From the NCBI RefSeq assembly GCF_004353825.1, contig NZ_SMNA01000002.1, positions 496,001 to 560,000 on the forward strand: DNA of 64,000 nucleotides. The letters are read 5' to 3'. The stretch comes from Occultella glacieicola (GTDB lineage: Bacteria; Actinomycetota; Actinomycetes; Actinomycetales; Beutenbergiaceae). The notes under the pieces are model-generated. The model was not told the DNA's origin, ran no database searches, and saw nothing but the letters and a program-made list of their open reading frames with translations. Positions 1 through 64,000 of the stretch are shown here, in pieces; the stretch's first letter is position 1, and each line of letters starts with the position of its first letter. Made by a program: the position numbers and the translations under genes.

Positions 1-40
1 CGAGGACGGCACAACCCGCGCCTGAGCTCCTCGGATCGGG

Positions 41-349
41 TCAGATGGCCGCGGCCGGCGCGGTGATCGCGAACGTCGCCATCACCAGCCCGGTCACCGC
101 CAGGAACGCCACGTCGAAGCCCCGCGACCGGGCCGAGATCCCGTAGGGGCCCGGCCGCGGGGCGACGGCGCGGACGAACGCCAGCACGCCGAGCTCGGCG
201 GCGAACATGAGCGAGGCCGGCCGGGCGCCGACCAGGAACGACGCGGCCACGATCAGCACCATCGCGAGCAGGGCCACCCACATCACCGCGTGGCTGCGCG
301 GTTGCGCGGGCAGTGGCACGTCGGCCGGTGCGCTGGTGGGAACGGTCAC
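41..349 (-). CDS. DUF3017 family small membrane protein
   Basis: Predicted small membrane protein of the actinobacterial DUF3017 family; its function is unknown. The 102 residues comprise a short polar, proline-rich N-terminus followed by three hydrophobic stretches (about residues 22-41, 45-62 and 80-96), with a conserved-looking RPGPYGISARSRGFD loop between the second and third. I chose the GTG at 349 (VTVPTSAP...). The frame is open upstream to 505, but that stretch has no membrane character and would run through the palindrome and promoter area of the divergent neighbour. In many actinobacteria this family sits next to purine or folate genes, which fits purH 2 kb away. Family assignment rests on length, topology and the loop; I could not search. 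Confidence 0.7.
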   Translation of the reverse strand: MTVPTSAPADVPLPAQPRSHAVMWVALLAMVLIVAASFLVGARPASLMFAAELGVLAFVRAVAPRPGPYGISARSRGFDVAFLAVTGLVMATFAITAPAAAI

Positions 350-458
350 GCATGCGAGCCTACTCGCCGGACAGCGAGGCCCTCGCAGGCCCCCTCCCAG
401 ACCCCGGCACCGCACGGCGGCGGTGGCCTGTGGACAACGGCCGACCCCTGAATGCCAG

Positions 459-483
459 GCCGTCATGATCGGATCATGACGGC
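459..483. promoter_or_regulatory. 25-bp perfect palindrome, candidate operator
   Basis: Twelve-base arms GCCGTCATGATC and GATCATGACGGC flank a single central G with no mismatch. The site ends 30 bases before the Uma2 start codon, in the divergent region between that gene and the DUF3017 gene. Perfect long symmetry with almost no loop suits a dimeric DNA-binding protein better than an RNA hairpin. No cognate regulator is encoded beside it. Confidence 0.5.
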
Positions 484-513
484 TGGTGACAGGCAGGAGC
501 GCCAAGGAGCACC

Positions 514-1068
514 ATGGGGGTCATGACAGCGATGCCGCGCACCGGCGAGGAATGGACGGTCGATGACCTCGACCGGCTTCCGGACGACGGGCTGCAGTAC
601 GAGCTGCTCGACGGTTTGCTGCTCGTGACCCCGGCCCCGGTGCTCCTGCATCAGCGCACGATCGGCAACCTGCACCTGCTGCTGCGTGCCGCCTGCACTC
701 CCGGCTACGAAGTCTTCCTCTCCCCGGTCGACTGGCGGCCGGACCTGCGCACCTCGCTGCAGCCGGACCTGCTCGTGGTCCGCAACGAGGACGTCGCGGT
801 CAGGAACATCACGGCGCCGCTGGTCCTGGCCGTCGAGGTGCTCTCACCGTCCACTCGGCGCAAAGATCTGGTGCTGAAGCGTCGAAGTACGAGGACAGCG
901 GCGTGCAGTCCTATTGGGTCGTCGACCCGAAGGCACCGGAGCTGGTCGCCCTCGACCTGGTCGACGGCCGCTACGTCACCACGGACCCTCGCCGGTGACG
1001 AGCGCGCGATCCTCCACCACCCGTTCGACGTCGAGGTGGCGCCGGCGGACCTGATCCGGGCTCCCTGA
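514..1068 (+). pseudogene. Uma2-family (DUF820) PD-(D/E)XK nuclease-like gene with two compensating frameshifts
   Basis: Uma2 proteins have a restriction-endonuclease-like fold and often look like mobile accessory genes; their cellular role is mostly unknown. The open frame encodes 184 residues. Residues 1-122 match the family: the EWTVDDLDRLPDDG start, LQPDLLVV with the catalytic Asp, and LAVEVLSPSTRRKDLVLK with the Glu and Lys region. After LVLK (about base 880) the reading becomes Arg/Ser-rich nonsense. The +1-shifted frame instead reads SKYEDSGVQSYWVVDP, the expected final Uma2 strands, as far as about base 987. The original frame then resumes with LAGDERAILHHPFDVEV. One missing and one extra base, about 107 bases apart, therefore scramble the middle while keeping overall length. 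This is either a decaying gene or a pair of sequence errors. AAGGAG at 504-509 supports the ATG at 514. Confidence 0.7.
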
Positions 1069-1130
1069 GCGCGCTCCGCACCGCCCGGGCCGAAGCCTGA
1101 ACGCGTCCACTGCGGGGCTACGGTGGGAAC

Positions 1131-2375
1131 GTGAGACTCCCCGCGCCCCGACGTCCGGACCGGATCGTGGTGGTGGGAGCCGGGCTCGCCGGGCTGCGCA
1201 CCGTCGCCGAACTGCGCGCCACCGGGTTCACCGGTCACCTCACCCTGCTCGGCAACGAGGGCCTGCCTCCGTACGACCGGCCACCGCTGTCGAAGGAGCT
1301 CCTCACCCGGACCACGCCGCTGTGGCTCGCCGACGACCTCGGCTACGACCTGGACGGCCTCGCCGACGAGGTGCGGCTCGCCACGGCAGCGCGCGCGCTC
1401 CGCGTGGGTCCGGACGGCCCACGGCTGGACCTGGACGATGGCGCGGAACTCGCCGCGGACGCGGTGGTGGCGGCCACCGGGTCCCGGCCGCTGCGCCCGC
1501 ACGGCTGGGATCACGCGCTGCTGCTGCACTCGGCGAGCGACGCGGACACGCTCCGGGCCGCGATCACGCCCGGCGCCCGGATCGTGGTGGTCGGCGCCGG
1601 CTGGATCGGCGCCGAGGTGGCCGGGGTGGCCGCGGCCGCGGGCGCGTCGGTGACCGTCCTGGAGGCGGGACCCGCTCCCCTGGGCCGGCAACTGGGACCC
1701 GACCTGGGCGGGCGCACCACGCCGTGGTACGCGCAGGCGGGGGTGGACCTGCACACCGGCGCCACGGTCACCCGGGTCGAGCCCGACGGCGTGCACCTCA
1801 CCGATGGCCGCACGTTCGCCGCGGACGTGGTGCTGTGCGCGATCGGGGCCCGCCCGGCCACCGAGTGGCTCGGTGACGCGGTCCGCCGGGAGCCGTCCGG
1901 GCACGTGCGGGTCGACGCCGGTGGGGCCAGCGCCACCCCCGGGGTCTGGGCGGTCGGGGACGTCGCCGCTCGGTCGCATCCGACCCTCGGCGCCGTGCCC
2001 GGCGGCCACTGGTCCGCGGCGCTCACCGATCCCGAGCCGCTGGCCCGGGCCCTGCTCGGCATCGAACCCGACGGCGCGGCGGAGCCCGCACCGTACGTGT
2101 ACTCCACCCAGCTCGGGCACCACCTGACCGTGTTCGGCCGTCTGCACGGGACCGACGGTGCGCCGATCCGCCTCCTCGACCGCGGTGAGGTCGGGGCCGG
2201 CCCATGGACGGCTCTCGCGCTCGAGGGCGACGCCCTCGTCGGTGCCGTCATCGTCGACGCCCCCCGCGAGGTTGCCGCCGTTCGCAGACTGCTCGGCGCG
2301 GCCGAACTCCCCCGGCTCGACCCCGTGCTCGCGGCGGACCCGACGACGAAACTACGCTCCGCCGTCGTGCCCTGA
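1131..2375 (+). CDS. FAD-dependent NAD(P)H oxidoreductase (ferredoxin/rubredoxin reductase type)
   Basis: Flavoprotein expected to move electrons from NAD(P)H to a small iron-sulphur carrier, or to reduce another acceptor, in the cytoplasm. The 414 residues show the two-dinucleotide-fold plan: FAD-binding VVVGAGLAGLRT near residue 13, the PPYDRPPLSKELL stretch typical of this class near residue 48, a second NAD(P) fold VVVGAGWIGAEVAG near residue 147, the FAD motif GVWAVGDVA near residue 272, and a C-terminal reductase domain. The start is a GTG. No ferredoxin, P450 or dioxygenase gene lies beside it, so the partner is unknown. The gene stands alone and converges on purH. The family call is firm; the specific substrate is open. 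Confidence 0.85.
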   Translation: MRLPAPRRPDRIVVVGAGLAGLRTVAELRATGFTGHLTLLGNEGLPPYDRPPLSKELLTRTTPLWLADDLGYDLDGLADEVRLATAARALRVGPDGPRLDLDDGAELAADAVVAATGSRPLRPHGWDHALLLHSASDADTLRAAITPGARIVVVGAGWIGAEVAGVAAAAGASVTVLEAGPAPLGRQLGPDLGGRTTPWYAQAGVDLHTGATVTRVEPDGVHLTDGRTFAADVVLCAIGARPATEWLGDAVRREPSGHVRVDAGGASATPGVWAVGDVAARSHPTLGAVPGGHWSAALTDPEPLARALLGIEPDGAAEPAPYVYSTQLGHHLTVFGRLHGTDGAPIRLLDRGEVGAGPWTALALEGDALVGAVIVDAPREVAAVRRLLGAAELPRLDPVLAADPTTKLRSAVVP

Positions 2376-2392
2376 CCGCCCCCGGGGCGCCG

Positions 2393-2409
2393 CGACCGTG
2401 CGCCGGTCG
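2393..2409. terminator. Small hairpin between convergent genes
   Basis: CGACCG, a 5-base loop, then CGGTCG, lying between the flavoprotein stop at 2375 and the purH stop at 2410. The stem is only 6 bp and has no T-tract, so a terminator role is tentative. Confidence 0.25.
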
Positions 2410-3990
<1,581 letters not shown>

Positions 3991-4016
3991 GGCGTTCACT
4001 CCTGGTTCGAATTGGC

Positions 4017-4034
4017 GCGACCCACCGGGGTCGC
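4017..4034 (-). promoter_or_regulatory. Hairpin between ZTP aptamer and purH ribosome-binding site
   Basis: A perfect 7-bp stem (GCGACCC / GGGTCGC, loop CGGT on the minus strand) lies 27 bases before the purH ATG, just upstream of the AGGAG sequence. It could be part of the riboswitch expression platform. There is no U-run after it, so control of translation or Rho-type termination is likelier than an intrinsic terminator. Confidence 0.4.
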
Positions 4035-4054
4035 TCGACGATGATGTGCACCAC

Positions 4055-4142
4055 CGCGGCACCCAGGCGATCGGTGCGCTACAGATTCGATCCTTCGGCC
4101 GCTCCCAGGTGGTGCTCCACCTCTGACGCCAGTCACGACCGC
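4055..4142 (-). ncRNA. ZTP (pfl-type) riboswitch upstream of purH
   Basis: Read on the minus strand, the leader carries the hallmarks of the ZTP class: GGTCGTGACTGGCG; a hairpin GGTGG-AGCA-CCACC; the core TGGGAGCGGCC, which closes the first helix with GGTCG; then about 30 bases; and CGCCTGGGTGCC, whose CGCC can form the class-defining pseudoknot with GGCG of ACTGGCG. ZTP riboswitches sense ZMP/ZTP and switch on purine and one-carbon genes; purH, the enzyme that uses AICAR, is a classic target. The 3' edge lies about 65 bases before the start codon. Conserved blocks were matched by eye, without a covariance-model score. Confidence 0.85.
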
Positions 4143-4276
4143 GGCCAGTCTAGCGCCCGACGGCGCAGGGTCGCCCGGGCGGGTCGGGTCACCTCCACTG
4201 TCGCCGCACGCCGATCCAGGGTAAAGTGCCGGTCAAGGATTGTTCGACAGTGTGGCCGGACGATGAGGTGACGACC

Positions 4277-4450
4277 ATGGCAGAGACACCAGCAGCGTGG
4301 TACGTGCGGGCCTGGCGGGCGGTGCGGGGCTACGTCGCCGAGATGTTCGCCGCCAGCGACGCGAGCGACACGATCGACGCGAACCAGGCTCGGATGCACC
4401 CGCGCGTGCAGTTGCGCGGCCGCACCATGAACGGCGGCTGGGGTCCGTAG
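4277..4450 (+). CDS. Small uncharacterised protein between purN and purH
   Basis: A 57-residue product I do not recognise, starting MAETPAAWYVRAWRAVRGY and ending GRTMNGGWGP. It is rich in Trp and Arg, and residues 6-24 could form an amphipathic helix. It looks real because nearly every codon ends in G or C, and GAGGTGA sits 5-6 bases before ATG 4277. It lies on the plus strand, against purN and purH, inside their 512-base gap. TAAAGT at about 4222 could be a -10 element. Arms CACTGTCG (4196-4203) and CGACAGTG (4245-4252) form a widely spaced inverted repeat upstream. No function is inferred. The frame is open upstream to 4226, but those residues (MPVKDCST...) lack good codon bias. Confidence 0.6.
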   Translation: MAETPAAWYVRAWRAVRGYVAEMFAASDASDTIDANQARMHPRVQLRGRTMNGGWGP

Positions 4451-4502
4451 CGACACCGCTCGCACCAAGGGACGGCCACCGCCGCTCACCCCGGAACCCC
4501 GG

Positions 4503-5159
4503 TCAGGCCTCGATGATGACGCGACGTCCCTCGACCCGCCACGGGTGGCGGGCCAGCCGGCCCGTGTAGTCCACGAGCTGGGCCCGCTCGGCGACCTTGA
4601 TCCGCTCGGTGAGGCTCTCCTCGGTGTCGTCGTCGAGCACCGGCACCGCGCACTGGGCGATGATCACGCCGGTGTCCACGCCCTCGTCGACCACGAACAG
4701 GGTGGCCCCGGCCAGTTTCACCCCGTAGGCGAGCGCCTCCCGTGGCCCGTGGATACCCGGGAACGCCGGCAGGAGCGCGTTGTGGGTGTTCAGGTACCGC
4801 CCGCCGAACCGGGACAGGAACCTGGAGCCGACCAGCTTGAGGAAGCCCGCCGAGATCACGAGATCCGGTGAGTGGGCGGCGACGGCGTCCGTCAGGGCGC
4901 CGTCCCAGGCGTCCCGGTCCGGGTGGTCCCCCAGTCGCTCGACGAACGTCGGGACACCAGCCGCGGCCGCGATGTCGAGTCCGGCGCACCCGGGCCGGTC
5001 GGCACCGACGGCCACGACGACGGCGCCGTAGCCGGGGTCCTGCGCCGCCTCGAGCAGCGCGGCGAGGTTCGATCCACCGCCCGAGATGAGGACGACGACG
5101 CGGGCCGGGCCCGCGGTCGGTTCGTCGGATCCGGTGTGGGCGGGCGTAGGTGTCGACAC
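4503..5159 (-). CDS. purN: Phosphoribosylglycinamide formyltransferase
   Basis: Transfers the formyl group of 10-formyl-tetrahydrofolate to GAR, the third step of purine synthesis, in the cytoplasm. The 218 residues include RVVVLISGGGSNLAALLEAA (phosphate-binding loop, near residue 20), DLVISAGFLKLV, and LNTHNALLPAFPGIHG, whose Asn and His are the catalytic pair. The catalytic Asp lies in the VDEGVDTGVII segment. The start is a GTG at 5159, giving a tail of about 18 residues before the core fold. purN, purH and the DUF6350 gene keep the conserved actinobacterial order, except for the small plus-strand gene inserted after purN. Confidence 0.96.
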   Translation of the reverse strand: MSTPTPAHTGSDEPTAGPARVVVLISGGGSNLAALLEAAQDPGYGAVVVAVGADRPGCAGLDIAAAAGVPTFVERLGDHPDRDAWDGALTDAVAAHSPDLVISAGFLKLVGSRFLSRFGGRYLNTHNALLPAFPGIHGPREALAYGVKLAGATLFVVDEGVDTGVIIAQCAVPVLDDDTEESLTERIKVAERAQLVDYTGRLARHPWRVEGRRVIIEA

Positions 5160-5260
5160 AGCGTCCGACTGTAGTCGCTACGCGAACGGGTGTCCGAGTA
5201 GGGGTCCCGGATCTGGGACACTGGACCTGGTCGTGGCCGCTGGAGGACGGAGGAGGTCGG

Positions 5261-5785
5261 ATGAGCAATCCCTACGCCCCGCCGGACCCGTCGCGGCCCA
5301 AGCCGGACCCGGATCGGCACAACCTGCGCCGGCCCGACCGGCCGCCGGGTGGCCTGCTCCGGCCGGGCCGCCCGCCCGAGGAACCACGACCGGCACCGAG
5401 CCCGGAGCAACTCGTCGAGATCAGCCGGTCGGTCATGTTCTTCGGGCTGCTGCTGCTCGCCGCGGTGCTCACGTCCGGGCTGCCGATCCCCTGGCAGGTC
5501 GCGGCGCCGCTGTTCGCCGGCGGTGCCATCGTGATCGGCCTGCGCACCCTGGGCAAGATCCGCCGGTTCGGCGTTCGCGGCATGATCACGGTGTTCCTGA
5601 CCGGTGGGATGGTGCTGTCCGCGCTGCTGCTGTTCTCCTCGGTCACCCTGCTCTCGCTGTGGCCCGCGCAGGTCGAGCGCCAGCAGTGTCTCGACTCGGC
5701 CCTGACGATCGCCGCGCAGGACCGCTGCGAACAGCGGTTCAACGAGGCCGTGGCCGATCGGTACGGCACCAGTACCGGCGGCTGA
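5261..5785 (+). CDS. Uncharacterised membrane protein, proline-rich N-terminus
   Basis: A 174-residue protein of unknown function. Residues 1-50 are polar and rich in Pro, Arg and Asp (a cytoplasmic tail beginning MSNPYAPPDPSRPK). Three hydrophobic segments follow (about residues 58-76, 78-95 and 108-128), and the tail is short with two Cys (QQCLDS and DRCEQRF), possibly an extracellular disulphide. GGAGG just upstream supports ATG 5261; the open frame is longer but poor. It lies divergent from purN and convergent with the PerM-like gene. In M. tuberculosis a membrane gene (Rv0954) occupies a similar position near perM, but I cannot confirm homology. Confidence 0.75.
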   Translation: MSNPYAPPDPSRPKPDPDRHNLRRPDRPPGGLLRPGRPPEEPRPAPSPEQLVEISRSVMFFGLLLLAAVLTSGLPIPWQVAAPLFAGGAIVIGLRTLGKIRRFGVRGMITVFLTGGMVLSALLLFSSVTLLSLWPAQVERQQCLDSALTIAAQDRCEQRFNEAVADRYGTSTGG

Positions 5786-5832
5786 GCGGGGGCGCGAAGC
5801 CGGTCGTCAGGTCCGATGTTCAGGTCCGTGGA

Positions 5833-7104
5833 TCAGGGCCGCTCGTCCGGCCGGACCTCGCCCCACCAGGACCGCACCGTCGTGCGGATCCACCCGACGG
5901 CACGGGCCGTGGCCGGGTGGCTGAGGGTGACCACCGCACCCGCTCCGAGCAGCGTCTGCCAGCCGACGGCCACGGCGACCGGAAGCGCCTCGGCTCCGAC
6001 GACCGCCATCCGGCCGGGCCCGATCCCGCCCGACCCGGCCACGACCGCGGCCCCCACGACCGCTGCCGTGAGGGTCGCGGCGACCACGACGGCCGCCAGC
6101 GAACCGAGCAGGCCCGCGGTGGGTGCCGCGCGGTGCAGCCACCAGCCGGCGGCTGCACCGACGAGGACGCCGAGCACCACCACGATGCCGAGCTCCCCGA
6201 GGAGGCTGCCCGGCTCCGGGAGCGCGCCGAGCACCGGGACCACCGGGAGCGGGCCCGCGTCGATGCCGGAGGGCGTGAACGCCGTGCCCTCCCCCACCGC
6301 GAACCCGGGCCCGGCCAGATAGGCGAGCGCCCACATCATCAGGGTCGGCAGGAGCAGGAGCTGGGCGAACACAGCGACCACGGTGCTCACGCCGTCGGTG
6401 TGCAGCCCGGCGTGGAGCTCGAGGATCGCCTCGAACGAGATGACCACCGCAGCCACCACCGCGACCAGTGCCACCAGCACGAGTGCGACCAGGATCCGGA
6501 CCCCGGCGCGCAACCCGAGCACGAAGGCGTCGGGGATGTGGTCCAGCGCCCGGGCCGGGCCGGCCGGTAGCCGCGGGTATCGGCCGCGTTGGCCGAGCAG
6601 TGACCCGACCACCGCCACGGCGAGCGCGCCCCCGAGAGCCCGGGCTCCGCCGTCGACCCCCGCGAATGCGACCAGCAGACCGGTGCCGGCGACGTAGGTG
6701 CCGGCGGCAACCATCAGGGCGGTCCACCCGGTGAGCTGCGCCCGGCGGACGGCGGCGGACATCAGGAACACCGCCAGTGCGGTGACCCCGAGCGGAACGA
6801 GGCTGAGCTGGAATCCCGCGACCTGCACCAGCGCCCCGTGGCCGAGGAGCCAGGCCGCGGTGCCGATCCGGGCCGCCTCCAGCCAGCCGGCCTCCCCGAG
6901 CGCGGGCGACGCCGCGGTCGCCACATACGCGGCGACGGCGGGGATCACCAGCACCAACCACCCGAAACCGGCCGCCTCGGCCCCCGCGAGCAGCCCGCGC
7001 ACCGAATGCTCCGGCATCCGGAACGCCGGGCGGGACCGACCGCCGTACGCCTCGTGCTCGATGACGCGCGGTGGGATCGTCGGCGGGCGGGTGGTGGTAC
7101 TCAT
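5833..7104 (-). CDS. DUF6350 polytopic membrane protein (PerM-like)
   Basis: Integral membrane protein of 423 residues with about ten hydrophobic segments rich in Ala, Val, Gly and Leu. Segments include FGWLVLVIPAVAAYVATA near residue 48 and HIPDAFVLGLRAGVRILVAL near residue 187. The cytoplasmic N-terminus contains MPEHSVRGLLAGAEAAG, a recognisable start for the family. Position identifies it: it lies between sucCD and purN-purH, like Rv0955 (PerM), a mycobacterial protein linked to cell division and persistence. Function here is inferred from family and synteny only. The gene is read on the minus strand, convergent with the membrane gene to its left. Confidence 0.8.
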   Translation of the reverse strand: MSTTTRPPTIPPRVIEHEAYGGRSRPAFRMPEHSVRGLLAGAEAAGFGWLVLVIPAVAAYVATAASPALGEAGWLEAARIGTAAWLLGHGALVQVAGFQLSLVPLGVTALAVFLMSAAVRRAQLTGWTALMVAAGTYVAGTGLLVAFAGVDGGARALGGALAVAVVGSLLGQRGRYPRLPAGPARALDHIPDAFVLGLRAGVRILVALVLVALVAVVAAVVISFEAILELHAGLHTDGVSTVVAVFAQLLLLPTLMMWALAYLAGPGFAVGEGTAFTPSGIDAGPLPVVPVLGALPEPGSLLGELGIVVVLGVLVGAAAGWWLHRAAPTAGLLGSLAAVVVAATLTAAVVGAAVVAGSGGIGPGRMAVVGAEALPVAVAVGWQTLLGAGAVVTLSHPATARAVGWIRTTVRSWWGEVRPDERP

Positions 7105-7159
7105 CGCCTCCCATGGTCGCCCGAGACGGCCCGCGAGCCGGGGCGGCGCGCGGGAGGGG

Positions 7160-9364
7160 TCACGAACTCGTCAGGATCACGAGCTCCTGGGTGGCCCTGG
7201 TCATGGCCACATACCGATCGACGGCACCTTCGATGCCGGTGCCGAACGATTCCGGGTCGACGAGGACCACCAGGTCGAATTCGAGGCCCTTCGCCAGCTC
7301 CGGGGTGAGCGCCCGGACCCGGTCCCGGCCCGTGTCGAGTGGCATCGGGCTGCCGATCACGGCGGCGATCCCCTCGTCGTGCTCGGTGAGCCAGGCGTCC
7401 AGGATCGCGTCGAGCTCCCCGGTGCGGGCGTGGCGCACGGGTGTTCCGGTGCTGCGCACCGAGGTGGGCACGTTCGCGTCGGGTAGGGCCGCGCGGATCA
7501 CCGGTTCGGCCTCCACCATGACCTCCTCGGGCGTGCGGTAGTTGATGGTCAGGGTGGCCAGGTCGAGCCGGGTGAGCCCGACCCGCTCCAGTCGCTCGAG
7601 CCACGACTCGGTGAAGCCGTGCCGGGCCTGAGCCCGGTCCCCGACCACCGTGAAGCTGCGGGACGGACACCGCAGCAGCAGCATCTGCCACTGGGCGTCG
7701 GTCAGTTCCTGCGCCTCGTCGACGACGATGTGCGCGAACGGGCCCGCGAGCGGGTCGCCGACGGCGTCCCGGCCGAGCCCGCTGGAGTCGACGAGTTTGT
7801 CGCGCATGTCGTCCAAACGCAGCATCTGCATGACGCCCATCTCACTGTCGTCGGTCGCGATCAGGTCGTCGACGACGTCGTCCATGTGCGCTCGCTGCTC
7901 GGCCAGGGCCGCCTCGCGCCGGCGGCGGCGGCGCAGCACCTCCGGGTCGCCGAGCCGCTGCCGGGCGGCGTCGAGGAGCGGCAGATCGGCCTCGGTCCAC
8001 GCCTGCGGGTCCTCGCGCTGCAGGGTCCGGATCTCCTCGCGGCTCAGCCACGGGGCGCACAGGCGCAGGTAGGCGGGCACGGACCAGAGGTCCCCGACGA
8101 CGTCCCCCGCCTCGAGCGTCGGCCACGCCTCGGTGAGGGCGCCGCGCAGGTCGCCGTTGCGGCGCAGCGCGGCGCGCACCGCCTCGACGTCGTCCTCGCC
8201 CTCGTAGCCGTCGAGGAGGATCGTGATCAGCTCCTCGAGGAGGTCCTCGCGGACCTCGTTGTGGGGTGTGCTCGCGTCGCGCGCCGCGAATGCCTCGGTC
8301 CAGTCCTCCGGGCGTACCCGGAAGTCGCCCCACTCCGTGTCCAGGTCGAGGTGCTCGCTCGGGGGCTGCTCATAGAACGCGATGGCTCGCTCGATCCCAC
8401 CGACGATCTGGGCGGAGGACTTCAGACGGGCCACCTCCGGGTCCGCTTCCGGCCGGGTCGAGGCACCCTCGGGGACGAGGTCGCGGATCGTCGCGGTTCG
8501 CACCCCTTCCTCGCCGAGGCTGGGCAGCACGTCGGAGACGTAGGCCAGGTAGGGCTGGTGGGGGCCCACGAAGAGCACACCGCCGCGCCGGTGCCCGAGC
8601 CGGGGGTCGGCGTAGAGCAGGTACGCGGTGCGGTGGAGGGCGACCACCGTCTTGCCGGTGCCGGGCCCGCCGTCGACGACGAGCCCGCCGTCGGAGCCGG
8701 CCCGGATGATCGCGTCCTGGTCGGCCGCGATCGTGCCCAGCACGTCCCGCATCCGCGGCGACCGGGTGCTGCCGAGGCTGGCGATGAAGGCGGACTGGTC
8801 ATCGAGGGCGGGGTAGCTCTCACGTCCGGCCGCCGAGAACCAGTCGTCACTCGCGAACACCTCGTCCCAGTAGTCGGTGATACGGCCGCCGGTCCAGCGG
8901 TAGCGACGGCGGCTCGCCAGGCCCATCGGGTTGGCGTGCGTGGCCCCGAAGAACGGCTCGGCGGCGGGCGAGCGCCAGTCGACGAGCAGCCGGCGGCCCG
9001 TGCTGTCGGTCAGGCCGAGCCGGCCCACGTACACCGTGCCCCCATCGCCGTCGGTGCCGGCGGTGTCACCGGTGGCGACCATGCGCCCGAGGCACAGGTC
9101 GAGCCCGAACCGGCGCAGCAGCCGCAGTCGGGCGGTGAGTCGGTGGATCTCCTGATCCCGCTCGAGGGCGGCCTGGCCGCTGCCGCCGGGTGCGCGGCGG
9201 GTGGTGTCGAGCCGGTCGGTGAGTTCCGCGATCTGTTCGGCGAGACTCGCCTCGATCGCGGCGAAGTGGTGCTCGTCGGCCCCGATGAGGGTCGGGTCCG
9301 CCTTCGCGGTGAGGTGGTCGGAGAGGTCGAAAGCGCTGGTACGCAGGGGATTCATGCCCGTCAC
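7160..9364 (-). CDS. helR: RNA polymerase recycling ATPase, HelD/HelR family
   Basis: SF1 helicase-like motor that removes stalled RNA polymerase from DNA; actinobacterial HelR members can also displace rifampicin from the enzyme. The 734 residues begin with a coiled-coil arm (about residues 30-95, with EIHRLTARLRLLRRFGLDL), followed by LLVDWRSPAAEPFF near residue 120, typical of HelD. Walker A GGPGTGKT lies near residue 235. DEAQELTDAQWQMLL (Walker B) and the late UvrD-type motifs TINYRTPEEV and KGLEFDLVVLVDPE follow. It is inserted between sucD and the PerM-like gene, an otherwise conserved stretch. TATAAC at 9427-9432 (minus strand) could be its -10. Two dyads lie in the leader. Choosing HelR rather than another HelD class is inference. 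Confidence 0.85.
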   Translation of the reverse strand: MTGMNPLRTSAFDLSDHLTAKADPTLIGADEHHFAAIEASLAEQIAELTDRLDTTRRAPGGSGQAALERDQEIHRLTARLRLLRRFGLDLCLGRMVATGDTAGTDGDGGTVYVGRLGLTDSTGRRLLVDWRSPAAEPFFGATHANPMGLASRRRYRWTGGRITDYWDEVFASDDWFSAAGRESYPALDDQSAFIASLGSTRSPRMRDVLGTIAADQDAIIRAGSDGGLVVDGGPGTGKTVVALHRTAYLLYADPRLGHRRGGVLFVGPHQPYLAYVSDVLPSLGEEGVRTATIRDLVPEGASTRPEADPEVARLKSSAQIVGGIERAIAFYEQPPSEHLDLDTEWGDFRVRPEDWTEAFAARDASTPHNEVREDLLEELITILLDGYEGEDDVEAVRAALRRNGDLRGALTEAWPTLEAGDVVGDLWSVPAYLRLCAPWLSREEIRTLQREDPQAWTEADLPLLDAARQRLGDPEVLRRRRRREAALAEQRAHMDDVVDDLIATDDSEMGVMQMLRLDDMRDKLVDSSGLGRDAVGDPLAGPFAHIVVDEAQELTDAQWQMLLLRCPSRSFTVVGDRAQARHGFTESWLERLERVGLTRLDLATLTINYRTPEEVMVEAEPVIRAALPDANVPTSVRSTGTPVRHARTGELDAILDAWLTEHDEGIAAVIGSPMPLDTGRDRVRALTPELAKGLEFDLVVLVDPESFGTGIEGAVDRYVAMTRATQELVILTSS

Positions 9365-9368
9365 TCCA

Positions 9369-9413
9369 ATCTGAGGTTGGTCACCTTAGATCGGAAATTC
9401 GCCCCTCATGAGG
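9369..9413. promoter_or_regulatory. Two dyads in the helR leader
   Basis: On the minus strand ATCTAAGGT-GACCA-ACCTCAGAT (9369-9391, 8 of 9 paired) ends five bases before the helR start. CCTCATGAGG (9404-9413) is a perfect 10-bp palindrome just upstream. Either may be a repressor site between the TATAAC at 9427-9432 and the ATG. I could not match the rifamycin-associated element known upstream of some helR genes. Confidence 0.35.
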
Positions 9414-9475
9414 CGGCGCGAACTCTGTTATAAATGAAAGGGCAGGGGAAATGGGACGGTCCGGGTGGATCCGGT

Positions 9476-9504
9476 GGGTGCGGGCCGTCGCCGACCCGGC
9501 ACCC
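9476..9504 (-). terminator. Probable sucCD terminator hairpin
   Basis: GGGTGCGGG ... CCCGGCACCC pairs over nine bases with one bulge around an 11-base loop, 26 bases past the sucD stop. GC-rich with no T-tract, as is common in this kind of genome. Confidence 0.4.
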
Positions 9505-9529
9505 ACGCGGACCCACCCAGACCGCAGGC

Positions 9530-10420
<891 letters not shown>

Positions 10421-10462
10421 GTTCTCAGTTGTCTCTTCTGCGTCTCGTAGGTTCTCGGGTGC

Positions 10463-11638
10463 TCAGCTGTTCGCCAGTTCGGCGGCCTTGTCGGCGGCGC
10501 CGTCCATGGTGTCCACGACGGTGACCAGCGGGTGGGCGGCCTCGGCGAGGATCGCTCGGCCCTCCTCGACCGCGTTGCCGTCGAGGCGGACCACGAGCGG
10601 CTTGTTCTCCTTGTCGCCGAGGATCTCCAGCGCCTGCACGATGCCCCGAGCGACCTCGTCACAGGCGGTGATGCCGCCGAAGACGTTCACGAACACGCTC
10701 TTGACCTGCGGGTCGTTCAGGATCACGTCGAGCCCGGCGGACATCACCGCCGCCGAGGCGCCGCCGCCGATGTCGAGGAAGTTGGCGGGCTTGACGCCAC
10801 CGTGCGCCTCGCCGGCGTAGGCGACCACGTCCAGGGTGCTCATCACCAGACCCGCACCGTTGCCGATGATGCCCACCTCGCCGTCGAGCTTGACGTAGTT
10901 GAGGCCCGCGGCCTTGGCCTTCGCCTCGAGCGGGTCCGCGGCGGCCTTGTCCTCGAGCTCGGCGTGGTCGGGGTGCCGGAAGTCGGCGTTCGCGTCCAGG
11001 GTGACCTTGCCGTCGAGGGCGACGACGTCGCCGGCGCCCGTCTTGACCAGCGGGTTCACCTCGACGAGCGTGGCGTCCTCCTCGCGGTAGACGGTCCAGA
11101 GCTTCTGGATGGCCGCGGCCACCTTCGGCGCGACGTCCGGTGCGAAGCCGGCGGCGGCGACGATCTCGTCGGCCTTGGCCTGGTCGATCCCGACCTGCGG
11201 GTCGACGGGCACCCGGGCCAGCGCCTCCGGACGCTCGACCGCGAGTTCCTCGATCTCCATGCCGCCCTCGACGCTGGCCATCGCCAGGTACCGGCGCTCG
11301 GAACGGTCCAGCAGCACGGAGAAGTAGTACTCCTCCGCGATGTCCGCGCCCGCGGCGATCATCACCCGGTGCACGGTGTGCCCCTTGATGTCCATCCCGA
11401 GGATCTCCGAGGCGCGGTCGGCCGCCTCCTGCGCGGACTTCGCCACCTTGACGCCGCCCGCCTTGCCGCGGCCGCCGATCTTCACCTGCGCCTTGACGAC
11501 CACGACGCCGCCGGAGTCGCCGAGCAACTGCTCCGCCGCGGCCCTGGCCTCCTCGGGGGTGGTGGCGACGATGCCGCCCAGCACGGGTACGCCGTGCTTC
11601 TCGAACAGATCTCGTGCCTGGTACTCGAACAGGTCCAC
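10463..11638 (-). CDS. sucC: Succinyl-CoA synthetase, beta subunit
   Basis: ATP-grasp subunit that binds nucleotide and succinate and pairs with SucD in the TCA cycle. The 391 residues begin [20 protein letters not shown]. They carry [17 protein letters not shown] (ATP-grasp), VEVNPLV (metal and nucleotide site), [12 protein letters not shown], and [17 protein letters not shown] near the C-terminus. AGGTGG precedes ATG 11638. A dyad, CTCGATGTCGAG, lies about 40-50 bases upstream in its leader, and a second copy sits at the methyltransferase gene near 32.1 kb. This makes a shared TCA-cycle regulator plausible. Confidence 0.98.
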
Positions 11639-11677
11639 CTGCGTTGCGCCCTTCTATTGCCCGCTGTGATCGGATGC

Positions 11678-11689
11678 CTCGACATCGAG
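11678..11689. promoter_or_regulatory. CTCGATGTCGAG dyad upstream of sucC
   Basis: On the minus strand GTCTCGATGTCGAGGC: arms CTCGA/TCGAG around TG, 39-50 bases before the sucC ATG. TACAGT about 15 bases further upstream could be a -10 element. The 13-base string TCTCGATGTCGAG recurs exactly at 32110-32122. Confidence 0.5.
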
Positions 11690-11754
11690 ACTTTTCCCTT
11701 GAACTGTACCGTGCACCGCGTCGGGCGCCCGACGTGGGGCGGTCCCGTGCGGGG

Positions 11755-13782
11755 TCAGTCCGTCAGGGTCGCGAGGGCGGCCCGGACCACGTCGGAGAAG
11801 AGGTACATGCCGTCCATGTTCGGGTGGATCAGGTCCGGCTGGAGCTGTTCGGGGTGGGCGGTGGCCGCGGCGTTCCAGTCCGCGACGGCGACGTTCGGGT
11901 ACTCGGCGGCGAGGTCGGCGAGGTTCTGGTTGGACTCCGGCACCCAGGTGCTGGACCCGTAGATGTTGACCAGCACGACGGACCGGTCGGGCCCGAGCAG
12001 GTCGAGGGCCTGGCGGACGAGGTCCGGGTCCCGCACGCCGGCGTTCGTGCCGGCGGCGATGACGACGTACTCGCGGACCGTGCCGGCCTCGACGGCGGCC
12101 TGGATCGCGGCGAGGACGTCCGGCCACTGCCGGTTGGACTTCGCGTCGATGCCGATGCCGGGCAGGTCGGCCGTCAGCCCGGGTGCGGCCACGTACAGCA
12201 TCGAGTCGCCGAACGCCGTGATCTGTTCCCCGGTCACCCCGGCGGGCTGGGTCGGGTCCTCGGTCGGTGCGGTCTCGGTCGGTGCGGACTCGGTCGGTGC
12301 GGTCTCGGTCGGTGCGCCGCCCGACGGCGCGGGCTCGTCGGCCGGTGCCTCGGCGCCCCCGGTGTCGGTGCCGTCCGCGGCCGACCCGCCGGCCGCCGTC
12401 GGCCCCGCGTCGGCGGCCGGATCCACGACCGCGCCGTCGTCTGCGGCACCGGCGTCCTCGACGACCGTGGCCGCGTCGGCCATGGCGATCTCCACCTGGG
12501 AGCGGTCCGGTGCGGTCGCGAGCGCCGCGGTGAACATCGAGACGCAGGCCAGGCTCGCGACCACGCCGACGCGCGGGAGGGTGAGCCGGCCCGGGGCCCC
12601 GATCGCGTCGAGAGCCCGGCGGGTGGCCTCGGCGAACCCCAGTTCGCGGATCGGGTTCTCGATCCACCGGTAGCAGGCGCCGGCGATCAGGAGGGTCACC
12701 AGCACGGCCAGTGCGCGCTGCACCCAGTGCCCGGCGGTGTCCACGCCGACCCGGGGCGTGATGGCGGCGATCAGCAGGATCACGGGCCAGTGCCACAGGT
12801 AGATGCCGTAGGAGCGTTCCCCGATCCAGGCGAGCGGACGCAGCGAGAACACCACGGTCAGGACGGTGCGGGGCCCGGGCAGCGCACCGACGATCGCGGC
12901 GGTCAGCAGGGCCGCCGCCACGATGCCGCCGCGGTAGGCGATCGGGTTGTCGGGGTCCAGCCAGAGCATCAGCGCGATCAGGCCGGCCAGCGCGGCCAGG
13001 GCGATGACCACCCGGCCCCGCCGCCAGAACCTGGTCGCGAGCAGGTTCGCCGACTCCCCGGCCGCGCTGACCGCGAGGGCGGCGCCGATCATCAGGCCGA
13101 ACGCGTGGGTGTCGGTGCCGTAGTACACGCGGGTAGCGTCCTGGCCCGGGGTGTACAGCACCGCCATCGCGACGGCGGAGGCGGTCGCGAGCGCGAGCAG
13201 GAGCCCCACGCGCTGGCGTCCGGTGCGGGTGATACCCATCATGACCAGGAACAGAAGCGGCCAGAACAGGTAGAACTGCTCCTCCACGGCCAGCGACCAG
13301 AAGTTCACGAACAACTGCGGTGCGGTGGCGTTGAAGTAACTGGAGCCGGCTCCGATCTCCAGCCAGTTGTTGGAGAACGTCAGGGCACCGAGCACCTGCC
13401 TGCCGATGTTGACGAGCAGGTCCTCGCCGGCGATCAGGGCCAGTGACACCGTGGCGAACACCACGACCACGAGGGCGGGTAGCAGCCGGCGCGCGCGCCG
13501 GGTCCAGAACCGCCGCAGGTCGACCCGCCGGTCGGCCCGCAGCTCCCGCACCAGCAGGGTGGTGATCAGGAATCCGGAGATCACGAAGAAGACGTCGACG
13601 CCGAGGTAGCCGCCGGGCAGGCTCAGCGGGCGCAGGTGGAAGATCAGGACGGCGATGATCGCCAGGGCCCGGACGCCGTCGAGGCCGTCGATCCGGCCGG
13701 TCCGCAGCGCCTGCGCGGGGTCGCCGGGGTCGGGCGAGTCGGCCTGTGCTCGGCCCTGCGCGCTGGGCGCGTCAACGCTCAC
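11755..13782 (-). CDS. Membrane acyltransferase (acyltransferase 3) with C-terminal SGNH domain
   Basis: OafA/YrhL-type protein expected to O-acylate a surface polysaccharide or other envelope glycan. Of 675 residues, about 35-410 form the multi-span acyltransferase-3 domain: GLDGVRALAIIAVLIFHL with the catalytic His, GVDVFFVISGFLIT, and FWSLAVEEQFYLFWPLL. A roughly 100-residue extracellular linker rich in Ala, Pro, Thr and Glu includes four 5-residue repeats. The rest is an SGNH hydrolase-like domain with AFGDSMLY, AAGTNAGV and DLIHPNMDG (Ser, Asn, Asp/His blocks). No polysaccharide genes adjoin it, so the acceptor is unknown. GTG-type upstream starts were not needed; MSVDAPSAQ at 13782 is used. 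Confidence 0.88.
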   Translation of the reverse strand: MSVDAPSAQGRAQADSPDPGDPAQALRTGRIDGLDGVRALAIIAVLIFHLRPLSLPGGYLGVDVFFVISGFLITTLLVRELRADRRVDLRRFWTRRARRLLPALVVVVFATVSLALIAGEDLLVNIGRQVLGALTFSNNWLEIGAGSSYFNATAPQLFVNFWSLAVEEQFYLFWPLLFLVMMGITRTGRQRVGLLLALATASAVAMAVLYTPGQDATRVYYGTDTHAFGLMIGAALAVSAAGESANLLATRFWRRGRVVIALAALAGLIALMLWLDPDNPIAYRGGIVAAALLTAAIVGALPGPRTVLTVVFSLRPLAWIGERSYGIYLWHWPVILLIAAITPRVGVDTAGHWVQRALAVLVTLLIAGACYRWIENPIRELGFAEATRRALDAIGAPGRLTLPRVGVVASLACVSMFTAALATAPDRSQVEIAMADAATVVEDAGAADDGAVVDPAADAGPTAAGGSAADGTDTGGAEAPADEPAPSGGAPTETAPTESAPTETAPTEDPTQPAGVTGEQITAFGDSMLYVAAPGLTADLPGIGIDAKSNRQWPDVLAAIQAAVEAGTVREYVVIAAGTNAGVRDPDLVRQALDLLGPDRSVVLVNIYGSSTWVPESNQNLADLAAEYPNVAVADWNAAATAHPEQLQPDLIHPNMDGMYLFSDVVRAALATLTD
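12261..12320. repeat. Four 15-bp tandem repeats in the acyltransferase linker
   Basis: Unit CGGTCGGTGCGGTCT, four near-identical copies (the last diverges after ten bases), encoding repeated Glu-Thr/Ser-Ala-Pro-Thr on the minus strand. The 15-base unit keeps frame, so copy-number change would only alter linker length between the membrane and SGNH domains. Confidence 0.8.
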
Positions 13783-13897
13783 GTTCCCCTCCGGTCCACC
13801 TCGGGCGTCCTACGGCCCGAGCCTAGGGCGAACGTCCGCGTTTCCACGGGAACGCACCCGGCGGTGCGCCGATCCGCCGAGTACGCGTTCGACAGGC

Positions 13898-15445
13898 TCA
13901 GCCCGCGGACCCGGTGACGATCGTCAGCAGCGCCCCGTCGGCTCCGGTCACGACGGCGGCCGTCGGGGTGCTGGAGACCCAGCCACCGGGGTACTCGCGC
14001 CGGTCGACCTCGGCGCCGGTGCCGACGTCGACGCGGACCACCTGACCGGTGCCGTCGGGCCCGGTGACGGCCGCGACGAGCACACCACCCTCGGCGAGAT
14101 AACCCTGACTGAGCTCCCCGGCCCCCTCGTCGGCACCGACCGTCCACAGCGGCTCACCGCTCTCCACCCCGACGGCGGTGAGCAGGTCCGACCCGGTGGA
14201 GATCACCCAGGCCTGCTCCTCGGCCTGTTCCTCGGCCTGTTCCTGGGTCGGCCCCGGGCCCACCGGCACCGGGGCCACCCGGGCCGGCACCTCCATCGAC
14301 AGGCCGGCGCTGCCGGGCAGTTCCCACCGGGTGGTGCCGTCGAACCCGAGCGAGGCCAGCGGCGGATCCGCCACGGTGAGGTCCTGGGCGAGACACCCGC
14401 CCACCGCCACATCGCGGGCGGCGAGCGAGTCCCCGAAGCACGGTCCGACCAGGTCGCCCGAGGTGAACTCCGGGATCTCCGCGGTCCAGTCCAGCACGTA
14501 GGAGGCGAGCAGGCCCTCCTCGCCCCAGCGCTGGACCACGGCGAGGTCGGGACCGACCTGCTCGACACGGCTGTGCTCGTAGGCGTTGACCGGGCGCAAC
14601 TCCTCCGCGTGCTCGGCGTCCCACCCGAACTCGCGGGCGTCCACGGCGCCGCCCGCGGGGTCGAAGCGTTGCACGGTCAGGTCGGAGTCGGTGATCTCGA
14701 CGCTCCAGACCTCGCCGGTCGCCGGGGCGAGCGCGGTGGTGACGGTCCCGGCGCTGGGAAGGTGCTCCTCGCGGGTCGCGCCGGTGGCGGCGTCGAGGGT
14801 GACCACCCCGGCCCGGTCGGGTTCGGTGCCTTCGCAGGGCGGACCGTCCGCGGTGAGCGCGATGGTCTCCGCGGAGGGCAGGTCGACGAACCGCCACGGC
14901 CGGCAACCGCCGAGTTCGTCCGGGCCCAGGCTCCAGCGCTCCTCGCCGCTGGCCCAGTCGAGCAGCGTCACCCGGGTACTCCCGGCCTCCGGGGAGAGGA
15001 GCGCGACGCCGGCGGTGGTGGCCAGCACGGTCGGGTCGTAGTAGTCCTCGATCACCCCGGGGAACTCCCAGAGCACGGCCCCGCTGGCGTCGTAGGCGGC
15101 GACGTCGCGGGTGGTGGTGACCTCACCGCCGATGTCCGGACCGTCGTCGACCGGCTGCGCCTCACCGACCGCGAGTACCGCGATGCCGACGGTGGAGGCG
15201 AGCACGACCGACCCGGACGGCACCTCGATCCAGTCGCCGATGGTCGGGGCCGTCGGATCCGCGCTCCCCGAGGTCTCCGTCTCCTCGCCCGGCGTGGTCG
15301 AGCCGACGTCGGTGACGGGATCCGGCTCCTGCGGGTCGGAGTCCGCGCAACCGGCCGCCAGGAGCACCAGGGCCGTCCCGACGGTCGCGAGCAGACGACC
15401 TCCGGCCCGGCCCGCGCCACGGGCGGCGGCGTGCGTGGTCGACAT
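13898..15445 (-). CDS. PQQ/WD-like beta-propeller lipoprotein, paralogue 1
   Basis: Predicted exported lipoprotein of unknown function. The lipobox LLAAGC places the modified Cys at residue 33. An acidic Thr/Ser/Pro spacer follows to about residue 75, then some 440 residues of repeated strands such as VAAYDASGAVLWEFPG, TLLDWASGEERWSLG and TLDAATGATREEH. That pattern suggests a PQQ-binding-like beta-propeller. It shares layout with the two lipoproteins at 17439-18968 and 19114-20583: GDWIEVPSGSVVLAS corresponds to their DWVELP...ASDDEG segments, but it is the most diverged. A short EQAEEQAEEQ tract lies near residue 409. It is divergent from the secreted peptidase gene. Confidence 0.8.
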   Translation of the reverse strand: MSTTHAAARGAGRAGGRLLATVGTALVLLAAGCADSDPQEPDPVTDVGSTTPGEETETSGSADPTAPTIGDWIEVPSGSVVLASTVGIAVLAVGEAQPVDDGPDIGGEVTTTRDVAAYDASGAVLWEFPGVIEDYYDPTVLATTAGVALLSPEAGSTRVTLLDWASGEERWSLGPDELGGCRPWRFVDLPSAETIALTADGPPCEGTEPDRAGVVTLDAATGATREEHLPSAGTVTTALAPATGEVWSVEITDSDLTVQRFDPAGGAVDAREFGWDAEHAEELRPVNAYEHSRVEQVGPDLAVVQRWGEEGLLASYVLDWTAEIPEFTSGDLVGPCFGDSLAARDVAVGGCLAQDLTVADPPLASLGFDGTTRWELPGSAGLSMEVPARVAPVPVGPGPTQEQAEEQAEEQAWVISTGSDLLTAVGVESGEPLWTVGADEGAGELSQGYLAEGGVLVAAVTGPDGTGQVVRVDVGTGAEVDRREYPGGWVSSTPTAAVVTGADGALLTIVTGSAG

Positions 15446-15661
15446 GGTCCTCCCCCGTCGTCAAGGTCTTCGTCGCCCCATCACCCTCGCAGACGCGGCA
15501 GGCCACCGCAGCAATGCCGACCACATCCGGTCCCTACGGACGAGCGCTCTCCCCCGCCCGGCGGAGGCCGGAACTCCCGCACGTCCTCCGCTCGGTGGAA
15601 CCTTGCCCCGAAGTGGCCGTCAGCCGTTGCCCCGCCCCGGTGGCCCTGTTAGCAAGGACGT

Positions 15662-17362
15662 ATGACTCAGATCACAAGGGATCTCAGACCACCACGACCA
15701 CGCGCCGCCGCGATCGCCGTCCTGGCCACCGCGGGGCTCCTGATCGGCAGCGCCACCGCCGCCGGAGCGGCACCGCCCATGGGCACGGCCGGTGCCACCG
15801 AGGCCGCGCCCCCGGTCGGCGCCGCACAGGTCGACGCCCCGGTCCCGGAACTCGACTGGGTCGGCTGCGGCGAAGGCCTCGAGGGCTTCGAGTGCGCCAG
15901 TGCCGAGGTGCCCAGCGACTACGACGACCCGCAGGGCGCGACCACCACGATCGCCCTGACCCGGCTCCCCGCCACCGACCCCGACGAGCGGATCGGGTCA
16001 CTGTTCCTGAACTTCGGCGGACCGGGCGGTTCCGGCGTCGCGAGCCTGCACGCCCTCGGGCCCGACGGCTACGGCCCCGACCTGCGGGCCCGGTTCGACA
16101 TCATCGGCTTCGACCCGCGTGGCGTCGGGCTGTCCGACCCGGTGACCTGCTTCCGCAACGCCGACGCGGAAGCGCGATGGGCCGCGAACGTGGAGTCGTT
16201 CCCGGTCGGTCCGCACGAGGAGGCCCGGTACATCGGTGCCTGGGCCGTGGCGGGGGCTTCGTGCACGGCGATCTCCGGGGACCGGATCGCCACGTCCTCC
16301 TCGGCCAACGTGGCCCGGGACATGGATCTGCTGCGCCAGGCGGTGGGCGATCAGGAACTGAACTACCTCGGCTACTCCTACGGCACCCACATCGGTGCCA
16401 CCTACGGCGCGCTGTTCCCGGACCGGATCCGGGCCATGGTGCTGGACGGCACCTGGGACCCCGAGGCCTACGTGGGTCTGGATGATGACCGGACCCTCGG
16501 GCGCCGGATCGGCCAGGCCCCCGCCGCGAGCGAGGCGTACGCCGAGTTCCTGAGGCTGTGCGCCGAGGCGGGCCAGCAGGGCTGCGCCCTGGCCGCCCTC
16601 GGCGACCCGGAGCAGGTGATGGAGGACCTGTTCGCGCAGTTGCGGGCCGAGCCGGCCGAGGTGCCACTGGAGGACGGAACCACGATCACCATCGGCTACG
16701 ACGACGCCGTCGCGACGATCTTCTCGTCGTTGTACGCCCCGGCCGGCTGGGCGGATCTCGCCGCCGCGATGGCCTCCCTCGTCCCGGTACCCGACCAGGC
16801 GGCCACCCTGTCAGCACCGCCGGACGCACTCGGGAACGACTCGATCCAGGACCTGCTCCGCCGGGTCGGGATCCTCGAGGACTACCCCTCCATGGGCGGC
16901 GCGCTCGCGAGCATGTGCGTCGACGCGGAGCACCCCGGCACCGCGGCCGACTACCCGGCGCAGGCGGCCGCGGAGGAGGCGCAGGCACCGCACTTCGGCA
17001 CCGCCCGGGCCTGGGCCGGCGTGCAGTGCGAGTCCATCCCGGTGGCCGACGAGGACCGGTACGCGGGCCCGTGGGAGCAGGACACCGACGCCCCGGTGCT
17101 GGTCATCGGCACCCGGTACGACCCGGCCACCCCGTACGCGTTCACGGAGCCGTACGCGGACCTGTGGAACGACGCCCGGATGCTCACCGTCGAGGGCTAC
17201 GGTCACACCACCCTGGCCACCCCGAGCGCCTGTGCGAACGCAGCGATCACCGACTATCTGATCGATCTCGAGGCCACCGACGGCGCGACCTGCACCCAGG
17301 ACGTCGCCCCGTTCACGGCCGCCGCGCAGGAGCAGGTGCCGGCGAGCATCCCGGTCGGCTGA
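15662..17362 (+). CDS. Secreted alpha/beta hydrolase, tripeptidyl-aminopeptidase (TAP-like) family
   Basis: Exported serine hydrolase resembling Streptomyces tripeptidyl aminopeptidases, which trim short peptides from protein N-termini. Of 566 residues, the first ~36 are a Sec signal peptide (Arg-rich start, hydrophobic AIAVLATAGLLIGSATAAG, then AxA). The catalytic Ser is Ser239 in GYSYGTH. The oxyanion region is LFLNFGGPGGSG and DPRGVGLSD. The C-terminal TAP-like domain holds VIGTRYDPATPY (Asp) and VEGYGHTTL (His). AAGGA before ATG 15662 supports the start. It sits between the first and second related lipoproteins on the opposite strand, so a common envelope role is possible but unproven. 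Confidence 0.88.
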   Translation: MTQITRDLRPPRPRAAAIAVLATAGLLIGSATAAGAAPPMGTAGATEAAPPVGAAQVDAPVPELDWVGCGEGLEGFECASAEVPSDYDDPQGATTTIALTRLPATDPDERIGSLFLNFGGPGGSGVASLHALGPDGYGPDLRARFDIIGFDPRGVGLSDPVTCFRNADAEARWAANVESFPVGPHEEARYIGAWAVAGASCTAISGDRIATSSSANVARDMDLLRQAVGDQELNYLGYSYGTHIGATYGALFPDRIRAMVLDGTWDPEAYVGLDDDRTLGRRIGQAPAASEAYAEFLRLCAEAGQQGCALAALGDPEQVMEDLFAQLRAEPAEVPLEDGTTITIGYDDAVATIFSSLYAPAGWADLAAAMASLVPVPDQAATLSAPPDALGNDSIQDLLRRVGILEDYPSMGGALASMCVDAEHPGTAADYPAQAAAEEAQAPHFGTARAWAGVQCESIPVADEDRYAGPWEQDTDAPVLVIGTRYDPATPYAFTEPYADLWNDARMLTVEGYGHTTLATPSACANAAITDYLIDLEATDGATCTQDVAPFTAAAQEQVPASIPVG

Positions 17363-17386
17363 CCGCCACGAGGAAGGCGAACCGGC

Positions 17387-17431
17387 CCGACGGCGCGGCG
17401 GTGCACCCAGGGTGCGCCGCCGCGCCGTCGG
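17387..17431. terminator. Bidirectional terminator hairpin
   Basis: CCGACGGCGCGGCGG... pairs with ...CCGCCGCGCCGTCGG over 22 bp with one mismatch and a single unpaired central base. It sits exactly between the convergent peptidase (stop 17362) and lipoprotein (stop 17439) genes. No T-tract. Confidence 0.65.
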
Positions 17432-17438
17432 CCGTGGT

Positions 17439-18968
17439 TCAGCCCGGCAGGACCATCCGCACCAGGGTCGCGTCCTCGCCGGACAGACCGACGGCCGTGT
17501 CGGTCGCGAGGAGCATCAACGGGCCGACGGTCAGCCGGTCGAGCTCCGCCCCGGTGGACGCATCGAGCGCGAGCACGAGGTTGTCGGCGGGACCCGGCCC
17601 CTGCTGGACTCTCGCCACCACGACGTCCACGGCGGCGAGATACCCGTATCCGATCGCTCCGGATCCCTCGCCCGCTCCGGCGACCCACAGTGGTTCGTCC
17701 GAGGTCCGGGCCATGAGGGTGAGCAGGTCGTCCCCGGCGGAGACGAGCCAGCCCGAGCTCTCCATGGGCCGGTCGAACACGTCCATCGCGGCGAAGCCGT
17801 CCACGACGAACCCGGCCTGCGCGTCCGGGATCTCCCAGTACCGCTCGCCGTCGTAGGACACCGAGGCGACGCCACCGTCGAGGCCGTCGTCGGCCACGAC
17901 GCCGGCCAGGCAGGTGCGGCCGGCCGGGTCGTTCAGCGCGACCCATTCGTGGAAGCAGTCCGGTGCACCGGTGAACTCGGACGCGACCCCGGTGTCCCAG
18001 TCCAGCAGGATCCGGCCATCGGGCACGGTCGAGCCACTCCAGACGCCGATGGCGGCCACGCCGTCATCGAACTTCTCGATCCAGTGCGTGGCGAGGGGGT
18101 CGTCGTTGCTGATGGCGGCGACGGAGGGGTCCGACCATGGGACCGAAACGGTCGCGGTGTCCCCGCTAACCGGGTCGAACCTGGCCGCGGTCAGGTCGGT
18201 GCCGTCGGTGGCCACGGCCCAGATCTCGTCCCCGACCACGACCGGCCAGACCGAGCCGGGCAGGTCGAGCGGGGCGAGCTGCGCCCCGGTCGCCGCATCC
18301 AGGGTCAGCACGGCCGCACCCGAGTCCGTCCCACACTGGGAGGCCGACGCGCTCAGCACCACGACGTCGGCGCCGGTGAGCGGTGAGATGTCGAACGACG
18401 GGCAGATGTCCAGGTCCGCGATCGGCACCTGCCAGCGCGGCTGCCCGGTGGCCCACTCCGTGGCGACAAGCAGGTCTCCGCCGTCGTCGGCCACGACCGA
18501 CACGACCGCCGTGCCCGTGCTCTCGACGCGGGCGAGCAGCGCGTACTGGCGCACGCCCTCCAGCGCCCAGATCTGCGCGCTCGTGGTCACGTCGTAGGCG
18601 GCCAGGTCGCCGTAGAGCGACTCGCCGGCGAACCAGGTCTCACCGACGCTGAAGGCGGCCCGGCCCTCGTCGTCGGAGGCGACCAGCCACATGTTCGGCG
18701 GCAGCTCGACCCAGTCCCCGAGCACGGCGTCGGGCTCCGGCGGCTCGGTCGGCTCCGTGCTCGGCTCGGACGGCTCCGAGCTCGGGTCGGACGGTGCCGG
18801 GCTCGGTTCGGTACTCGTCTGATCCGCGCTGCCCGGCGGCTCCTGTCCCTCGGCACCGGCACCGCAACCGGCCACGAGCAGTGCCGCTGCGGCGATACCG
18901 GTCACGGCCACTCCGAGACGTCCCCGAACGCCCCGTCGCCGCGTCGATCCCTTTCTCAATGCGCCCAC
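17439..18968 (-). CDS. PQQ/WD-like beta-propeller lipoprotein, paralogue 2
   Basis: Exported lipoprotein of 509 residues, function unknown. Arg-rich start; lipobox LLVAGC with Cys35; Pro/Ser/Glu/Thr spacer to about residue 80; then a repeat domain beginning GDWVELPPNMWLVASDDEGRA. It is clearly homologous to the next gene: both share ASDDEGRAAFS, GEPRWQVP-type strands, ISPLT.A.VV.L.AS, SEFTGAP.CF, DPAGRTCLA, SYDGERYWE and GAGEGSGA.GYGYLA. Conserved Cys positions suggest disulphides. The GTG at 18968 follows AGGGGG and a hairpin that is repeated upstream of the third paralogue. This looks like a local duplication. Confidence 0.82.
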   Translation of the reverse strand: MGALRKGSTRRRGVRGRLGVAVTGIAAAALLVAGCGAGAEGQEPPGSADQTSTEPSPAPSDPSSEPSEPSTEPTEPPEPDAVLGDWVELPPNMWLVASDDEGRAAFSVGETWFAGESLYGDLAAYDVTTSAQIWALEGVRQYALLARVESTGTAVVSVVADDGGDLLVATEWATGQPRWQVPIADLDICPSFDISPLTGADVVVLSASASQCGTDSGAAVLTLDAATGAQLAPLDLPGSVWPVVVGDEIWAVATDGTDLTAARFDPVSGDTATVSVPWSDPSVAAISNDDPLATHWIEKFDDGVAAIGVWSGSTVPDGRILLDWDTGVASEFTGAPDCFHEWVALNDPAGRTCLAGVVADDGLDGGVASVSYDGERYWEIPDAQAGFVVDGFAAMDVFDRPMESSGWLVSAGDDLLTLMARTSDEPLWVAGAGEGSGAIGYGYLAAVDVVVARVQQGPGPADNLVLALDASTGAELDRLTVGPLMLLATDTAVGLSGEDATLVRMVLPG

Positions 18969-18986
18969 GTCGGCGCCCCCTCATCT

Positions 18987-19002
18987 GGCGGTCCCCACCG
19001 CC
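18987..19002 (-). promoter_or_regulatory. Leader hairpin GGCGGT-GGGG-ACCGCC, copy 1
   Basis: Perfect 6-bp arms with a 4-base loop, 19-34 bases before the lipoprotein GTG at 18968 and just upstream of its Shine-Dalgarno. The identical 16 bases recur at 20600-20615, 17-32 bases before the next paralogue. Confidence 0.5.
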
Positions 19003-19113
19003 CTAGCCCCTGAAGCCGGCGCGACCGCGCCGTCTACGGTGAGAGTGTCAGGCCGCCCGCGGTTGCGCCGCCCTTCGACGCAACCGATACCCAATCGTGA
19101 CGACGGCGGCTCC

Positions 19114-20583
19114 TCAGCGCTGCTCCAGCCGCGCCATCCGCACCAGCGTGCGTTCGGTGTTGGTCGCCACGACCGCCGTGTCGGTGCTCGTGAACCACAT
19201 CGGCTCCTCGACCCGGCGGTCGATCTCCGCACCGGTCGAGGCGTCGACCGAGAGGATCGTCGTCGTGTCCGGCCCACTCTCGACGAGGGCGACCAGGGTG
19301 TCGACGCCCGCGAGGTAGCCGTAGCCCACGGCGCCCGAGCCCTCTCCCGCGCCGACCACCCACACGGGCCGCTCCTGGGTCCGGGCCATGAGGCTGAGCA
19401 GGTCGTCGCCGCTCGAGACCAGCCATCCCGAGACCTCCATCGGCCGATCGAAGACCGCCATCCGCGAGTCGCCGTCCACCGAGAAGCCGGCATGGGCGCC
19501 GGCCGGCAATTCCCAGTACCGCTCGCCGTCGTAGGAGAACGAGGAGACGCCCCCGGTGCCGTCGATGCCGGCGTCGGCCAGGCAGGTCCGCCCGGCCGGA
19601 TCATTGAGCGACTGCCGGTCGCCGAAGCACTCCGGCGCCCCGGTGAACTCGGACACGGTGCCGGAGTCCCAGTCCATCAGGATCCGCGCCCGACCGTCAC
19701 CGGTCGAGACGACGATCACCGCCGTCTCGGCGTCGAACGGCCAGATCCAGTACCACGGCGCCGCGTCGGCGCGCACCCCGGACACCGACTCCTGCGACCA
19801 CGGCAATGACACGGTTTCCCGTTCCCCGGTCACCGGATCGAACCTGGCTGCCGTCAGGCCGGCGTCGTCGTCGGTGGCGACCGCCCAGAACTCGCTGCCC
19901 GCCTCCGAGACCCAGGCGGCCCCGGGGAGGTCGAGCCGCGCCGCACGGACCTGCCCGGTGAGCGGATCGAGGGTGAGCACCGACGGGCCCGGGTCCTCGG
20001 CACAGGCGGGCGCCGACGCCCGCAGGGCGACGACCTCGGCGTTCGTGAGCGGCGAGATCACGAACTCCGGGCAGATGCCCAGCTCCGCGACGGGCACCTG
20101 CCAGCGAGGTTCGCCGGTCTGCCAGTCCGTCCCGACGAGCAGATCGCCGGCATCCTCGTGCAGGACCGCGACGACCACCTCACCCGCGCTCTCGGCGCTC
20201 GCGTTCATGACCTCCGCCCGGACGTTCTCGAGAGCCCACAACTGCTCGCCGGCCGGAACGTCGTAGGCAACCAGGTCGGCGTAGAAGTCGCCGCCGATCT
20301 GTGTCGCGCCGCCCGGGCTGAAGGCCGCCCGACCTTCGTCATCGGAGGCGATCACCCACAGGCCACCGGGCAGTTCGACCCAGTCGACCAGGTTCCAGCC
20401 CGGTTCCGGTGGATCCACACTCGACGGATCCGAACTCGTCGGGCCGTTCGGCGTCGTCGGCTCCGGTGCTGGGCCCTCTCCCGTGCAGCCACCCAGGAGC
20501 GCCAGGGCGGCTGCGAGCCCGCCGGCCAGCGACCGCGCCCGGCGTCTCCCCGCCGCTGCCGGTCCCCTGGTCGTGGCGTCCAC
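19114..20583 (-). CDS. PQQ/WD-like beta-propeller lipoprotein, paralogue 3
   Basis: Exported lipoprotein of 489 residues, the closest relative of the 17439-18968 product. Lipobox ALLGGC with Cys33; a short Pro/Thr/Ser/Asp spacer; then DWVELPGGLWVIASDDEGRA and the same strand series, ending GAGEGSGAVGYGYLAGVDTLVAL. The two genes are in tandem on the minus strand with about 145 bases between. Their upstream regions also align (shared hairpin and a TGACACT(C/G)TC block), so promoter and coding region were duplicated together. Function is unknown; surface sensing or protein folding would be guesses. GTG start at 20583 with GAGGGG before it. Confidence 0.82.
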   Translation of the reverse strand: MDATTRGPAAAGRRRARSLAGGLAAALALLGGCTGEGPAPEPTTPNGPTSSDPSSVDPPEPGWNLVDWVELPGGLWVIASDDEGRAAFSPGGATQIGGDFYADLVAYDVPAGEQLWALENVRAEVMNASAESAGEVVVAVLHEDAGDLLVGTDWQTGEPRWQVPVAELGICPEFVISPLTNAEVVALRASAPACAEDPGPSVLTLDPLTGQVRAARLDLPGAAWVSEAGSEFWAVATDDDAGLTAARFDPVTGERETVSLPWSQESVSGVRADAAPWYWIWPFDAETAVIVVSTGDGRARILMDWDSGTVSEFTGAPECFGDRQSLNDPAGRTCLADAGIDGTGGVSSFSYDGERYWELPAGAHAGFSVDGDSRMAVFDRPMEVSGWLVSSGDDLLSLMARTQERPVWVVGAGEGSGAVGYGYLAGVDTLVALVESGPDTTTILSVDASTGAEIDRRVEEPMWFTSTDTAVVATNTERTLVRMARLEQR

Positions 20584-20599
20584 GACGTGCCCCTCGTCC

Positions 20600-20615
20600 G
20601 GCGGTCCCCACCGCC
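20600..20615 (-). promoter_or_regulatory. Leader hairpin GGCGGT-GGGG-ACCGCC, copy 2
   Basis: Same 16-base hairpin as at 18987-19002, again directly upstream of the ribosome-binding site. Conservation of both sequence and spacing suggests a role in mRNA stability, translation or protein binding. Confidence 0.5.
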
Positions 20616-20722
20616 ATCGCCCCAGGTGCGCCGGCGTTGTCGCACGGCCCGCTGGAGACAGTGTCAGGGCCGCGCCGCGTGGCGCCAGGGAACGCCCGGA
20701 CCGTGACCTGATCGTGACCGAG

Positions 20723-23176
20723 TCAGAGCTTGGTCACCGGGGAGTACCGCAGCAGCAGGCGCTTCACGCCGCTGGCGCCGAAGTCGATCTTCGCGACGGC
20801 GTTCGCGCCGGAGCTCTCGACGGCGATCACCCGCCCCAGGCCGTAGGCGTCGTGGGTCACGCGGTCCCCGACGTCCACCGAGGGCGCGTCCGCGCGGGGC
20901 GTCGCCGAGCCGAACGACGGCGTGTCCGCGCGGGTGGTGCGCACCGGCGGCGCGGACGGTCCCCTGGAGCCGCTGCGACCGCCGTCGGCCCGGTTGCGGT
21001 AGCCGGTGAAGGATCCGCCGCGCAGGACCGCCATCGAGGACTCCCGGCGCTTCCAGTCCATCAGCTCCTCGGGCACGTCGGCGAGGAACCGGCTGGCCGG
21101 CAGCTCGTTGGGCATCCCCCAGGCGGTGCGGACCGCGGCGCGGGACAGGTACAGCCGTTGCCGCGCCCGGGTCAGCGCGACGTACGCGAGGCGCCGTTCC
21201 TCGGCGAGCTCGGTCTCGTCGGCGAGGGAGCGCTGGTGCGGGAAGGTGCCGTCCTCCAGGCCGGTGACGAACACGACCGGAAACTCCAGGCCCTTCGCGG
21301 TGTGCACGGTCATCAGGGTGACCACGCCACGGTCGTCATCGTCGTCGGGGATCTGGTCGGTGTCCGCGACCAGGGCGACCCGTTCGAGGAAGTCGCCGAG
21401 GTCCCCGTCCGGGTCGGAGGCGGAGAACTCCGTGGCGACGGCGTGCAGCTCGGCGAGGTTCTCCACCCGGGAGGCGTCCTGCGGGTCGTCGCTGGCCCGC
21501 AGTTCGGCGAGGTAGCCGGACCGGTCCAGGGCCGTGTCCAGGATCTCCGCCGGGCTCGCGCCACCGGCCGCGAGGTCCCGCAGGCCGGTCATCAGGTCGG
21601 CGAAGCCGCGCACCGCGGTCAGGGACCTGGTGGCCAGGCCGATCACGTTCTCGGCGTCGTCGATGGCGGCGCCGAAGGAGATGCGCTCCCGCTCGGAGTG
21701 TGCGGTCAGCATCGCCTCGGCCCGGTCCCCCACCCCGCGCTTGGGCACGTTCAGGATCCGCCGCAGGTTGATCGCGTCGTCCGGGTTCGCGATCGCGCGC
21801 AGGTAGGCGATCGCGTCCTTGACCTCGCGGCGCTCGTAGAACCGGGTGCCGCCGACCACCTTGTACGGCAGGCCGACCCGGATCAGGACCTCCTCAAGCG
21901 AACGGGACTGGGCGTTGGTCCGGTAGAAGATCGCGACGTCTCCGGGTCGCACACCGTCGGAGTCGCCGAGCCGGTCGATCTCCTCGGCGATGAACCGGGC
22001 CTCCTCGTGGTCGTTGTCCGCGACGTAGCCGACGATCTGCGGGCCGGCACCGCTGTCCGTCCAGAGGTTCTTCGCCCGACGGTCCGGGTTGCGGGAGATG
22101 ACGGCGTTCGCTGCGGTCAGGATCGTCTGGGTGGACCGGTAGTTCTGCTCCAACAGGATCGTGGTGGCGTCCGGGTAGTCGCTCTCGAACTCGACGATGT
22201 TGCGGATCGTCGCGCCACGGAAGGCGTAGATGGACTGGTCGGCGTCACCGACGACGGTGAGTTCCGCCGTCGGCAACTCGTTGTCAGCGCCACCGGCGGC
22301 CGGACCCGAGTCCTCCAGCGGGACGCCGGCGAGCTCGCGGACCAGCATGTACTGGGCGTGGTTGGTGTCCTGGTACTCGTCGACGAGGATGTGCCGGAAT
22401 CGCCGCCGGTAGTGCTCGGCCACGGCCGGGAACGCCTGGAGCAGGTTCACCGTGGTCATGATCAGGTCGTCGAAGTCCAGGGCGTGGGCCTGACGCAGGC
22501 GCTCGTTGTAGAGCCGGTACGCCGCGGCCAGGTTCTGTTCGAACGGGTTGGAGTCCGCGACGGTCCGCGCGTAGTCGTCGGGGTCCACGAGTTCGTTCTT
22601 CAGGTCGGACACCCGGTTCGAGAACGCCTTCGGCGGGAACCGCTTCGGGTCCAGGTCAAGCTCCCGGCAGACCAGAAGCATGAGGCGCTGGGAGTCCGCC
22701 GCGTCGTAGATGGAGAAGTTGGAGCGCAGCCCGAGGGTCTTCGCCTCCCGGCGCAGGATCCGCACGCACGCGGAGTGGAAGGTGGAGACCCACATGTTCC
22801 GTGCGCGCGGCCCGACGAGTTCTCCGACCCGGTCGCGCATCTCGGCCGCCGCCTTGTTCGTGAACGTGATCGCGAGGATCTGGCCCGTGCGGGACCGGCC
22901 GGTGGCGAGCAGGTAGGCGATCCGGTGGGTCAGCACCCGGGTCTTGCCCGACCCGGCACCGGCGATGATCAGCAACTGCCCGCCCTCGTGGATCACGGCT
23001 GCGCGCTGCTGCGGGTTCAGACCCTCGAGCAGCGCCTCCGCGGCCAGCGAGGCCTGCTCGCCGTTCGAGGCGTCGTCGGCGTCCGGATCACGCGGCGGCA
23101 TCACCGTCGGTAGATGGGCGTCGGTGGTGGGTCCGGTCAGACCGGGCAGCGGCAGGTTGTCGAACAATGAGGTCAT
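20723..23176 (-). CDS. pcrA: ATP-dependent DNA helicase PcrA/UvrD
   Basis: SF1A 3'-5' DNA helicase acting in nucleotide-excision repair, replication and recombination control. The 817 residues start with MTSLFDNLPLPGL and a ~50-residue leader. LNPQQRAAVIHEGGQLLIIA comes next, with Walker A GAGSGKTR near residue 73 and Walker B ILVDEYQDTNHAQY near residue 262. Later motifs are VVGDADQSIYAFRGA, LEQNYRST, VTLMTVHTAKGLEFPVVFV and YVALTRAR. A C-terminal Tudor-like end (VGDRVTHDAYGLGRVIAVE) is the part that contacts RNA polymerase in relatives. Position near sucCD matches uvrD1 in mycobacteria. Confidence 0.96.
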   Translation of the reverse strand: MTSLFDNLPLPGLTGPTTDAHLPTVMPPRDPDADDASNGEQASLAAEALLEGLNPQQRAAVIHEGGQLLIIAGAGSGKTRVLTHRIAYLLATGRSRTGQILAITFTNKAAAEMRDRVGELVGPRARNMWVSTFHSACVRILRREAKTLGLRSNFSIYDAADSQRLMLLVCRELDLDPKRFPPKAFSNRVSDLKNELVDPDDYARTVADSNPFEQNLAAAYRLYNERLRQAHALDFDDLIMTTVNLLQAFPAVAEHYRRRFRHILVDEYQDTNHAQYMLVRELAGVPLEDSGPAAGGADNELPTAELTVVGDADQSIYAFRGATIRNIVEFESDYPDATTILLEQNYRSTQTILTAANAVISRNPDRRAKNLWTDSGAGPQIVGYVADNDHEEARFIAEEIDRLGDSDGVRPGDVAIFYRTNAQSRSLEEVLIRVGLPYKVVGGTRFYERREVKDAIAYLRAIANPDDAINLRRILNVPKRGVGDRAEAMLTAHSERERISFGAAIDDAENVIGLATRSLTAVRGFADLMTGLRDLAAGGASPAEILDTALDRSGYLAELRASDDPQDASRVENLAELHAVATEFSASDPDGDLGDFLERVALVADTDQIPDDDDDRGVVTLMTVHTAKGLEFPVVFVTGLEDGTFPHQRSLADETELAEERRLAYVALTRARQRLYLSRAAVRTAWGMPNELPASRFLADVPEELMDWKRRESSMAVLRGGSFTGYRNRADGGRSGSRGPSAPPVRTTRADTPSFGSATPRADAPSVDVGDRVTHDAYGLGRVIAVESSGANAVAKIDFGASGVKRLLLRYSPVTKL

Positions 23177-23238
23177 GGCCCCTCAAGAGTAGGTGCCGGG
23201 ACCGACACCGGTGCACTCGGTCCACACCCGCCACCCGC

Positions 23239-23715
23239 TCAGGTCGCGATCACACCCGCCACCCAGGCGCCGATGGCGATCATCGCGCCGGCGAGCTCGA
23301 CGAGGATCGTCACCCCGGTCGCCTTCAGCGCCGACTTCGTGGAGGACCACGCGCGCGCCAGCTCCCGCAGCCGGATCCACTCGGCGAGGAACACCGCGAA
23401 CACGAAGAACAGCGGCAGGCCGACCACCGGCACCACGAAGAACCCGATCACGCCTGCGATCCCACCCCAGACCAGCGTCGAGTTCGGCACTCCGGCGCGC
23501 TTGAGCCCGCGGCCGGCGAGCAGGTACTTGCCCACGCCCGCGGCCACCACGGCCAGGACCCCGATCACGAACACCCACCACGCGCCGCCGCCGGTGACGA
23601 TGGCCCACAGGAGCACCGCGCCGAGCACGATCAGGGAGCCCGGCAGCACCTGGACGACCACGCCGAACAGGCCCACCACCATGATCAGGGCACAGATGAC
23701 CTCGAGTCCGCTCAC
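23239..23715 (-). CDS. DUF456 family membrane protein
   Basis: A 158-residue membrane protein of the DUF456 family; function unknown. Four or so hydrophobic segments: VICALIMVVGLFGVVVQVLP, the WAIVTGGGAWWVFVIGVLAVV region, VGLPLFFVFAVFLAEW, and a C-terminal helix AGAMIAIGAWVAGVI. Conserved-looking features are the PG near residue 25, the GLKRAGVPNSTLVWGGIAG loop and the EWIRLRELARAWSSTKSALKATG amphipathic stretch. It lies 62 bases upstream of pcrA on the same strand and may be co-transcribed only by proximity. Confidence 0.8.
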   Translation of the reverse strand: MSGLEVICALIMVVGLFGVVVQVLPGSLIVLGAVLLWAIVTGGGAWWVFVIGVLAVVAAGVGKYLLAGRGLKRAGVPNSTLVWGGIAGVIGFFVVPVVGLPLFFVFAVFLAEWIRLRELARAWSSTKSALKATGVTILVELAGAMIAIGAWVAGVIAT

Positions 23716-23745
23716 CGGATCAGTGTGCCCGAAGCCTCACGTGAG

Positions 23746-23781
23746 CTCGAGCGTGCTGTTGTGGCAGCCACTTCAGCACTC
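23746..23781. repeat. Palindromic 36-bp repeat, copy 1
   Basis: CTCGAGCGTGCTGTTGTGGC... A compound dyad: GTGCTG-TT-GTGGC-A-GCCAC-TT-CAGCAC. Copy 2 starts 63 bases later with one mismatch. It lies in the 188-base gap between the DUF456 gene and the MerR regulator; no coding is visible there. Confidence 0.75.
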
Positions 23782-23808
23782 CCACCACCCGGCGTCGCGC
23801 CGCAGCAA

Positions 23809-23844
23809 CTCGAGGGTGCTGTTGTGGCAGCCACTTCAGCACTC
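23809..23844. repeat. Palindromic 36-bp repeat, copy 2
   Basis: Differs from copy 1 only at position 7 (G for C). It keeps the same nested arms GTGCTG/CAGCAC and GTGGC/GCCAC with opposed TT mismatches. Same orientation as copy 1. Confidence 0.75.
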
Positions 23845-23903
23845 TCGGCGGGACGGTCCGCGCCGTGGTGCGGTGGCCATCGCCCGGGTCGTTGGGGGCT
23901 ACC

Positions 23904-24272
23904 TCACGGGCCCTGGTCCTGGACGCCTTCGTAGTAGGCGATCTTGTCCCGCAGGTGCCGCCGCCACCGGCGCAACTGCGCCATCTGCTCGGTCACGGCC
24001 TCGTCGTGCTGGCGCAGGATCTCCAGGCGCTCCGCGACCGAACCGTCGTTGACGGTGAGGTCGGCGTACCGCTGCATCTGGGCGATCGGCATCCCGGTGT
24101 CCCGCAGGCACCGCAGGATCTCCAGCCAGGCCAGGTCCCGGTCGGTGAACACGCGGCGTCCGCCCGGGTCCCGGGCGATGTCGTAGAGGAGCCCGACCCG
24201 TTCGTAGTACCGCAGCGTCTCGATGGTGAATCCGCTGCGGGCCACGGTCTCGGCGGGCGTGTAGGTGGCCAT
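23904..24272 (-). CDS. MerR family transcriptional regulator
   Basis: DNA-binding regulator of 122 residues. The winged-helix N-terminus is YTPAETVARSGFTIETLRYYERVGLL, followed by the second-wing GGRRVFTDRDLAWLEILRCLRDTGMPIAQM. A dimerisation helix runs over about residues 78-115 (LEILRQHDEAVTEQMAQLRRWRRHLRDKI). It has no C-terminal Cys cluster, so it is not a metal sensor of the CueR type. It resembles MerR regulators that sit beside aldo/keto reductases and respond to electrophiles or small organics. It is divergent from such a reductase with a textbook MerR operator between them. ATG at 24272. Confidence 0.88.
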   Translation of the reverse strand: MATYTPAETVARSGFTIETLRYYERVGLLYDIARDPGGRRVFTDRDLAWLEILRCLRDTGMPIAQMQRYADLTVNDGSVAERLEILRQHDEAVTEQMAQLRRWRRHLRDKIAYYEGVQDQGP

Positions 24273-24310
24273 GCCCCATGGTGCGCCCGGGCGCGTTCTC
24301 GATCAAGGCC

Positions 24311-24341
24311 TTGACCTGTAGCGCGCTCCAGGTTCCACGCT
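24311..24341 (+). promoter_or_regulatory. MerR-type operator/promoter of the aldo-keto reductase
   Basis: -35 TTGACC (24311-24316) and -10-like CACGCT (24336-24341) are separated by 19 bases, the long spacer typical of MerR-activated promoters. The spacer carries the dyad ACCTG-T-AGCGCGCT-C-CAGGT (24314-24333, one mismatched pair). The reductase ATG lies 8 bases after the -10, so the transcript is probably leaderless. Confidence 0.75.
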
Positions 24342-24348
24342 GGATGCC

Positions 24349-25368
24349 ATGAACACCACGACCACCACATCACAGCCCTTCGACCACCCGACCACCACGA
24401 CGTCGACCGGCGACGCCGCACCGAGCACGCCGACCGTCGCCCTGGGCGCCATGCTGTTCGGCACCACGATCGACGAGCCCACCGCCTTCGACCTCCTGGA
24501 CGCCTACGTGGACGCCGGGGGCGTGTGGATCGACACCGCCGACTGCTACGCGTTCTGGGCCGACCCGAGCGGATACGGCGGCCAGAGCGAGGAGCTCCTC
24601 GGCCGCTGGCTCAAGGCCCGACCCGGTGTCCGGGACCGGGTCCGGATCGCCACCAAGGTCGGCTGCGAGTGCGTCACCCCGAACAGCTGGCCCGAGGTCT
24701 CCGAAGGGCTCGCCCCGCAGGTGATCCGGGACGTCGCCGAGCAGAGCCTGCGCCGGATGGGCATCGACCACATCGACCTGTACTGGGCCCACCGCGACGA
24801 CCGGGACGTGGACCAGGCCGAGAACGTCGCCGCGTTCGGCGCCCTGGTCGCCGAGGGGAAGGTCGGCCGCCTCGGGCACTCGAACACCGCACTGTGGCGC
24901 ACCGAACGGGCGCGGGGGCTCGCGGCCGGTCTCGGGGTCGCCGGCCCGACGGCCCTGCAACTGCGGTACAGCTACCTGCAGCCCCGGCCGATGGTGCGTG
25001 GCCGCGACCACGACCACCGGTTCGGCTTCGTCACCGACGAGGTCCTCGACTACGCGGCCGGCGACCCGGACGTGAGCGTCTGGGCGTACAGCCCACTCAT
25101 GTCCGGCGCCTACGAACGGGCCGACCGCCCGGTCTCGGAGGCCTTCGAGCACGTCGGGACCACGCGCCGGCTCGCGGCGCTCGCGGAGGTGGCCGACGCC
25201 GTCGGGCACTCGCGCAGCGAGGTCGTGCTGTCCTGGATGACCGGCGGGACCCCGTCGATCACCCCCATCCTCGGGGTCAGCGACCTGGACCAGCTGGCGA
25301 CCGGTCTGGCCGGCGCCACCCTCGTCCTGCCGACGGAGCTGCGCGCCCGGCTCGAGGACGCCTGGTGA
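24349..25368 (+). CDS. Aldo/keto reductase
   Basis: NADPH-dependent oxidoreductase with a TIM-barrel fold, 339 residues, likely detoxifying carbonyl compounds or reducing sugars. The usual tetrad is visible: Asp and Tyr in WIDTADCYAFW, Lys in VRIATKVGCE, and His in IDLYWAHRDD. The N-terminal strand reads VALGAMLFGTTIDEPTAFDLLDAYVDAGG. The C-terminal cofactor region contains SRSEVVLSWMTGGTPSITPILG. Transcription is very likely switched by the divergent MerR regulator through the operator ending 8 bases before this ATG. Substrate unknown. Confidence 0.9.
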   Translation: MNTTTTTSQPFDHPTTTTSTGDAAPSTPTVALGAMLFGTTIDEPTAFDLLDAYVDAGGVWIDTADCYAFWADPSGYGGQSEELLGRWLKARPGVRDRVRIATKVGCECVTPNSWPEVSEGLAPQVIRDVAEQSLRRMGIDHIDLYWAHRDDRDVDQAENVAAFGALVAEGKVGRLGHSNTALWRTERARGLAAGLGVAGPTALQLRYSYLQPRPMVRGRDHDHRFGFVTDEVLDYAAGDPDVSVWAYSPLMSGAYERADRPVSEAFEHVGTTRRLAALAEVADAVGHSRSEVVLSWMTGGTPSITPILGVSDLDQLATGLAGATLVLPTELRARLEDAW

Positions 25369-25380
25369 CGCCGAGGACCG

Positions 25381-25728
25381 TCAGGTCCAGAGCACCGCGA
25401 TCGCGATGTTCACGACGGTGAGGCCGGCGATCCCGCCGAGGTAACCCTTGGTGACCTTCTCGGAGTTCCGGGAGCCGTAGATCACGAGGCCGGTGACGAC
25501 CAGGGCGATGATGAGCTTCACGCCGATCTTGATGTTGTTCGGGTCGCCGCCGGCCACGCCGGACGACGCCAGACCGACCATCAGGATCCCGCTGATCAGG
25601 GCGGTGAGGATGCCGTGCACCGTGCCCTTGTACAGCGTGGCCGACTTCAGGCCGGCGAGGGTGCCGCCGAGCACGATGGCCCATCCGATCAGGTGGAGGA
25701 CGAGCAGGATCCCGTAGACGATGTCCAT
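25381..25728 (-). CDS. Small uncharacterised membrane protein
   Basis: A 115-residue protein with four predicted membrane helices: IVYGILLVLHLIGWAIVLGG, GILTALISGILMVGLAS, IGVKLIIALVVTGLVIYG and GYLGGIAGLTVVNIAIAVLW. A conserved-looking KSATLYKGTVHG segment lies between helices 1 and 2. I do not recognise the family with certainty; a YtxH- or DUF-type actinobacterial protein is possible. It converges on the aldo/keto reductase and lies 50 bases from the start side of the next minus-strand gene's end. Codon use is typical of the window, so it is a real gene. Confidence 0.75.
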   Translation of the reverse strand: MDIVYGILLVLHLIGWAIVLGGTLAGLKSATLYKGTVHGILTALISGILMVGLASSGVAGGDPNNIKIGVKLIIALVVTGLVIYGSRNSEKVTKGYLGGIAGLTVVNIAIAVLWT

Positions 25729-25779
25729 GATCCTGACACTACGTCAGAACATCGCGGCGGGGCCAATCGCCGGTTCGGC

Positions 25780-26427
25780 TCAGGCCGGGCCGGCGAACGC
25801 GTCCGCGATCGGCGTGTCACCGCCCGTGAAGCCGAGGGTCCGGCCGACCGAGCGAGGATCGGCGAGGGCCTGTGCCACGACCGCGGCGACGTCCTCGCGG
25901 GCGACCCCGCCGGTGTCCGCCCCCACGGCGATCCTGCCGGTGCCCGGGTCGTCGGTGAGCCGTCCGGGCGCGACGATCGTCCAGTCCAGGGCGGTGCCAC
26001 GCAGGTGCTCGTCGGCGGCCGCCTTCGCTTGCGCGTACGGGAAGAAGCCCGAGTCCTCGGGGACCCCGTGGTCGAGGCGCGCGCCCTGGTAGGACACCAT
26101 CACGTAGCGCAGCACGCCGACGAGCTGGGCGGCGTCCATCGAGCGGATCGCGGCATCACGGTCGACGGCGTAGGTCCGGTCCGGGTTGCCGCCGCCGGCT
26201 CCTGCGGACCACACCACCGCGTCGTGGCCGGCGAGGCTCTCGGAGATCTGCGTGGCCGAGAGGTTCTCCACGTCGGCGACGAGCGCCGTCGCCCCGGTCG
26301 CCTCGACGGCGGGACCGTGGTCGGGGTTACGGATCAGCGAGGTGACCGCGTGCCCCTCCCGGACCAGGATGCGGCTCAGGTGCAGGGCGACCTTGCCGTG
26401 GCCGCCGATGATCGCGATGAGGGACAT
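25780..26427 (-). CDS. NAD(P)-binding oxidoreductase (atypical SDR, NmrA-like)
   Basis: Atypical short-chain dehydrogenase fold, 215 residues. The nucleotide-binding strand-turn is IAIIGGHGKVALHLSRIL (GGxGxV) at residues 4-21. DVENLSATQISESLAGHDAVVWSAGAGG follows, then VMVSYQGAR and FFPYAQAKAAADEHLRGTALDWTIVAPG, the Tyr/Lys region. Such proteins act as redox sensors or isomerase-like reductases; substrate unknown. It starts ATG 26427 with AGGAA upstream and is separated from the response-regulator gene by about 50 bases. Confidence 0.83.
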   Translation of the reverse strand: MSLIAIIGGHGKVALHLSRILVREGHAVTSLIRNPDHGPAVEATGATALVADVENLSATQISESLAGHDAVVWSAGAGGGNPDRTYAVDRDAAIRSMDAAQLVGVLRYVMVSYQGARLDHGVPEDSGFFPYAQAKAAADEHLRGTALDWTIVAPGRLTDDPGTGRIAVGADTGGVAREDVAAVVAQALADPRSVGRTLGFTGGDTPIADAFAGPA

Positions 26428-26476
26428 GTTCCTGCCTTCGTCTCGGGTGCTCGCCGGGCGCGGATGGTGCCGGCCG

Positions 26477-27127
26477 CTACAGCAACCTTCGCACGGCGGC
26501 CCAGCGGGTCAACTCGTGCCGGGACGAGAGCTGCAGTTTGCGCAGCACGGCGGAGACGTGCGTCTCGACGGTCTTGATCGAGATGAACAGCTCGCCGGCG
26601 ACCTCCCGGTAGGTGTACCCGCGGGCGATCAGCCGCATGACCTCCTGCTCGCGGGCGGACAACCGGTCGAGCTCGTCGTCGGCGACGGCGACGTCCGCGG
26701 CCGCGGTGCCGAACGCATCCAGCACGAACCCCGCCAGTCGCGGCGAGAACACGGCGTCCCCGCCGGCGACCCGGCGCACCGCGTCGGAGAGGTCGGCACC
26801 GTTGATCGCCTTGGTGACGTACCCGCGAGCGCCCGCCCGGATGACCGAGACCACGTCCTCGCTGGCGTCCGAGACCGACAGGGCCAGGAACGTGACCTCA
26901 CCGAGCAGGTCCGTGCAGCCGGCCAGGACCTCCGCCCCGCCACCGCCCTGGCCGCCGGGAAGGTGCACGTCCAGGAGCACCACGTCGGGCCGGTGCGCGT
27001 GCACCACCGAGATCGCGGACGGGACGTCGTCGGCCTCGCCGACCACCTCGAGGTCGTCCGCCAGCTCCGATCGCACGCCGGCCCGGATCATCCGGTGGTC
27101 GTCGACGAGTACCAGTCGCAGGGTCAT
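26477..27127 (-). CDS. LuxR/NarL-family response regulator
   Basis: Cytoplasmic response regulator of 216 residues. The receiver starts RLVLVDDHRMIRAGVRSEL (acidic pair), has the phospho-accepting Asp in DVVLLDVHLPGG near residue 53, and Lys in GYVTKAINGADL. The C-terminal HTH is LSAREQEVMRLIARGYTYREVAGELFISIKTVETHV. It overlaps the sensor kinase gene by ATGA, so the two are translationally coupled. With the kinase's PspC segment and the divergent PspC/toast-rack gene, it parallels LiaR/VraR-type envelope-stress regulators. ATCAGGG repeats in the divergent promoter region may be its sites. Confidence 0.92.
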   Translation of the reverse strand: MTLRLVLVDDHRMIRAGVRSELADDLEVVGEADDVPSAISVVHAHRPDVVLLDVHLPGGQGGGGAEVLAGCTDLLGEVTFLALSVSDASEDVVSVIRAGARGYVTKAINGADLSDAVRRVAGGDAVFSPRLAGFVLDAFGTAAADVAVADDELDRLSAREQEVMRLIARGYTYREVAGELFISIKTVETHVSAVLRKLQLSSRHELTRWAAVRRLL

Positions 27128-28407
27128 GTGTCTTCGCCTCCATCGCCGCGGGGCATCGTCAGGTGGATCTCGGTGCCTCGGGTGGCATCACTACGGATCG
27201 TCGCCGTCCCGCCGTGCCGGCGCATCCGGTCCAGGATCGAGTCGCGCACGCCGTGCCGGTCGTCGGGCACGCCGGCGAGGTCGAAACCGTCGCCGCGGTC
27301 CCGCACGAAGACGTCCACGCTCTCGGCGCCGATCTCCACGTACAGCGAGATCGGTGCCCGGCCGTGCCGGACGGCGTTCGCGAGGGCCTCGCGGGTGGCC
27401 GCGGCCAGGGGTGTGGTGCCGTCGTCCGGCCGGGCGTCGCCGGCCGTGACCACGTCGACCGGGACACCGTGGGAGTCCTCGACGTCGGCGGCGACCTGGC
27501 GCACCATGGCCGCGACCGAGTCACCGACCTCCGGTCGGTCGGAGTAGAGCCAGTCCCGCAGCTCGCGCTCCTGCGCGCGGGCCAGGCGCCGCACGTACTG
27601 CGGGTCATCGGCACGGGAGCGGATCAGGGAGAGGGTCTGCAGCACGGAATCGTGCAGGTGCGCGGCGATGTCGGCACGTTCGGACTCGCGGGCCCGGGCG
27701 GCGCGCTCGGCGACGAGTTCGCGCCACAGCCGCAGCCCGAGCGGGGCGAGCACCACGGCGGTGCCGGCCAGGATCGCCAACCCCGCGACGGCGCCGCGGA
27801 ACACCTCGGGGAACGTCTGCCCCTGGCCGACCAGCAGCAGCACCCCGACGAGGGCGAGCGCGAGGCCACCGCCGACGCGCAGCAACACGGTGGCCCGGCG
27901 GGCTGGCTCCCCCGCCTGCCGCTGTCGCTCGACGGCACCGAGCTGGCTCCAGGCGAGTGCGGCGCCACCGAGCAGGACCAGAACCGGCAGGATCCAGGTC
28001 GAGGAGATGTCCAGGTCCGCGCGGCCGGCGAGCAGCGCGACCGCGACCACGATGAGGACGACGGCGAGCACGAGGTCCCAGATCGGCCTGGCGGTCGTGC
28101 GCGACCGCAGTCTGGGCACCAGGCGGCTGAGCCGGGTCGGGCGGGCCTGCGCGGCCTCCTCCTGCGGATCGCCGGTCGGAACCGTGAGCAGGAACCAGAC
28201 GTACAGGGCGATCCCGGCGCCGAGGAACAGACCGAGCACCGCGAAGGCGATCCGCACCCATCGCACATCCACGCCCAGGTGCGCGGCCAGCCCGGCGCAG
28301 ACTCCGCCGATGACCCGGCCCTGGCGCAGCCGGCGCAGCGGAACGTGGCCCGCGGTCCGCCAGGGCGGGATCCAGGGCCGGCTCACGCGAAGGTCGGGCT
28401 GACTCAC
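27124..28407 (-). CDS. Sensor histidine kinase with N-terminal PspC domain
   Basis: Membrane sensor kinase of 427 residues. Residues about 25-75 form a PspC domain (LRQGRVIGGVCAGLAAHLGVDVRWVRIAF...), followed by several further membrane helices to about residue 225. A HisKA_3 dimerisation box contains IAAHLHDSVLQTLSLI with the phospho-accepting His. The ATPase domain holds REALANAVRHG, VRDRGDGFDL and RGTEIHLTMP. PspC-fused kinases of this kind sense envelope stress in actinobacteria. GTG start at 28407. It is divergent from a second PspC gene, which could give feedback like LiaF. Confidence 0.9.
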   Translation of the reverse strand: MSQPDLRVSRPWIPPWRTAGHVPLRRLRQGRVIGGVCAGLAAHLGVDVRWVRIAFAVLGLFLGAGIALYVWFLLTVPTGDPQEEAAQARPTRLSRLVPRLRSRTTARPIWDLVLAVVLIVVAVALLAGRADLDISSTWILPVLVLLGGAALAWSQLGAVERQRQAGEPARRATVLLRVGGGLALALVGVLLLVGQGQTFPEVFRGAVAGLAILAGTAVVLAPLGLRLWRELVAERAARARESERADIAAHLHDSVLQTLSLIRSRADDPQYVRRLARAQERELRDWLYSDRPEVGDSVAAMVRQVAADVEDSHGVPVDVVTAGDARPDDGTTPLAAATREALANAVRHGRAPISLYVEIGAESVDVFVRDRGDGFDLAGVPDDRHGVRDSILDRMRRHGGTATIRSDATRGTEIHLTMPRGDGGEDT

Positions 28408-28467
28408 CTCGCCATCGTGGCACGCCGACGGGGCGATCGGGCCGCCGGAGGCCCGATCCGGCCCGGA

Positions 28468-28556
28468 ATCAGGGGCGTCGGACGCCGATATCAGGGGATC
28501 CCCCGATCCGGGTGCGCCGGCGGTCGGGACCGGCGGATCAGGGACGGTTCAGGGTC
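28468..28556. promoter_or_regulatory. ATCAGGG repeats in the divergent PspC promoter region
   Basis: ATCAGGGG at 28468-28475 and again at 28490-28497 (22 bp apart, two helical turns), ATCAGGGA at 28537-28544 and TTCAGGGT at 28549-28556, all in the same orientation. They lie in the 193-base gap between the kinase/regulator operon and the PspC/toast-rack operon. Candidate binding sites for the neighbouring LuxR-type regulator. Confidence 0.45.
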
Positions 28557-28600
28557 ATACCCGATGGTCGGCGCGGGCCCGACGGGAGTTGACTTGGCCC

Positions 28601-30223
28601 ATGAGCACAGACAACTCCGCCGGCGCACCGCCGCCACGACCCCCGGCACCGGGGCCTTCGAGCACCGACTCCTTCTTCGACTCGCTGCGCCGCAGCCGGA
28701 TGCCGCGGACCACCGATCGCTGGATCGGTGGGGTGGCCGCCGGGATCGCGCGACGCCTGAACATCGACCCGCTGATCGTGCGCGGCGTGCTCGTCGTGAT
28801 GACCCTGTTCGGCGGGCTCGGCCTGTTCCTGTACGGGCTCGGCTGGGCCCTGCTGCCGGAGGAGACCGACGGCCGGATCCACCTCCAGGAGGCGATCCGC
28901 GGCCGGTTCGACGCGGCCCTCGCGGGAGCGATCGCCTTCGTGCTCGTCGGTGCGTCCCGACTCGGGTTCTGGTGGGACAACATGTGGTGGGGCGGGGAGT
29001 TCTTCGGCACCGTCCTGGTGCTCGGGGCCATCGCCCTGGTGATCTGGCTGATCGTCTCCGCCCGGCGGAACGGGAAGGACGCCGGAGGGACGCCGAACCA
29101 GCAGGCCACGATGATGCCGCCGCTCGGCCCGACCCCGCCGCCCGCGCCCGGCCAGCCGGCCGACCACGGCCCGGCGACCTGGGCGAACGCGGCGGCACCG
29201 ACGTCGACGACCACCGAGTCGTCCGAAGGAACCGCAGCGGCCGGCCACTCCGGCCCACCGCCCGCGGCCGACCCGGCGCTCCCCGACGGCTCCGACGCGT
29301 ACGCCGACCCGGCCGGTACGGCGTTCGCGGCCGAGACCGGCTGGTCGGGCCGGGTGCCGCCGTCCGGTCCCACGTACCCCACGCCCGGTCCGGATCCCTA
29401 CGCGACCTATCCGACGCCGTCGGGCACCGGTCCTCACTCCGCCCACCCGACCACCTGGGCGCCGGCTCCGGCACCCGTGCCCGTGCCCGTGCCCACTGTG
29501 CCCGCCAGGCCCCGGACTCCCGGTCCCGGCCGGCTCCTGACCCGCCTGGTGCTCGGCCTCACGCTGATCGCGATCGCCTCGCTGTGGCTGCTCGAGTACG
29601 TCGGCGACGTGGTCGTCGGCGGCTGGCTCACGGGGATCGGCGTCGTGCTGATCCTGCTCGGCATCGGCGTCGGCGTCGCGGGTCTGCTCGGCCGCAGGTC
29701 CGGCGGGCTCGGCGTGGTCGCGGTCCTGATCGCGCTGATCGGGGTGCCCTGGGCGGCGGTCGAGGGATCCACGAACTTCGGCGACTTCCGGTGGACGGAG
29801 TCCAGCAGCTACGGGGACGCCCGCTGGGTCCCGCAGGACGCGGCCGAGCTCGAGCAGGGCTTCGACGACATCGCCGGGGGTGAGGTGACCGTCGACCTCA
29901 CCGAACTCGACGGCACCGTCCGGCTCGACGACCCGGTGAACCTCGGCATCGGAGCCGGCCAGCTCAACCTCCGCGTCCCGGAGGGCATGTCGGTCCGGAT
30001 CGAGGCCGAAGTGCTCGGTGAGGTGGTCGCCCGGACCAGCGATGGCTGGACCGGTGGCTACGCCGACGACCGGCCCGCGCCGATCGAGAACAACCAGTGG
30101 CGCACCAGCCCCAGCCGCGGGGTCGTCCTGATCTCGCCGGCCGCGCAGTCCGGTGAGCCCGACCTGACCATCGTGATCGACGCCGGTGTCGGCGAGATCC
30201 GGATCCTCGAGGAGTCCGCATGA
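28601..30223 (+). CDS. PspC domain / toast-rack membrane protein (LiaF-like)
   Basis: Membrane protein of 540 residues. After a Pro-rich tail, residues ~40-95 form a PspC domain (TTDRWIGGVAAGIARRLNIDPLIVRGVLVVM). Two more helices follow near 105-150, then a ~155-residue low-complexity Pro/Ala/Thr/Gly linker, four helices (about 315-385), and an extracellular C-terminal beta domain like the LiaF/toast-rack fold (VTVDLTELDGTVRLDDP, IGAGQLNLRVPEGMSVRI, VLISPAAQSGEPDLTIVIDAGVGEIRIL). LiaF-type proteins restrain a cognate kinase, and the divergent gene encodes one with a PspC domain. I start it at ATG 28601; an earlier in-frame start at 28589 is possible. Confidence 0.85.
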   Translation: MSTDNSAGAPPPRPPAPGPSSTDSFFDSLRRSRMPRTTDRWIGGVAAGIARRLNIDPLIVRGVLVVMTLFGGLGLFLYGLGWALLPEETDGRIHLQEAIRGRFDAALAGAIAFVLVGASRLGFWWDNMWWGGEFFGTVLVLGAIALVIWLIVSARRNGKDAGGTPNQQATMMPPLGPTPPPAPGQPADHGPATWANAAAPTSTTTESSEGTAAAGHSGPPPAADPALPDGSDAYADPAGTAFAAETGWSGRVPPSGPTYPTPGPDPYATYPTPSGTGPHSAHPTTWAPAPAPVPVPVPTVPARPRTPGPGRLLTRLVLGLTLIAIASLWLLEYVGDVVVGGWLTGIGVVLILLGIGVGVAGLLGRRSGGLGVVAVLIALIGVPWAAVEGSTNFGDFRWTESSSYGDARWVPQDAAELEQGFDDIAGGEVTVDLTELDGTVRLDDPVNLGIGAGQLNLRVPEGMSVRIEAEVLGEVVARTSDGWTGGYADDRPAPIENNQWRTSPSRGVVLISPAAQSGEPDLTIVIDAGVGEIRILEESA

Positions 30224-30705
30224 GTGAGAACCGCAACCACGCCGCGTCCCCGGCCGAGCCCGACGCGCCCACGGAGGCGTTCGGGTCCGAGTCCCGGGAC
30301 CAGGACCGCCCGAGCATCATGGAGGCCGCGACCAGGTTGGAGGCCGAGACGGCCGCCGCGCCGGGGTCGAGCGAACCGGGCGGACAGCCCTCCTGGTACG
30401 AGGAGTCCCTCCGCGACGAGGCCGCCCTGCGTTCCGAGCCCGTCCCGGTGACGCACCACGCCGCCGGGATGTCCGGTGCGGCCGATGCCGTGCCGGGGTA
30501 CTCCCCCGGCAGCCCGGCCCCGCGCGAGCGGGCCCGGGTCGGCACCATCGTGTGGGGCCTGGTCCTGGTCCTGCTGGGGGTGGTCGTGGTCGCGATCGGG
30601 CTCGGCTTCGAGGTGGACCTCGAGGTCTTCCTCATCGGGCTGCTCGGGATCGCCGGGGTCGGCCTGCTCGTCGGCACCGCCATCTCGGCACTGCGCGGGC
30701 GCTGA
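30220..30705 (+). CDS. Small membrane protein coupled to the PspC protein
   Basis: A 161-residue protein of unknown function, overlapping the upstream PspC/toast-rack gene by ATGA and so translationally coupled. About 100 polar, acidic residues (MSENRNHAASPAEPDAPTEA...) precede two helices: GTIVWGLVLVLLGVVVVAIGLG and the LEVFLIGLLGIAGVGLLVG stretch. Its place suggests a third component of the envelope-stress module. A strong hairpin follows 22 bases after the stop. Confidence 0.8.
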   Translation: MSENRNHAASPAEPDAPTEAFGSESRDQDRPSIMEAATRLEAETAAAPGSSEPGGQPSWYEESLRDEAALRSEPVPVTHHAAGMSGAADAVPGYSPGSPAPRERARVGTIVWGLVLVLLGVVVVAIGLGFEVDLEVFLIGLLGIAGVGLLVGTAISALRGR

Positions 30706-30726
30706 CCGCGGCGGTTCGAGCTCAAC

Positions 30727-30765
30727 GGTGCGCTCGCGACGCGTTCGGCACGTCGGGAGCGCACC
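30727..30765. terminator. Long hairpin between convergent genes
   Basis: GGTGCGCTCGCGACG pairs with CGTCGGGAGCGCACC (14 of 15) around a 9-base loop, between the small membrane gene (stop 30705) and the glycosyltransferase gene (stop 30800). Probably a bidirectional terminator; no T-tract. Confidence 0.6.
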
Positions 30766-30799
30766 ACAACGGTCCGGCGGTGGGGACGGCGCGCCTGCC

Positions 30800-31972
30800 T
30801 CAGTCCCGCCTCGCTCGCATGTAGAGCTCGTCGGCTCTCGCCAACACGTCGGGCCAACCCACCGCCGGCGCCACCCGGGCGTTGTGTTCCCGGATCCGGG
30901 CCAGCAGGCCCGGGTCGGAGGCCAGGTCCACGAGGGCGCCGGTGAGGCCGGCGTCCCCGGTGCGCAACAGCCCGTCGACACCGTCGGCCACGAACTCACC
31001 GATGCCGGTGCCGGCGTTCGCCACCACGGCGAGCCCAGCGGCCCGGGCCTCGAGCGGCGCGATCCCGAACGCCTCGAGCCGGGCCGGGGCCACGAACACG
31101 TCCTGGTCCCGGTAGAGCGTCGGCAGCACCTCCCGCGGTACCCGGCCGAGCAGGGTGACCACGTCCTCGAGGCCGGCCGCGGCGATCTCGGCACGCAGGG
31201 CCGCCTCCGCGGGGCCGCTGCCGGCGATGCTCAACCGGATCCGTGGCCGCCCGCGGCCGTCGCGTCCGAGGGTCTCGGCGGCGGCACCGACGAGCCGCAC
31301 CAGCGGAACCGCACGCTTGCGGGGCGCGAGCCGTTGGGTCGCGACCACGCGCAGCACACCGGGATCGGCCGGGGCGACCGGCCCTGGTGTGCCGCGCGCG
31401 GCGGCCCGCCAGGGCGCCAGGTCCAGCCCGTTCGGCAGCACGGTGACGTCGTCACGGCGCAGCGCGTGCGCCACCCGCTCGGCCGCCACGGTGCTGACCG
31501 CGCTCGGCGCGAGGGCAGCCTCGCTCCACCCGCCGGCCCGGGCGCCGAGCCGGACCGCCGGCTCCACGCCGTCGAGCATGCAGTGCCAGGTGATCGCGAG
31601 CGGCAGGCCGAGATCGCGGGCCGCGCGAGCGCCGTCGAACGCGAACGGGCTGACCACGCCCGCGTGCACGTGCACCACATCCGGGCGCAGGATCTCCAGG
31701 GCCCGCCTCACGAGCGCCCGCCCGCTCGGGTGCACGGGCAGCCCGAACGTGACCGGCGAAGCGATCCGGTGCACCCGGACCCCGGCGGCCTCCGTGGTGG
31801 TGGTGCGGTACCGGCTGCGCCCCTGCTCGACGGCATCGCGGCCCAGCGCGGTCGCGGTCAGCACGTGCACGGCATGCCCGGCGGCGCCCTGATGGGTGGC
31901 GAGGTCCTCGACCTGGGACTCGATGCCGCCGACCCGGGGGGCGTAGCAGTCTGAGACGTGGACGATCCGCAC
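30800..31972 (-). CDS. GT4-family glycosyltransferase
   Basis: GT-B fold transferase, 390 residues, probably adding a sugar to a lipid or polysaccharide at the inner membrane face. The N-terminus VRIVHVSDCYAPRVGGIESQVEDLATHQ is typical for the acceptor side. The donor domain has VVATQRLAPRKRAVPLV, LSIAGSGPAEAALR, VTLLGRVPREVLPTLYRDQDVFVAP, and the EX7E-type motif LEAFGIAPLEARAAGLAVVA near residue 305. I start it at GTG 31972; the frame is open to 32158, but that extension crosses the promoter and start of the divergent methyltransferase gene. Specific donor and acceptor unknown. Confidence 0.87.
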   Translation of the reverse strand: MRIVHVSDCYAPRVGGIESQVEDLATHQGAAGHAVHVLTATALGRDAVEQGRSRYRTTTTEAAGVRVHRIASPVTFGLPVHPSGRALVRRALEILRPDVVHVHAGVVSPFAFDGARAARDLGLPLAITWHCMLDGVEPAVRLGARAGGWSEAALAPSAVSTVAAERVAHALRRDDVTVLPNGLDLAPWRAAARGTPGPVAPADPGVLRVVATQRLAPRKRAVPLVRLVGAAAETLGRDGRGRPRIRLSIAGSGPAEAALRAEIAAAGLEDVVTLLGRVPREVLPTLYRDQDVFVAPARLEAFGIAPLEARAAGLAVVANAGTGIGEFVADGVDGLLRTGDAGLTGALVDLASDPGLLARIREHNARVAPAVGWPDVLARADELYMRARRD

Positions 31973-32101
31973 GCCCCACTGTAACCAGCGCTCCCCGACG
32001 TGACGGGGCGAGGCAGAACCCCACGTCCGAGTCAGGAGGTCGTCGGCTCCTGATTCGGGCGCAACGCACTGCACCGCGGCGGGAACTCCTGTCGTGACCG
32101 C

Positions 32102-32123
32102 TAGAATTATCTCGATGTCGAGA
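32102..32123 (+). promoter_or_regulatory. -10 element and TCTCGATGTCGAG dyad at the methyltransferase start
   Basis: TAGAAT (32102-32107) is a good -10. TCTCGATGTCGAGA (32110-32123) is a perfect dyad TCTCGA/TCGAGA around TG and overlaps the ATG at 32115. This implies a leaderless transcript with an operator over its start. The first 13 bases match the dyad upstream of sucC exactly. Confidence 0.5.
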
Positions 32124-32903
32124 GAACGGACGCCGATGCCCACCTGGGACCCGACCACCTACCTCGCCTATGCCGACGAGCGCAGCCGACCGTTCCTCGA
32201 CCTGCTCGCCCGGGTCGACGGCGAACCCGCCACCATCGCCGACCTCGGCTGCGGCCCCGGTCACCTGATGGCCGCCCTGCGGGCCCGTTGGCCGCACGCG
32301 TCGATCGTCGGCGTGGACGCCAGCCCCGAGATGATCGCGCGGGCGCGCGCCGAGCACGCCGCCGACGGCGTCACGTACGTGTGCGCCGACCTCACCTCCT
32401 GGGAGCCGGCCGCGCCGGTGGACCTGCTCGTCTCGAACGCGACGCTGCAGTGGGTGCCGGGGCACCTCGACCTGCTCCCCCGGCTCGCCGGCACGCTGAC
32501 CGAGGCCGGCACGCTGGCGTTCTCCGTGCCGGGCAACTTCGACGAACCGAGCCACGTCCTGCTGCGCGACCTCGCCGGGCGAGCGCCCTACGCGGCCCAC
32601 ACGGCCGCCGTCGTCCATCCTTCGTCGCACGACGCAGCCACCTACCTGGCGACCCTGACCGCGACGGGACTGCGCGTGGACGCCTGGGAGACCACCTACC
32701 TGCACGTGCTCGACGGCGAGGACCCGGTGCTGCGGTGGATCCTCGGAACCGGGGCGCGCCCGGTGGTGCAGGCGCTTCCCGAGGACCTCCGGGAGCAGTT
32801 CGTCACCGAGTACGGCGTGCTGCTGCGGGAGGCCTACCCGGTCCGCCCGCACGGCACGGTGCTGCCGTTCCGGCGGGTGTTCGTGGTGGCGCGCCGAGCT
32901 TGA
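32115..32903 (+). CDS. tam: Trans-aconitate 2-methyltransferase-like protein
   Basis: SAM-dependent methyltransferase. Tam methylates trans-aconitate, a spontaneous by-product of cis-aconitate that inhibits aconitase, and so protects the TCA cycle. 262 residues from ATG 32115. WDPTTYLAYADERSRPFLDLL matches the characteristic family start (W.P..YL.....R.RP). ATIADLGCGPGHLMAAL is SAM motif I, IVGVDASPEMI is motif II, and LLVSNATLQWVPGH matches the SNA..QW block of Tam. A second ATG at 32136 would give 255 residues, nearer the E. coli length of about 252. ATG 32115 lies 8 bases after TAGAAT and may be leaderless. The shared dyad with sucC supports a TCA link. Confidence 0.85.
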   Translation: MSRERTPMPTWDPTTYLAYADERSRPFLDLLARVDGEPATIADLGCGPGHLMAALRARWPHASIVGVDASPEMIARARAEHAADGVTYVCADLTSWEPAAPVDLLVSNATLQWVPGHLDLLPRLAGTLTEAGTLAFSVPGNFDEPSHVLLRDLAGRAPYAAHTAAVVHPSSHDAATYLATLTATGLRVDAWETTYLHVLDGEDPVLRWILGTGARPVVQALPEDLREQFVTEYGVLLREAYPVRPHGTVLPFRRVFVVARRA

Positions 32904-32925
32904 GCGGCGGTGCTCAGGCCCGCCT

Positions 32926-34502
<1,577 letters not shown>

Positions 34503-34537
34503 AGCACCCAGGATACGGCCGGATCAGACGGTGCCGA

Positions 34538-34939
34538 TCACGGCGCCTCGGCGCGCGCCGCGAGCGTCTCGTCCACCCAGTCGCGGGCCTTACCCTCCAT
34601 GACGAACGACAGGACCGGCACCACGCCACCGGCGATCAGGGCCGCGATCCGGCCGAAGCTCCAGCGCATCCGGCTCCACAGGTCGAACACCGTGACCGCG
34701 TAGACGACGTAGATCCATCCGTGCACGAACGCGATCCAGGACCCGAGCACGGGGTTCGGACTGCCGGTGGAGTCGACGCCGTTCACCTGCACGATGTACT
34801 TGAGCACCATCTCCAGGCAGAGCAGCAGGAGCATGCCGCCGGTGACGAACGCCATGATCCGGTAGCGGGTGAACGCGCCGCGATCCTTGAAGTCCCGGGC
34901 ATCGGCGTTGGTCGGGTTGGTGTCCGTCATGGGAGACAT
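34538..34939 (-). CDS. DUF3817 family membrane protein
   Basis: A 133-residue membrane protein of the DUF3817 family, often found beside guaA in actinobacteria; function unknown. Three hydrophobic segments: RIMAFVTGGMLLLLCLEMVLKY, WIAFVHGWIYVVYAVTVFDL and IAALIAGGVVPVLSFVM. RYRIMAFVTG and FVHGWIYVVY are the recognisable family blocks. Starts at ATG 34939 (MSPMTD...) or 34930 (MTDTNPT...) are both possible; neither has a strong Shine-Dalgarno. The frame is open far upstream, but that part overlaps the divergent gene and is not coding. It lies 35 bases upstream of guaA on the same strand. Confidence 0.85.
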   Translation of the reverse strand: MSPMTDTNPTNADARDFKDRGAFTRYRIMAFVTGGMLLLLCLEMVLKYIVQVNGVDSTGSPNPVLGSWIAFVHGWIYVVYAVTVFDLWSRMRWSFGRIAALIAGGVVPVLSFVMEGKARDWVDETLAARAEAP

Positions 34940-35039
34940 TGTCGCCCGAGTCCGGGGCGGGGGGAAACTCGCCGGGCACGCCGGACGGCGGGTGGGCACC
35001 GACACCGGTCGGTAGCCTGTGCGCGGAGAGGGGTGGGCG

Positions 35040-35882
35040 ATGAGCCGACGGCGGTGGCTGCTCGCGGCGGCGGTGCTCGTCGTGGTGGTCGTGGTGGTGG
35101 TGCTCGCGCTCCGGTCCGGTGGCCCAGCGGCCGAACGGCGCGCCGCGATCGCCCAGTGGGATGCCGACCTGCTGGACTGGGAGGTCCAGCGGCTCGCCGA
35201 GTTCGGGCCCGACGGCGCCCGAGTGCCGACCGCGGAGCCGCTCGGCGCCGTGGTGCTCGGTCTCGCAAGCGCACCCGTGCTCGCCGGCGAGGCCACCGCG
35301 GAGTCCCTGGACGCGGTGAACGCCGCCTGCACCGCGCAGGCGTCCTTCCCGGAGGTGGTGCGCAGCGTGCCCGCTCCCCCGGCCGCGCCGCCGGGCCTGG
35401 ACACCGAGCACGCCGACGCCGACGGGGTCGTGGCCCGGTTCGACGCCGATCGCGGCGCCCTGGCCGCCTTCGTGGACGCGACCGGGGCCGACGAGGCGGC
35501 GGTGCGACAGTTCTGCGGCACCTACCCGCCGCTGGTATCAGCGCACTCGGACGCCGCTGCCGGAGCGACCGGCCCGGCGGAGGCGAACGCCCGGATCGTC
35601 GACGCTCTCTCGACCCAGTGCTACCTGTCCGGCTGGGAGCCCGTCTGCTCCGCCGACGCGGACGGGGCGCGGGACGTGGCGGCCGCCCAGATCAGCGCGG
35701 ATCCGGGCGCGGTCGACGCCGCGGTGGAGGCGGCGGACACCGGGCACGCGCAGGCCGCGACCGCCGTCGGGCTCGGGGCCGACCGGGCCGCCACGGCGGC
35801 CGCCATGACCGCGGCGGTGACCGCCTGGCAGACCGACGCGAGCGCGGCGACCACGGCGTTCACCGACGCACTCGGCGGGTGA
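35040..35882 (+). CDS. Uncharacterised exported or anchored protein
   Basis: A 280-residue protein I do not recognise. Arg-rich start then one hydrophobic helix, WLLAAAVLVVVVVVVVLAL (residues 6-24), without an obvious cleavage site, so probably an N-terminal anchor with the rest outside. The outer part is rich in Ala and Asp, with five Cys (NAACTAQA, RQFCGTYP, STQCYLSG, EPVCSADA) and a helical C-terminus. GAGAGGGG before ATG 35040 supports the start. It is divergent from the DUF3817 gene and 105 bases before the ABC exporter genes; no functional link can be shown. Confidence 0.72.
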   Translation: MSRRRWLLAAAVLVVVVVVVVLALRSGGPAAERRAAIAQWDADLLDWEVQRLAEFGPDGARVPTAEPLGAVVLGLASAPVLAGEATAESLDAVNAACTAQASFPEVVRSVPAPPAAPPGLDTEHADADGVVARFDADRGALAAFVDATGADEAAVRQFCGTYPPLVSAHSDAAAGATGPAEANARIVDALSTQCYLSGWEPVCSADADGARDVAAAQISADPGAVDAAVEAADTGHAQAATAVGLGADRAATAAAMTAAVTAWQTDASAATTAFTDALGG

Positions 35883-35948
35883 CCCGGCCCGCCGCCCGGG
35901 TACCGGGACCGAGCGGCGCTGAACGGTGGTGCAGACCACTGAAATCAG

Positions 35949-35978
35949 TTGGCACCGTGGTGGTGGCCAGGCATACCG
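35949..35978 (+). promoter_or_regulatory. Candidate promoter of the ABC exporter operon
   Basis: TTGGCA (35949-35954), 17 bases, then CATACC (35972-35977). The GTG start at 35988 is 10 bases further on, so the message would be leaderless or nearly so. Confidence 0.35.
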
Positions 35979-35987
35979 TTGCCTCTC

Positions 35988-37787
35988 GTGCGTCCACTCC
36001 CCGAGGCCGATCCCGGCCGCCCTCCGCTGACCTCCGCCGGCGCCTTCATGTGGTGGCAGACGAAGCGTCAGTGGGGCGTGCTCGTCGGCGCTGTCATCGT
36101 CGGCATCATCGGTGCCGTCTGCCAGGCCGCGGTGCCGTTCGTGCTCGGTCGTGCCATCGACGGCGGACTCGAACACGGCCTGTCGCCGTCGCTGCTGCGT
36201 TGGTGCCTGATCCTCGCCGGCATCGGCGCGGTCTCGCTGTTCACCGGAGCGTTCGGGCACCGTCTCGACGTGGTCAACTGGCTGCGCGCGTCCCTGAACA
36301 CCAGCCAGCTCATCGGCCACCACGTGACCCGCACCGGCTCGGCGATCACCCGGGAACTGCCCACCGGTGAGGTGGTCGCCACCGTGGCCTCGGACGCCCT
36401 GCGCCTCGGCGAGATCTACGCCCAGGCGGCCCGGCTGCTCGGCGGGATCGTCACCTACATCCTGGTCGCCGTCGTGCTGCTGCAGAGTTCGGTCTCGCTC
36501 GGGGTGGCCGTGCTCATCGGCCTGCCCGTGGTCGCCGGCGTCCTGGCGCTCCTGGTCCGCCCCTTGCAGCGTCGCCAAGCGCTCCAGCGCGAGGCCGCCG
36601 GGCGGCTGACCACCCTCGGTGCGGACACCGTGTCCGGGCTGCGGATCCTGCGTGGCATCGGCGGCGAGGAGGTTTTCGCGGGCCGCTATCGGGAGCAGTC
36701 CCAGAAGGTCCGGGCCGCCGGCACGGCCGTCGCGCAGACGCAGTCGACGCTGGACGCCCTGCAGACCCTGCTGCCCGGCCTGTTCCTGGCCGGGGTGGTC
36801 TGGTACGGCGCTCACCTGGCGCTCGCCGGGGAGATCACGCCGGGCCAGCTGGTCACGTTCTACGGCTACGCCGCGTACCTCACCCAGCCGTTGCGCGCCG
36901 CGACCCAGGCAGTCCAGTCCGGCACCCGGGCGGTGGTCGCCAGCCGCAAGGTCATCAAGGTCCTCCAGGTCACCCACGACGTCCCGGACACCGGCACCGA
37001 AACGGCGCCGCCCGCGGGGTCCGAACTGGTGGACTCCGACTCCGGCCTGGTCGCCCACCCGGGGCAGCTCCTCGCCGTGGTGAGCGCGGACCCCGACGCC
37101 TCCGCCGAGATCCTGGCCCGGATGGCACGGCAGCACGACCGGGTCGAGCCGGGTGAACAAGCCGGCAGCGTCGACCAGGACGACCAGGCCGAACAGGCCG
37201 GTGAGGTGCGCTGGGGCGAACGGCGCCTCACCGACGTGCCGCTGGCGCAGGTCCGGGAGCGGATCGTCCTGAGCGAGGCCACCCCGGCCCTGTTCACGGG
37301 TCCGTTGACCGAGGAGCTCGACACCCGCGAGCAGGCGGACCGCGCCGACCTCGAGGCCGCGCTCGCGACGTCCGACGCCGGCGACGTCCTCGACTCCATC
37401 CCCGATGGCCTCGACGGCACCATGACGGAGAAGGGCCGGTCCCTGTCGGGTGGCCAGCGCCAGCGGGTCTCGCTCGCCCGTGCCCTGCTCACCGAGGCCG
37501 AGATCCTGCTCCTGGTGGAGCCCACCAGTGCGGTGGACGCGCACACCGAGGCCCGGATCGCAGGGAACCTGACCCGCGCCCGGGCCGGTCGGACCACCGT
37601 GGTGGTCTCGGCCAGCCCGCTCGTGCTCGACCAGGTCGACGAGGTCGCGTTCGTCTCCGGCGGCCGGGTCGAGGTCCGCGGCGGCCACCGCGACCTGCTC
37701 GAGATGGCCGAGGCCGGGCACCCCGGCGCCCTCGCCTACCGGAACGTCGTCAGCCGCGCCACGGCAGAACAGGAGGTGGCCCGATGA
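35988..37787 (+). CDS. ABC exporter half-transporter with degenerate ATP-binding motifs
   Basis: Membrane domain plus nucleotide-binding domain (NBD), 599 residues from GTG 35988. Six helices span about residues 20-310 (e.g. WGVLVGAVIVGIIGAVCQ). The NBD is abnormal. Where Walker A should be (near residue 362) it reads LAVVSADPDASAEILA, with no GxxGxGKS/T. Walker B is ILLLVEPTSAVD, Val replacing the Mg-binding Asp. The H-loop is VVSASPLVL, Ser for His. The signature LSGGQRQRVSLARAL is perfect. So it cannot bind ATP normally itself but can complete the partner's site. The next gene overlaps by ATGA and encodes the complementary half. Substrate unknown; drug, lipid or peptide export is typical. 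An insert rich in Gln/Asp/Glu lies near residue 395. Confidence 0.88.
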   Translation: MRPLPEADPGRPPLTSAGAFMWWQTKRQWGVLVGAVIVGIIGAVCQAAVPFVLGRAIDGGLEHGLSPSLLRWCLILAGIGAVSLFTGAFGHRLDVVNWLRASLNTSQLIGHHVTRTGSAITRELPTGEVVATVASDALRLGEIYAQAARLLGGIVTYILVAVVLLQSSVSLGVAVLIGLPVVAGVLALLVRPLQRRQALQREAAGRLTTLGADTVSGLRILRGIGGEEVFAGRYREQSQKVRAAGTAVAQTQSTLDALQTLLPGLFLAGVVWYGAHLALAGEITPGQLVTFYGYAAYLTQPLRAATQAVQSGTRAVVASRKVIKVLQVTHDVPDTGTETAPPAGSELVDSDSGLVAHPGQLLAVVSADPDASAEILARMARQHDRVEPGEQAGSVDQDDQAEQAGEVRWGERRLTDVPLAQVRERIVLSEATPALFTGPLTEELDTREQADRADLEAALATSDAGDVLDSIPDGLDGTMTEKGRSLSGGQRQRVSLARALLTEAEILLLVEPTSAVDAHTEARIAGNLTRARAGRTTVVVSASPLVLDQVDEVAFVSGGRVEVRGGHRDLLEMAEAGHPGALAYRNVVSRATAEQEVAR

Positions 37788-39517
37788 AGCTCCCCATCGC
37801 GGACTCCGCGACCATGCGCGCCATGACCGGCGACCTGCTGCGCCGCTACCGCGGTGAGCTGACCAGCGTCGTCGGGCTGCACACCCTGTCCGCCGTCGCG
37901 GGTCTGCTCGGTCCGTGGCTGCTCGGGATGATGGTCGACGGGGTGATCGGCGGCACCACCGCCCGTGCCCTGAACACCATGGTCGCGATCCTCGTGGCGG
38001 CGGTGCTCGCCCAGACCGTGCTTACGAAGTTCGCGCAGCGCTCCTCGATGCTGCTCGGCGAGAAGGTCTTCGCCGGGTTGCGCGAGGAGTTCATCTCCCA
38101 CGTCACCACGCTCCCGCTGTCCACGGTGGAACGGGCCGGGACCGGGGACCTGGTGGCGCGCACCACGAACGACATCGACCGCGTCCAGCACACGGTGCGG
38201 TTCGGCGTGCCCCGGGTGCTCGTCTGCATCATCACGATCGTGCTGACCGTGGTCGCGGCCGTCCTGGCGAACTGGCTCGTCGCCCTGGCCATGTTCGCCG
38301 GCGCCCCGATCCTGATCGTGGTGACCCGGTGGTACCTGCGCCGGGCCACCAAGGGGTACCTGCGCGAGTCCGCGTCCTACGCCCGGATCAACGGCACCAT
38401 CACCGAGTCCGTGGAAGGTGCGAGCACGGTCGACGCGTTGTCCCTCGGCCGCAGGCGTCGCCAGCGGATCGACGCCGACCTCGCCGAGGCCTTCGGCGCC
38501 GAGAAGTACACGCTGTACCTGCGTACCGTACTGTTCCCCGGCCTGGACGCGGCGTTCATCCTGCCGATCATCGCGGTGCTGCTCTGGGGCGCCTACCTGA
38601 TCTCGACCGGTCAGGCGAGCGTCGGCGCGGTGACCACGATCGCCCTGTACGCGGTGCAGGTCATGGGCCCGGTCGACGAACTGATCTTCTGGATCGACGA
38701 GATCCAGGTGGGTGCCACGTCGTTGTCCCGGATCTTCGGGGTCTCCCTGGTCAAGCAGGACCGGGAGCCCACCGGCGCGCGGCCGAGCGGCGAGGAGATC
38801 GAGGCACGCGACCTGCACTACGCCTACCGCGAGGGCCACAACGTGCTGCACGGCATCGACCTGGACCTGAGGGTTGGTGAACGCCTCGCCGTGGTCGGCC
38901 CCTCGGGAGCGGGCAAGTCCACCCTCGGGCGGATGCTCGCCGGGATCCACCCGCCCACCGCCGGGACGGTCACGGTCGGGCAGGTCCCGCTCGTCGACCT
39001 GCCCCTGGAGGAACTGCGTTCGCAGGTCGCTCTGGTGACCCAGGAGCACCACGTGTTCGTCGGGACGCTCGCCCAGAACCTGCGCCTGGCCAAGGTCGAG
39101 GCGGACGACGGCGAACTCACCAGGGCGTTGGACGCCGTCGATGCCCTCGGCTGGGTGCGGGCGCTGCCGGAGGGTCTGGAGACCGAGGTGGGCTCCGGCG
39201 GGGCGAAGCTGACCCCGGCGCAGGCCCAGCAGATCGCGCTCGCCCGCCTGGTCCTCCTGGATCCGCACACCCTCGTGCTCGACGAGGCGACCTCGCTGCT
39301 CGACCCGCGCGCGGCCCGGCATCTGGAGCAGTCGCTCAACGCGGTCCTGACCGGACGCACCGTGGTCGCGATCGCGCACCGCCTGCACACCGCGCACGAC
39401 GCCGACCGGGTGGCCGTGGTCGACGGCGGCCGGATCTCCGAGATCGGCCCGCACGATGAACTGGTGGCGGCCGACGGCGAGTACGCCGCGCTCTGGCACT
39501 CCTGGCAGCAGGAGTAG
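37784..39517 (+). CDS. ABC exporter half-transporter, catalytic half
   Basis: Second half of the heterodimeric exporter, 577 residues, overlapping the first gene by ATGA. Six membrane helices (about residues 25-310) include TGDLVARTTNDIDRVQHTVRF, a typical coupling region. The NBD has an intact Walker A VGPSGAGKSTLGRML near residue 374, Q-loop VALVTQEHHVFVGTL, Walker B TLVLDEATSLLD with both Asp and Glu, and H-loop VVAIAHRLHTA. Its signature is broken: KLTPAQAQQIALARL replaces LSGGQ. Together the two proteins form one sound ATP site (this Walker A/B plus the partner's LSGGQ) and one dead site. Confidence 0.92.
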   Translation: MKLPIADSATMRAMTGDLLRRYRGELTSVVGLHTLSAVAGLLGPWLLGMMVDGVIGGTTARALNTMVAILVAAVLAQTVLTKFAQRSSMLLGEKVFAGLREEFISHVTTLPLSTVERAGTGDLVARTTNDIDRVQHTVRFGVPRVLVCIITIVLTVVAAVLANWLVALAMFAGAPILIVVTRWYLRRATKGYLRESASYARINGTITESVEGASTVDALSLGRRRRQRIDADLAEAFGAEKYTLYLRTVLFPGLDAAFILPIIAVLLWGAYLISTGQASVGAVTTIALYAVQVMGPVDELIFWIDEIQVGATSLSRIFGVSLVKQDREPTGARPSGEEIEARDLHYAYREGHNVLHGIDLDLRVGERLAVVGPSGAGKSTLGRMLAGIHPPTAGTVTVGQVPLVDLPLEELRSQVALVTQEHHVFVGTLAQNLRLAKVEADDGELTRALDAVDALGWVRALPEGLETEVGSGGAKLTPAQAQQIALARLVLLDPHTLVLDEATSLLDPRAARHLEQSLNAVLTGRTVVAIAHRLHTAHDADRVAVVDGGRISEIGPHDELVAADGEYAALWHSWQQE

Positions 39518-39531
39518 CCCGACCGCCGGGC

Positions 39532-40365
39532 TCAGGCGGTGCCGACGGCCTCGGGATCCGTGGCGGGTGCGTCGCCGCCGGTGCGCTCCGCCCGGAGGTG
39601 ACGCACCTCGTCACGGACCATCCGCCACCACAGCACCAGGGCGAAGCCCCCGAAGATCCACCACTCGGCGGCGTACGCCAGGTTCTGGATGTTCAGCCCG
39701 CCGCCCTCGACGACCGGGGCGCCGTAGGGCGCCAGTTCGGCGTCGGCCGCCGGCTCCTGGACCTCCAGGATGAACTGGCCGGAGTAGATCGGCGTGCCCC
39801 ACACGTTCGCGAGCGCCGCCGGGCTGACCGCCTCGATCTCGTCGCCGGTGGCAGCCCCGACGGCGATGCCCGCCTGGGCGGGGTCCGGCCCGCCCAGGTA
39901 GCCGGTCAGCTCGACCGGCCCGCCGGGCACGTCGAGGTGGGCGTCGCCGGGCTCGCTCACCCAGCCCCGCACCACCGGCAGGATCGCGGGCCCGCCGGCT
40001 GGGTGGTCGACCTGCAGCGCGGTGACGAGCAGGTAACCGGTCCGACCGTCGAGCTGCCGGTCGGCGACGAAGAACTGGTCCTGCGCGAGGTAGGTACCCG
40101 TGACGGTGACCCGCTGCCCCACCATCGTCTGCGTGAACGGGGTCTGCGGGGCGGCCACCGTGTCCAGCGGCACCGGGGGCGCGCTCTCGCGCTCCGCGGC
40201 CTCGACGGCGGACGCCTGGTCGCCGCGGATCTGAGCGCGGTCCAGCTGCCAGGCCCCGAGCCGGATGCACAGCAGAGCACCGGCCACGAGCAGCACGAGG
40301 ATGCCGATCAGGCGGGGGCGGGTCGCCGCCCGCAGCCAGTCGGAGAACCCAGCGGACGCGTGCAC
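39532..40365 (-). CDS. SURF1 family cytochrome oxidase assembly protein
   Basis: Membrane protein of 277 residues that in relatives helps assemble haem-copper (aa3-type) cytochrome c oxidase, perhaps by handling haem a. Two terminal helices bracket an extracytoplasmic domain: [28 protein letters not shown] near the N-terminus and [22 protein letters not shown] near the C-terminus. [26 protein letters not shown] and the NLAYAAEWW end are SURF1 landmarks. GTG start at 40365. No other oxidase genes are nearby. It is convergent with the ABC exporter and divergent from xfp. Confidence 0.92.
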
Positions 40366-40511
40366 CCACCCAGGTTACTTCGCGCCGCCGGGTGTCCCGG
40401 GCCGGCGCCGGCGCCGGGCCGGCCCGCCCGGGACCGAAGTCACTCGCGCAACCGCGTCCGACCGGGCAGGCTAGGGCACGGCTGTGCTGTCGCTCACCGA
40501 GGGGTAGGAAC

Positions 40512-43022
40512 ATGTCCGTCACATCCGATACCGAATCCCGCCGACCGTCGACTCCGGGGAGTCCGTGGGGGCACCGACCGGTCGCCGAGCTCGACTCCGA
40601 GACCCTGAACACGCTGGACCGGTGGTGGCGGGCCGCGAACTACCTGTCCGTCGGCCAGATCTACCTCCTCGCGAACCCGCTGCTGCAGACCACGCTCTCG
40701 CGCGACGACGTCAAGCCGCGGTTGCTCGGCCACTGGGGCACCACCCCGGGTCTGAATTTCCTGTACGCGCACCTGAACCGGGTGATTGCCGAGCGGGGAC
40801 AGTCCACGATCTACCTGACCGGTCCCGGGCACGGTGGGCCCGGCCTGGTCGCGAACTCCTACCTCGAGGGCACCTACACCGAGACCTACCCGGACATCAG
40901 CCAGGACGCCGAGGGCATGCGCCGGCTGTTCCGGCAGTTCTCCTTCCCGGGTGGCATCCCCTCGCACGTGGCGCCGGAGACGCCCGGTTCCATCCATGAG
41001 GGCGGCGAGTTGGGCTACGTGCTCTCCCACGCCTACGGTGCCGCGTTCGACAACCCGGACCTGCTGGTCGCGGCCGTCGTCGGCGACGGCGAGGCCGAGA
41101 CCGGTCCGCTGGCCACCAGCTGGCACTCGAACAAGTTCGTCAACCCGGTCCAGGACGGGGTGGTGCTGCCGATCCTGCACCTGAACGGGTACAAGATCGC
41201 CAACCCGACCGTGCTCGCCCGGATCCCGGACGACGAACTGCTCAACCTGATGCGCGGGTACGGCCACAAGCCGCACCTGTTCGTCGGCGGGTTCGACGGC
41301 GAGGACCCGGCGGCCGTGCACGCCCGGTTCGCCGTGCTGCTCGACGAGGTGTTCAACGAGATCGCCGACATCAAGGCCGCGGCCGCGGACGGCAACACCG
41401 ACCGCCCGGCCTGGCCGATGATCATCCTGCGCTCCCCGAAGGGATGGACCTGCCCGCCGACCATCGACGGCAAGCAGGTCGAGGACTCCTGGCGCTCCCA
41501 CCAGGTGCCCCTGGCCAGTGCCCGGGACACCCCGGAGCACCTCGAGGTGCTGCACGACTGGCTCACCTCCTACGGCGCCGAGGAACTGTTCGACGACGAC
41601 GGTGCCCCGGCCCCGGACATCGCCGCCCTGGCGCCGACCGGCGAGTTGCGGATGAGCGGGAACCCGCACGTGAACGGCGGGCTGCTGCTGCGCGACCTGC
41701 GGATGCCCGACTACACCGAGTTCGCCGTGGACGTGCCCGCTCCGGGCGGCGCGATCGCCGAGCCCACCAAGGTCCTCGGTCAGTGGCTGACCGAGGTGAT
41801 CAGGCGCAACCCGGACAACTTCCGCATCTTCGGCCCCGACGAGACCGCCTCGAACCGGCTCCAGGCGGTCTACGACGTCACCGACAAGCAGTGGAACGCC
41901 GGCTATCTCGAGACCGACGCGGACGACCACCTGGCCCGCGCCGGCCGGGTCCTGGAGATGCTCTCCGAGCACCAGTGCCAGGGCTGGCTCGAGGGCTACC
42001 TGCTCACCGGGCGGCACGGCCTGTTCAACTGCTACGAGGCGTTCATCCACATCGTCGACTCGATGTTCAACCAGCACGCCAAGTGGCTCGAGGTCAGCCG
42101 GGAGATCCCGTGGCGGCGCCCGATCGCGAGCCTGAACTATCTGCTCTCCTCGCACGTCTGGCGTCAGGACCACAACGGGTTCTCCCACCAGGATCCCGGC
42201 TTCATCGACCTCGTGATGAACAAGAAGTCCGAGATCGTGCGGGTCTACCTGCCGCCGGACGCGAACACGCTGCTGTCCACCTACGACCACTGCCTGCGCA
42301 GCCGCGACTACGTGAACGTGGTGGTCGCCGGCAAGCAGCCCGGCCCGCAGTTCCTGACCATGGACGAGGCGATCGCGCACTGCACCCGGGGCCTGGGCAT
42401 CTGGGAGTGGGCCGGCACCGAGGTGCCCGGTGAGGACCCGGATGTGGTCCTCGGCTGCGCCGGCGACATCCCGACCCTGGAGGTGCTCGCCGCGGCGGAC
42501 CTGCTCCGCCAACACCTGCCCGACCTGTCGGTGCGGGTCGTCAACGTGGTGGACCTGATGCGGCTGCAGGACGAGCGCGAGCACCCGCACGGGCTCTCGG
42601 ACCGGGACTTCAGCACGTACTTCACCGACACGAAGCCGATCATCTTCGCCTACCACGGCTATCCGTGGCTGCTGCACCGGCTCACCTACCGCCGGGCCGG
42701 CCACAAGAACCTGCACGTGCGCGGCTACAAGGAGGAGGGCACCACCACCACGCCGTTCGACATGGTGATGCTCAACGACCTGGACCGCTACCACCTGGTC
42801 ATGGACGTCATCGATCGGGTCCCGGGCCTCGGGTCCAAGGCTGCCGGGCTGCGCCAGGAGATGTCCGACGCGCGCCTGCGGGCCCGCCGGTACACCCGCG
42901 AGCACGGCGACGACATCCCCGAGGTGCGGGACTGGGTCTGGCCGGACTCCGGCGACACGGGCACGGCCGAGGGCGGTCCGGCCCGTCACGCCACCACCGA
43001 CACCGCGGGAGACAACGAGTAA
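40512..43022 (+). CDS. xfp: Phosphoketolase (xylulose-5-P / fructose-6-P)
   Basis: TPP-dependent enzyme cleaving xylulose-5-phosphate or fructose-6-phosphate with phosphate to acetyl-phosphate plus a triose or tetrose phosphate. The 836 residues are of usual length. [18 protein letters not shown] at the start, [51 protein letters not shown] and the TPP/Mg block [21 protein letters not shown] are diagnostic. So are [10 protein letters not shown] and [15 protein letters not shown] 40512 follows GGGGTAGGAAC. Its stop overlaps the pta start (TAATG), so acetyl-phosphate goes directly to Pta and AckA. Dual F6P/X5P specificity cannot be read from sequence. Confidence 0.97.
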
Positions 43023-45088
43023 TGGTGACGAATGTGTACGTGACCTCGCCGGAGGGGCACACGGGGAAATCCTCGGTGGCCCTCGGGCTGGTCGAACTGT
43101 TCGTCCGTCGGGTCAAGCGGGTGGGGGTGTTCCGCCCGGTGGCCCGGGGGGACGACGAGCGGGACTCGGTGCTCGAACTGCTGCTCGCGCACGACGGCGT
43201 CGACCTCTCCTACGAGGAGACGGTCGGGGTCACCTACGAGGACGTACACGCGGACGCGGACGCCGCCCTGGCCACGATCATGCACAAGTACCGCGACGTG
43301 GAGCGCCAGTGCGAGGCGGTGGTGATCGTCGGTTCGGACTACACCGACGTCGCCGGCCCGACCGAACTCGCGTTCAACGCACGCATCGCCGCGAACCTGG
43401 GCTCCGCCGTCGTCCTGGTCACCTCGGCCGTCGACCGCGCGCCCGAGGACGTGCGCTCGATGGTGGACCTGTCCATCGCCGAGCTGAACGCCGCACACGC
43501 CCGAGTGGTGGCCGTGGTCGCCAACCGGGCCGATCCGGCGCGGCTCGCCGGGTTCGAGGCGGCCCTGGCGGACCTGCCCCTGCCGGCGTGGGTGATGCCG
43601 GACGTCCCGCTGCTGTCCGCGCCGAGCGTGCGGGACCTGCTCGAGGCGGTGGACGGCCGGCTCCTGGCCGGCGACGACGAGCTGCTCGACCGGGAGGCCG
43701 AGGAACTCATCGTCGGTGGGATGACGATGGAGCACATCCTGGACCGGATCACCGACGGCGCCGTGGTGATCGTGCCCGGCGACCGGTCCGAGGTGGTGCT
43801 GGCCATGGTCGCGGCGCACGCGGCCGAGAGCTTCCCGTCGCTGGCCGGGCTGATCCTCAACGGCGGCTTCGAACCGACCGCCCAGATCGCCCGCCTCGTG
43901 GGCGGCCTCGGCCAGCGGCTGCCGATCGTGACGACGCAGTACGGCACGTTCGGGACCGCCAGCCGGGTCGCGCGCACCCGCGGGTTGTTGTCCACCGGTT
44001 CCCAGCGCAAGCTCGACGTCGCCCGCGCGACGTTCGAGTCCGCCGTCGACGGCGAACGGCTGCTGGACGCCGTCGACGTGCCGCGCAGCGAGGTCGTCAC
44101 CCCCCTGATGTTCGAGTACGACCTGCTCGAACGGGCCCGGACCGCGCGCAAGCACGTGGTGCTGCCCGAGGGCACCGACGACCGGATCCTGCGCGCGGCC
44201 AGCACCCTGCTCGCCCGGGACGTCGCCCAGCTGACCCTGCTCGGCGACGAGCCGACCGTGCGGTCCCGCGCCAGCGAGCTCGGGCTCGACCTCACCGGCG
44301 CCACCGTCGTGTCCCCCAAGGACCCCGAGCTGCGGGAGCGGTTCGCGCAGGAGTACGCGCGGCTTCGCGCTCACAAGGGCATGACTGCGGAGCGGGCCCG
44401 GGAGATCGTCACCGACGTCTCCTACTTCGGCACCCTGATGGTCCACCTCGGCCTGGCCGACGGCATGGTCTCCGGCGCCCAGCACACCACCGCGCACACG
44501 ATCAAGCCCTCGTTCGAGATCATCAAGACCGTGCCCGGGGTGTCCGTGGTGTCCTCGGTGTTCTTCATGTGCCTCGAGGACAAGGTGCTCGTCTACGGCG
44601 ACTGCGCCGTGAACCCGGACCCGACCGCCGAACAGCTCGCGGACATCGCCGTCTCCTCCGCGGCCACGGCCGCGCAGTTCGGGGTGGACCCCCGGGTGGC
44701 AATGCTCTCCTACTCGACCGGGGAGTCCGGCTCCGGTGCGGACGTGGACAAGGTGCGTACCGCGACCGAACTCGTCCGCGAGCGCGCCGGCGACCTCGTG
44801 GTCGAGGGCCCGATCCAGTACGACGCCGCCGTGGACGCCTCGGTCGCGAAGACGAAACTGCCGGACTCGGAGGTCGCCGGCCGGGCCACCGTGTTCATCT
44901 TCCCGGACCTGAACACCGGCAACAACACCTACAAGGCGGTGCAGCGCTCCGCCGGGGCCGTCGCGGTCGGACCCGTCCTGCAGGGACTGAACAAGCCGGT
45001 GAACGACCTGTCCCGCGGCGCTCTGGTGCAGGACATCGTCAACACCGTCGCCATCACCGCCATCCAGGCCCAAGGAGCCGCCCTGTGA
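43022..45088 (+). CDS. pta: Phosphate acetyltransferase (long form)
   Basis: Interconverts acetyl-phosphate and acetyl-CoA. The 688 residues make it the long form. The N-terminal P-loop-like domain is NVYVTSPEGHTGKSSVALGLVEL, followed by a DRTGG domain (VGGMTMEHILDRITDGAVVIVPGDR). The catalytic PTA_PTB domain runs from about residue 365 (HVVLPEGTDDRILRAA, GLADGMVSGAQHTTAHTIKP, MLSYSTGESGSGADVDKV, FPDLNTGNNTYKAVQ). It starts inside the xfp stop codon and its own stop overlaps ackA (GTGA), so all three are translationally coupled. Confidence 0.97.
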   Translation: MVTNVYVTSPEGHTGKSSVALGLVELFVRRVKRVGVFRPVARGDDERDSVLELLLAHDGVDLSYEETVGVTYEDVHADADAALATIMHKYRDVERQCEAVVIVGSDYTDVAGPTELAFNARIAANLGSAVVLVTSAVDRAPEDVRSMVDLSIAELNAAHARVVAVVANRADPARLAGFEAALADLPLPAWVMPDVPLLSAPSVRDLLEAVDGRLLAGDDELLDREAEELIVGGMTMEHILDRITDGAVVIVPGDRSEVVLAMVAAHAAESFPSLAGLILNGGFEPTAQIARLVGGLGQRLPIVTTQYGTFGTASRVARTRGLLSTGSQRKLDVARATFESAVDGERLLDAVDVPRSEVVTPLMFEYDLLERARTARKHVVLPEGTDDRILRAASTLLARDVAQLTLLGDEPTVRSRASELGLDLTGATVVSPKDPELRERFAQEYARLRAHKGMTAERAREIVTDVSYFGTLMVHLGLADGMVSGAQHTTAHTIKPSFEIIKTVPGVSVVSSVFFMCLEDKVLVYGDCAVNPDPTAEQLADIAVSSAATAAQFGVDPRVAMLSYSTGESGSGADVDKVRTATELVRERAGDLVVEGPIQYDAAVDASVAKTKLPDSEVAGRATVFIFPDLNTGNNTYKAVQRSAGAVAVGPVLQGLNKPVNDLSRGALVQDIVNTVAITAIQAQGAAL

Positions 45089-46323
45089 GCAGGAACGTCC
45101 TCGTCATCAACTCGGGATCGTCGTCCTTGAAGTACCAGGTGGTCGACGCCGAGACCGGGGCCGCGGGCGCCGTCGGCCTGGTGGAGCGGATCGGGCAGGG
45201 GTCCGGCCTCCTGACTCACACCGTCGGCACCGTCGGCACCGGCGGCACCGGCGGCACCGGCGGCACGGACGAGCCGGTCACGCACCGCATCGAACGGCCG
45301 GTGCCCAACCACACCGCGGCGATGGAGGCGATGGCCGACGCGTTCGCCGAGCAGGGACCCTCCCTCGCCGAGGCCGGGCTGGTCGCGGTGGGGCACCGCG
45401 TGGTCCAGGGCGGGGCCAGGTTCGGCGGCTCCGTGCTGATCGACGACGAGGTGGTCGCGATCATCGAGGACCTCTCCGACCTCGCGCCGCTGCACAACCC
45501 GCCCAACCTCGACGGCATCCGGGCCGCCCGGGCGTCCTTCCCGGACCTGCCGCACGTGGCGGTGTTCGACACCGCGTTCCATCTGACCATGCCCGATCAC
45601 GCCGCCACCTACGCGATCGACCGGGAGGTCGCGGCGGCGCACCGGATCCGGCGCTACGGCGCTCACGGTACGTCCCACCAGTACGTGGCCCGCGAGGCCG
45701 CGGCGTTCCTCGGGATCCCCAAGGAGCGGTCCAACCTGATTGTGCTGCACCTGGGCAACGGGGCCTCGGTGACCGCGGTGAAGGACGGGGTGTCGGTGGA
45801 CACCTCGATGGGGCTGACCCCGCTCGAGGGCCTGGTGATGGGAACCCGCACCGGGGACATCGACCCCGCCGTGGTGTTCCACCTGTCCCGGACCGCCGGG
45901 ATGAGCATCGACGAGATCGACGACCTGATGAACCGCCGGTCCGGGATGCTCGGCCTGACCGGCATGGTGGATATGCGCGACGTCGATGACGCCGTCGACG
46001 CGGGTGACCCGGCCGCCGTGCTCGCGATGGAGGTCTACTGCTACCGGCTGCGCAAGTACATCGGCGCGTACACCGCCGTGCTCGGCCGGGTCGACGCCGT
46101 CGTGTTCACCGCCGGCATCGGCGAGAACAGCGGACCGGTCCGGGCCGGTGCCCTGCAGGGTCTGGAGCCCTTCGGCATCCACCTGGACGCCGCCGCGAAC
46201 CAGGCCCGATCGCGCGAGGTCCGGCGCATCAGTGCACCCGACTCCCCCGTGGCTGTGCTGGTGCTGCCCACGAACGAGGAGTTCGAGATCGCTCGGGAGG
46301 CGGTCACCGTCGTCCGAACCTGA
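45085..46323 (+). CDS. ackA: Acetate kinase
   Basis: Converts acetyl-phosphate and ADP to acetate and ATP. The 412 residues start with VSRNVLVINSGSSSLKYQVV at GTG 45085, overlapping the pta stop. Family blocks are GHRVVQGGARF, LAPLHNPPNLDGI, FDTAFHLTMPDHA, YGAHGTSHQYVA, HLGNGASVTAV, DTSMGLTPLEGLVMGTRTGDIDP and FTAGIGENSGPVR. Oddity: between the first two blocks (about residues 46-60) there is a Gly/Thr/Val insert from five 9-base repeats, in a surface-loop region. With Xfp and Pta it completes an ATP-yielding route from sugar phosphates to acetate. Confidence 0.97.
   Translation: MSRNVLVINSGSSSLKYQVVDAETGAAGAVGLVERIGQGSGLLTHTVGTVGTGGTGGTGGTDEPVTHRIERPVPNHTAAMEAMADAFAEQGPSLAEAGLVAVGHRVVQGGARFGGSVLIDDEVVAIIEDLSDLAPLHNPPNLDGIRAARASFPDLPHVAVFDTAFHLTMPDHAATYAIDREVAAAHRIRRYGAHGTSHQYVAREAAAFLGIPKERSNLIVLHLGNGASVTAVKDGVSVDTSMGLTPLEGLVMGTRTGDIDPAVVFHLSRTAGMSIDEIDDLMNRRSGMLGLTGMVDMRDVDDAVDAGDPAAVLAMEVYCYRLRKYIGAYTAVLGRVDAVVFTAGIGENSGPVRAGALQGLEPFGIHLDAAANQARSREVRRISAPDSPVAVLVLPTNEEFEIAREAVTVVRT
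45220..45264. repeat. Five 9-bp tandem repeats inside ackA
   Basis: ACCGTCGGC twice, then ACCGGCGGC three times, encoding a Gly-Thr-Val/Gly tract. The unit is a multiple of three, so slippage would change loop length without breaking the frame. Confidence 0.85.
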
Positions 46324-46351
46324 GCCACCACTACCGATCGGGGAATGAAGG

Positions 46352-47758
46352 ATGAGCAGCGACAACGCCGGTACCAGACACGTCACCGCCGACCTGGTCG
46401 ATCCCTACGCGCTGGATCCCCGGGATGTTCAGGACCCGCCCACCACCATCCGAGGGCGCCTCCGGTTCCTCGGCCCGGGCATGATCACCTCGGCGGCCGT
46501 CGTCGGTTCCGGGGAGCTCCTGACCGCGACCACGCTGGGCGCCGAGGCGGGCTTCGTCCTCCTCTGGCTCGTCCTGGTCTCCACGTTCCTCAAGGTCTGG
46601 GTGCAGATCGAGCTGGGCCGGTGGTCCATCTCGACCGGCAAGGTCGCGGTGACCGGCTACAACGAGGTCCCCCCGAAGATCGCCGGGCGCGGCTGGATGG
46701 CCTGGCTCGTCCTGCTGATGTTCATCCAGTTCCTCACCAGCCAGGCCGGGGTGATCAGCGCGGCCGCCTTCGCGTTCTCCTCGCTCATGCCCATCGGTGG
46801 CGACCCCTACTCGCTGGTGTCGATCGGCACCTGGGTGGCGATCCTGGTCGTCATCGCGATCGGGATCCACGTGTGGAACAGGTACACGATCGTCGAGGGC
46901 GTCTCGACGGTGCTGGTCGTGCTCGTCACGACGTTCGCCGTGGTGATCGTGTTCCTCATCCAGGGCAGCGCCTACGACTGGAGCCTCGCCGACCTTGGCG
47001 AGGGGATGCGGTTCCAGATCGCGCTCGGCTCGATGGGCGTCGCGCTCTCCATGTTCGGCCTGACCGGCGTCGGCGCCGGCGAGGTCACCGCGTACACCTA
47101 CTGGTGCGTCGAGAAGGGTTACGCGGCCTGGTCGGGCAGGAACGACGGCTCCGAGGCGTGGGCCCGGCGCGCCCGGGGCTGGATCAAGGTCATGAAGATG
47201 GACGCATGGGTGGCCTGGGTGGTCTACACGATCTCGACCGCGGCGTTCTATGTCCTCGGCGCCGCCGTGCTGCACCCGCAGGGGATCGTGCCCGAGGGCG
47301 ACGAGGTCATGACCACGATCTCGAGCATCTTCTCGACGGCGGTCGGGCAGTGGGGCGCGACCGTGTTCCTCATCGGCGCCGGTGTCGCACTCTTCAAGAC
47401 GATCATCGCCAACGTCCCCAGCCTCGGCCGCCAGGTGGGCAACACGCTCGCGGTGTTCGGGGCCTTCGACTGGAGTGACCAGATCCAGCGTGACCGTTGG
47501 ATGCGGGGCATCATGGTGGTGCTGCCGATCATCTGGGGCCTGCTCGGCACGGTCGTCTCCTCGCCGCTCGCCCTGGTCATCCTGGCGGGGATCCTGAATG
47601 CGGTCTTCCTCATGGGCGTCGCGGCGTCGACCGTCTACCTCTCCCAGCGCCAGACCGATCCTCTGGTCAAGGACGGCGCCGCGTTCACCGTGATGCTCGT
47701 CATCTCCGCGCTGGCGATCTTCCTGGTCGGCATCGTGGGCCTGACCAACCTGTTCTGA
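46352..47758 (+). CDS. Nramp-fold transporter lacking the usual metal-binding motifs
   Basis: Polytopic membrane protein of 468 residues with about eleven helices, Nramp (LeuT-like) in overall layout. The helix-1 region GPGMITSAAVVGSGELLTATTLGAEAG aligns with the Nramp GPG...DPGN segment. However, the metal-binding DPGN is GSGE here, and the helix-6 MPH motif is replaced by GLTGVGAGEVTAYTYWCVEKG. Divalent-metal transport is therefore doubtful despite the family. It lies 28 bases after ackA with its own Shine-Dalgarno-like GAAGG, and a terminator hairpin follows, so it is probably the last gene of the xfp operon. The next gene is a sugar-phosphate isomerase-like protein. Substrate unknown. Confidence 0.8.
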   Translation: MSSDNAGTRHVTADLVDPYALDPRDVQDPPTTIRGRLRFLGPGMITSAAVVGSGELLTATTLGAEAGFVLLWLVLVSTFLKVWVQIELGRWSISTGKVAVTGYNEVPPKIAGRGWMAWLVLLMFIQFLTSQAGVISAAAFAFSSLMPIGGDPYSLVSIGTWVAILVVIAIGIHVWNRYTIVEGVSTVLVVLVTTFAVVIVFLIQGSAYDWSLADLGEGMRFQIALGSMGVALSMFGLTGVGAGEVTAYTYWCVEKGYAAWSGRNDGSEAWARRARGWIKVMKMDAWVAWVVYTISTAAFYVLGAAVLHPQGIVPEGDEVMTTISSIFSTAVGQWGATVFLIGAGVALFKTIIANVPSLGRQVGNTLAVFGAFDWSDQIQRDRWMRGIMVVLPIIWGLLGTVVSSPLALVILAGILNAVFLMGVAASTVYLSQRQTDPLVKDGAAFTVMLVISALAIFLVGIVGLTNLF

Positions 47759-47786
47759 GGCCCGCGCACGGTCGAGGATGGCAAAC

Positions 47787-47805
47787 CCCGGCAACCGCTG
47801 CCGGG
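47787..47805 (+). terminator. Hairpin after the Nramp-fold gene
   Basis: CCCGGCA, loop ACCGC, TGCCGGG: a perfect 7-bp stem 28 bases past the stop codon. No T-tract. It may end the xfp-pta-ackA transcript. Confidence 0.45.
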
Positions 47806-47857
47806 CGATGCTCGAGGTCGCCTAGCCTCGGGGAACAAGGGATGGCCGAGGGCGTCC

Positions 47858-47877
47858 GTCCCTGTCACGGCAGGGAC
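47858..47877 (+). promoter_or_regulatory. Leader hairpin before the isomerase-like gene
   Basis: GTCCCTG-TCACGG-CAGGGAC, a perfect 7-bp dyad ending 23 bases before ATG 47901 and upstream of GGAGAG. It could be a repressor site or an mRNA-stabilising stem. Confidence 0.35.
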
Positions 47878-47900
47878 ATGAATCGAAGGAGAGTGCGACG

Positions 47901-48761
47901 ATGGCCAAGATCGGCGTCCAGGCGATGATGCTGAAGGACAAGTTCGAGGAGCTGGGGCCCTACGAGACCCTGAGCCGGATCACCGACCTCGGTTACCACG
48001 CCGTCGAGATCTCACAGATCCCGATGACGGCCGAGAACGTGGCCGAGCTGGCGCGTGCCCGCGACGAGCTCGGCATGGACGTCGGGGCCCTGTCCGCCAC
48101 GGTGGAGCCGAACCCGACCGGTACCGGCGAGGCGCTCAGCACCGACTTCGACAAGATCGTCGACGACGCGAACACCCTCGGCGCCCGCTACATCCGGATC
48201 GGCATGATGCCACTGACCGCGATGGCCTCCCTCGAGCAGGTCCTGGACTTCTGCCGGAAGGCGGACGAGGCGGCCGCACGGCTCGCCGGACAGGGTATCG
48301 GGCTGTACTACCACAACCACCACATCGAGTTCGCGAAGTACGACGGCAAGCGCCTGCTCGACATCATCAACGAGACGGCCCCGAACCTGCGTCTCGAGCT
48401 GGACGTGCACTGGGTCCAGCGCGGCGGCGGTGACCCCGTCCGCACGCTCCAGCGCTACGCCGACCGCACCGACCTGGTGCACCTCAAGGACTACCGGATC
48501 GGCCAGATCGACCCGGCCGTCTTCGAGGCCCTGGCGAACGGCGACCGTGGCGCCTTCACGCAGGCGTTCTCGAACGTGGTCCAGTTCGCCGAGGTCGGCG
48601 AGGGCAGCCTCGACTTCAAGGAGATCGTCGACCAGGCCGTGGCCAACGGCGTGAAGTACATGTTCGTGGAGCAGGACCAGCTGTACGGCCGCGATGTGTT
48701 CGACGCCCTGAAGATCTCGCACGACAACCTGGTCTCGCTCGGCTTCGCCGACCTCTTCTGA
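47901..48761 (+). CDS. Sugar phosphate isomerase/epimerase family protein
   Basis: TIM-barrel protein of the xylose-isomerase-like (AP endonuclease 2) superfamily, 286 residues. It starts MAKIGVQAMMLKDKFEELGPYETLSRITDLGYHAVEISQ. Likely metal and substrate residues are in LYYHNHHIEFAKYDG, LRLELDVHWVQRGG and LVHLKDYRIG, with a Glu in GEGSLDFKEI and MFVEQDQ near the C-terminus. GAAGGAGAG precedes ATG 47901. It follows the Nramp-fold transporter, suggesting possible handling of a sugar or polyol, but that is inference. The exact reaction is unknown. Confidence 0.85.
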   Translation: MAKIGVQAMMLKDKFEELGPYETLSRITDLGYHAVEISQIPMTAENVAELARARDELGMDVGALSATVEPNPTGTGEALSTDFDKIVDDANTLGARYIRIGMMPLTAMASLEQVLDFCRKADEAAARLAGQGIGLYYHNHHIEFAKYDGKRLLDIINETAPNLRLELDVHWVQRGGGDPVRTLQRYADRTDLVHLKDYRIGQIDPAVFEALANGDRGAFTQAFSNVVQFAEVGEGSLDFKEIVDQAVANGVKYMFVEQDQLYGRDVFDALKISHDNLVSLGFADLF

Positions 48762-48782
48762 GGTTCGCCGACCACCGACGGA

Positions 48783-48820
48783 CAGCGGGGCCCGGACGAT
48801 CTCTCGTCCGGGCCCCGCTG
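48783..48820. terminator. Strong bidirectional terminator
   Basis: CAGCGGGGCCCGGACGA, loop TCTC, then the perfect complement: a 17-bp uninterrupted stem between the convergent isomerase-like gene (stop 48761) and fumC (stop 48847). The best hairpin in the window. Confidence 0.8.
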
Positions 48821-48846
48821 CGCGTCTACGGCGCCTCTAGGGCGGC

Positions 48847-50241
48847 CTACGGGTGGGTCATCGAGGCGACGTCGAGGGCGGTGTCCAGCTGCTCCGGGGT
48901 GACCTCACCACGCTCGACGTAGCCGAGGTCCTCCACGGCCTGCCGGATCGTGATGCCGTTCGCGACGGAGTGCTTGGCGATCTTCGCGGCCGCCTCGTAG
49001 CCGATGATCCGGTTGAGCGGCGTCACGATCGACGGTGAGGACTCGGCGAGCTCGCGAGCCCGCTCGACGTTCGCCGTGATGCCGTCGACGCACTTCGTCG
49101 CCAGCGCTCGCGAGGCGTTCGCGAGCAGGTTGATCGACTCGAGCAGGTTTCGCGCGAGGACCGGCAGCATCACGTTCAGCTCGAACGTTCCGCTGGCGCC
49201 CGCGAAGGCGATCGCCGCGTCGTTGCCGATCACCTGGGCGGCGACCATCAGGGTGGCCTCCGGGATCACCGGGTTCACCTTGCCGGGCATGATCGAGGAC
49301 CCCGGCTGCAGGTCCGGCAGCGCGATCTCGCCGATGCCGGCGCGCGGGCCCGACCCCATCCAGCGCAGGTCGTTGCAGATCTTCACGAGCGAGACCGCGA
49401 TCGTGCGCAACTGGCCGGAGGTCTCCACGAGTGAGTCCTGGGCGCTCTGCGCCTCGAAGTGGTTCGGCGCCTCGGTCAGCGGTAGCCCGGTGTTCTCGGC
49501 GACCAGCGCGATCACCCGCTGTGGAAAGCCGGCCGGGGTATTGATGCCCGTGCCGACGGCGGTGCCCCCCAGGGGCAGTTCGGCCAACCGGGGCAGGGCG
49601 GAGTGCACGCGGGCGATCCCGTTGCGGATCTGCTGGGCGTAGCCGCCGAACTCCTGCCCGAGCATCACCGGGGTGGCATCCATCAGGTGCGTCCGGCCGG
49701 CCTTGACCACGTCGGCGAACTCCGTGGCCTTGGCCTCCAGCGACGCGGCCAGAACCTCGAGCCCGGGAAGCAGTTCATTGATCACGGCCTCGGTGGCCGC
49801 GATGTGGATCGAGGCCGGAAACACGTCGTTGGAGGACTGGGACGCGTTCACGTGGTCGTTCGGGTGCACGTCCGTGCCGGCCTCCGTGGCGAGGGTCGCG
49901 ATGACCTCGTTCGCGTTCATGTTCGACGACGTGCCGGAGCCCGTCTGGAACACGTCGATCGGGAAGTGGCCGTCGAACTCACCGGCGATGACCCGGTCGG
50001 CGGCGGCCCGGATCGCGTCGGCCCGAGCCCGGTCGAGCACGCCGAGCTCGGAGTTCGCCAACGCGGCGGCGCGCTTGATCTGCGCGAGCGCCGCGATGTG
50101 GTGGCGCGAGATCCCGGTGCCGGAGATCGCGAAGTTCTCCACCGCGCGTTGGGTCTGGGCGCGGTACTTGGCATCCTTGGGAACCCGGACCTCCCCCATC
50201 GTGTCGTGTTCGATGCGGTACTCGGTCGCGTCCTGCGTCAT
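48847..50241 (-). CDS. fumC: Class II fumarate hydratase
   Basis: Oxygen-stable fumarase interconverting fumarate and malate in the TCA cycle. The 464 residues match the usual 460-470. Landmarks: [20 protein letters not shown] at the start, [70 protein letters not shown], and the catalytic loop [20 protein letters not shown] 50241 has GGAGCAG just upstream; the open frame extends further but overlaps the divergent gene's leader. Single gene, convergent with the isomerase-like gene. Confidence 0.97.
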
Positions 50242-50474
50242 CACTGCTCCGTTGTCGGCTGGTTGTGTCCCGAGTATCCCAGGTACGACGGCTTCGGTCA
50301 GCCTGCGGGCGGGACCTGCCCGACGGGTGCCGGTCCGGACGGGCCGGCGTCCATGGCCCGACCGGGCAGTGCCGGGAGTCGCATGGTGAGCACTACCCGG
50401 CCCCGGGCAGCCCCCGGCCGCGCGAGGTCTGCCATCATCGGCAGCCACGGCCCCGACCTGGAAGGAACCTGACG

Positions 50475-52097
50475 ATGGGTGACCTGTTCGCCTGGTGGCT
50501 CGGCGGCGGAGACTGGTACGACCTCGAGCAACGCCGCCGGATCAGCGACCTCGAGGCATCGCACCACGCCTCCCAATCCTCGATGCGGCGTCAGATGCAC
50601 CGCGCAACCACCGATCTCGCCACCCGCGTGAACCAGTTGGAGAGCGCCCTGGTCGCCGTCGTCGAGCTCGAGGACACCCGCGAGCGACTCACCGAGCACG
50701 CCGACGCGGCCGCCACCCGCCGGTTCGCGCGTGAGGTCGTCGCCGCACTGCCCGCGCTGGGGCGTGCGGACGGGGCCGGCCAGGTGACCGCGGTGCCACC
50801 ACCGGACGTCCCCGGGTACTGGCTCCATCCGGCCAGTCGTGCGCTGGCGGCCGAGCTCGAGCCTGCCGTTCTGCAAGGCTCGGCCGACCCCGAGGCACTC
50901 CTTGCCGAGGCCCGCCGGCGGGACACCTTCCAGACGAACCAGACCATCGTGTGCCTCGCAGCCATGACCGGGCGCCCCGAGCGCGCCCACCGGCTGCTCC
51001 CGGAGTTGTATCCCGCAGGTGACCAGGTGACCGATGACGAGCTCGTGATCTGGCGCGCGGTGGCCACCGGACGGTTCGGGGAGGACGCCCGTGCCGGTCT
51101 GGTCGACGCCCTTCGCCGGGTGGTCCAGGTGGACGGCCCCCTGACCGCCGAGATCGAACGGCTCGCCCTCGGCGGCCGGCGGGACACCGGCGTGCCGGCC
51201 GTCGACGCCGGGGTCGGTCTGGAGAAGCTGCACGCCTGGGTGTCGTCGATCGTGACCGCGCCGGTGACCGGGACCCCGGGCGAGTCCAAGTCGGCCGACG
51301 ACGCCCTGGCCGATCAGCTCGCTCTGCTGATCACCCGGGGCGCCCCGGGCGAGGAGGGCATCCTGCGCCGCATGGTCCAGATCCGTGGGGCGCTCGCCGC
51401 GATCGGGGTCTCGGACGGCCCGGCCCTGCCGCCGACCCCCGACCACACGGCCGTCGGCTCGGTACGTGAGACCGTGCTGGGCGACCTCGATCCGCGGCCG
51501 AGCGGGCCGAGGTGGCGGTTCCAGATGCTGGGTGGCGACGGTCGCGAGGACGTCACCCCGCCGGACCCGGAGCACCGCCTCGTCGCCCTCCGGGTGGTCG
51601 CCCCCGCCGTGGCACAACTCGCCGACCGCCTGGTGGAGAAGGCCAGGACGCCGCCCGCGCAGACGGACCGGGTGCGCCTCGGCCGCGGGGTCGAGGTCAC
51701 CCTCACCCCGACCGGCCCGACGTCGTCGACGTGGCAGAAGCAGGTCGTCTCGACGCCCCCGCTCCCGGCCTGGCGGCGTCCGACCGCGATCGGCCTCGGC
51801 GTGGCCGCGGTCCTGCTCGGCCTGCTGTCCATCCAGGCCGGTCCCGGGATCATCGTGATCGGCGCGATCGCCGCCATCGCCGCGGGCGTGATCTTCTACC
51901 GGGACCGCAGCGAAACGGCTCGGTCACAGGCCGAGGCGCAGTCGCAGCGACAGCGCGCCGAGCGCACGATCGCCGACGCCCAGGAGCGCCTGCACAAGTC
52001 CGTTGAGGACTCGGCCGCTGCTGCCGAGGCGGCGCAGACCCACCACCGGGCGATCGTCGCCGCGCTCGAGGCGACCGGGCGAACGGTGTCAGCCTGA
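50475..52097 (+). CDS. Uncharacterised coiled-coil membrane protein
   Basis: A 540-residue protein I cannot assign. Layout: [22 protein letters not shown] start; a coiled coil over about residues 20-78 ([18 protein letters not shown]..., [23 protein letters not shown]); a Leu/Ala-rich helical middle resembling helical repeats (about 100-320); a short beta-like segment; two adjacent membrane helices near residues 437-475 ([19 protein letters not shown] and [17 protein letters not shown]); and a second coiled coil at the end ([21 protein letters not shown]...). GGAAGGA before ATG 50475 supports the start. Probably membrane-anchored with a large cytoplasmic part. Divergent from fumC; no informative neighbours. 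Confidence 0.78.
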
Positions 52098-52120
52098 CGT
52101 CGGCTCCGTTCGCCGCTCCC

Positions 52121-52330
52121 TCACTGCCTGCGCAGCACCACCCGCCGGAACGTCCCCACCCCGGTCGGCTCCGGCACCAGCGTGACGCCGCGGCGATCGG
52201 AGCGCACGCTCAGACCTTCGTCGACGTGCTCCACCTGCTGGCGCTGGGCGCCCGGGACGGTGACGGCGGCAGGCTTGACCGCACCCTGCCGCCGGACTGC
52301 TTCGTCCTTGATGCCCGACGGCGGCCGCTC
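52121..52330 (-). pseudogene. Possible C-terminal remnant of a lost gene
   Basis: Downstream of the DUF624 gene, one minus-strand frame shows strong G/C-ending codons for about 65 residues (VKPAAVTVPGAQRQQVEHVD ... GVGTFRRVVLRRQ) up to a stop at 52121. No credible start codon or Shine-Dalgarno is present. It reads like a beta-sandwich tail of a larger enzyme. A sugar-hydrolase gene at this end of a sugar-transport operon would be normal, but I cannot identify the family. The rest of the 253-base gap to 52351 shows nothing else. Confidence 0.4.
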
Positions 52331-52350
52331 GCCGGGCAGGCCCGCTCGCC

Positions 52351-52986
52351 TCAGGCGGTCGAGAGGTCCCACGAGTCGAGGTCCCGGTCGGCATCGGCCC
52401 GTGCCCGGCGCTGAGCCGCCGTGGTCGCCGGCCCCCAGACCTTGGCGATCAGCCAGGCGGGCACGCTGAGTCCGCAGGCGATCGTGATCGGCGCCAGCAC
52501 CCAGACGGGCGTCGTGACGATCACGACCAGGACCGTGGCCAGCGCCCGCAGTGGCGAGGTGAGGACCAGGCGGGTGGCCTCGGCGAGCACCTCGGACCGG
52601 TGCGCGTCCAGGTCGGTCGTGCCCGCGGCGCGCACGTACGCACCGAAGAGGGCCCCGACCACCCAGTAGGTGGGCACCAGCAAGCCGGCGAAGAAGACCC
52701 GGGTTCCGCCGTCGAACGCCGTCACCATGAGCCACCCCGTGGCCACCCCGACCAACACGAACACCCACCACCCAAGCGAGACCGGCAGGTCCCGACGTAG
52801 GGTCCGACGCAGCTGGGTCAGCACCACCCGCCCGGAGGTGTCGGCGTGCTCGTCGAGGTCGGCCATCACCCGGGCGTTGCCGGCGAACGCGGGGATCACC
52901 CCCACGAGCGACAGCAACCCCAGGAGCCCGGCCCAGTTGGCGGCGACCATGGCCGCCGGGTAGCGCAGGAGCTTGTTCAGATCCAT
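52351..52986 (-). CDS. DUF624 (YesL-like) membrane protein
   Basis: Membrane protein of 211 residues with about five helices (AANWAGLLGLLSLVGVIPAFAGN, LGWWVFVLVGVATGWLMVTAF, FFAGLLVPTYWVVGALFGAYV, LATVLVVIVTTPVWVLAPITIA). DUF624/YesL proteins commonly accompany oligosaccharide ABC importers; their exact role is unknown. ATG 52986 (MDLNKLLRYPAAM). It lies 8 bases after the inner-membrane permease gene on the same strand, so it is part of that operon. The longer open frame beyond 52986 is a shadow of the permease genes. Confidence 0.82.
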   Translation of the reverse strand: MDLNKLLRYPAAMVAANWAGLLGLLSLVGVIPAFAGNARVMADLDEHADTSGRVVLTQLRRTLRRDLPVSLGWWVFVLVGVATGWLMVTAFDGGTRVFFAGLLVPTYWVVGALFGAYVRAAGTTDLDAHRSEVLAEATRLVLTSPLRALATVLVVIVTTPVWVLAPITIACGLSVPAWLIAKVWGPATTAAQRRARADADRDLDSWDLSTA

Positions 52987-52994
52987 GCCGGTCC

Positions 52995-53972
52995 CTACTT
53001 GATCCCGGATCCGACGAAGCCGTTCACGAACTGCTTCTGGAAGAAGAAGAACATGACGATCATCGGAACCGCGGCCATCGTGGTGCCGGCCATGAGCAGG
53101 TTGAACTCGGTGCCCGCCTCCTGCCGGAACACCGACAACCCGAGCTGGATCGTGCGCAGGTTCGTGCTGGAGGTCACCAGCAACGGCCACAGGAAGTTGT
53201 TCCATCCGGCCTCGAAGGCCAGCAGCGCGACCGTGAGCATCCCGGGCCGGATCAACGGAGCCATGATCTGCACGAACGTGCGTGCCTCGGACGCGCCGTC
53301 GATCCTCGCGGCCTCCATCAGTTCGGTCGGGGTCGAGATGAAGAACTGGCGGAACAGGAAGATGTTGAAGGGTGAGACGAGCGCCGGGATCAGCAGCGCC
53401 CACCAGGTGTCGTACCACCCCGTGCCGCCCTGCCCGAACAGATCGTTGCCGCCGGCGAACGGCACGAACCGGATCATCAGGAACTCGGGGATGACGATCG
53501 CGTAGAACGGGATCATCATCGAGGCCAGGATGAAGCCGAAAAGCACGCTCGCCCCCCGGAACCGAATCTTCGCGAGCGCGTAGCCGGCCATCGACCCGAG
53601 CACCAGGTTCGAGATCGTGTGCACGGCCGCGATGATGAAACTGTTCCGGGCGTAGATCCCGAAGGGTGCCCTCTCCAGGGCCACCGTGAAGTTCTCCCAG
53701 TGCCACTCCGTTGGCCACAACGGCATGTCCGCCGAGTAGATCTCCGGCGACGAGCGCACCGAGGTGAGGAACATCCAGACGAACGGCATCGCCATCACGA
53801 CCGAGACGACGATCAGGAAGATGGTCAGGGCGAACCGGGAGATCCGGCGCTGCTTGCTCGCCGAGGCCCGCTTGGCGCGCCGCTCCTGCCGTCGATCGGC
53901 CTTGAGCCTGGCTGACTCCTGCTCGGTGCCGACGGGCGCGTCGATGGTGCCGGGGAAGGCGGTGTCAGTCAT
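52995..53972 (-). CDS. Carbohydrate ABC transporter permease (MalG type)
   Basis: Second permease of a CUT1-type sugar importer, 325 residues from ATG 53972. A long polar, basic N-terminus precedes six helices starting FALTIFLIVVSVVMAMPFVWMFLTS. The EAA loop that docks the ATPase is LMEAARIDGASEARTFVQIMAPLIRPGM near residue 225. The C-terminus QKQFVNGFVGSGIK is typical. Its start overlaps the end of the first permease gene by 8 bases. No ATPase gene is present; such importers often share a common MsmX/MsiK-like ATPase encoded elsewhere. Confidence 0.93.
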   Translation of the reverse strand: MTDTAFPGTIDAPVGTEQESARLKADRRQERRAKRASASKQRRISRFALTIFLIVVSVVMAMPFVWMFLTSVRSSPEIYSADMPLWPTEWHWENFTVALERAPFGIYARNSFIIAAVHTISNLVLGSMAGYALAKIRFRGASVLFGFILASMMIPFYAIVIPEFLMIRFVPFAGGNDLFGQGGTGWYDTWWALLIPALVSPFNIFLFRQFFISTPTELMEAARIDGASEARTFVQIMAPLIRPGMLTVALLAFEAGWNNFLWPLLVTSSTNLRTIQLGLSVFRQEAGTEFNLLMAGTTMAAVPMIVMFFFFQKQFVNGFVGSGIK

Positions 53973-54897
53973 CCTTACCACCCGTGACCTTTCTCGAGAT
54001 GATGGTCAGGACGACCAGGACCACCAGAAGAACGACCGACTGCGCGGTGGCGAGCCCCATCCGGAACTGCTGGAAGGCCGTCTGGTAGATCTGATAGGTG
54101 ATGACGGTCGTGGAGTTCGCCGGACCACCATTGGTCAGGTTGTAGATCAGGTCGAACGTCTGGAAGTTCCCCACGATCGAGGTCACCAGGATGAAGAAGG
54201 TCACCGGCTTGAGCATCGGGATCGTGATCCGGAAGAACTTCTGCACGGCCGACGCGCCGTCGATGTCCGCGGCCTCGTACAACTGCTGGTCGATCCCCTG
54301 CAACGAGGCCAGGTAGATCATCATCTTCAGCCCGATGCCCTGCCAGATGGTCACCAGGATCACAGAGGGCAACGCCTGCGACGGACTCGCGAGGAACGCC
54401 TGGTTGGGTAGCCCGAAGAAGCCCAGCACGATGTTCAGCAGCCCGTTCCCGCCGGGCGAGTAGATCCACAGCCAGATCATCGCGATCGCCACGGTCGCGG
54501 TGACGTGCGGTAGGAACACCGCCGTCCGGAAGATCGAGTTGCCGCGCAGGCCCTGGTTCAGCATCACGGCCAACGCCAAGGAGATCAGCATCGAGATCGG
54601 GATGCCGACGACCGCCATGATGAAGTTGTTCCCCAGCGCCTTCCAGAACACCGGATCGTTCGCCAACGTCACATAGTTGTCGATCCCCGAGAACTCCGGC
54701 GGGTTCAACATGTCGTAGTTCGTGAAGCTCAGGATGATCGACACGACGACAGGCAGCCCGGTCCACAGAGCGATGTGGATCGTCGCCGGGGCAGCGAACA
54801 GCAACCCCCAACGCCCCTGCCGTTGTGTCAACGTGGCGCCCCGCCGACGCGCGGGCGGGGCGGACTGGGTCTGCCTGTCGACCGTGTTGGTACTCAT
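53965..54897 (-). CDS. Carbohydrate ABC transporter permease (MalF type)
   Basis: First permease of the sugar importer, 310 residues from ATG 54897 (MSTNTVDRQTQ) behind AGGAG. Six helices, beginning GLLFAAPATIHIALWTGLPVVVSIILSF. The EAA loop LYEAADIDGASAVQKFFRITIPMLKP lies near residue 210. It is 25 bases downstream of the binding-protein gene and overlaps the second permease gene, so the set is co-transcribed. The longer frame to 54966 lacks family character. Confidence 0.93.
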   Translation of the reverse strand: MSTNTVDRQTQSAPPARRRGATLTQRQGRWGLLFAAPATIHIALWTGLPVVVSIILSFTNYDMLNPPEFSGIDNYVTLANDPVFWKALGNNFIMAVVGIPISMLISLALAVMLNQGLRGNSIFRTAVFLPHVTATVAIAMIWLWIYSPGGNGLLNIVLGFFGLPNQAFLASPSQALPSVILVTIWQGIGLKMMIYLASLQGIDQQLYEAADIDGASAVQKFFRITIPMLKPVTFFILVTSIVGNFQTFDLIYNLTNGGPANSTTVITYQIYQTAFQQFRMGLATAQSVVLLVVLVVLTIISRKVTGGKDD

Positions 54898-54922
54898 CGG
54901 GTACTCCTGACGATCGTCCTGC

Positions 54923-56200
54923 TCAGACGCGCGAGAGCGCGTCCTGGGCGGCCGCGGTGAGCGCATCGATGGCCTGCTGCGCGGTCTTCTGTCCGGTCAC
55001 GGCGGCCTCGAGCTCGGGCGCGACCAGACCACGGATCTCCATCCAGGCAGGGCTGCCGCCCTCGAACGCGGTGGCGTAGCCGAAGTTGTCGATCGTGTAC
55101 TGCGCCATGAGGTTGTCAGTCACGACGGGGTCCTCGATGTCGGTCCGGGCCGGCACCTTCCCGCTCTCGGTGACCGCGGTGAGCAGCGGCTCGGCCTCGA
55201 GCATGTAGCTCAGCAGCTCCTGGACCTTGTCGGCGTGCTGGGTCCGGGACGACATCGTCAGCAGGGTGCCGCCGGTCCACATCACCGGGTCACCGCCCGC
55301 CTCGGCGGACGGAAGCAGGAACATGCCCATGGCGTCCTCGGTCACCAGTTCCGGGCTCTGCTCCGTGAACGACGGCCACAGGCTCGAGTTGAGCAGGTCG
55401 ACGGCTGCCTGTCCCTGCTGCCAGGGTCGGGGCTGGCCCTCGGCACCCTTGACGTCGAAGTTCGCGGTGCCGTCGGCGACGAGATCGAGCATGTACTGCA
55501 GCGCGGCCAGGCCGGAGCCGTCGTCGAAGGCCACCGCCGTGCCGTCGTCATTGAACAGACGTCCGCCGTAGCACCCGAGGAGGTGGCTCCAGGTCTGGCG
55601 GATGTTCGAGGAGAACAGGTCGATGCCCACGCCACCGTCCGGCGTGACCTCCTTGAGCGCCTCGCGCAGGTCGTCCAGGTTGGTGGGAACTTCGGCGATG
55701 CCTGCCGCGTCGAACAGCGCCCTGTTGTAGATGCAGATGCGACCGTCGACGAAGTACGGCAGTGCGTGCAGTTTGCCCTCGTAGCGGCACTGGGCGAGCA
55801 GGTTCTCGTTGACAGGGAGCCCGTCCAGCAGTGATTCCGGCAGCTCGGTCAGGACGCCCTTGTGAGCGAACGGCTCCACCCAGCCCGCGCCCGGCATGAT
55901 CACATCGGCGACCAGGCCACCGGCCACCGAGGTCGACAGCTTCTCGTTCAGCTTCGTCCAGTCGGTGTAGTCGACCTTGTAGGAGTAGTCGGTTCCCTCG
56001 AAGAAGCCGTCGAGGATGCCGGTCTCGAGGGCGGCCTTCCCGGTGGTGCCCGCGAACTCAGGCGTCAGGAGTGAGATCTCGCCCCCGCCACCACCGTTTC
56101 CGCCACCACCGCCGCTGCCGCTGCCGGAGCAGGCGGCGAGGGCGAGCGCGGAGAGGGAGACCCCGGATGCGGCCAGGAAGTCTCGTCTGCGAAGCGTCAT
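54923..56200 (-). CDS. Sugar-binding lipoprotein (extracellular solute-binding protein family 1)
   Basis: Substrate-binding protein of the importer, 425 residues from ATG 56200 with AAAGGAC upstream. The signal is twin-arginine-like and lipid-modified: TLRRRDFLAASGVSLSALAL then lipobox ALAAC with Cys24, followed by a Gly/Ser-rich spacer. The mature part is an SBP_bac_1 fold (SYKVDYTDWTKLNEKLSTSV, GKLHALPYFVDGRICIYNRALFDAAGI, MGMFLLPSAEAGGDPVMWTGGTLLTMSSRT). Export through Tat would mean the protein folds before crossing the membrane. The sugar is unknown; plant-type oligosaccharides are a guess from the DUF624 neighbour. Confidence 0.92.
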   Translation of the reverse strand: MTLRRRDFLAASGVSLSALALAACSGSGSGGGGGNGGGGGEISLLTPEFAGTTGKAALETGILDGFFEGTDYSYKVDYTDWTKLNEKLSTSVAGGLVADVIMPGAGWVEPFAHKGVLTELPESLLDGLPVNENLLAQCRYEGKLHALPYFVDGRICIYNRALFDAAGIAEVPTNLDDLREALKEVTPDGGVGIDLFSSNIRQTWSHLLGCYGGRLFNDDGTAVAFDDGSGLAALQYMLDLVADGTANFDVKGAEGQPRPWQQGQAAVDLLNSSLWPSFTEQSPELVTEDAMGMFLLPSAEAGGDPVMWTGGTLLTMSSRTQHADKVQELLSYMLEAEPLLTAVTESGKVPARTDIEDPVVTDNLMAQYTIDNFGYATAFEGGSPAWMEIRGLVAPELEAAVTGQKTAQQAIDALTAAAQDALSRV

Positions 56201-56406
56201 TGCTTGTCCTTTCAGATCTGGGAGGGTGCTCTGACCCAACCCTTAGGAGGGTGAACCGTCGGCGCGTTCGTGCCGATGTGCTGCCGGAGGACCTGCGGGT
56301 TCCAGGTCGTGCTGAGGTCTGTACTTGTCGGGGGTCCGAGTCCGACGATGGACGCGGGGCGGGCTTCAACTGTGACGCTAACCACGCCATGCGCGGGATC
56401 CGGCCT

Positions 56407-56476
56407 TGTTGCCGTTTGTTGCCTCAGCCTGCTCGCTGTTGAGCATCTCTGCTCACGGGTGTTCAGTGGTGAGCAG
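56407..56476. promoter_or_regulatory. Seven-step 10-bp phased repeat array upstream of the sugar importer
   Basis: TG occurs at exactly 10-base intervals at 56410, 56420, 56430, 56440, 56450, 56460 and 56470, each starting a related hexamer: TGCCGT, TGCCTC, TGCTCG, TGAGCA, TGCTCA, TGTTCA, TGAGCA. The last four form two inverted pairs, TGAGCA-TCTC-TGCTCA and TGTTCA-GTGG-TGAGCA. TTGTTGCC is a direct repeat at 56406 and 56416. The array sits in the 333-base gap (56201-56533) between the binding-protein gene and the regulator gene; I see no coding in that gap. Likely operator for the DeoR/LacI-hybrid regulator. Confidence 0.6.
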
Positions 56477-56533
56477 GTTACCTCACGCCGGCCGGCCGCC
56501 CGGCCGGGTCTGCCCTCCGTGAGCGCCGAGCCC

Positions 56534-57640
56534 TCACACCCAGGCCGTCGAGGCACGCTCGATGAGCGCCGGAGTCAGGATGACTCGCCGGACCGGCAGG
56601 TGGGATCCGCCGGGCGCGAGCCTGGAGAGCAGGAGCTCGACGGCGTAGTGGCCGATCATCGCCTTGGGTGGGCTCATGGCGGTGATCGCGGGCGAGGCCA
56701 GGTTCGCCACCTCATCGTTGTAGCTGATCACCGAGAGGTCCTCGGGCACGCGGACACCCAGTTCGGCGCAGCGGCCGACGAGCTCGAGGGCGTCGTCGTC
56801 CGGATGCACCAGGACCGCGGTGGTCGCGCTGGCTCGCATCCGCTCGATGAAGTCGTCCAGGGCCGACCGCCAGCCGGGCTCGGAGTAGACCCTGACGGTG
56901 GCGTCCGGCGTCCCCTCGACCGGCAGTCCGAGGTCCTCACACGCCGCGCCCCAACCCCGCCGCAGCTGGCCGGCGGTGACCGAGTCGGAGACCATCAGCC
57001 CGATCCTCCGGTGTCCACGGGCCTGCAGCTGGCGCACCGCCAGCGCGGCACCGAGTTCGTGGTCCGTCGACACCGCCTCGATCGGCTGGCCATACGTCCC
57101 GACCTCGAACTGTCGCTCCGCCAACACCACCGGCACCCCGAGAGAGGCGAGCCACTCGCCCAGGTCCGGCTCGGCCACCCGCGGGTCCGGAGCCAGGATC
57201 AGCCCGTCCACCTTCGTGGTCACCAGCAGGCCCCCGACATCCCGGCGGTACTCGGCCGGATCGTAGGTCGACCCCCGCAGCGCGATGGTCGCACCGCGCT
57301 CGTCGGCCGCCAACGTCGCGCCCCTGGCGATCTCCGGCCAGTAGTTGTGACGCAGGGTCGGCACCACCATGCCGAGGACGAGGCCCCGACCGTTCGGCTG
57401 GGCCGGCCGCTGGAGCGCTTCCTCCGCGACCCGGACCTGGCGCACTCCGCCGCGGACCCGGTGCGCGTGACCCTCGCGCTCCAGCAGCCCCACGTCCCGA
57501 CGCACCGTCACGGCCGTCACCCCGAGCCTCGCGGCGAGCGCGTCGATGCGGTGCGTGGCGCCGTCCTGGAGCACCCCGAGGAGTCGCTCCCGTCGCTCGT
57601 CGGGAAGGAGGGCGCGGGTGCCACCCGAAGACTCATCCAT
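56534..57640 (-). CDS. Transcriptional regulator: DeoR-type HTH fused to LacI-type sugar-binding domain
   Basis: Regulator of 368 residues from ATG 57640. The N-terminal winged HTH is of DeoR type (LPDERRERLLGVLQDGATHRIDALAARLGVTAVTVRRDVGLLEREG). The rest is a periplasmic-binding-like effector domain as in LacI/GalR proteins (LGMVVPTLRHNYWPEIARGATLAADERG, DGLILAPDP, GVPVVLAERQ, RQLQARGHRRIGLMV, LVHPDDDALELVGRCAELGVRVPEDLSVISYNDEV). It presumably binds the imported sugar. It lies directly upstream of the importer operon on the same strand and divergent from the dehydrogenase/isomerase pair, so it may control both. Confidence 0.88.
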   Translation of the reverse strand: MDESSGGTRALLPDERRERLLGVLQDGATHRIDALAARLGVTAVTVRRDVGLLEREGHAHRVRGGVRQVRVAEEALQRPAQPNGRGLVLGMVVPTLRHNYWPEIARGATLAADERGATIALRGSTYDPAEYRRDVGGLLVTTKVDGLILAPDPRVAEPDLGEWLASLGVPVVLAERQFEVGTYGQPIEAVSTDHELGAALAVRQLQARGHRRIGLMVSDSVTAGQLRRGWGAACEDLGLPVEGTPDATVRVYSEPGWRSALDDFIERMRASATTAVLVHPDDDALELVGRCAELGVRVPEDLSVISYNDEVANLASPAITAMSPPKAMIGHYAVELLLSRLAPGGSHLPVRRVILTPALIERASTAWV

Positions 57641-57724
57641 GGCTGCTCCAGTCTGCGGTCCGCGGACCCCACCGTGACCACCACGCATGATCAGTCCGCT
57701 ACTGTACGGTTCGTTAAGTGTCGT

Positions 57725-57736
57725 TCATGATCATGA
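57725..57736. promoter_or_regulatory. TCATGATCATGA palindrome in the divergent promoter region
   Basis: Perfect 12-bp palindrome in the 154-base gap between the regulator and the dehydrogenase gene; further GATC-containing half-sites lie at 57684-57692 and 57734-57742. Candidate operator. The half-site TCATGATC also makes up the 25-bp palindrome at 459-483. Confidence 0.4.
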
Positions 57737-57794
57737 TTGATCCAATTCGACACGCACGATGTGGCACTCACCCGATGATGGGACGCGAGGAATC

Positions 57795-58814
57795 ATGGCA
57801 TCAACCCGACCGCGAGCACTGCTGGTCATGAGGGACTGGGCCTACCAGACCCAGTTCGGCCCGGACGAGCTGGAGCGACTGCGCGCGCTCGCCGATCTCG
57901 GCCCCGACGAGACTCCGCTCTCCGAGCTCGACTCCCCCGCCGCCCGTGCCCGCCTGGCCGACGCCGAGGTCCTGGTCACCTCCTGGGGCTGCCCCCGACT
58001 GGACGAGGACCGGCTCGCCGCCGCCCCGAACTTGCGCGCGGTGTTCCACAGCGCCGGGACCGTGCGGTCGCTGGTCTCCGACGAGCTCTGGGCACGCGGG
58101 ATCCGCGTCACGACGGCAGCCGAGGAGAACGCCGAGCCGGTCGCCCAGTTCACGTTCGCCGCCATCGTGTTCGCCGGGAAGAAGGCTCCGTTCCTCGCGC
58201 AACGGGCCCGGACCGATCGCGCGGACTGGTCCTACAAGTTCCGACACACTGACGAGCTCGGCAACCTCGGCCGAACGGTCGGCCTGATCGGCTTCTCCCG
58301 GATCGGCGCGCGCGTGGCGCAGCGGCTGCTCAGCCTCCCGGTCCGGACGCTCGTGTACGACCCGTTCGTGGACGACGCCCGGATCGAGGCGGCCGGGGGC
58401 CGACGGGTCGAACTGGACGAGTTGCTCACCTCCTCCGACATCGTGAGCGTCCACGCCCCGCAGCTGCCGAGCACGCACCACATGCTCGGCGCGGACCAGC
58501 TCGCCCTCATGCGCGACCGCGCCACGCTGATCAACACCTCGCGGGGCTCGCTGATCGACACCGAGGCGCTGACGGCCGAGTGCGCCAGCGGCCGGCTCGA
58601 CGCCATCCTCGATGTCACCGACCCGGAGCCGCTACCGCCCGACTCGGTCCTCTACGATCTCCCGAACGTGATGATCACCCCGCACATCGCCGGATCCCTG
58701 GGACTGGAGACCCGCCTCATGAGCCAGCGCGCGCTCACCGAACTTGCCCGGTACATCGACGGCCTGCCCGCGGAGGAAGAGGTCACGGCCGAGGCGATGG
58801 GAGTCATGGCGTGA
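57795..58814 (+). CDS. D-2-hydroxyacid dehydrogenase family protein
   Basis: NAD-dependent 2-hydroxyacid dehydrogenase fold, 339 residues. The catalytic Arg is in INTSRGSLIDTEAL, Glu in DVTDPEPLPPDS, and His in MITPHIAGSLGLE. The cofactor loop is GRTVGLIGFSRIGARVAQ: Ser replaces the usual middle Gly of GxGxxG, an uncommon change that may affect cofactor use. ATG 57795 is preceded by GAGGAA. It overlaps the following isomerase gene by GTGA, and the pair is divergent from the sugar regulator. It may oxidise a sugar-derived acid, but no substrate can be assigned. Confidence 0.87.
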   Translation: MASTRPRALLVMRDWAYQTQFGPDELERLRALADLGPDETPLSELDSPAARARLADAEVLVTSWGCPRLDEDRLAAAPNLRAVFHSAGTVRSLVSDELWARGIRVTTAAEENAEPVAQFTFAAIVFAGKKAPFLAQRARTDRADWSYKFRHTDELGNLGRTVGLIGFSRIGARVAQRLLSLPVRTLVYDPFVDDARIEAAGGRRVELDELLTSSDIVSVHAPQLPSTHHMLGADQLALMRDRATLINTSRGSLIDTEALTAECASGRLDAILDVTDPEPLPPDSVLYDLPNVMITPHIAGSLGLETRLMSQRALTELARYIDGLPAEEEVTAEAMGVMA

Positions 58815-59680
58815 GCCGGGCGCGCTGGCGCGTCGGCGCGTCGACCCTGGGTGCACCGGGCGAGGATCTGGGAGGCGTGATCGGCACGCTCGGCCGCCAT
58901 GCGGTGGACGTGGTGGAGCTGCGCGCGGCCCCGGACGCGCTCGTCCACACCGAGCTGACCGCGCCCGAGCGTGCCCGGGTCCGCCAGGACCTGGAGTCCG
59001 CGGGCATCGAGGTACTCGCGGTCGCGAGCGGTGTCCGCGCCGGCGCGGACACCGACGACGACTCGGTGGTGTCCGCGCTCGTCGCCCATCTGCACCTGGC
59101 GCATGACCTCGGTGCCAGGTTCGTGCGGGTGTTCCCAGGCGCGCCGACCCATCCGGCCGGCAAGGACGAGCTGCCCCGGCTGGTCGAGGACGCCGCGGGC
59201 GCCGATGCGCGGATCGCGCGCCGGCTCGCCGCCGTGCTCCCGGTCGCGGCCGCCGTCGGTGTGCGCCCGGTCCTGGAGACGCACGACTCGCACCCGCGGG
59301 GCGCCGACCTGGTGCGCGTCCTCGACCTCCTCGCCGCCGAGCACCCGGACCACGCCGTCGGCGTCATCTGGGACGCGCTGCATCCGTGGCGGGTCGGCGA
59401 ACGCCCGGCCGAGACCGCCGCCGCCCTGCTCCCGCACCTGCGCGACGGCCGTGGCTACGTCCAGATCAAGGACACCGTCAGCGCCGCGGACACCACGCCC
59501 GTCCTGCAGGGCACGGGCGCCGTTCCCGTGGACGAGGTCCTCGACGAACTGGCTGGCGGTGGCTACGACGGTCCGGTCTCGTTGGAGTGGGAACGCACCT
59601 GGTACCCACAGGTCGAGACCCTGGGCGAGGCGCTCGGCGCGGCGGTCACGGCGGTCGCGAACTGGCCGGCCCGCACCTGA
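58811..59680 (+). CDS. Sugar phosphate isomerase/epimerase-like TIM barrel
   Basis: AP endonuclease 2-type TIM barrel, 289 residues, GTG start at 58811 overlapping the dehydrogenase stop. Expected metal-ligand strands: VDVVELRAAPDALV, RPVLETHDSHPRGADLV, HAVGVIWDALHPWRVGE, GRGYVQIKDTV and GPVSLEWERTW near the C-terminus. Coupling to the dehydrogenase and closeness to a sugar importer suggest the two process the imported sugar or a derivative. The exact substrate is unknown. It is only distantly similar to the other isomerase-like protein at 47.9 kb. Confidence 0.84.
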   Translation: MSRARWRVGASTLGAPGEDLGGVIGTLGRHAVDVVELRAAPDALVHTELTAPERARVRQDLESAGIEVLAVASGVRAGADTDDDSVVSALVAHLHLAHDLGARFVRVFPGAPTHPAGKDELPRLVEDAAGADARIARRLAAVLPVAAAVGVRPVLETHDSHPRGADLVRVLDLLAAEHPDHAVGVIWDALHPWRVGERPAETAAALLPHLRDGRGYVQIKDTVSAADTTPVLQGTGAVPVDEVLDELAGGGYDGPVSLEWERTWYPQVETLGEALGAAVTAVANWPART

Positions 59681-59766
59681 GTCCCACCGCGTGTCGGCGC
59701 CGGTGATCCCGACCGCCCTGCCAGGCTGTACCCCGTCGGCGATCGGCGTCGGTAGGCCGGGACGGG

Positions 59767-60159
59767 ATGCTCATGCTCGTGATCGCGCAGGTCCTCGCGG
59801 GTCTGGGTGCCCTGGTGCACGTCTACATCTTCGTGCTGGAGTCGTTCGCGTGGAACACCCCCCGTGGTCGCGCCACGTTCGCAACCACGCCCGAACAGGC
59901 CGCCTCGTCCGCCGACCTCGCCTACAACCAGGGCTTCTACAACCTCTTCCTCGCGGTGACGAGCGCGACCGGCATCCTGCTGCTCTCCGTCGGGAACACC
60001 GGCCCGGGCGCCGCCCTGGTGTTCGCCGGCTCGGGCTCCATGGTGCTGGCCGCGGTCGTCCTGCTGACCCGCAACCGGGCCATGTCCCGCGCAGCGGCCG
60101 TGCAGGGTGTTGCGCCGCTGCTCGCGGTCGTGGCGCTCACGCTGGCCCTGGTCGGCTGA
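59767..60159 (+). CDS. DUF1304 family membrane protein
   Basis: A 130-residue membrane protein of the DUF1304 family; function unknown. Four hydrophobic segments: LVIAQVLAGLGALVHVYIFVLE, NLFLAVTSATGILLLSVG, ALVFAGSGSMVLAAVVLLT and VAPLLAVVALTLALVG. The family landmark is HVYIFVLESFAWNTPRGRATF followed by NQGFYNLFLAV. The start at 59767 or the Met two codons later are both possible; no clear Shine-Dalgarno. Single gene, convergent with the acetyltransferase gene. Confidence 0.85.
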   Translation: MLMLVIAQVLAGLGALVHVYIFVLESFAWNTPRGRATFATTPEQAASSADLAYNQGFYNLFLAVTSATGILLLSVGNTGPGAALVFAGSGSMVLAAVVLLTRNRAMSRAAAVQGVAPLLAVVALTLALVG

Positions 60160-60199
60160 CACCGGCCCGACGGCGTAGCGCATGTCGAGCGCGCCGGCG

Positions 60200-60688
60200 T
60201 CAGTCCGGCGGCCGGCCGGCCGGCTCCTCGAGCCGGCGTCCGAACACCCGGGTGCGCTGGTCGGTGTAGCCGAGCGCCTCGTAGAAGCCGGTGACGTCGT
60301 TTCCGGCGCGGACCATCAACTGCACCTTCCGGGCGCCCGCCCCGAGCAGCCAGGCCTCCGCGGCGACCATCAGGTCGCGGCCGTGCCCCAGCCCCCGCCG
60401 CCCCGGGTCGACGGCGAGGTAGTAGACCCAGCCCCGATGCCCGTCGAACCCCACCATGACCGTGCCGGTCACGCCGTCGGGCGTCTGGAGGACCAGCACG
60501 GCAGAGGTCTCGCCCGCCCGTGCCTGGCCCAGGTCCGTGGCCGGGTCGTTCCAGGGGCGGGTCAGACCGCACGCCTGCCAGAGCTCGATGATCCGTTCGG
60601 AGTCCGCGTCGATCGCCTCGCGCACACCGACCCGGGTGCCCGACGGCGGCGCCTGCGACGAGGAATCGGCCGCGTCGACTGGGTTCAC
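60200..60688 (-). CDS. GNAT family acetyltransferase (YpeA-like)
   Basis: Cytoplasmic N-acetyltransferase, 162 residues from GTG 60688. IDADSERIIELWQACGLTRPWNDPATDL resembles the YpeA subgroup (..W..cgLtrpwndp..D). The acetyl-CoA site is YYLAVDPGRRGLGHGRDLM, and NDVTGFYEALGYTDQ is the last motif. Acceptor unknown. It lies 14 bases downstream of the GuaB3 gene on the same strand and may be read through from it. Confidence 0.88.
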   Translation of the reverse strand: MNPVDAADSSSQAPPSGTRVGVREAIDADSERIIELWQACGLTRPWNDPATDLGQARAGETSAVLVLQTPDGVTGTVMVGFDGHRGWVYYLAVDPGRRGLGHGRDLMVAAEAWLLGAGARKVQLMVRAGNDVTGFYEALGYTDQRTRVFGRRLEEPAGRPPD

Positions 60689-60702
60689 CGCGTCGACGTC
60701 GC

Positions 60703-61827
60703 TCAGCGCGGGCTGTACGGGGAGACCACGACCTCGACGCGCTGGAACTCCTTGAGGTCGGAGTAGCCCGTGGTGGCCATCGCCCGGCGCAGGGCGCCGA
60801 ACAGGTTCAGGGTGCCGTCCGCCCTCGTTCCGGGGCCGAGCAGGATCTCCTCCAGGGTGCCGGCGGTGCCCACCCGGACCCGCTCGCCACGGGGCAGGTG
60901 CGGGTGGTGCGCCTCCGGGCCCCAGTGCCAGCCGCGGCCGGGCGCCTCGCTCGCCCGGGCCAGCGCGGCGCCGAGCATCACGGCGTCGGCACCGCAGCCG
61001 ATGGCCTTGACGAGGTCACCGCTGCGACCCACGCCACCGTCGGCGATCACGTGCACGTACCGGCCGCCCGACTCGTCGAGGTAGTCGCGACGGGCGGCGG
61101 CCACGTCCGCGACCGCGCTCGCCATCGGCGCGTGGATGCCGAGGGTCTGCCTCGTGGTGTGCGCGGCCCCACCGCCGAAGCCGACGAGCACCCCGGCTGC
61201 CCCGGTGCGCATCAGGTGCAGCGCCGCGGTGTAGGTCGACGCGCCGCCGACGATCACCGGCACGTCCAGTTCGTAGATGAAGCGCTTCAGGTTCAGTGGC
61301 TCCGCGTGGCCGGAGACGTGCTCCGCCGAGACCGTGGTGCCCCGGATGACGAACAGGTCCACCCCGGCGTCGACGACGGTGCGCCAGTGCTCCTGGGTGC
61401 GCTGCGGCGAGAGGGCACCGGCGACCGTGACCCCGGCCGCCCGGATCTCCTTGAGCCGGCCGGTGATCAGTTCGGGGATGATCGGCGCCGAGTACAGCTC
61501 CTGCATCCGCCCGGTGGCGCCGTCGACCGGCAGCTCCGCGATCTCGGCGAGCAGCGGCTCCGGGTCCTCGTATCGGGTCCACAGACCCTCCAGGTCGAGC
61601 ACCCCGATCCCACCGAGCTTGCCGAGCCCGATCGCCGTGGCCGGACTCATCACGGAGTCCATCGGCGCCGCGAGCACCGGGAGCTCGACCTGGTAGGCGT
61701 CGATCTGCCAGGAGACCGAGACCTCCTCCGGGTCGCGGGTACGCCGGGACGGCACCACCGCGATGTCGTCGAAGGAATAGGCGCGGCGTCCCCGCTTGCC
61801 TCGGCCGATCTCGATCTCGTTGCTCAC
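60703..61827 (-). CDS. GuaB3 family IMP dehydrogenase-related protein
   Basis: Actinobacterial paralogue of IMP dehydrogenase, 374 residues from GTG 61827 (VSNEIEIGRGKRGRRAYSFDDI). TIM barrel without CBS domains. Landmarks: LPVLAAPMDSVMSP, GGIGVLDLEGLWTRYEDP, VIVGGASTYTAALHLMRTGAAGVLVGFGGGAAHTT, and HVIADGGVGRSGDLVKAIGCGADAVMLG. The catalytic IMPDH Cys loop (GSICTTR in GuaB, present in the neighbouring gene) is here GGAAHTTR, so classical IMP oxidation is unlikely. Relatives are known beside guaB; some have GMP-reductase-like activity, unproven here. Confidence 0.88.
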   Translation of the reverse strand: MSNEIEIGRGKRGRRAYSFDDIAVVPSRRTRDPEEVSVSWQIDAYQVELPVLAAPMDSVMSPATAIGLGKLGGIGVLDLEGLWTRYEDPEPLLAEIAELPVDGATGRMQELYSAPIIPELITGRLKEIRAAGVTVAGALSPQRTQEHWRTVVDAGVDLFVIRGTTVSAEHVSGHAEPLNLKRFIYELDVPVIVGGASTYTAALHLMRTGAAGVLVGFGGGAAHTTRQTLGIHAPMASAVADVAAARRDYLDESGGRYVHVIADGGVGRSGDLVKAIGCGADAVMLGAALARASEAPGRGWHWGPEAHHPHLPRGERVRVGTAGTLEEILLGPGTRADGTLNLFGALRRAMATTGYSDLKEFQRVEVVVSPYSPR

Positions 61828-61961
61828 ACCCAGCAGGTTACTCGTTCCGGTCGGCCCAACCCGGCCATGCGGCGGCCGCATCCACCGCCGGCGCGCGTGC
61901 CTCGCCGACGTTGTCGGTGGGGCATGGCAGGCTCGACCCCACGAACGCAAGGAGCGCATCG

Positions 61962-62723
61962 ATGACCACGAAGCCGGCGCGGGCGGCGCAGTCGCACCAC
62001 GATCGCACCTGGATCGACGGTCCCCTGCTCGGGTTCGACACCGAGACCACGGGCGTCAACCCGTTCAAGGACAGGATCGTCAGCGCCGCCCTGGTGGGAC
62101 GCGGTCGCCGGGGCACCGAGCAGCGCACCTGGCTGATCGACCCGGGCGTCGAGATCCCCGAGGAGGCGGCGGCGATCCATGGCATCTCCACCGCGCACGC
62201 CCGCGAGCGCGGCATGGACCCGGCCACGGCCCTGGCGCAGATCTCCGCCGAGCTCGTGGCCGCGTTCCGGCACGGGGTTCCGGTCGTGGCCTTCAACGCC
62301 TCGTTCGACCTGACCATCATCGAGCGGGAGCTCGAGCGGCACGGCCTGGTCACGATCGGTGAGCGGCTCGGCAGTCCGCTCGCTCCCGTCCTCGACCCGC
62401 TGGTGCTGGATCGTGGGCTCGACCGGCACCGGCTGGGCAAGCGCAAGCTCGTCGACCTCTGCGGGCACTACGGCGTGCAGGAGCGGGGCGAGCTGCACAC
62501 CGCCGACGTGGACGTGGCGGCCACCCTGGACGTCCTCGCGGAGCAGACCAGGCGCCACCCCGGCCTGGCGGACCGGTCGCTGCCCGAACTGCAGCGCTGG
62601 CAGACCGAGCAGCACCGGTCCTGGGCCGAGGACGTGAACGCCGACCGCGCCGACAAGGGACTACCGGGTGCGATCACGCTCGAGTGGCCGCTGTGCACGG
62701 TTCCGGAGACGATGACCGCCTGA
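61962..62723 (+). CDS. DEDDh 3'-5' exonuclease (DNA polymerase III epsilon-like)
   Basis: RNase T/DnaQ-type exonuclease, 253 residues from ATG 61962 behind AAGGAG. Motif I is LLGFDTETTGVNPFKDRIV (Asp, Glu). Motif II is VVAFNASFDLTIIERELERHG. Motif III is ELHTADVDVAATLDVLAE, with His and Asp of the DEDDh set. Other blocks: IDPGVEIPEEAAAIHGIST. Probably proofreading or repair, or nucleic-acid turnover. It is inserted between guaB and the GuaB3 gene on the opposite strand. Confidence 0.9.
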   Translation: MTTKPARAAQSHHDRTWIDGPLLGFDTETTGVNPFKDRIVSAALVGRGRRGTEQRTWLIDPGVEIPEEAAAIHGISTAHARERGMDPATALAQISAELVAAFRHGVPVVAFNASFDLTIIERELERHGLVTIGERLGSPLAPVLDPLVLDRGLDRHRLGKRKLVDLCGHYGVQERGELHTADVDVAATLDVLAEQTRRHPGLADRSLPELQRWQTEQHRSWAEDVNADRADKGLPGAITLEWPLCTVPETMTA

Positions 62724-62761
62724 GACCGCGCCAAGATCGAGGGGCGTCCCGGCCCGGCGGG

Positions 62762-64000
<1,239 letters not shown>

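Follow-up and report, generated by a model that had tools for sequence, protein, structure and literature searches.

A conserved 10-bp comb of TGARCA words beside a DeoR-LacI hybrid regulator in Occultella, a probable compound operator of a sugar importer operon

The phased row in front of the importer genes

In the window (the whole stretch of DNA that was analysed, 64,000 nucleotides of an Occultella glacieicola contig), a row of strictly phased TG dinucleotides lies between a regulator gene and the genes of a sugar importer, which raises the question of what reads this row and in which arrangement. The original prediction saw there seven hexamers one helical turn apart, more extended than the usual DeoR or LacI operators, along which the adjacent regulator would bind in a filament-like manner. 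The TGs begin at 56410, 56420, 56430, 56440, 56450, 56460 and 56470, the exact 10-bp period and the very positions that had been predicted, and on the plus strand they form the only TG run of six or more at any period from 5 to 21 in the whole window; over the same periods CA, representing the other strand, gives a single run of six, at period 9. Runs of CC, CG and TC reach seven or eight at periods 6, 7, 9, 12 or 15, so TG is not alone among dinucleotides in reaching seven. Chance would give approximately 4e-5 run starts for TG at period 10, and 300 simulations with a first-order Markov model produced no run longer than five. A run of four TGNNCA words at 10 bp, absent from all of 300 Markov simulations, is present a single time in the window; at 11 bp the window does not hold even a run of two.

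The words at the seven TGs read, in order, TGCCGT, TGCCTC, TGCTCG, TGAGCA, TGCTCA, TGTTCA and TGAGCA. All seven TGs are thus in phase as claimed, but only five of the words (56430-56475) fit TGARCA/TGYTCA with 4-bp gaps, TGCTCG with one mismatch. TGCCGT (56410) and TGCCTC (56420) fall outside this consensus, and the two TGs that begin them are part of a separate 10-bp direct repeat of TTGTTGCC that shares the TG phase. The five words can be read as a single half-site and two proposed dimer sites, O1 and O2, with a centre-to-centre distance of 30 bp, or about three turns (Table 1).

Table 1. Features of the regulator-importer locus (window coordinates)
Feature	Position	Strand	Basis or remark
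ABC permease 2	52995..53981	-	BPD_transp_1
ABC permease 1	53965..54966	-	BPD_transp_1
Sugar-type solute-binding protein of the importer	54923..56200	-	SBP_bac_1
Conserved CGTGGTTAGCGTCACA with TAGCGT	56371..56386	-	Candidate -10 and/or Crp-like site
25-base block CTGAGGCAACAAACGGCAACAAGGC	56403..56427	-	Invariant in four genomes, spacer included (alignment)
Core comb TGCTCG-TGAGCA-TGCTCA-TGTTCA-TGAGCA, 4-bp gaps, 10-bp period	56430..56475		Sequence and conservation
Proposed dimer site O1, TGCTCG-N4-TGAGCA, inverted half-sites	56430..56445		Orientation kept in 4/4 genomes; pairing putative
Single in-phase half-site TGCTCA	56450..56455		TGYTCA in 4/4 genomes
Proposed dimer site O2, TGTTCA-N4-TGAGCA, inverted half-sites	56460..56475		First half in 4/4, second in 3/4 genomes; pairing putative
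DeoR-head/LacI-sensor regulator, 384 aa	56534..57688	-	HTH_DeoR residues 32-83, Peripla_BP_3 residues 218-381
Weaker 10-bp comb TGATCA, GCTACT, GGTTCG, GTGTCG, TGATCA, TGATCC	57688..57743		Regulator/dehydrogenase intergenic
D-2-hydroxyacid dehydrogenase-like gene, divergent from regulator	57759..58814	+	2-Hacid_dh_C; conserved neighbour

The genes that adjoin the row are of the ABC sugar type, in agreement with the original prediction, and the regulator indeed combines a DeoR head with a LacI-type sensor: its N-terminus matches HTH_DeoR (PF08220) at 33.5 bits against a cut-off of 21, and its C-terminus matches Peripla_BP_3 at 115.1 bits against a cut-off of 26.5. An AlphaFold2 model built on a 21-sequence alignment (mean pLDDT 81.7, pTM 0.70) predicts a winged helix-turn-helix at about residues 29-84 and a LacI-type core at about 103-382, with low confidence at residues 1-24 and in the linker (86-99). 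Among the best-ranked solved structures for this model were CcpA, RbsR, an ancestral LacI and the AraR sensor; a comparison of the DeoR head with solved structures by sequence gave two matches, the best at E 0.16.

Conservation was followed in 24 genomes of the family, the window's own included, with a match threshold of E 0.1 or better. The DNA of the array is present in four of the 24, the four Occultella genomes (the window's and G001-G003), so that its carriers all belong to one genus, and in all four the comb region can be aligned without insertions or deletions. The length of the comb is constant in the aligned leaders and its spacers drift; the TG/CA frame and the orientation of the hexamers stay. 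By position, the hexamers of the four genomes are TGCTCR, TGARCA, TGYTCA, TGTTCA and TGAGCA, with a conserved orientation pattern Y-R-Y-Y-R. All five teeth match in G001 and G002 and four of five in G003, whose last tooth, TGCGCG, is with the window's first word, TGCTCG, the departure from the conserved words; more than five matching teeth were found in none of the four. The original prediction had made its case depend on a 10-bp periodicity in orthologous intergenic regions, and the comb is indeed kept in all three other Occultella genomes. The regulator, the binding protein, the two permeases, the dehydrogenase and a TIM-barrel gene stay together in all four; the binding protein orthologues in G001-G003 are 91-92% identical, and the Occultella aeris regulator is 83% identical to that of the window, whose genome comprises 5.34 Mb in 23 contigs.

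A profile of three hexamers (three teeth) built from the array and run on the family genomes ranked the array locus top in each of the four Occultella genomes (E 0.04-0.06), and its best match in the other 20 had E 1.03 within the first-look filter. Each of the four genomes yields the array a single time at a usable profile score, beside the regulator in every case, a uniqueness subject to that filter (in G000, the window's genome, 150 of 1695 first-look candidates were scored). These matches to the array alone suggest, at the level of sequence, a local regulator. Two weak matches in G000 (E 1.8 and 3.0), considered as further arrays, were treated as chance. Another locus of the window's genome, L072, contains at about 1501-1530 three 10-bp units, TGACCAGCGC, TGACCAGTGC and TGATCAGTGC, that match the profile weakly.

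Between the comb and the binding protein gene, the 25-base block on the minus strand is better conserved than the comb. The direct repeat of TTGTTGCC, at 56406 and 56416, is perfectly conserved and reads GGCAACAA-AC-GGCAACAA inside the block on the importer strand; among 96 loci compared, a repeat of GGCAACAA at 10 bp is confined to this one. Further along the minus strand (56371-56386), a conserved CGTGG(T/C)TAGCGTCAC(A/G) resembles both a -10 element (TAGCGT) and a Crp-type site. TAGCGT (56375-56380) is the sole TANNNT common to all four leaders; a sigma-70 promoter scan found no promoter. Should TAGCGT be the -10, the comb would be located at about -62 to -107, as for an activator, a position upstream of the promoter that is unusual for a DeoR or LacI repressor. 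The same stretch contains GTG-N6-GNCAC, which we take to be the Streptomyces Crp motif (a literature search on it as a Crp motif returned no paper), and because TAGCGT falls inside this Crp-like motif, the promoter may lie elsewhere.

The regulator's own promoter region carries a second, weaker 10-bp comb. Its words are TGATCA-like, not TGARCA, and only three or four of its six teeth are good. With the importer array masked, the TGARCA score at period 10 reaches this height at five of 63,785 places, the second comb included, and the best scores of the same region at periods 9, 11 and 12 are equalled at 3103, 249 and 1740 places, respectively. In G001-G003 the second comb is equalled at 7-8 of 10,776-11,786 places of shorter loci, themselves included; as orthologues, these three count as one observation. 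By a looser TGANCA score, and with the importer array set aside, it leads the 64-kb window for six and for seven teeth, ties with 54102 for four and comes after 54092 for five. Words like TCCCATCATCGGG occur once at 57640-57830 in the window and twice, about 25 bases apart and near the dehydrogenase start, in the corresponding region of the three other Occultella genomes (L037-L039).

Spacing of repeats upstream of DeoR-LacI hybrids

Relatives of the regulator at E 1e-40 or better are encoded in 29 of 149 genomes of the order, and the genome of the window has at least seven further DeoR-LacI hybrids besides the neighbour of the array. Of 52 proteins scanned, that of the window included, all carry Peripla_BP_3 and 51 carry HTH_DeoR at E 0.001 or better. 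One protein collected among the hybrids (L052, about 5494-6585, minus strand) combines a LacI-type sensor with a head that reads as GntR-type, an AraR-like hybrid.

For each regulator, the 250 nt upstream were compared after grouping into sequence clusters. A 4-/5-mer autocorrelation tried at first was confounded by codon periodicity and was replaced by counts of hexamer near-repeats. In the first set, 17 of 31 hybrid clusters (the window's own region included) have near-repeats whose distance is exactly 10 bp, and the corresponding share is 2.7% among 1215 other windows and 5.6% among 142 windows matched for AT content; after correction and without the window's region the count is 16 of 29. 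In a second, later-fetched set, 10 bp is the commonest distance (8/18 clusters), followed by 21 bp (7/18). This set is only partly independent, as five of its clusters merge with first-set clusters; the 13 unrelated to the first set give 6/13 at 10 bp and 5/13 at 21 bp. Canonical LacI regulators have near-repeats at 10 bp in two of 13 clusters. Other distances also exceed the controls in the first set (17 bp, 8/31; 20 bp, 9/31), partly because one matching member counts for its whole cluster. In the second set and in the canonical LacI control (20 heads each), the type of head was assigned by inspection rather than by Pfam, and one control region, L098, is probably partly within its own gene.

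A more specific word, YRANCA, was defined after both data sets had been seen, and its counts, made without the window's region, are post hoc. Pairs of YRANCA in either orientation at 10 bp are found in 13 of 42 hybrid clusters, in none of the 13 canonical LacI clusters and in 2.1% of the 1215 other windows; at 9 bp and at 11 bp, the hybrids have two of 42 each. The count of 13 is the same when one region per cluster is taken and was not altered by the correction of the cluster set, and 29 of the 42 clusters lack such a pair in the 250 nt examined. In the corrected YRANCA and near-repeat counts, L087 was re-sited (its locus ends at a contig end) and L052 dropped. L090 and L095 entered only the earliest near-repeat count and are excluded from the 31-, 18- and 42-cluster counts, G001's own region likewise appears only in the earliest near-repeat count, and L027-L031 are in no count.

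Some combs mix the two kinds of word: CGATCA-N4-CGATCA-N4-TGTTCA in L084, TGTTCA-N4-CGATCA in L092 and TGAACA-N4-CGAACA in L118. Given these mixed combs, a single protein could credibly recognise TGATCA-like words at its own promoter as well as TGARCA at the importer. An attempt to predict the word from the recognition helix failed: the helix TAVTVRRD is identical in the window's regulator and in the hybrid of L021, whose repeats are TGATCG. By the counts given above, putative half-sites at exactly 10 bp are favoured in the DeoR-LacI hybrid family. TGATCG/GATCGA repeats at 11 bp stand upstream of the hybrid in L013, L016, L017, L040 and L047-L049; 10 bp is therefore not universal among hybrids, and the family may have two spacing classes.

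The divergent pairing of the regulator with a D-2-hydroxyacid dehydrogenase-like gene recurs at 12 of 38 other loci (L009, L013, L014, L016-L018, L021, L023, L040 and L047-L049; the 38, L006-L026 and L040-L056, apparently include one without a DeoR hybrid), which suggests a shared sugar-acid theme.

A proposed compound operator and the competing readings

We consider it probable that the stretch 56430-56475 is a compound operator of the adjacent DeoR-LacI hybrid, occupied by side-by-side dimers. Each winged-helix DeoR-type head would recognise one YRANCA half-site, here TGARCA. A LacI-type core normally dimerises and thus offers two heads per dimer, and by pairing two subunits it would allow one dimer to take two half-sites 10 bp apart. 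O1 and O2 would then accommodate two dimers next to each other on one face of the DNA, with the half-site at 56450-56455 as a spare, in-phase one between them; the pattern Y-R-Y-Y-R would be better matched by a pair of inverted-repeat sites, one per dimer, and a lone half-site than by a uniform track. By binding to the LacI-type domain, a sugar or a derivative of one would alter the occupancy of the comb and thereby regulate the importer operon, and the same hybrid would act on its own gene and on the divergent dehydrogenase gene through the weaker comb (57688-57743). The binding of the hybrid at the comb, the register of its dimers, their cooperativity and the effector are inferred from sequence, and the effect could be either repression or activation.

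A different protein could be the reader: the comb might be the site of a regulator encoded elsewhere, with the hybrid confined to its own and the dehydrogenase promoter through GATC-type sites. This is rather unlikely in our estimation. The TGATCA-like words at the hybrid's own promoter and a recognition helix identical to that of a GATC-type hybrid speak for it, and the invariant GGCAACAA block suggests an additional contact by an extra factor or by RNA polymerase. Against it weigh the single array per genome at usable score within the first-look filter, next to the hybrid in every one of the four, and the presence of TGTTCA/TGAACA and CGATCA/CGAACA words in common combs upstream of other hybrids. 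The filament-like cooperative spreading over seven sites that was originally put forward keeps the reader and changes the arrangement. That five to seven teeth are spaced by exactly one turn speaks for such spreading, but matching words number only five of the seven and at most five in any of the four genomes, the conserved orientation is not uniform, and the predicted protein ends with its LacI-type core, the model containing neither a helix nor an added oligomerisation domain beyond it. The analysis produced no evidence of filaments, and we regard their formation as quite improbable.

Still less probable is a function at the RNA level, in which the repeats would serve as a terminator or attenuator in the interval from the regulator gene to the importer genes. 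TGAGCA and TGCTCA are able to pair, much the same nested hairpin is predicted for G001 and G002 (z -2.97 in G002, with none of 200 shuffles as stable), the z-scores of all four leaders range from -1.1 to -3.0, and the window has an 8-bp stem. The folds of the window and G003, however, differ from that hairpin and from each other, and their hexamer at the position of 56440 differs from that of G001 and G002 with no compensating change in its partner. A structured RNA element was judged unlikely, as the predicted fold is common to no more than two of the four orthologues and neither an Rfam family nor a terminator-like site was found. That the row arises from chance or base composition is scarcely credible: the comparable runs of other dinucleotides at other periods give this idea some footing, but the simulations never reproduced the row and it is conserved in four genomes. 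The compound operator of the hybrid stays the reading that we prefer.

Relation to known operators and meaning for the hybrid family

The Escherichia coli GlpR operator has inverted half-sites resembling TGTTCG-N4-CGAACA, the same geometry as O2; GlpR has a DeoR-type sensor, whereas that of the Occultella regulator is LacI-type. IolR of Bacillus subtilis, a DeoR-family protein, recognises tandem 11-mers near one helix turn (a literature search for these found no paper), and differs from the Occultella comb in its 11-bp spacing, its word and its sensor. AraR of B. subtilis has a LacI-type sensor, the structure of which (3tb6) was matched by the regulator in the structure comparison; in it, too, a LacI/GalR-type sugar sensor carries a head from another family, but that head is GntR, not DeoR. 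The GntR membership of AraR (PMC4218819) and a tetrameric E. coli GlpR (PMC4659176) are both on record. B. subtilis DeoR and CggR are assigned to the SorC family despite the name of the former; DeoR has TTGAACA words, and the operators of both, described as several half-sites bound by tetramers, differ from the 10-bp comb of Occultella (PMC11229326).

The nearest precedents are phased operators of DeoR-family regulators, half-sites of which, as in Occultella, recur at 10-11 bp near the regulated gene. For RhaR, PMC3870299 describes four groups of motifs as imperfect direct repeats with a 10-11 bp periodicity, an electrophoretic mobility shift assay (EMSA) of the Chloroflexus aurantiacus protein on a 38-bp fragment with four TCGAAA sites, and the loss of that binding with L-rhamnulose. 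The likeness to the array is in the period and the number of sites; the differences are that the passages on RhaR present it as a DeoR-family protein rather than a DeoR-LacI hybrid and give TCGAAA as its word, against five half-sites of mixed orientation, a TGARCA word and a LacI-type sensor in Occultella. LacI-family rhamnose regulators have a single palindrome of about 20 bp as operator (PMC3870299), a form that the comb, with half-sites 4 bp apart and repeated five times, does not take. A tandem-repeat site is reported for a DeoR-family regulator of Caldicellulosiruptor, where repression by LacI and DeoR regulators is deduced from site position (PMC8579813). Given the RhaR and Caldicellulosiruptor precedents, the phased operator is of a known kind, and the claim that the row is more extended than usual applies to its five half-sites but not to its principle, a RhaR fragment with four sites having been published. 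Most likely, judging from sequence, the Occultella row is a real, conserved and functional-looking operator, a known kind in an extended form. Our search by title and abstract start, with most subscription-journal papers outside it, found no description of the operator of a DeoR-LacI hybrid.

A bolder proposal, which we put forward as doubtful, is that DeoR-LacI hybrids are a class with a grammar of their own (YRANCA words, an exact 10-bp comb, two to five half-sites), in which the Occultella array would be a multi-dimer platform with cooperative side-by-side loading, a steep response to sugar and possibly activation from upstream. With its five teeth, the array would lend itself well to studying DNA recognition by a LacI-type dimer that carries foreign heads. 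The combination of DeoR head and LacI sensor is widespread in this bacterial order, and a family-wide spacing rule would be of greater value than the single Occultella site: if true, the half-site rule of YRANCA words in a 10-bp comb would permit regulon prediction for many actinobacterial sugar systems.
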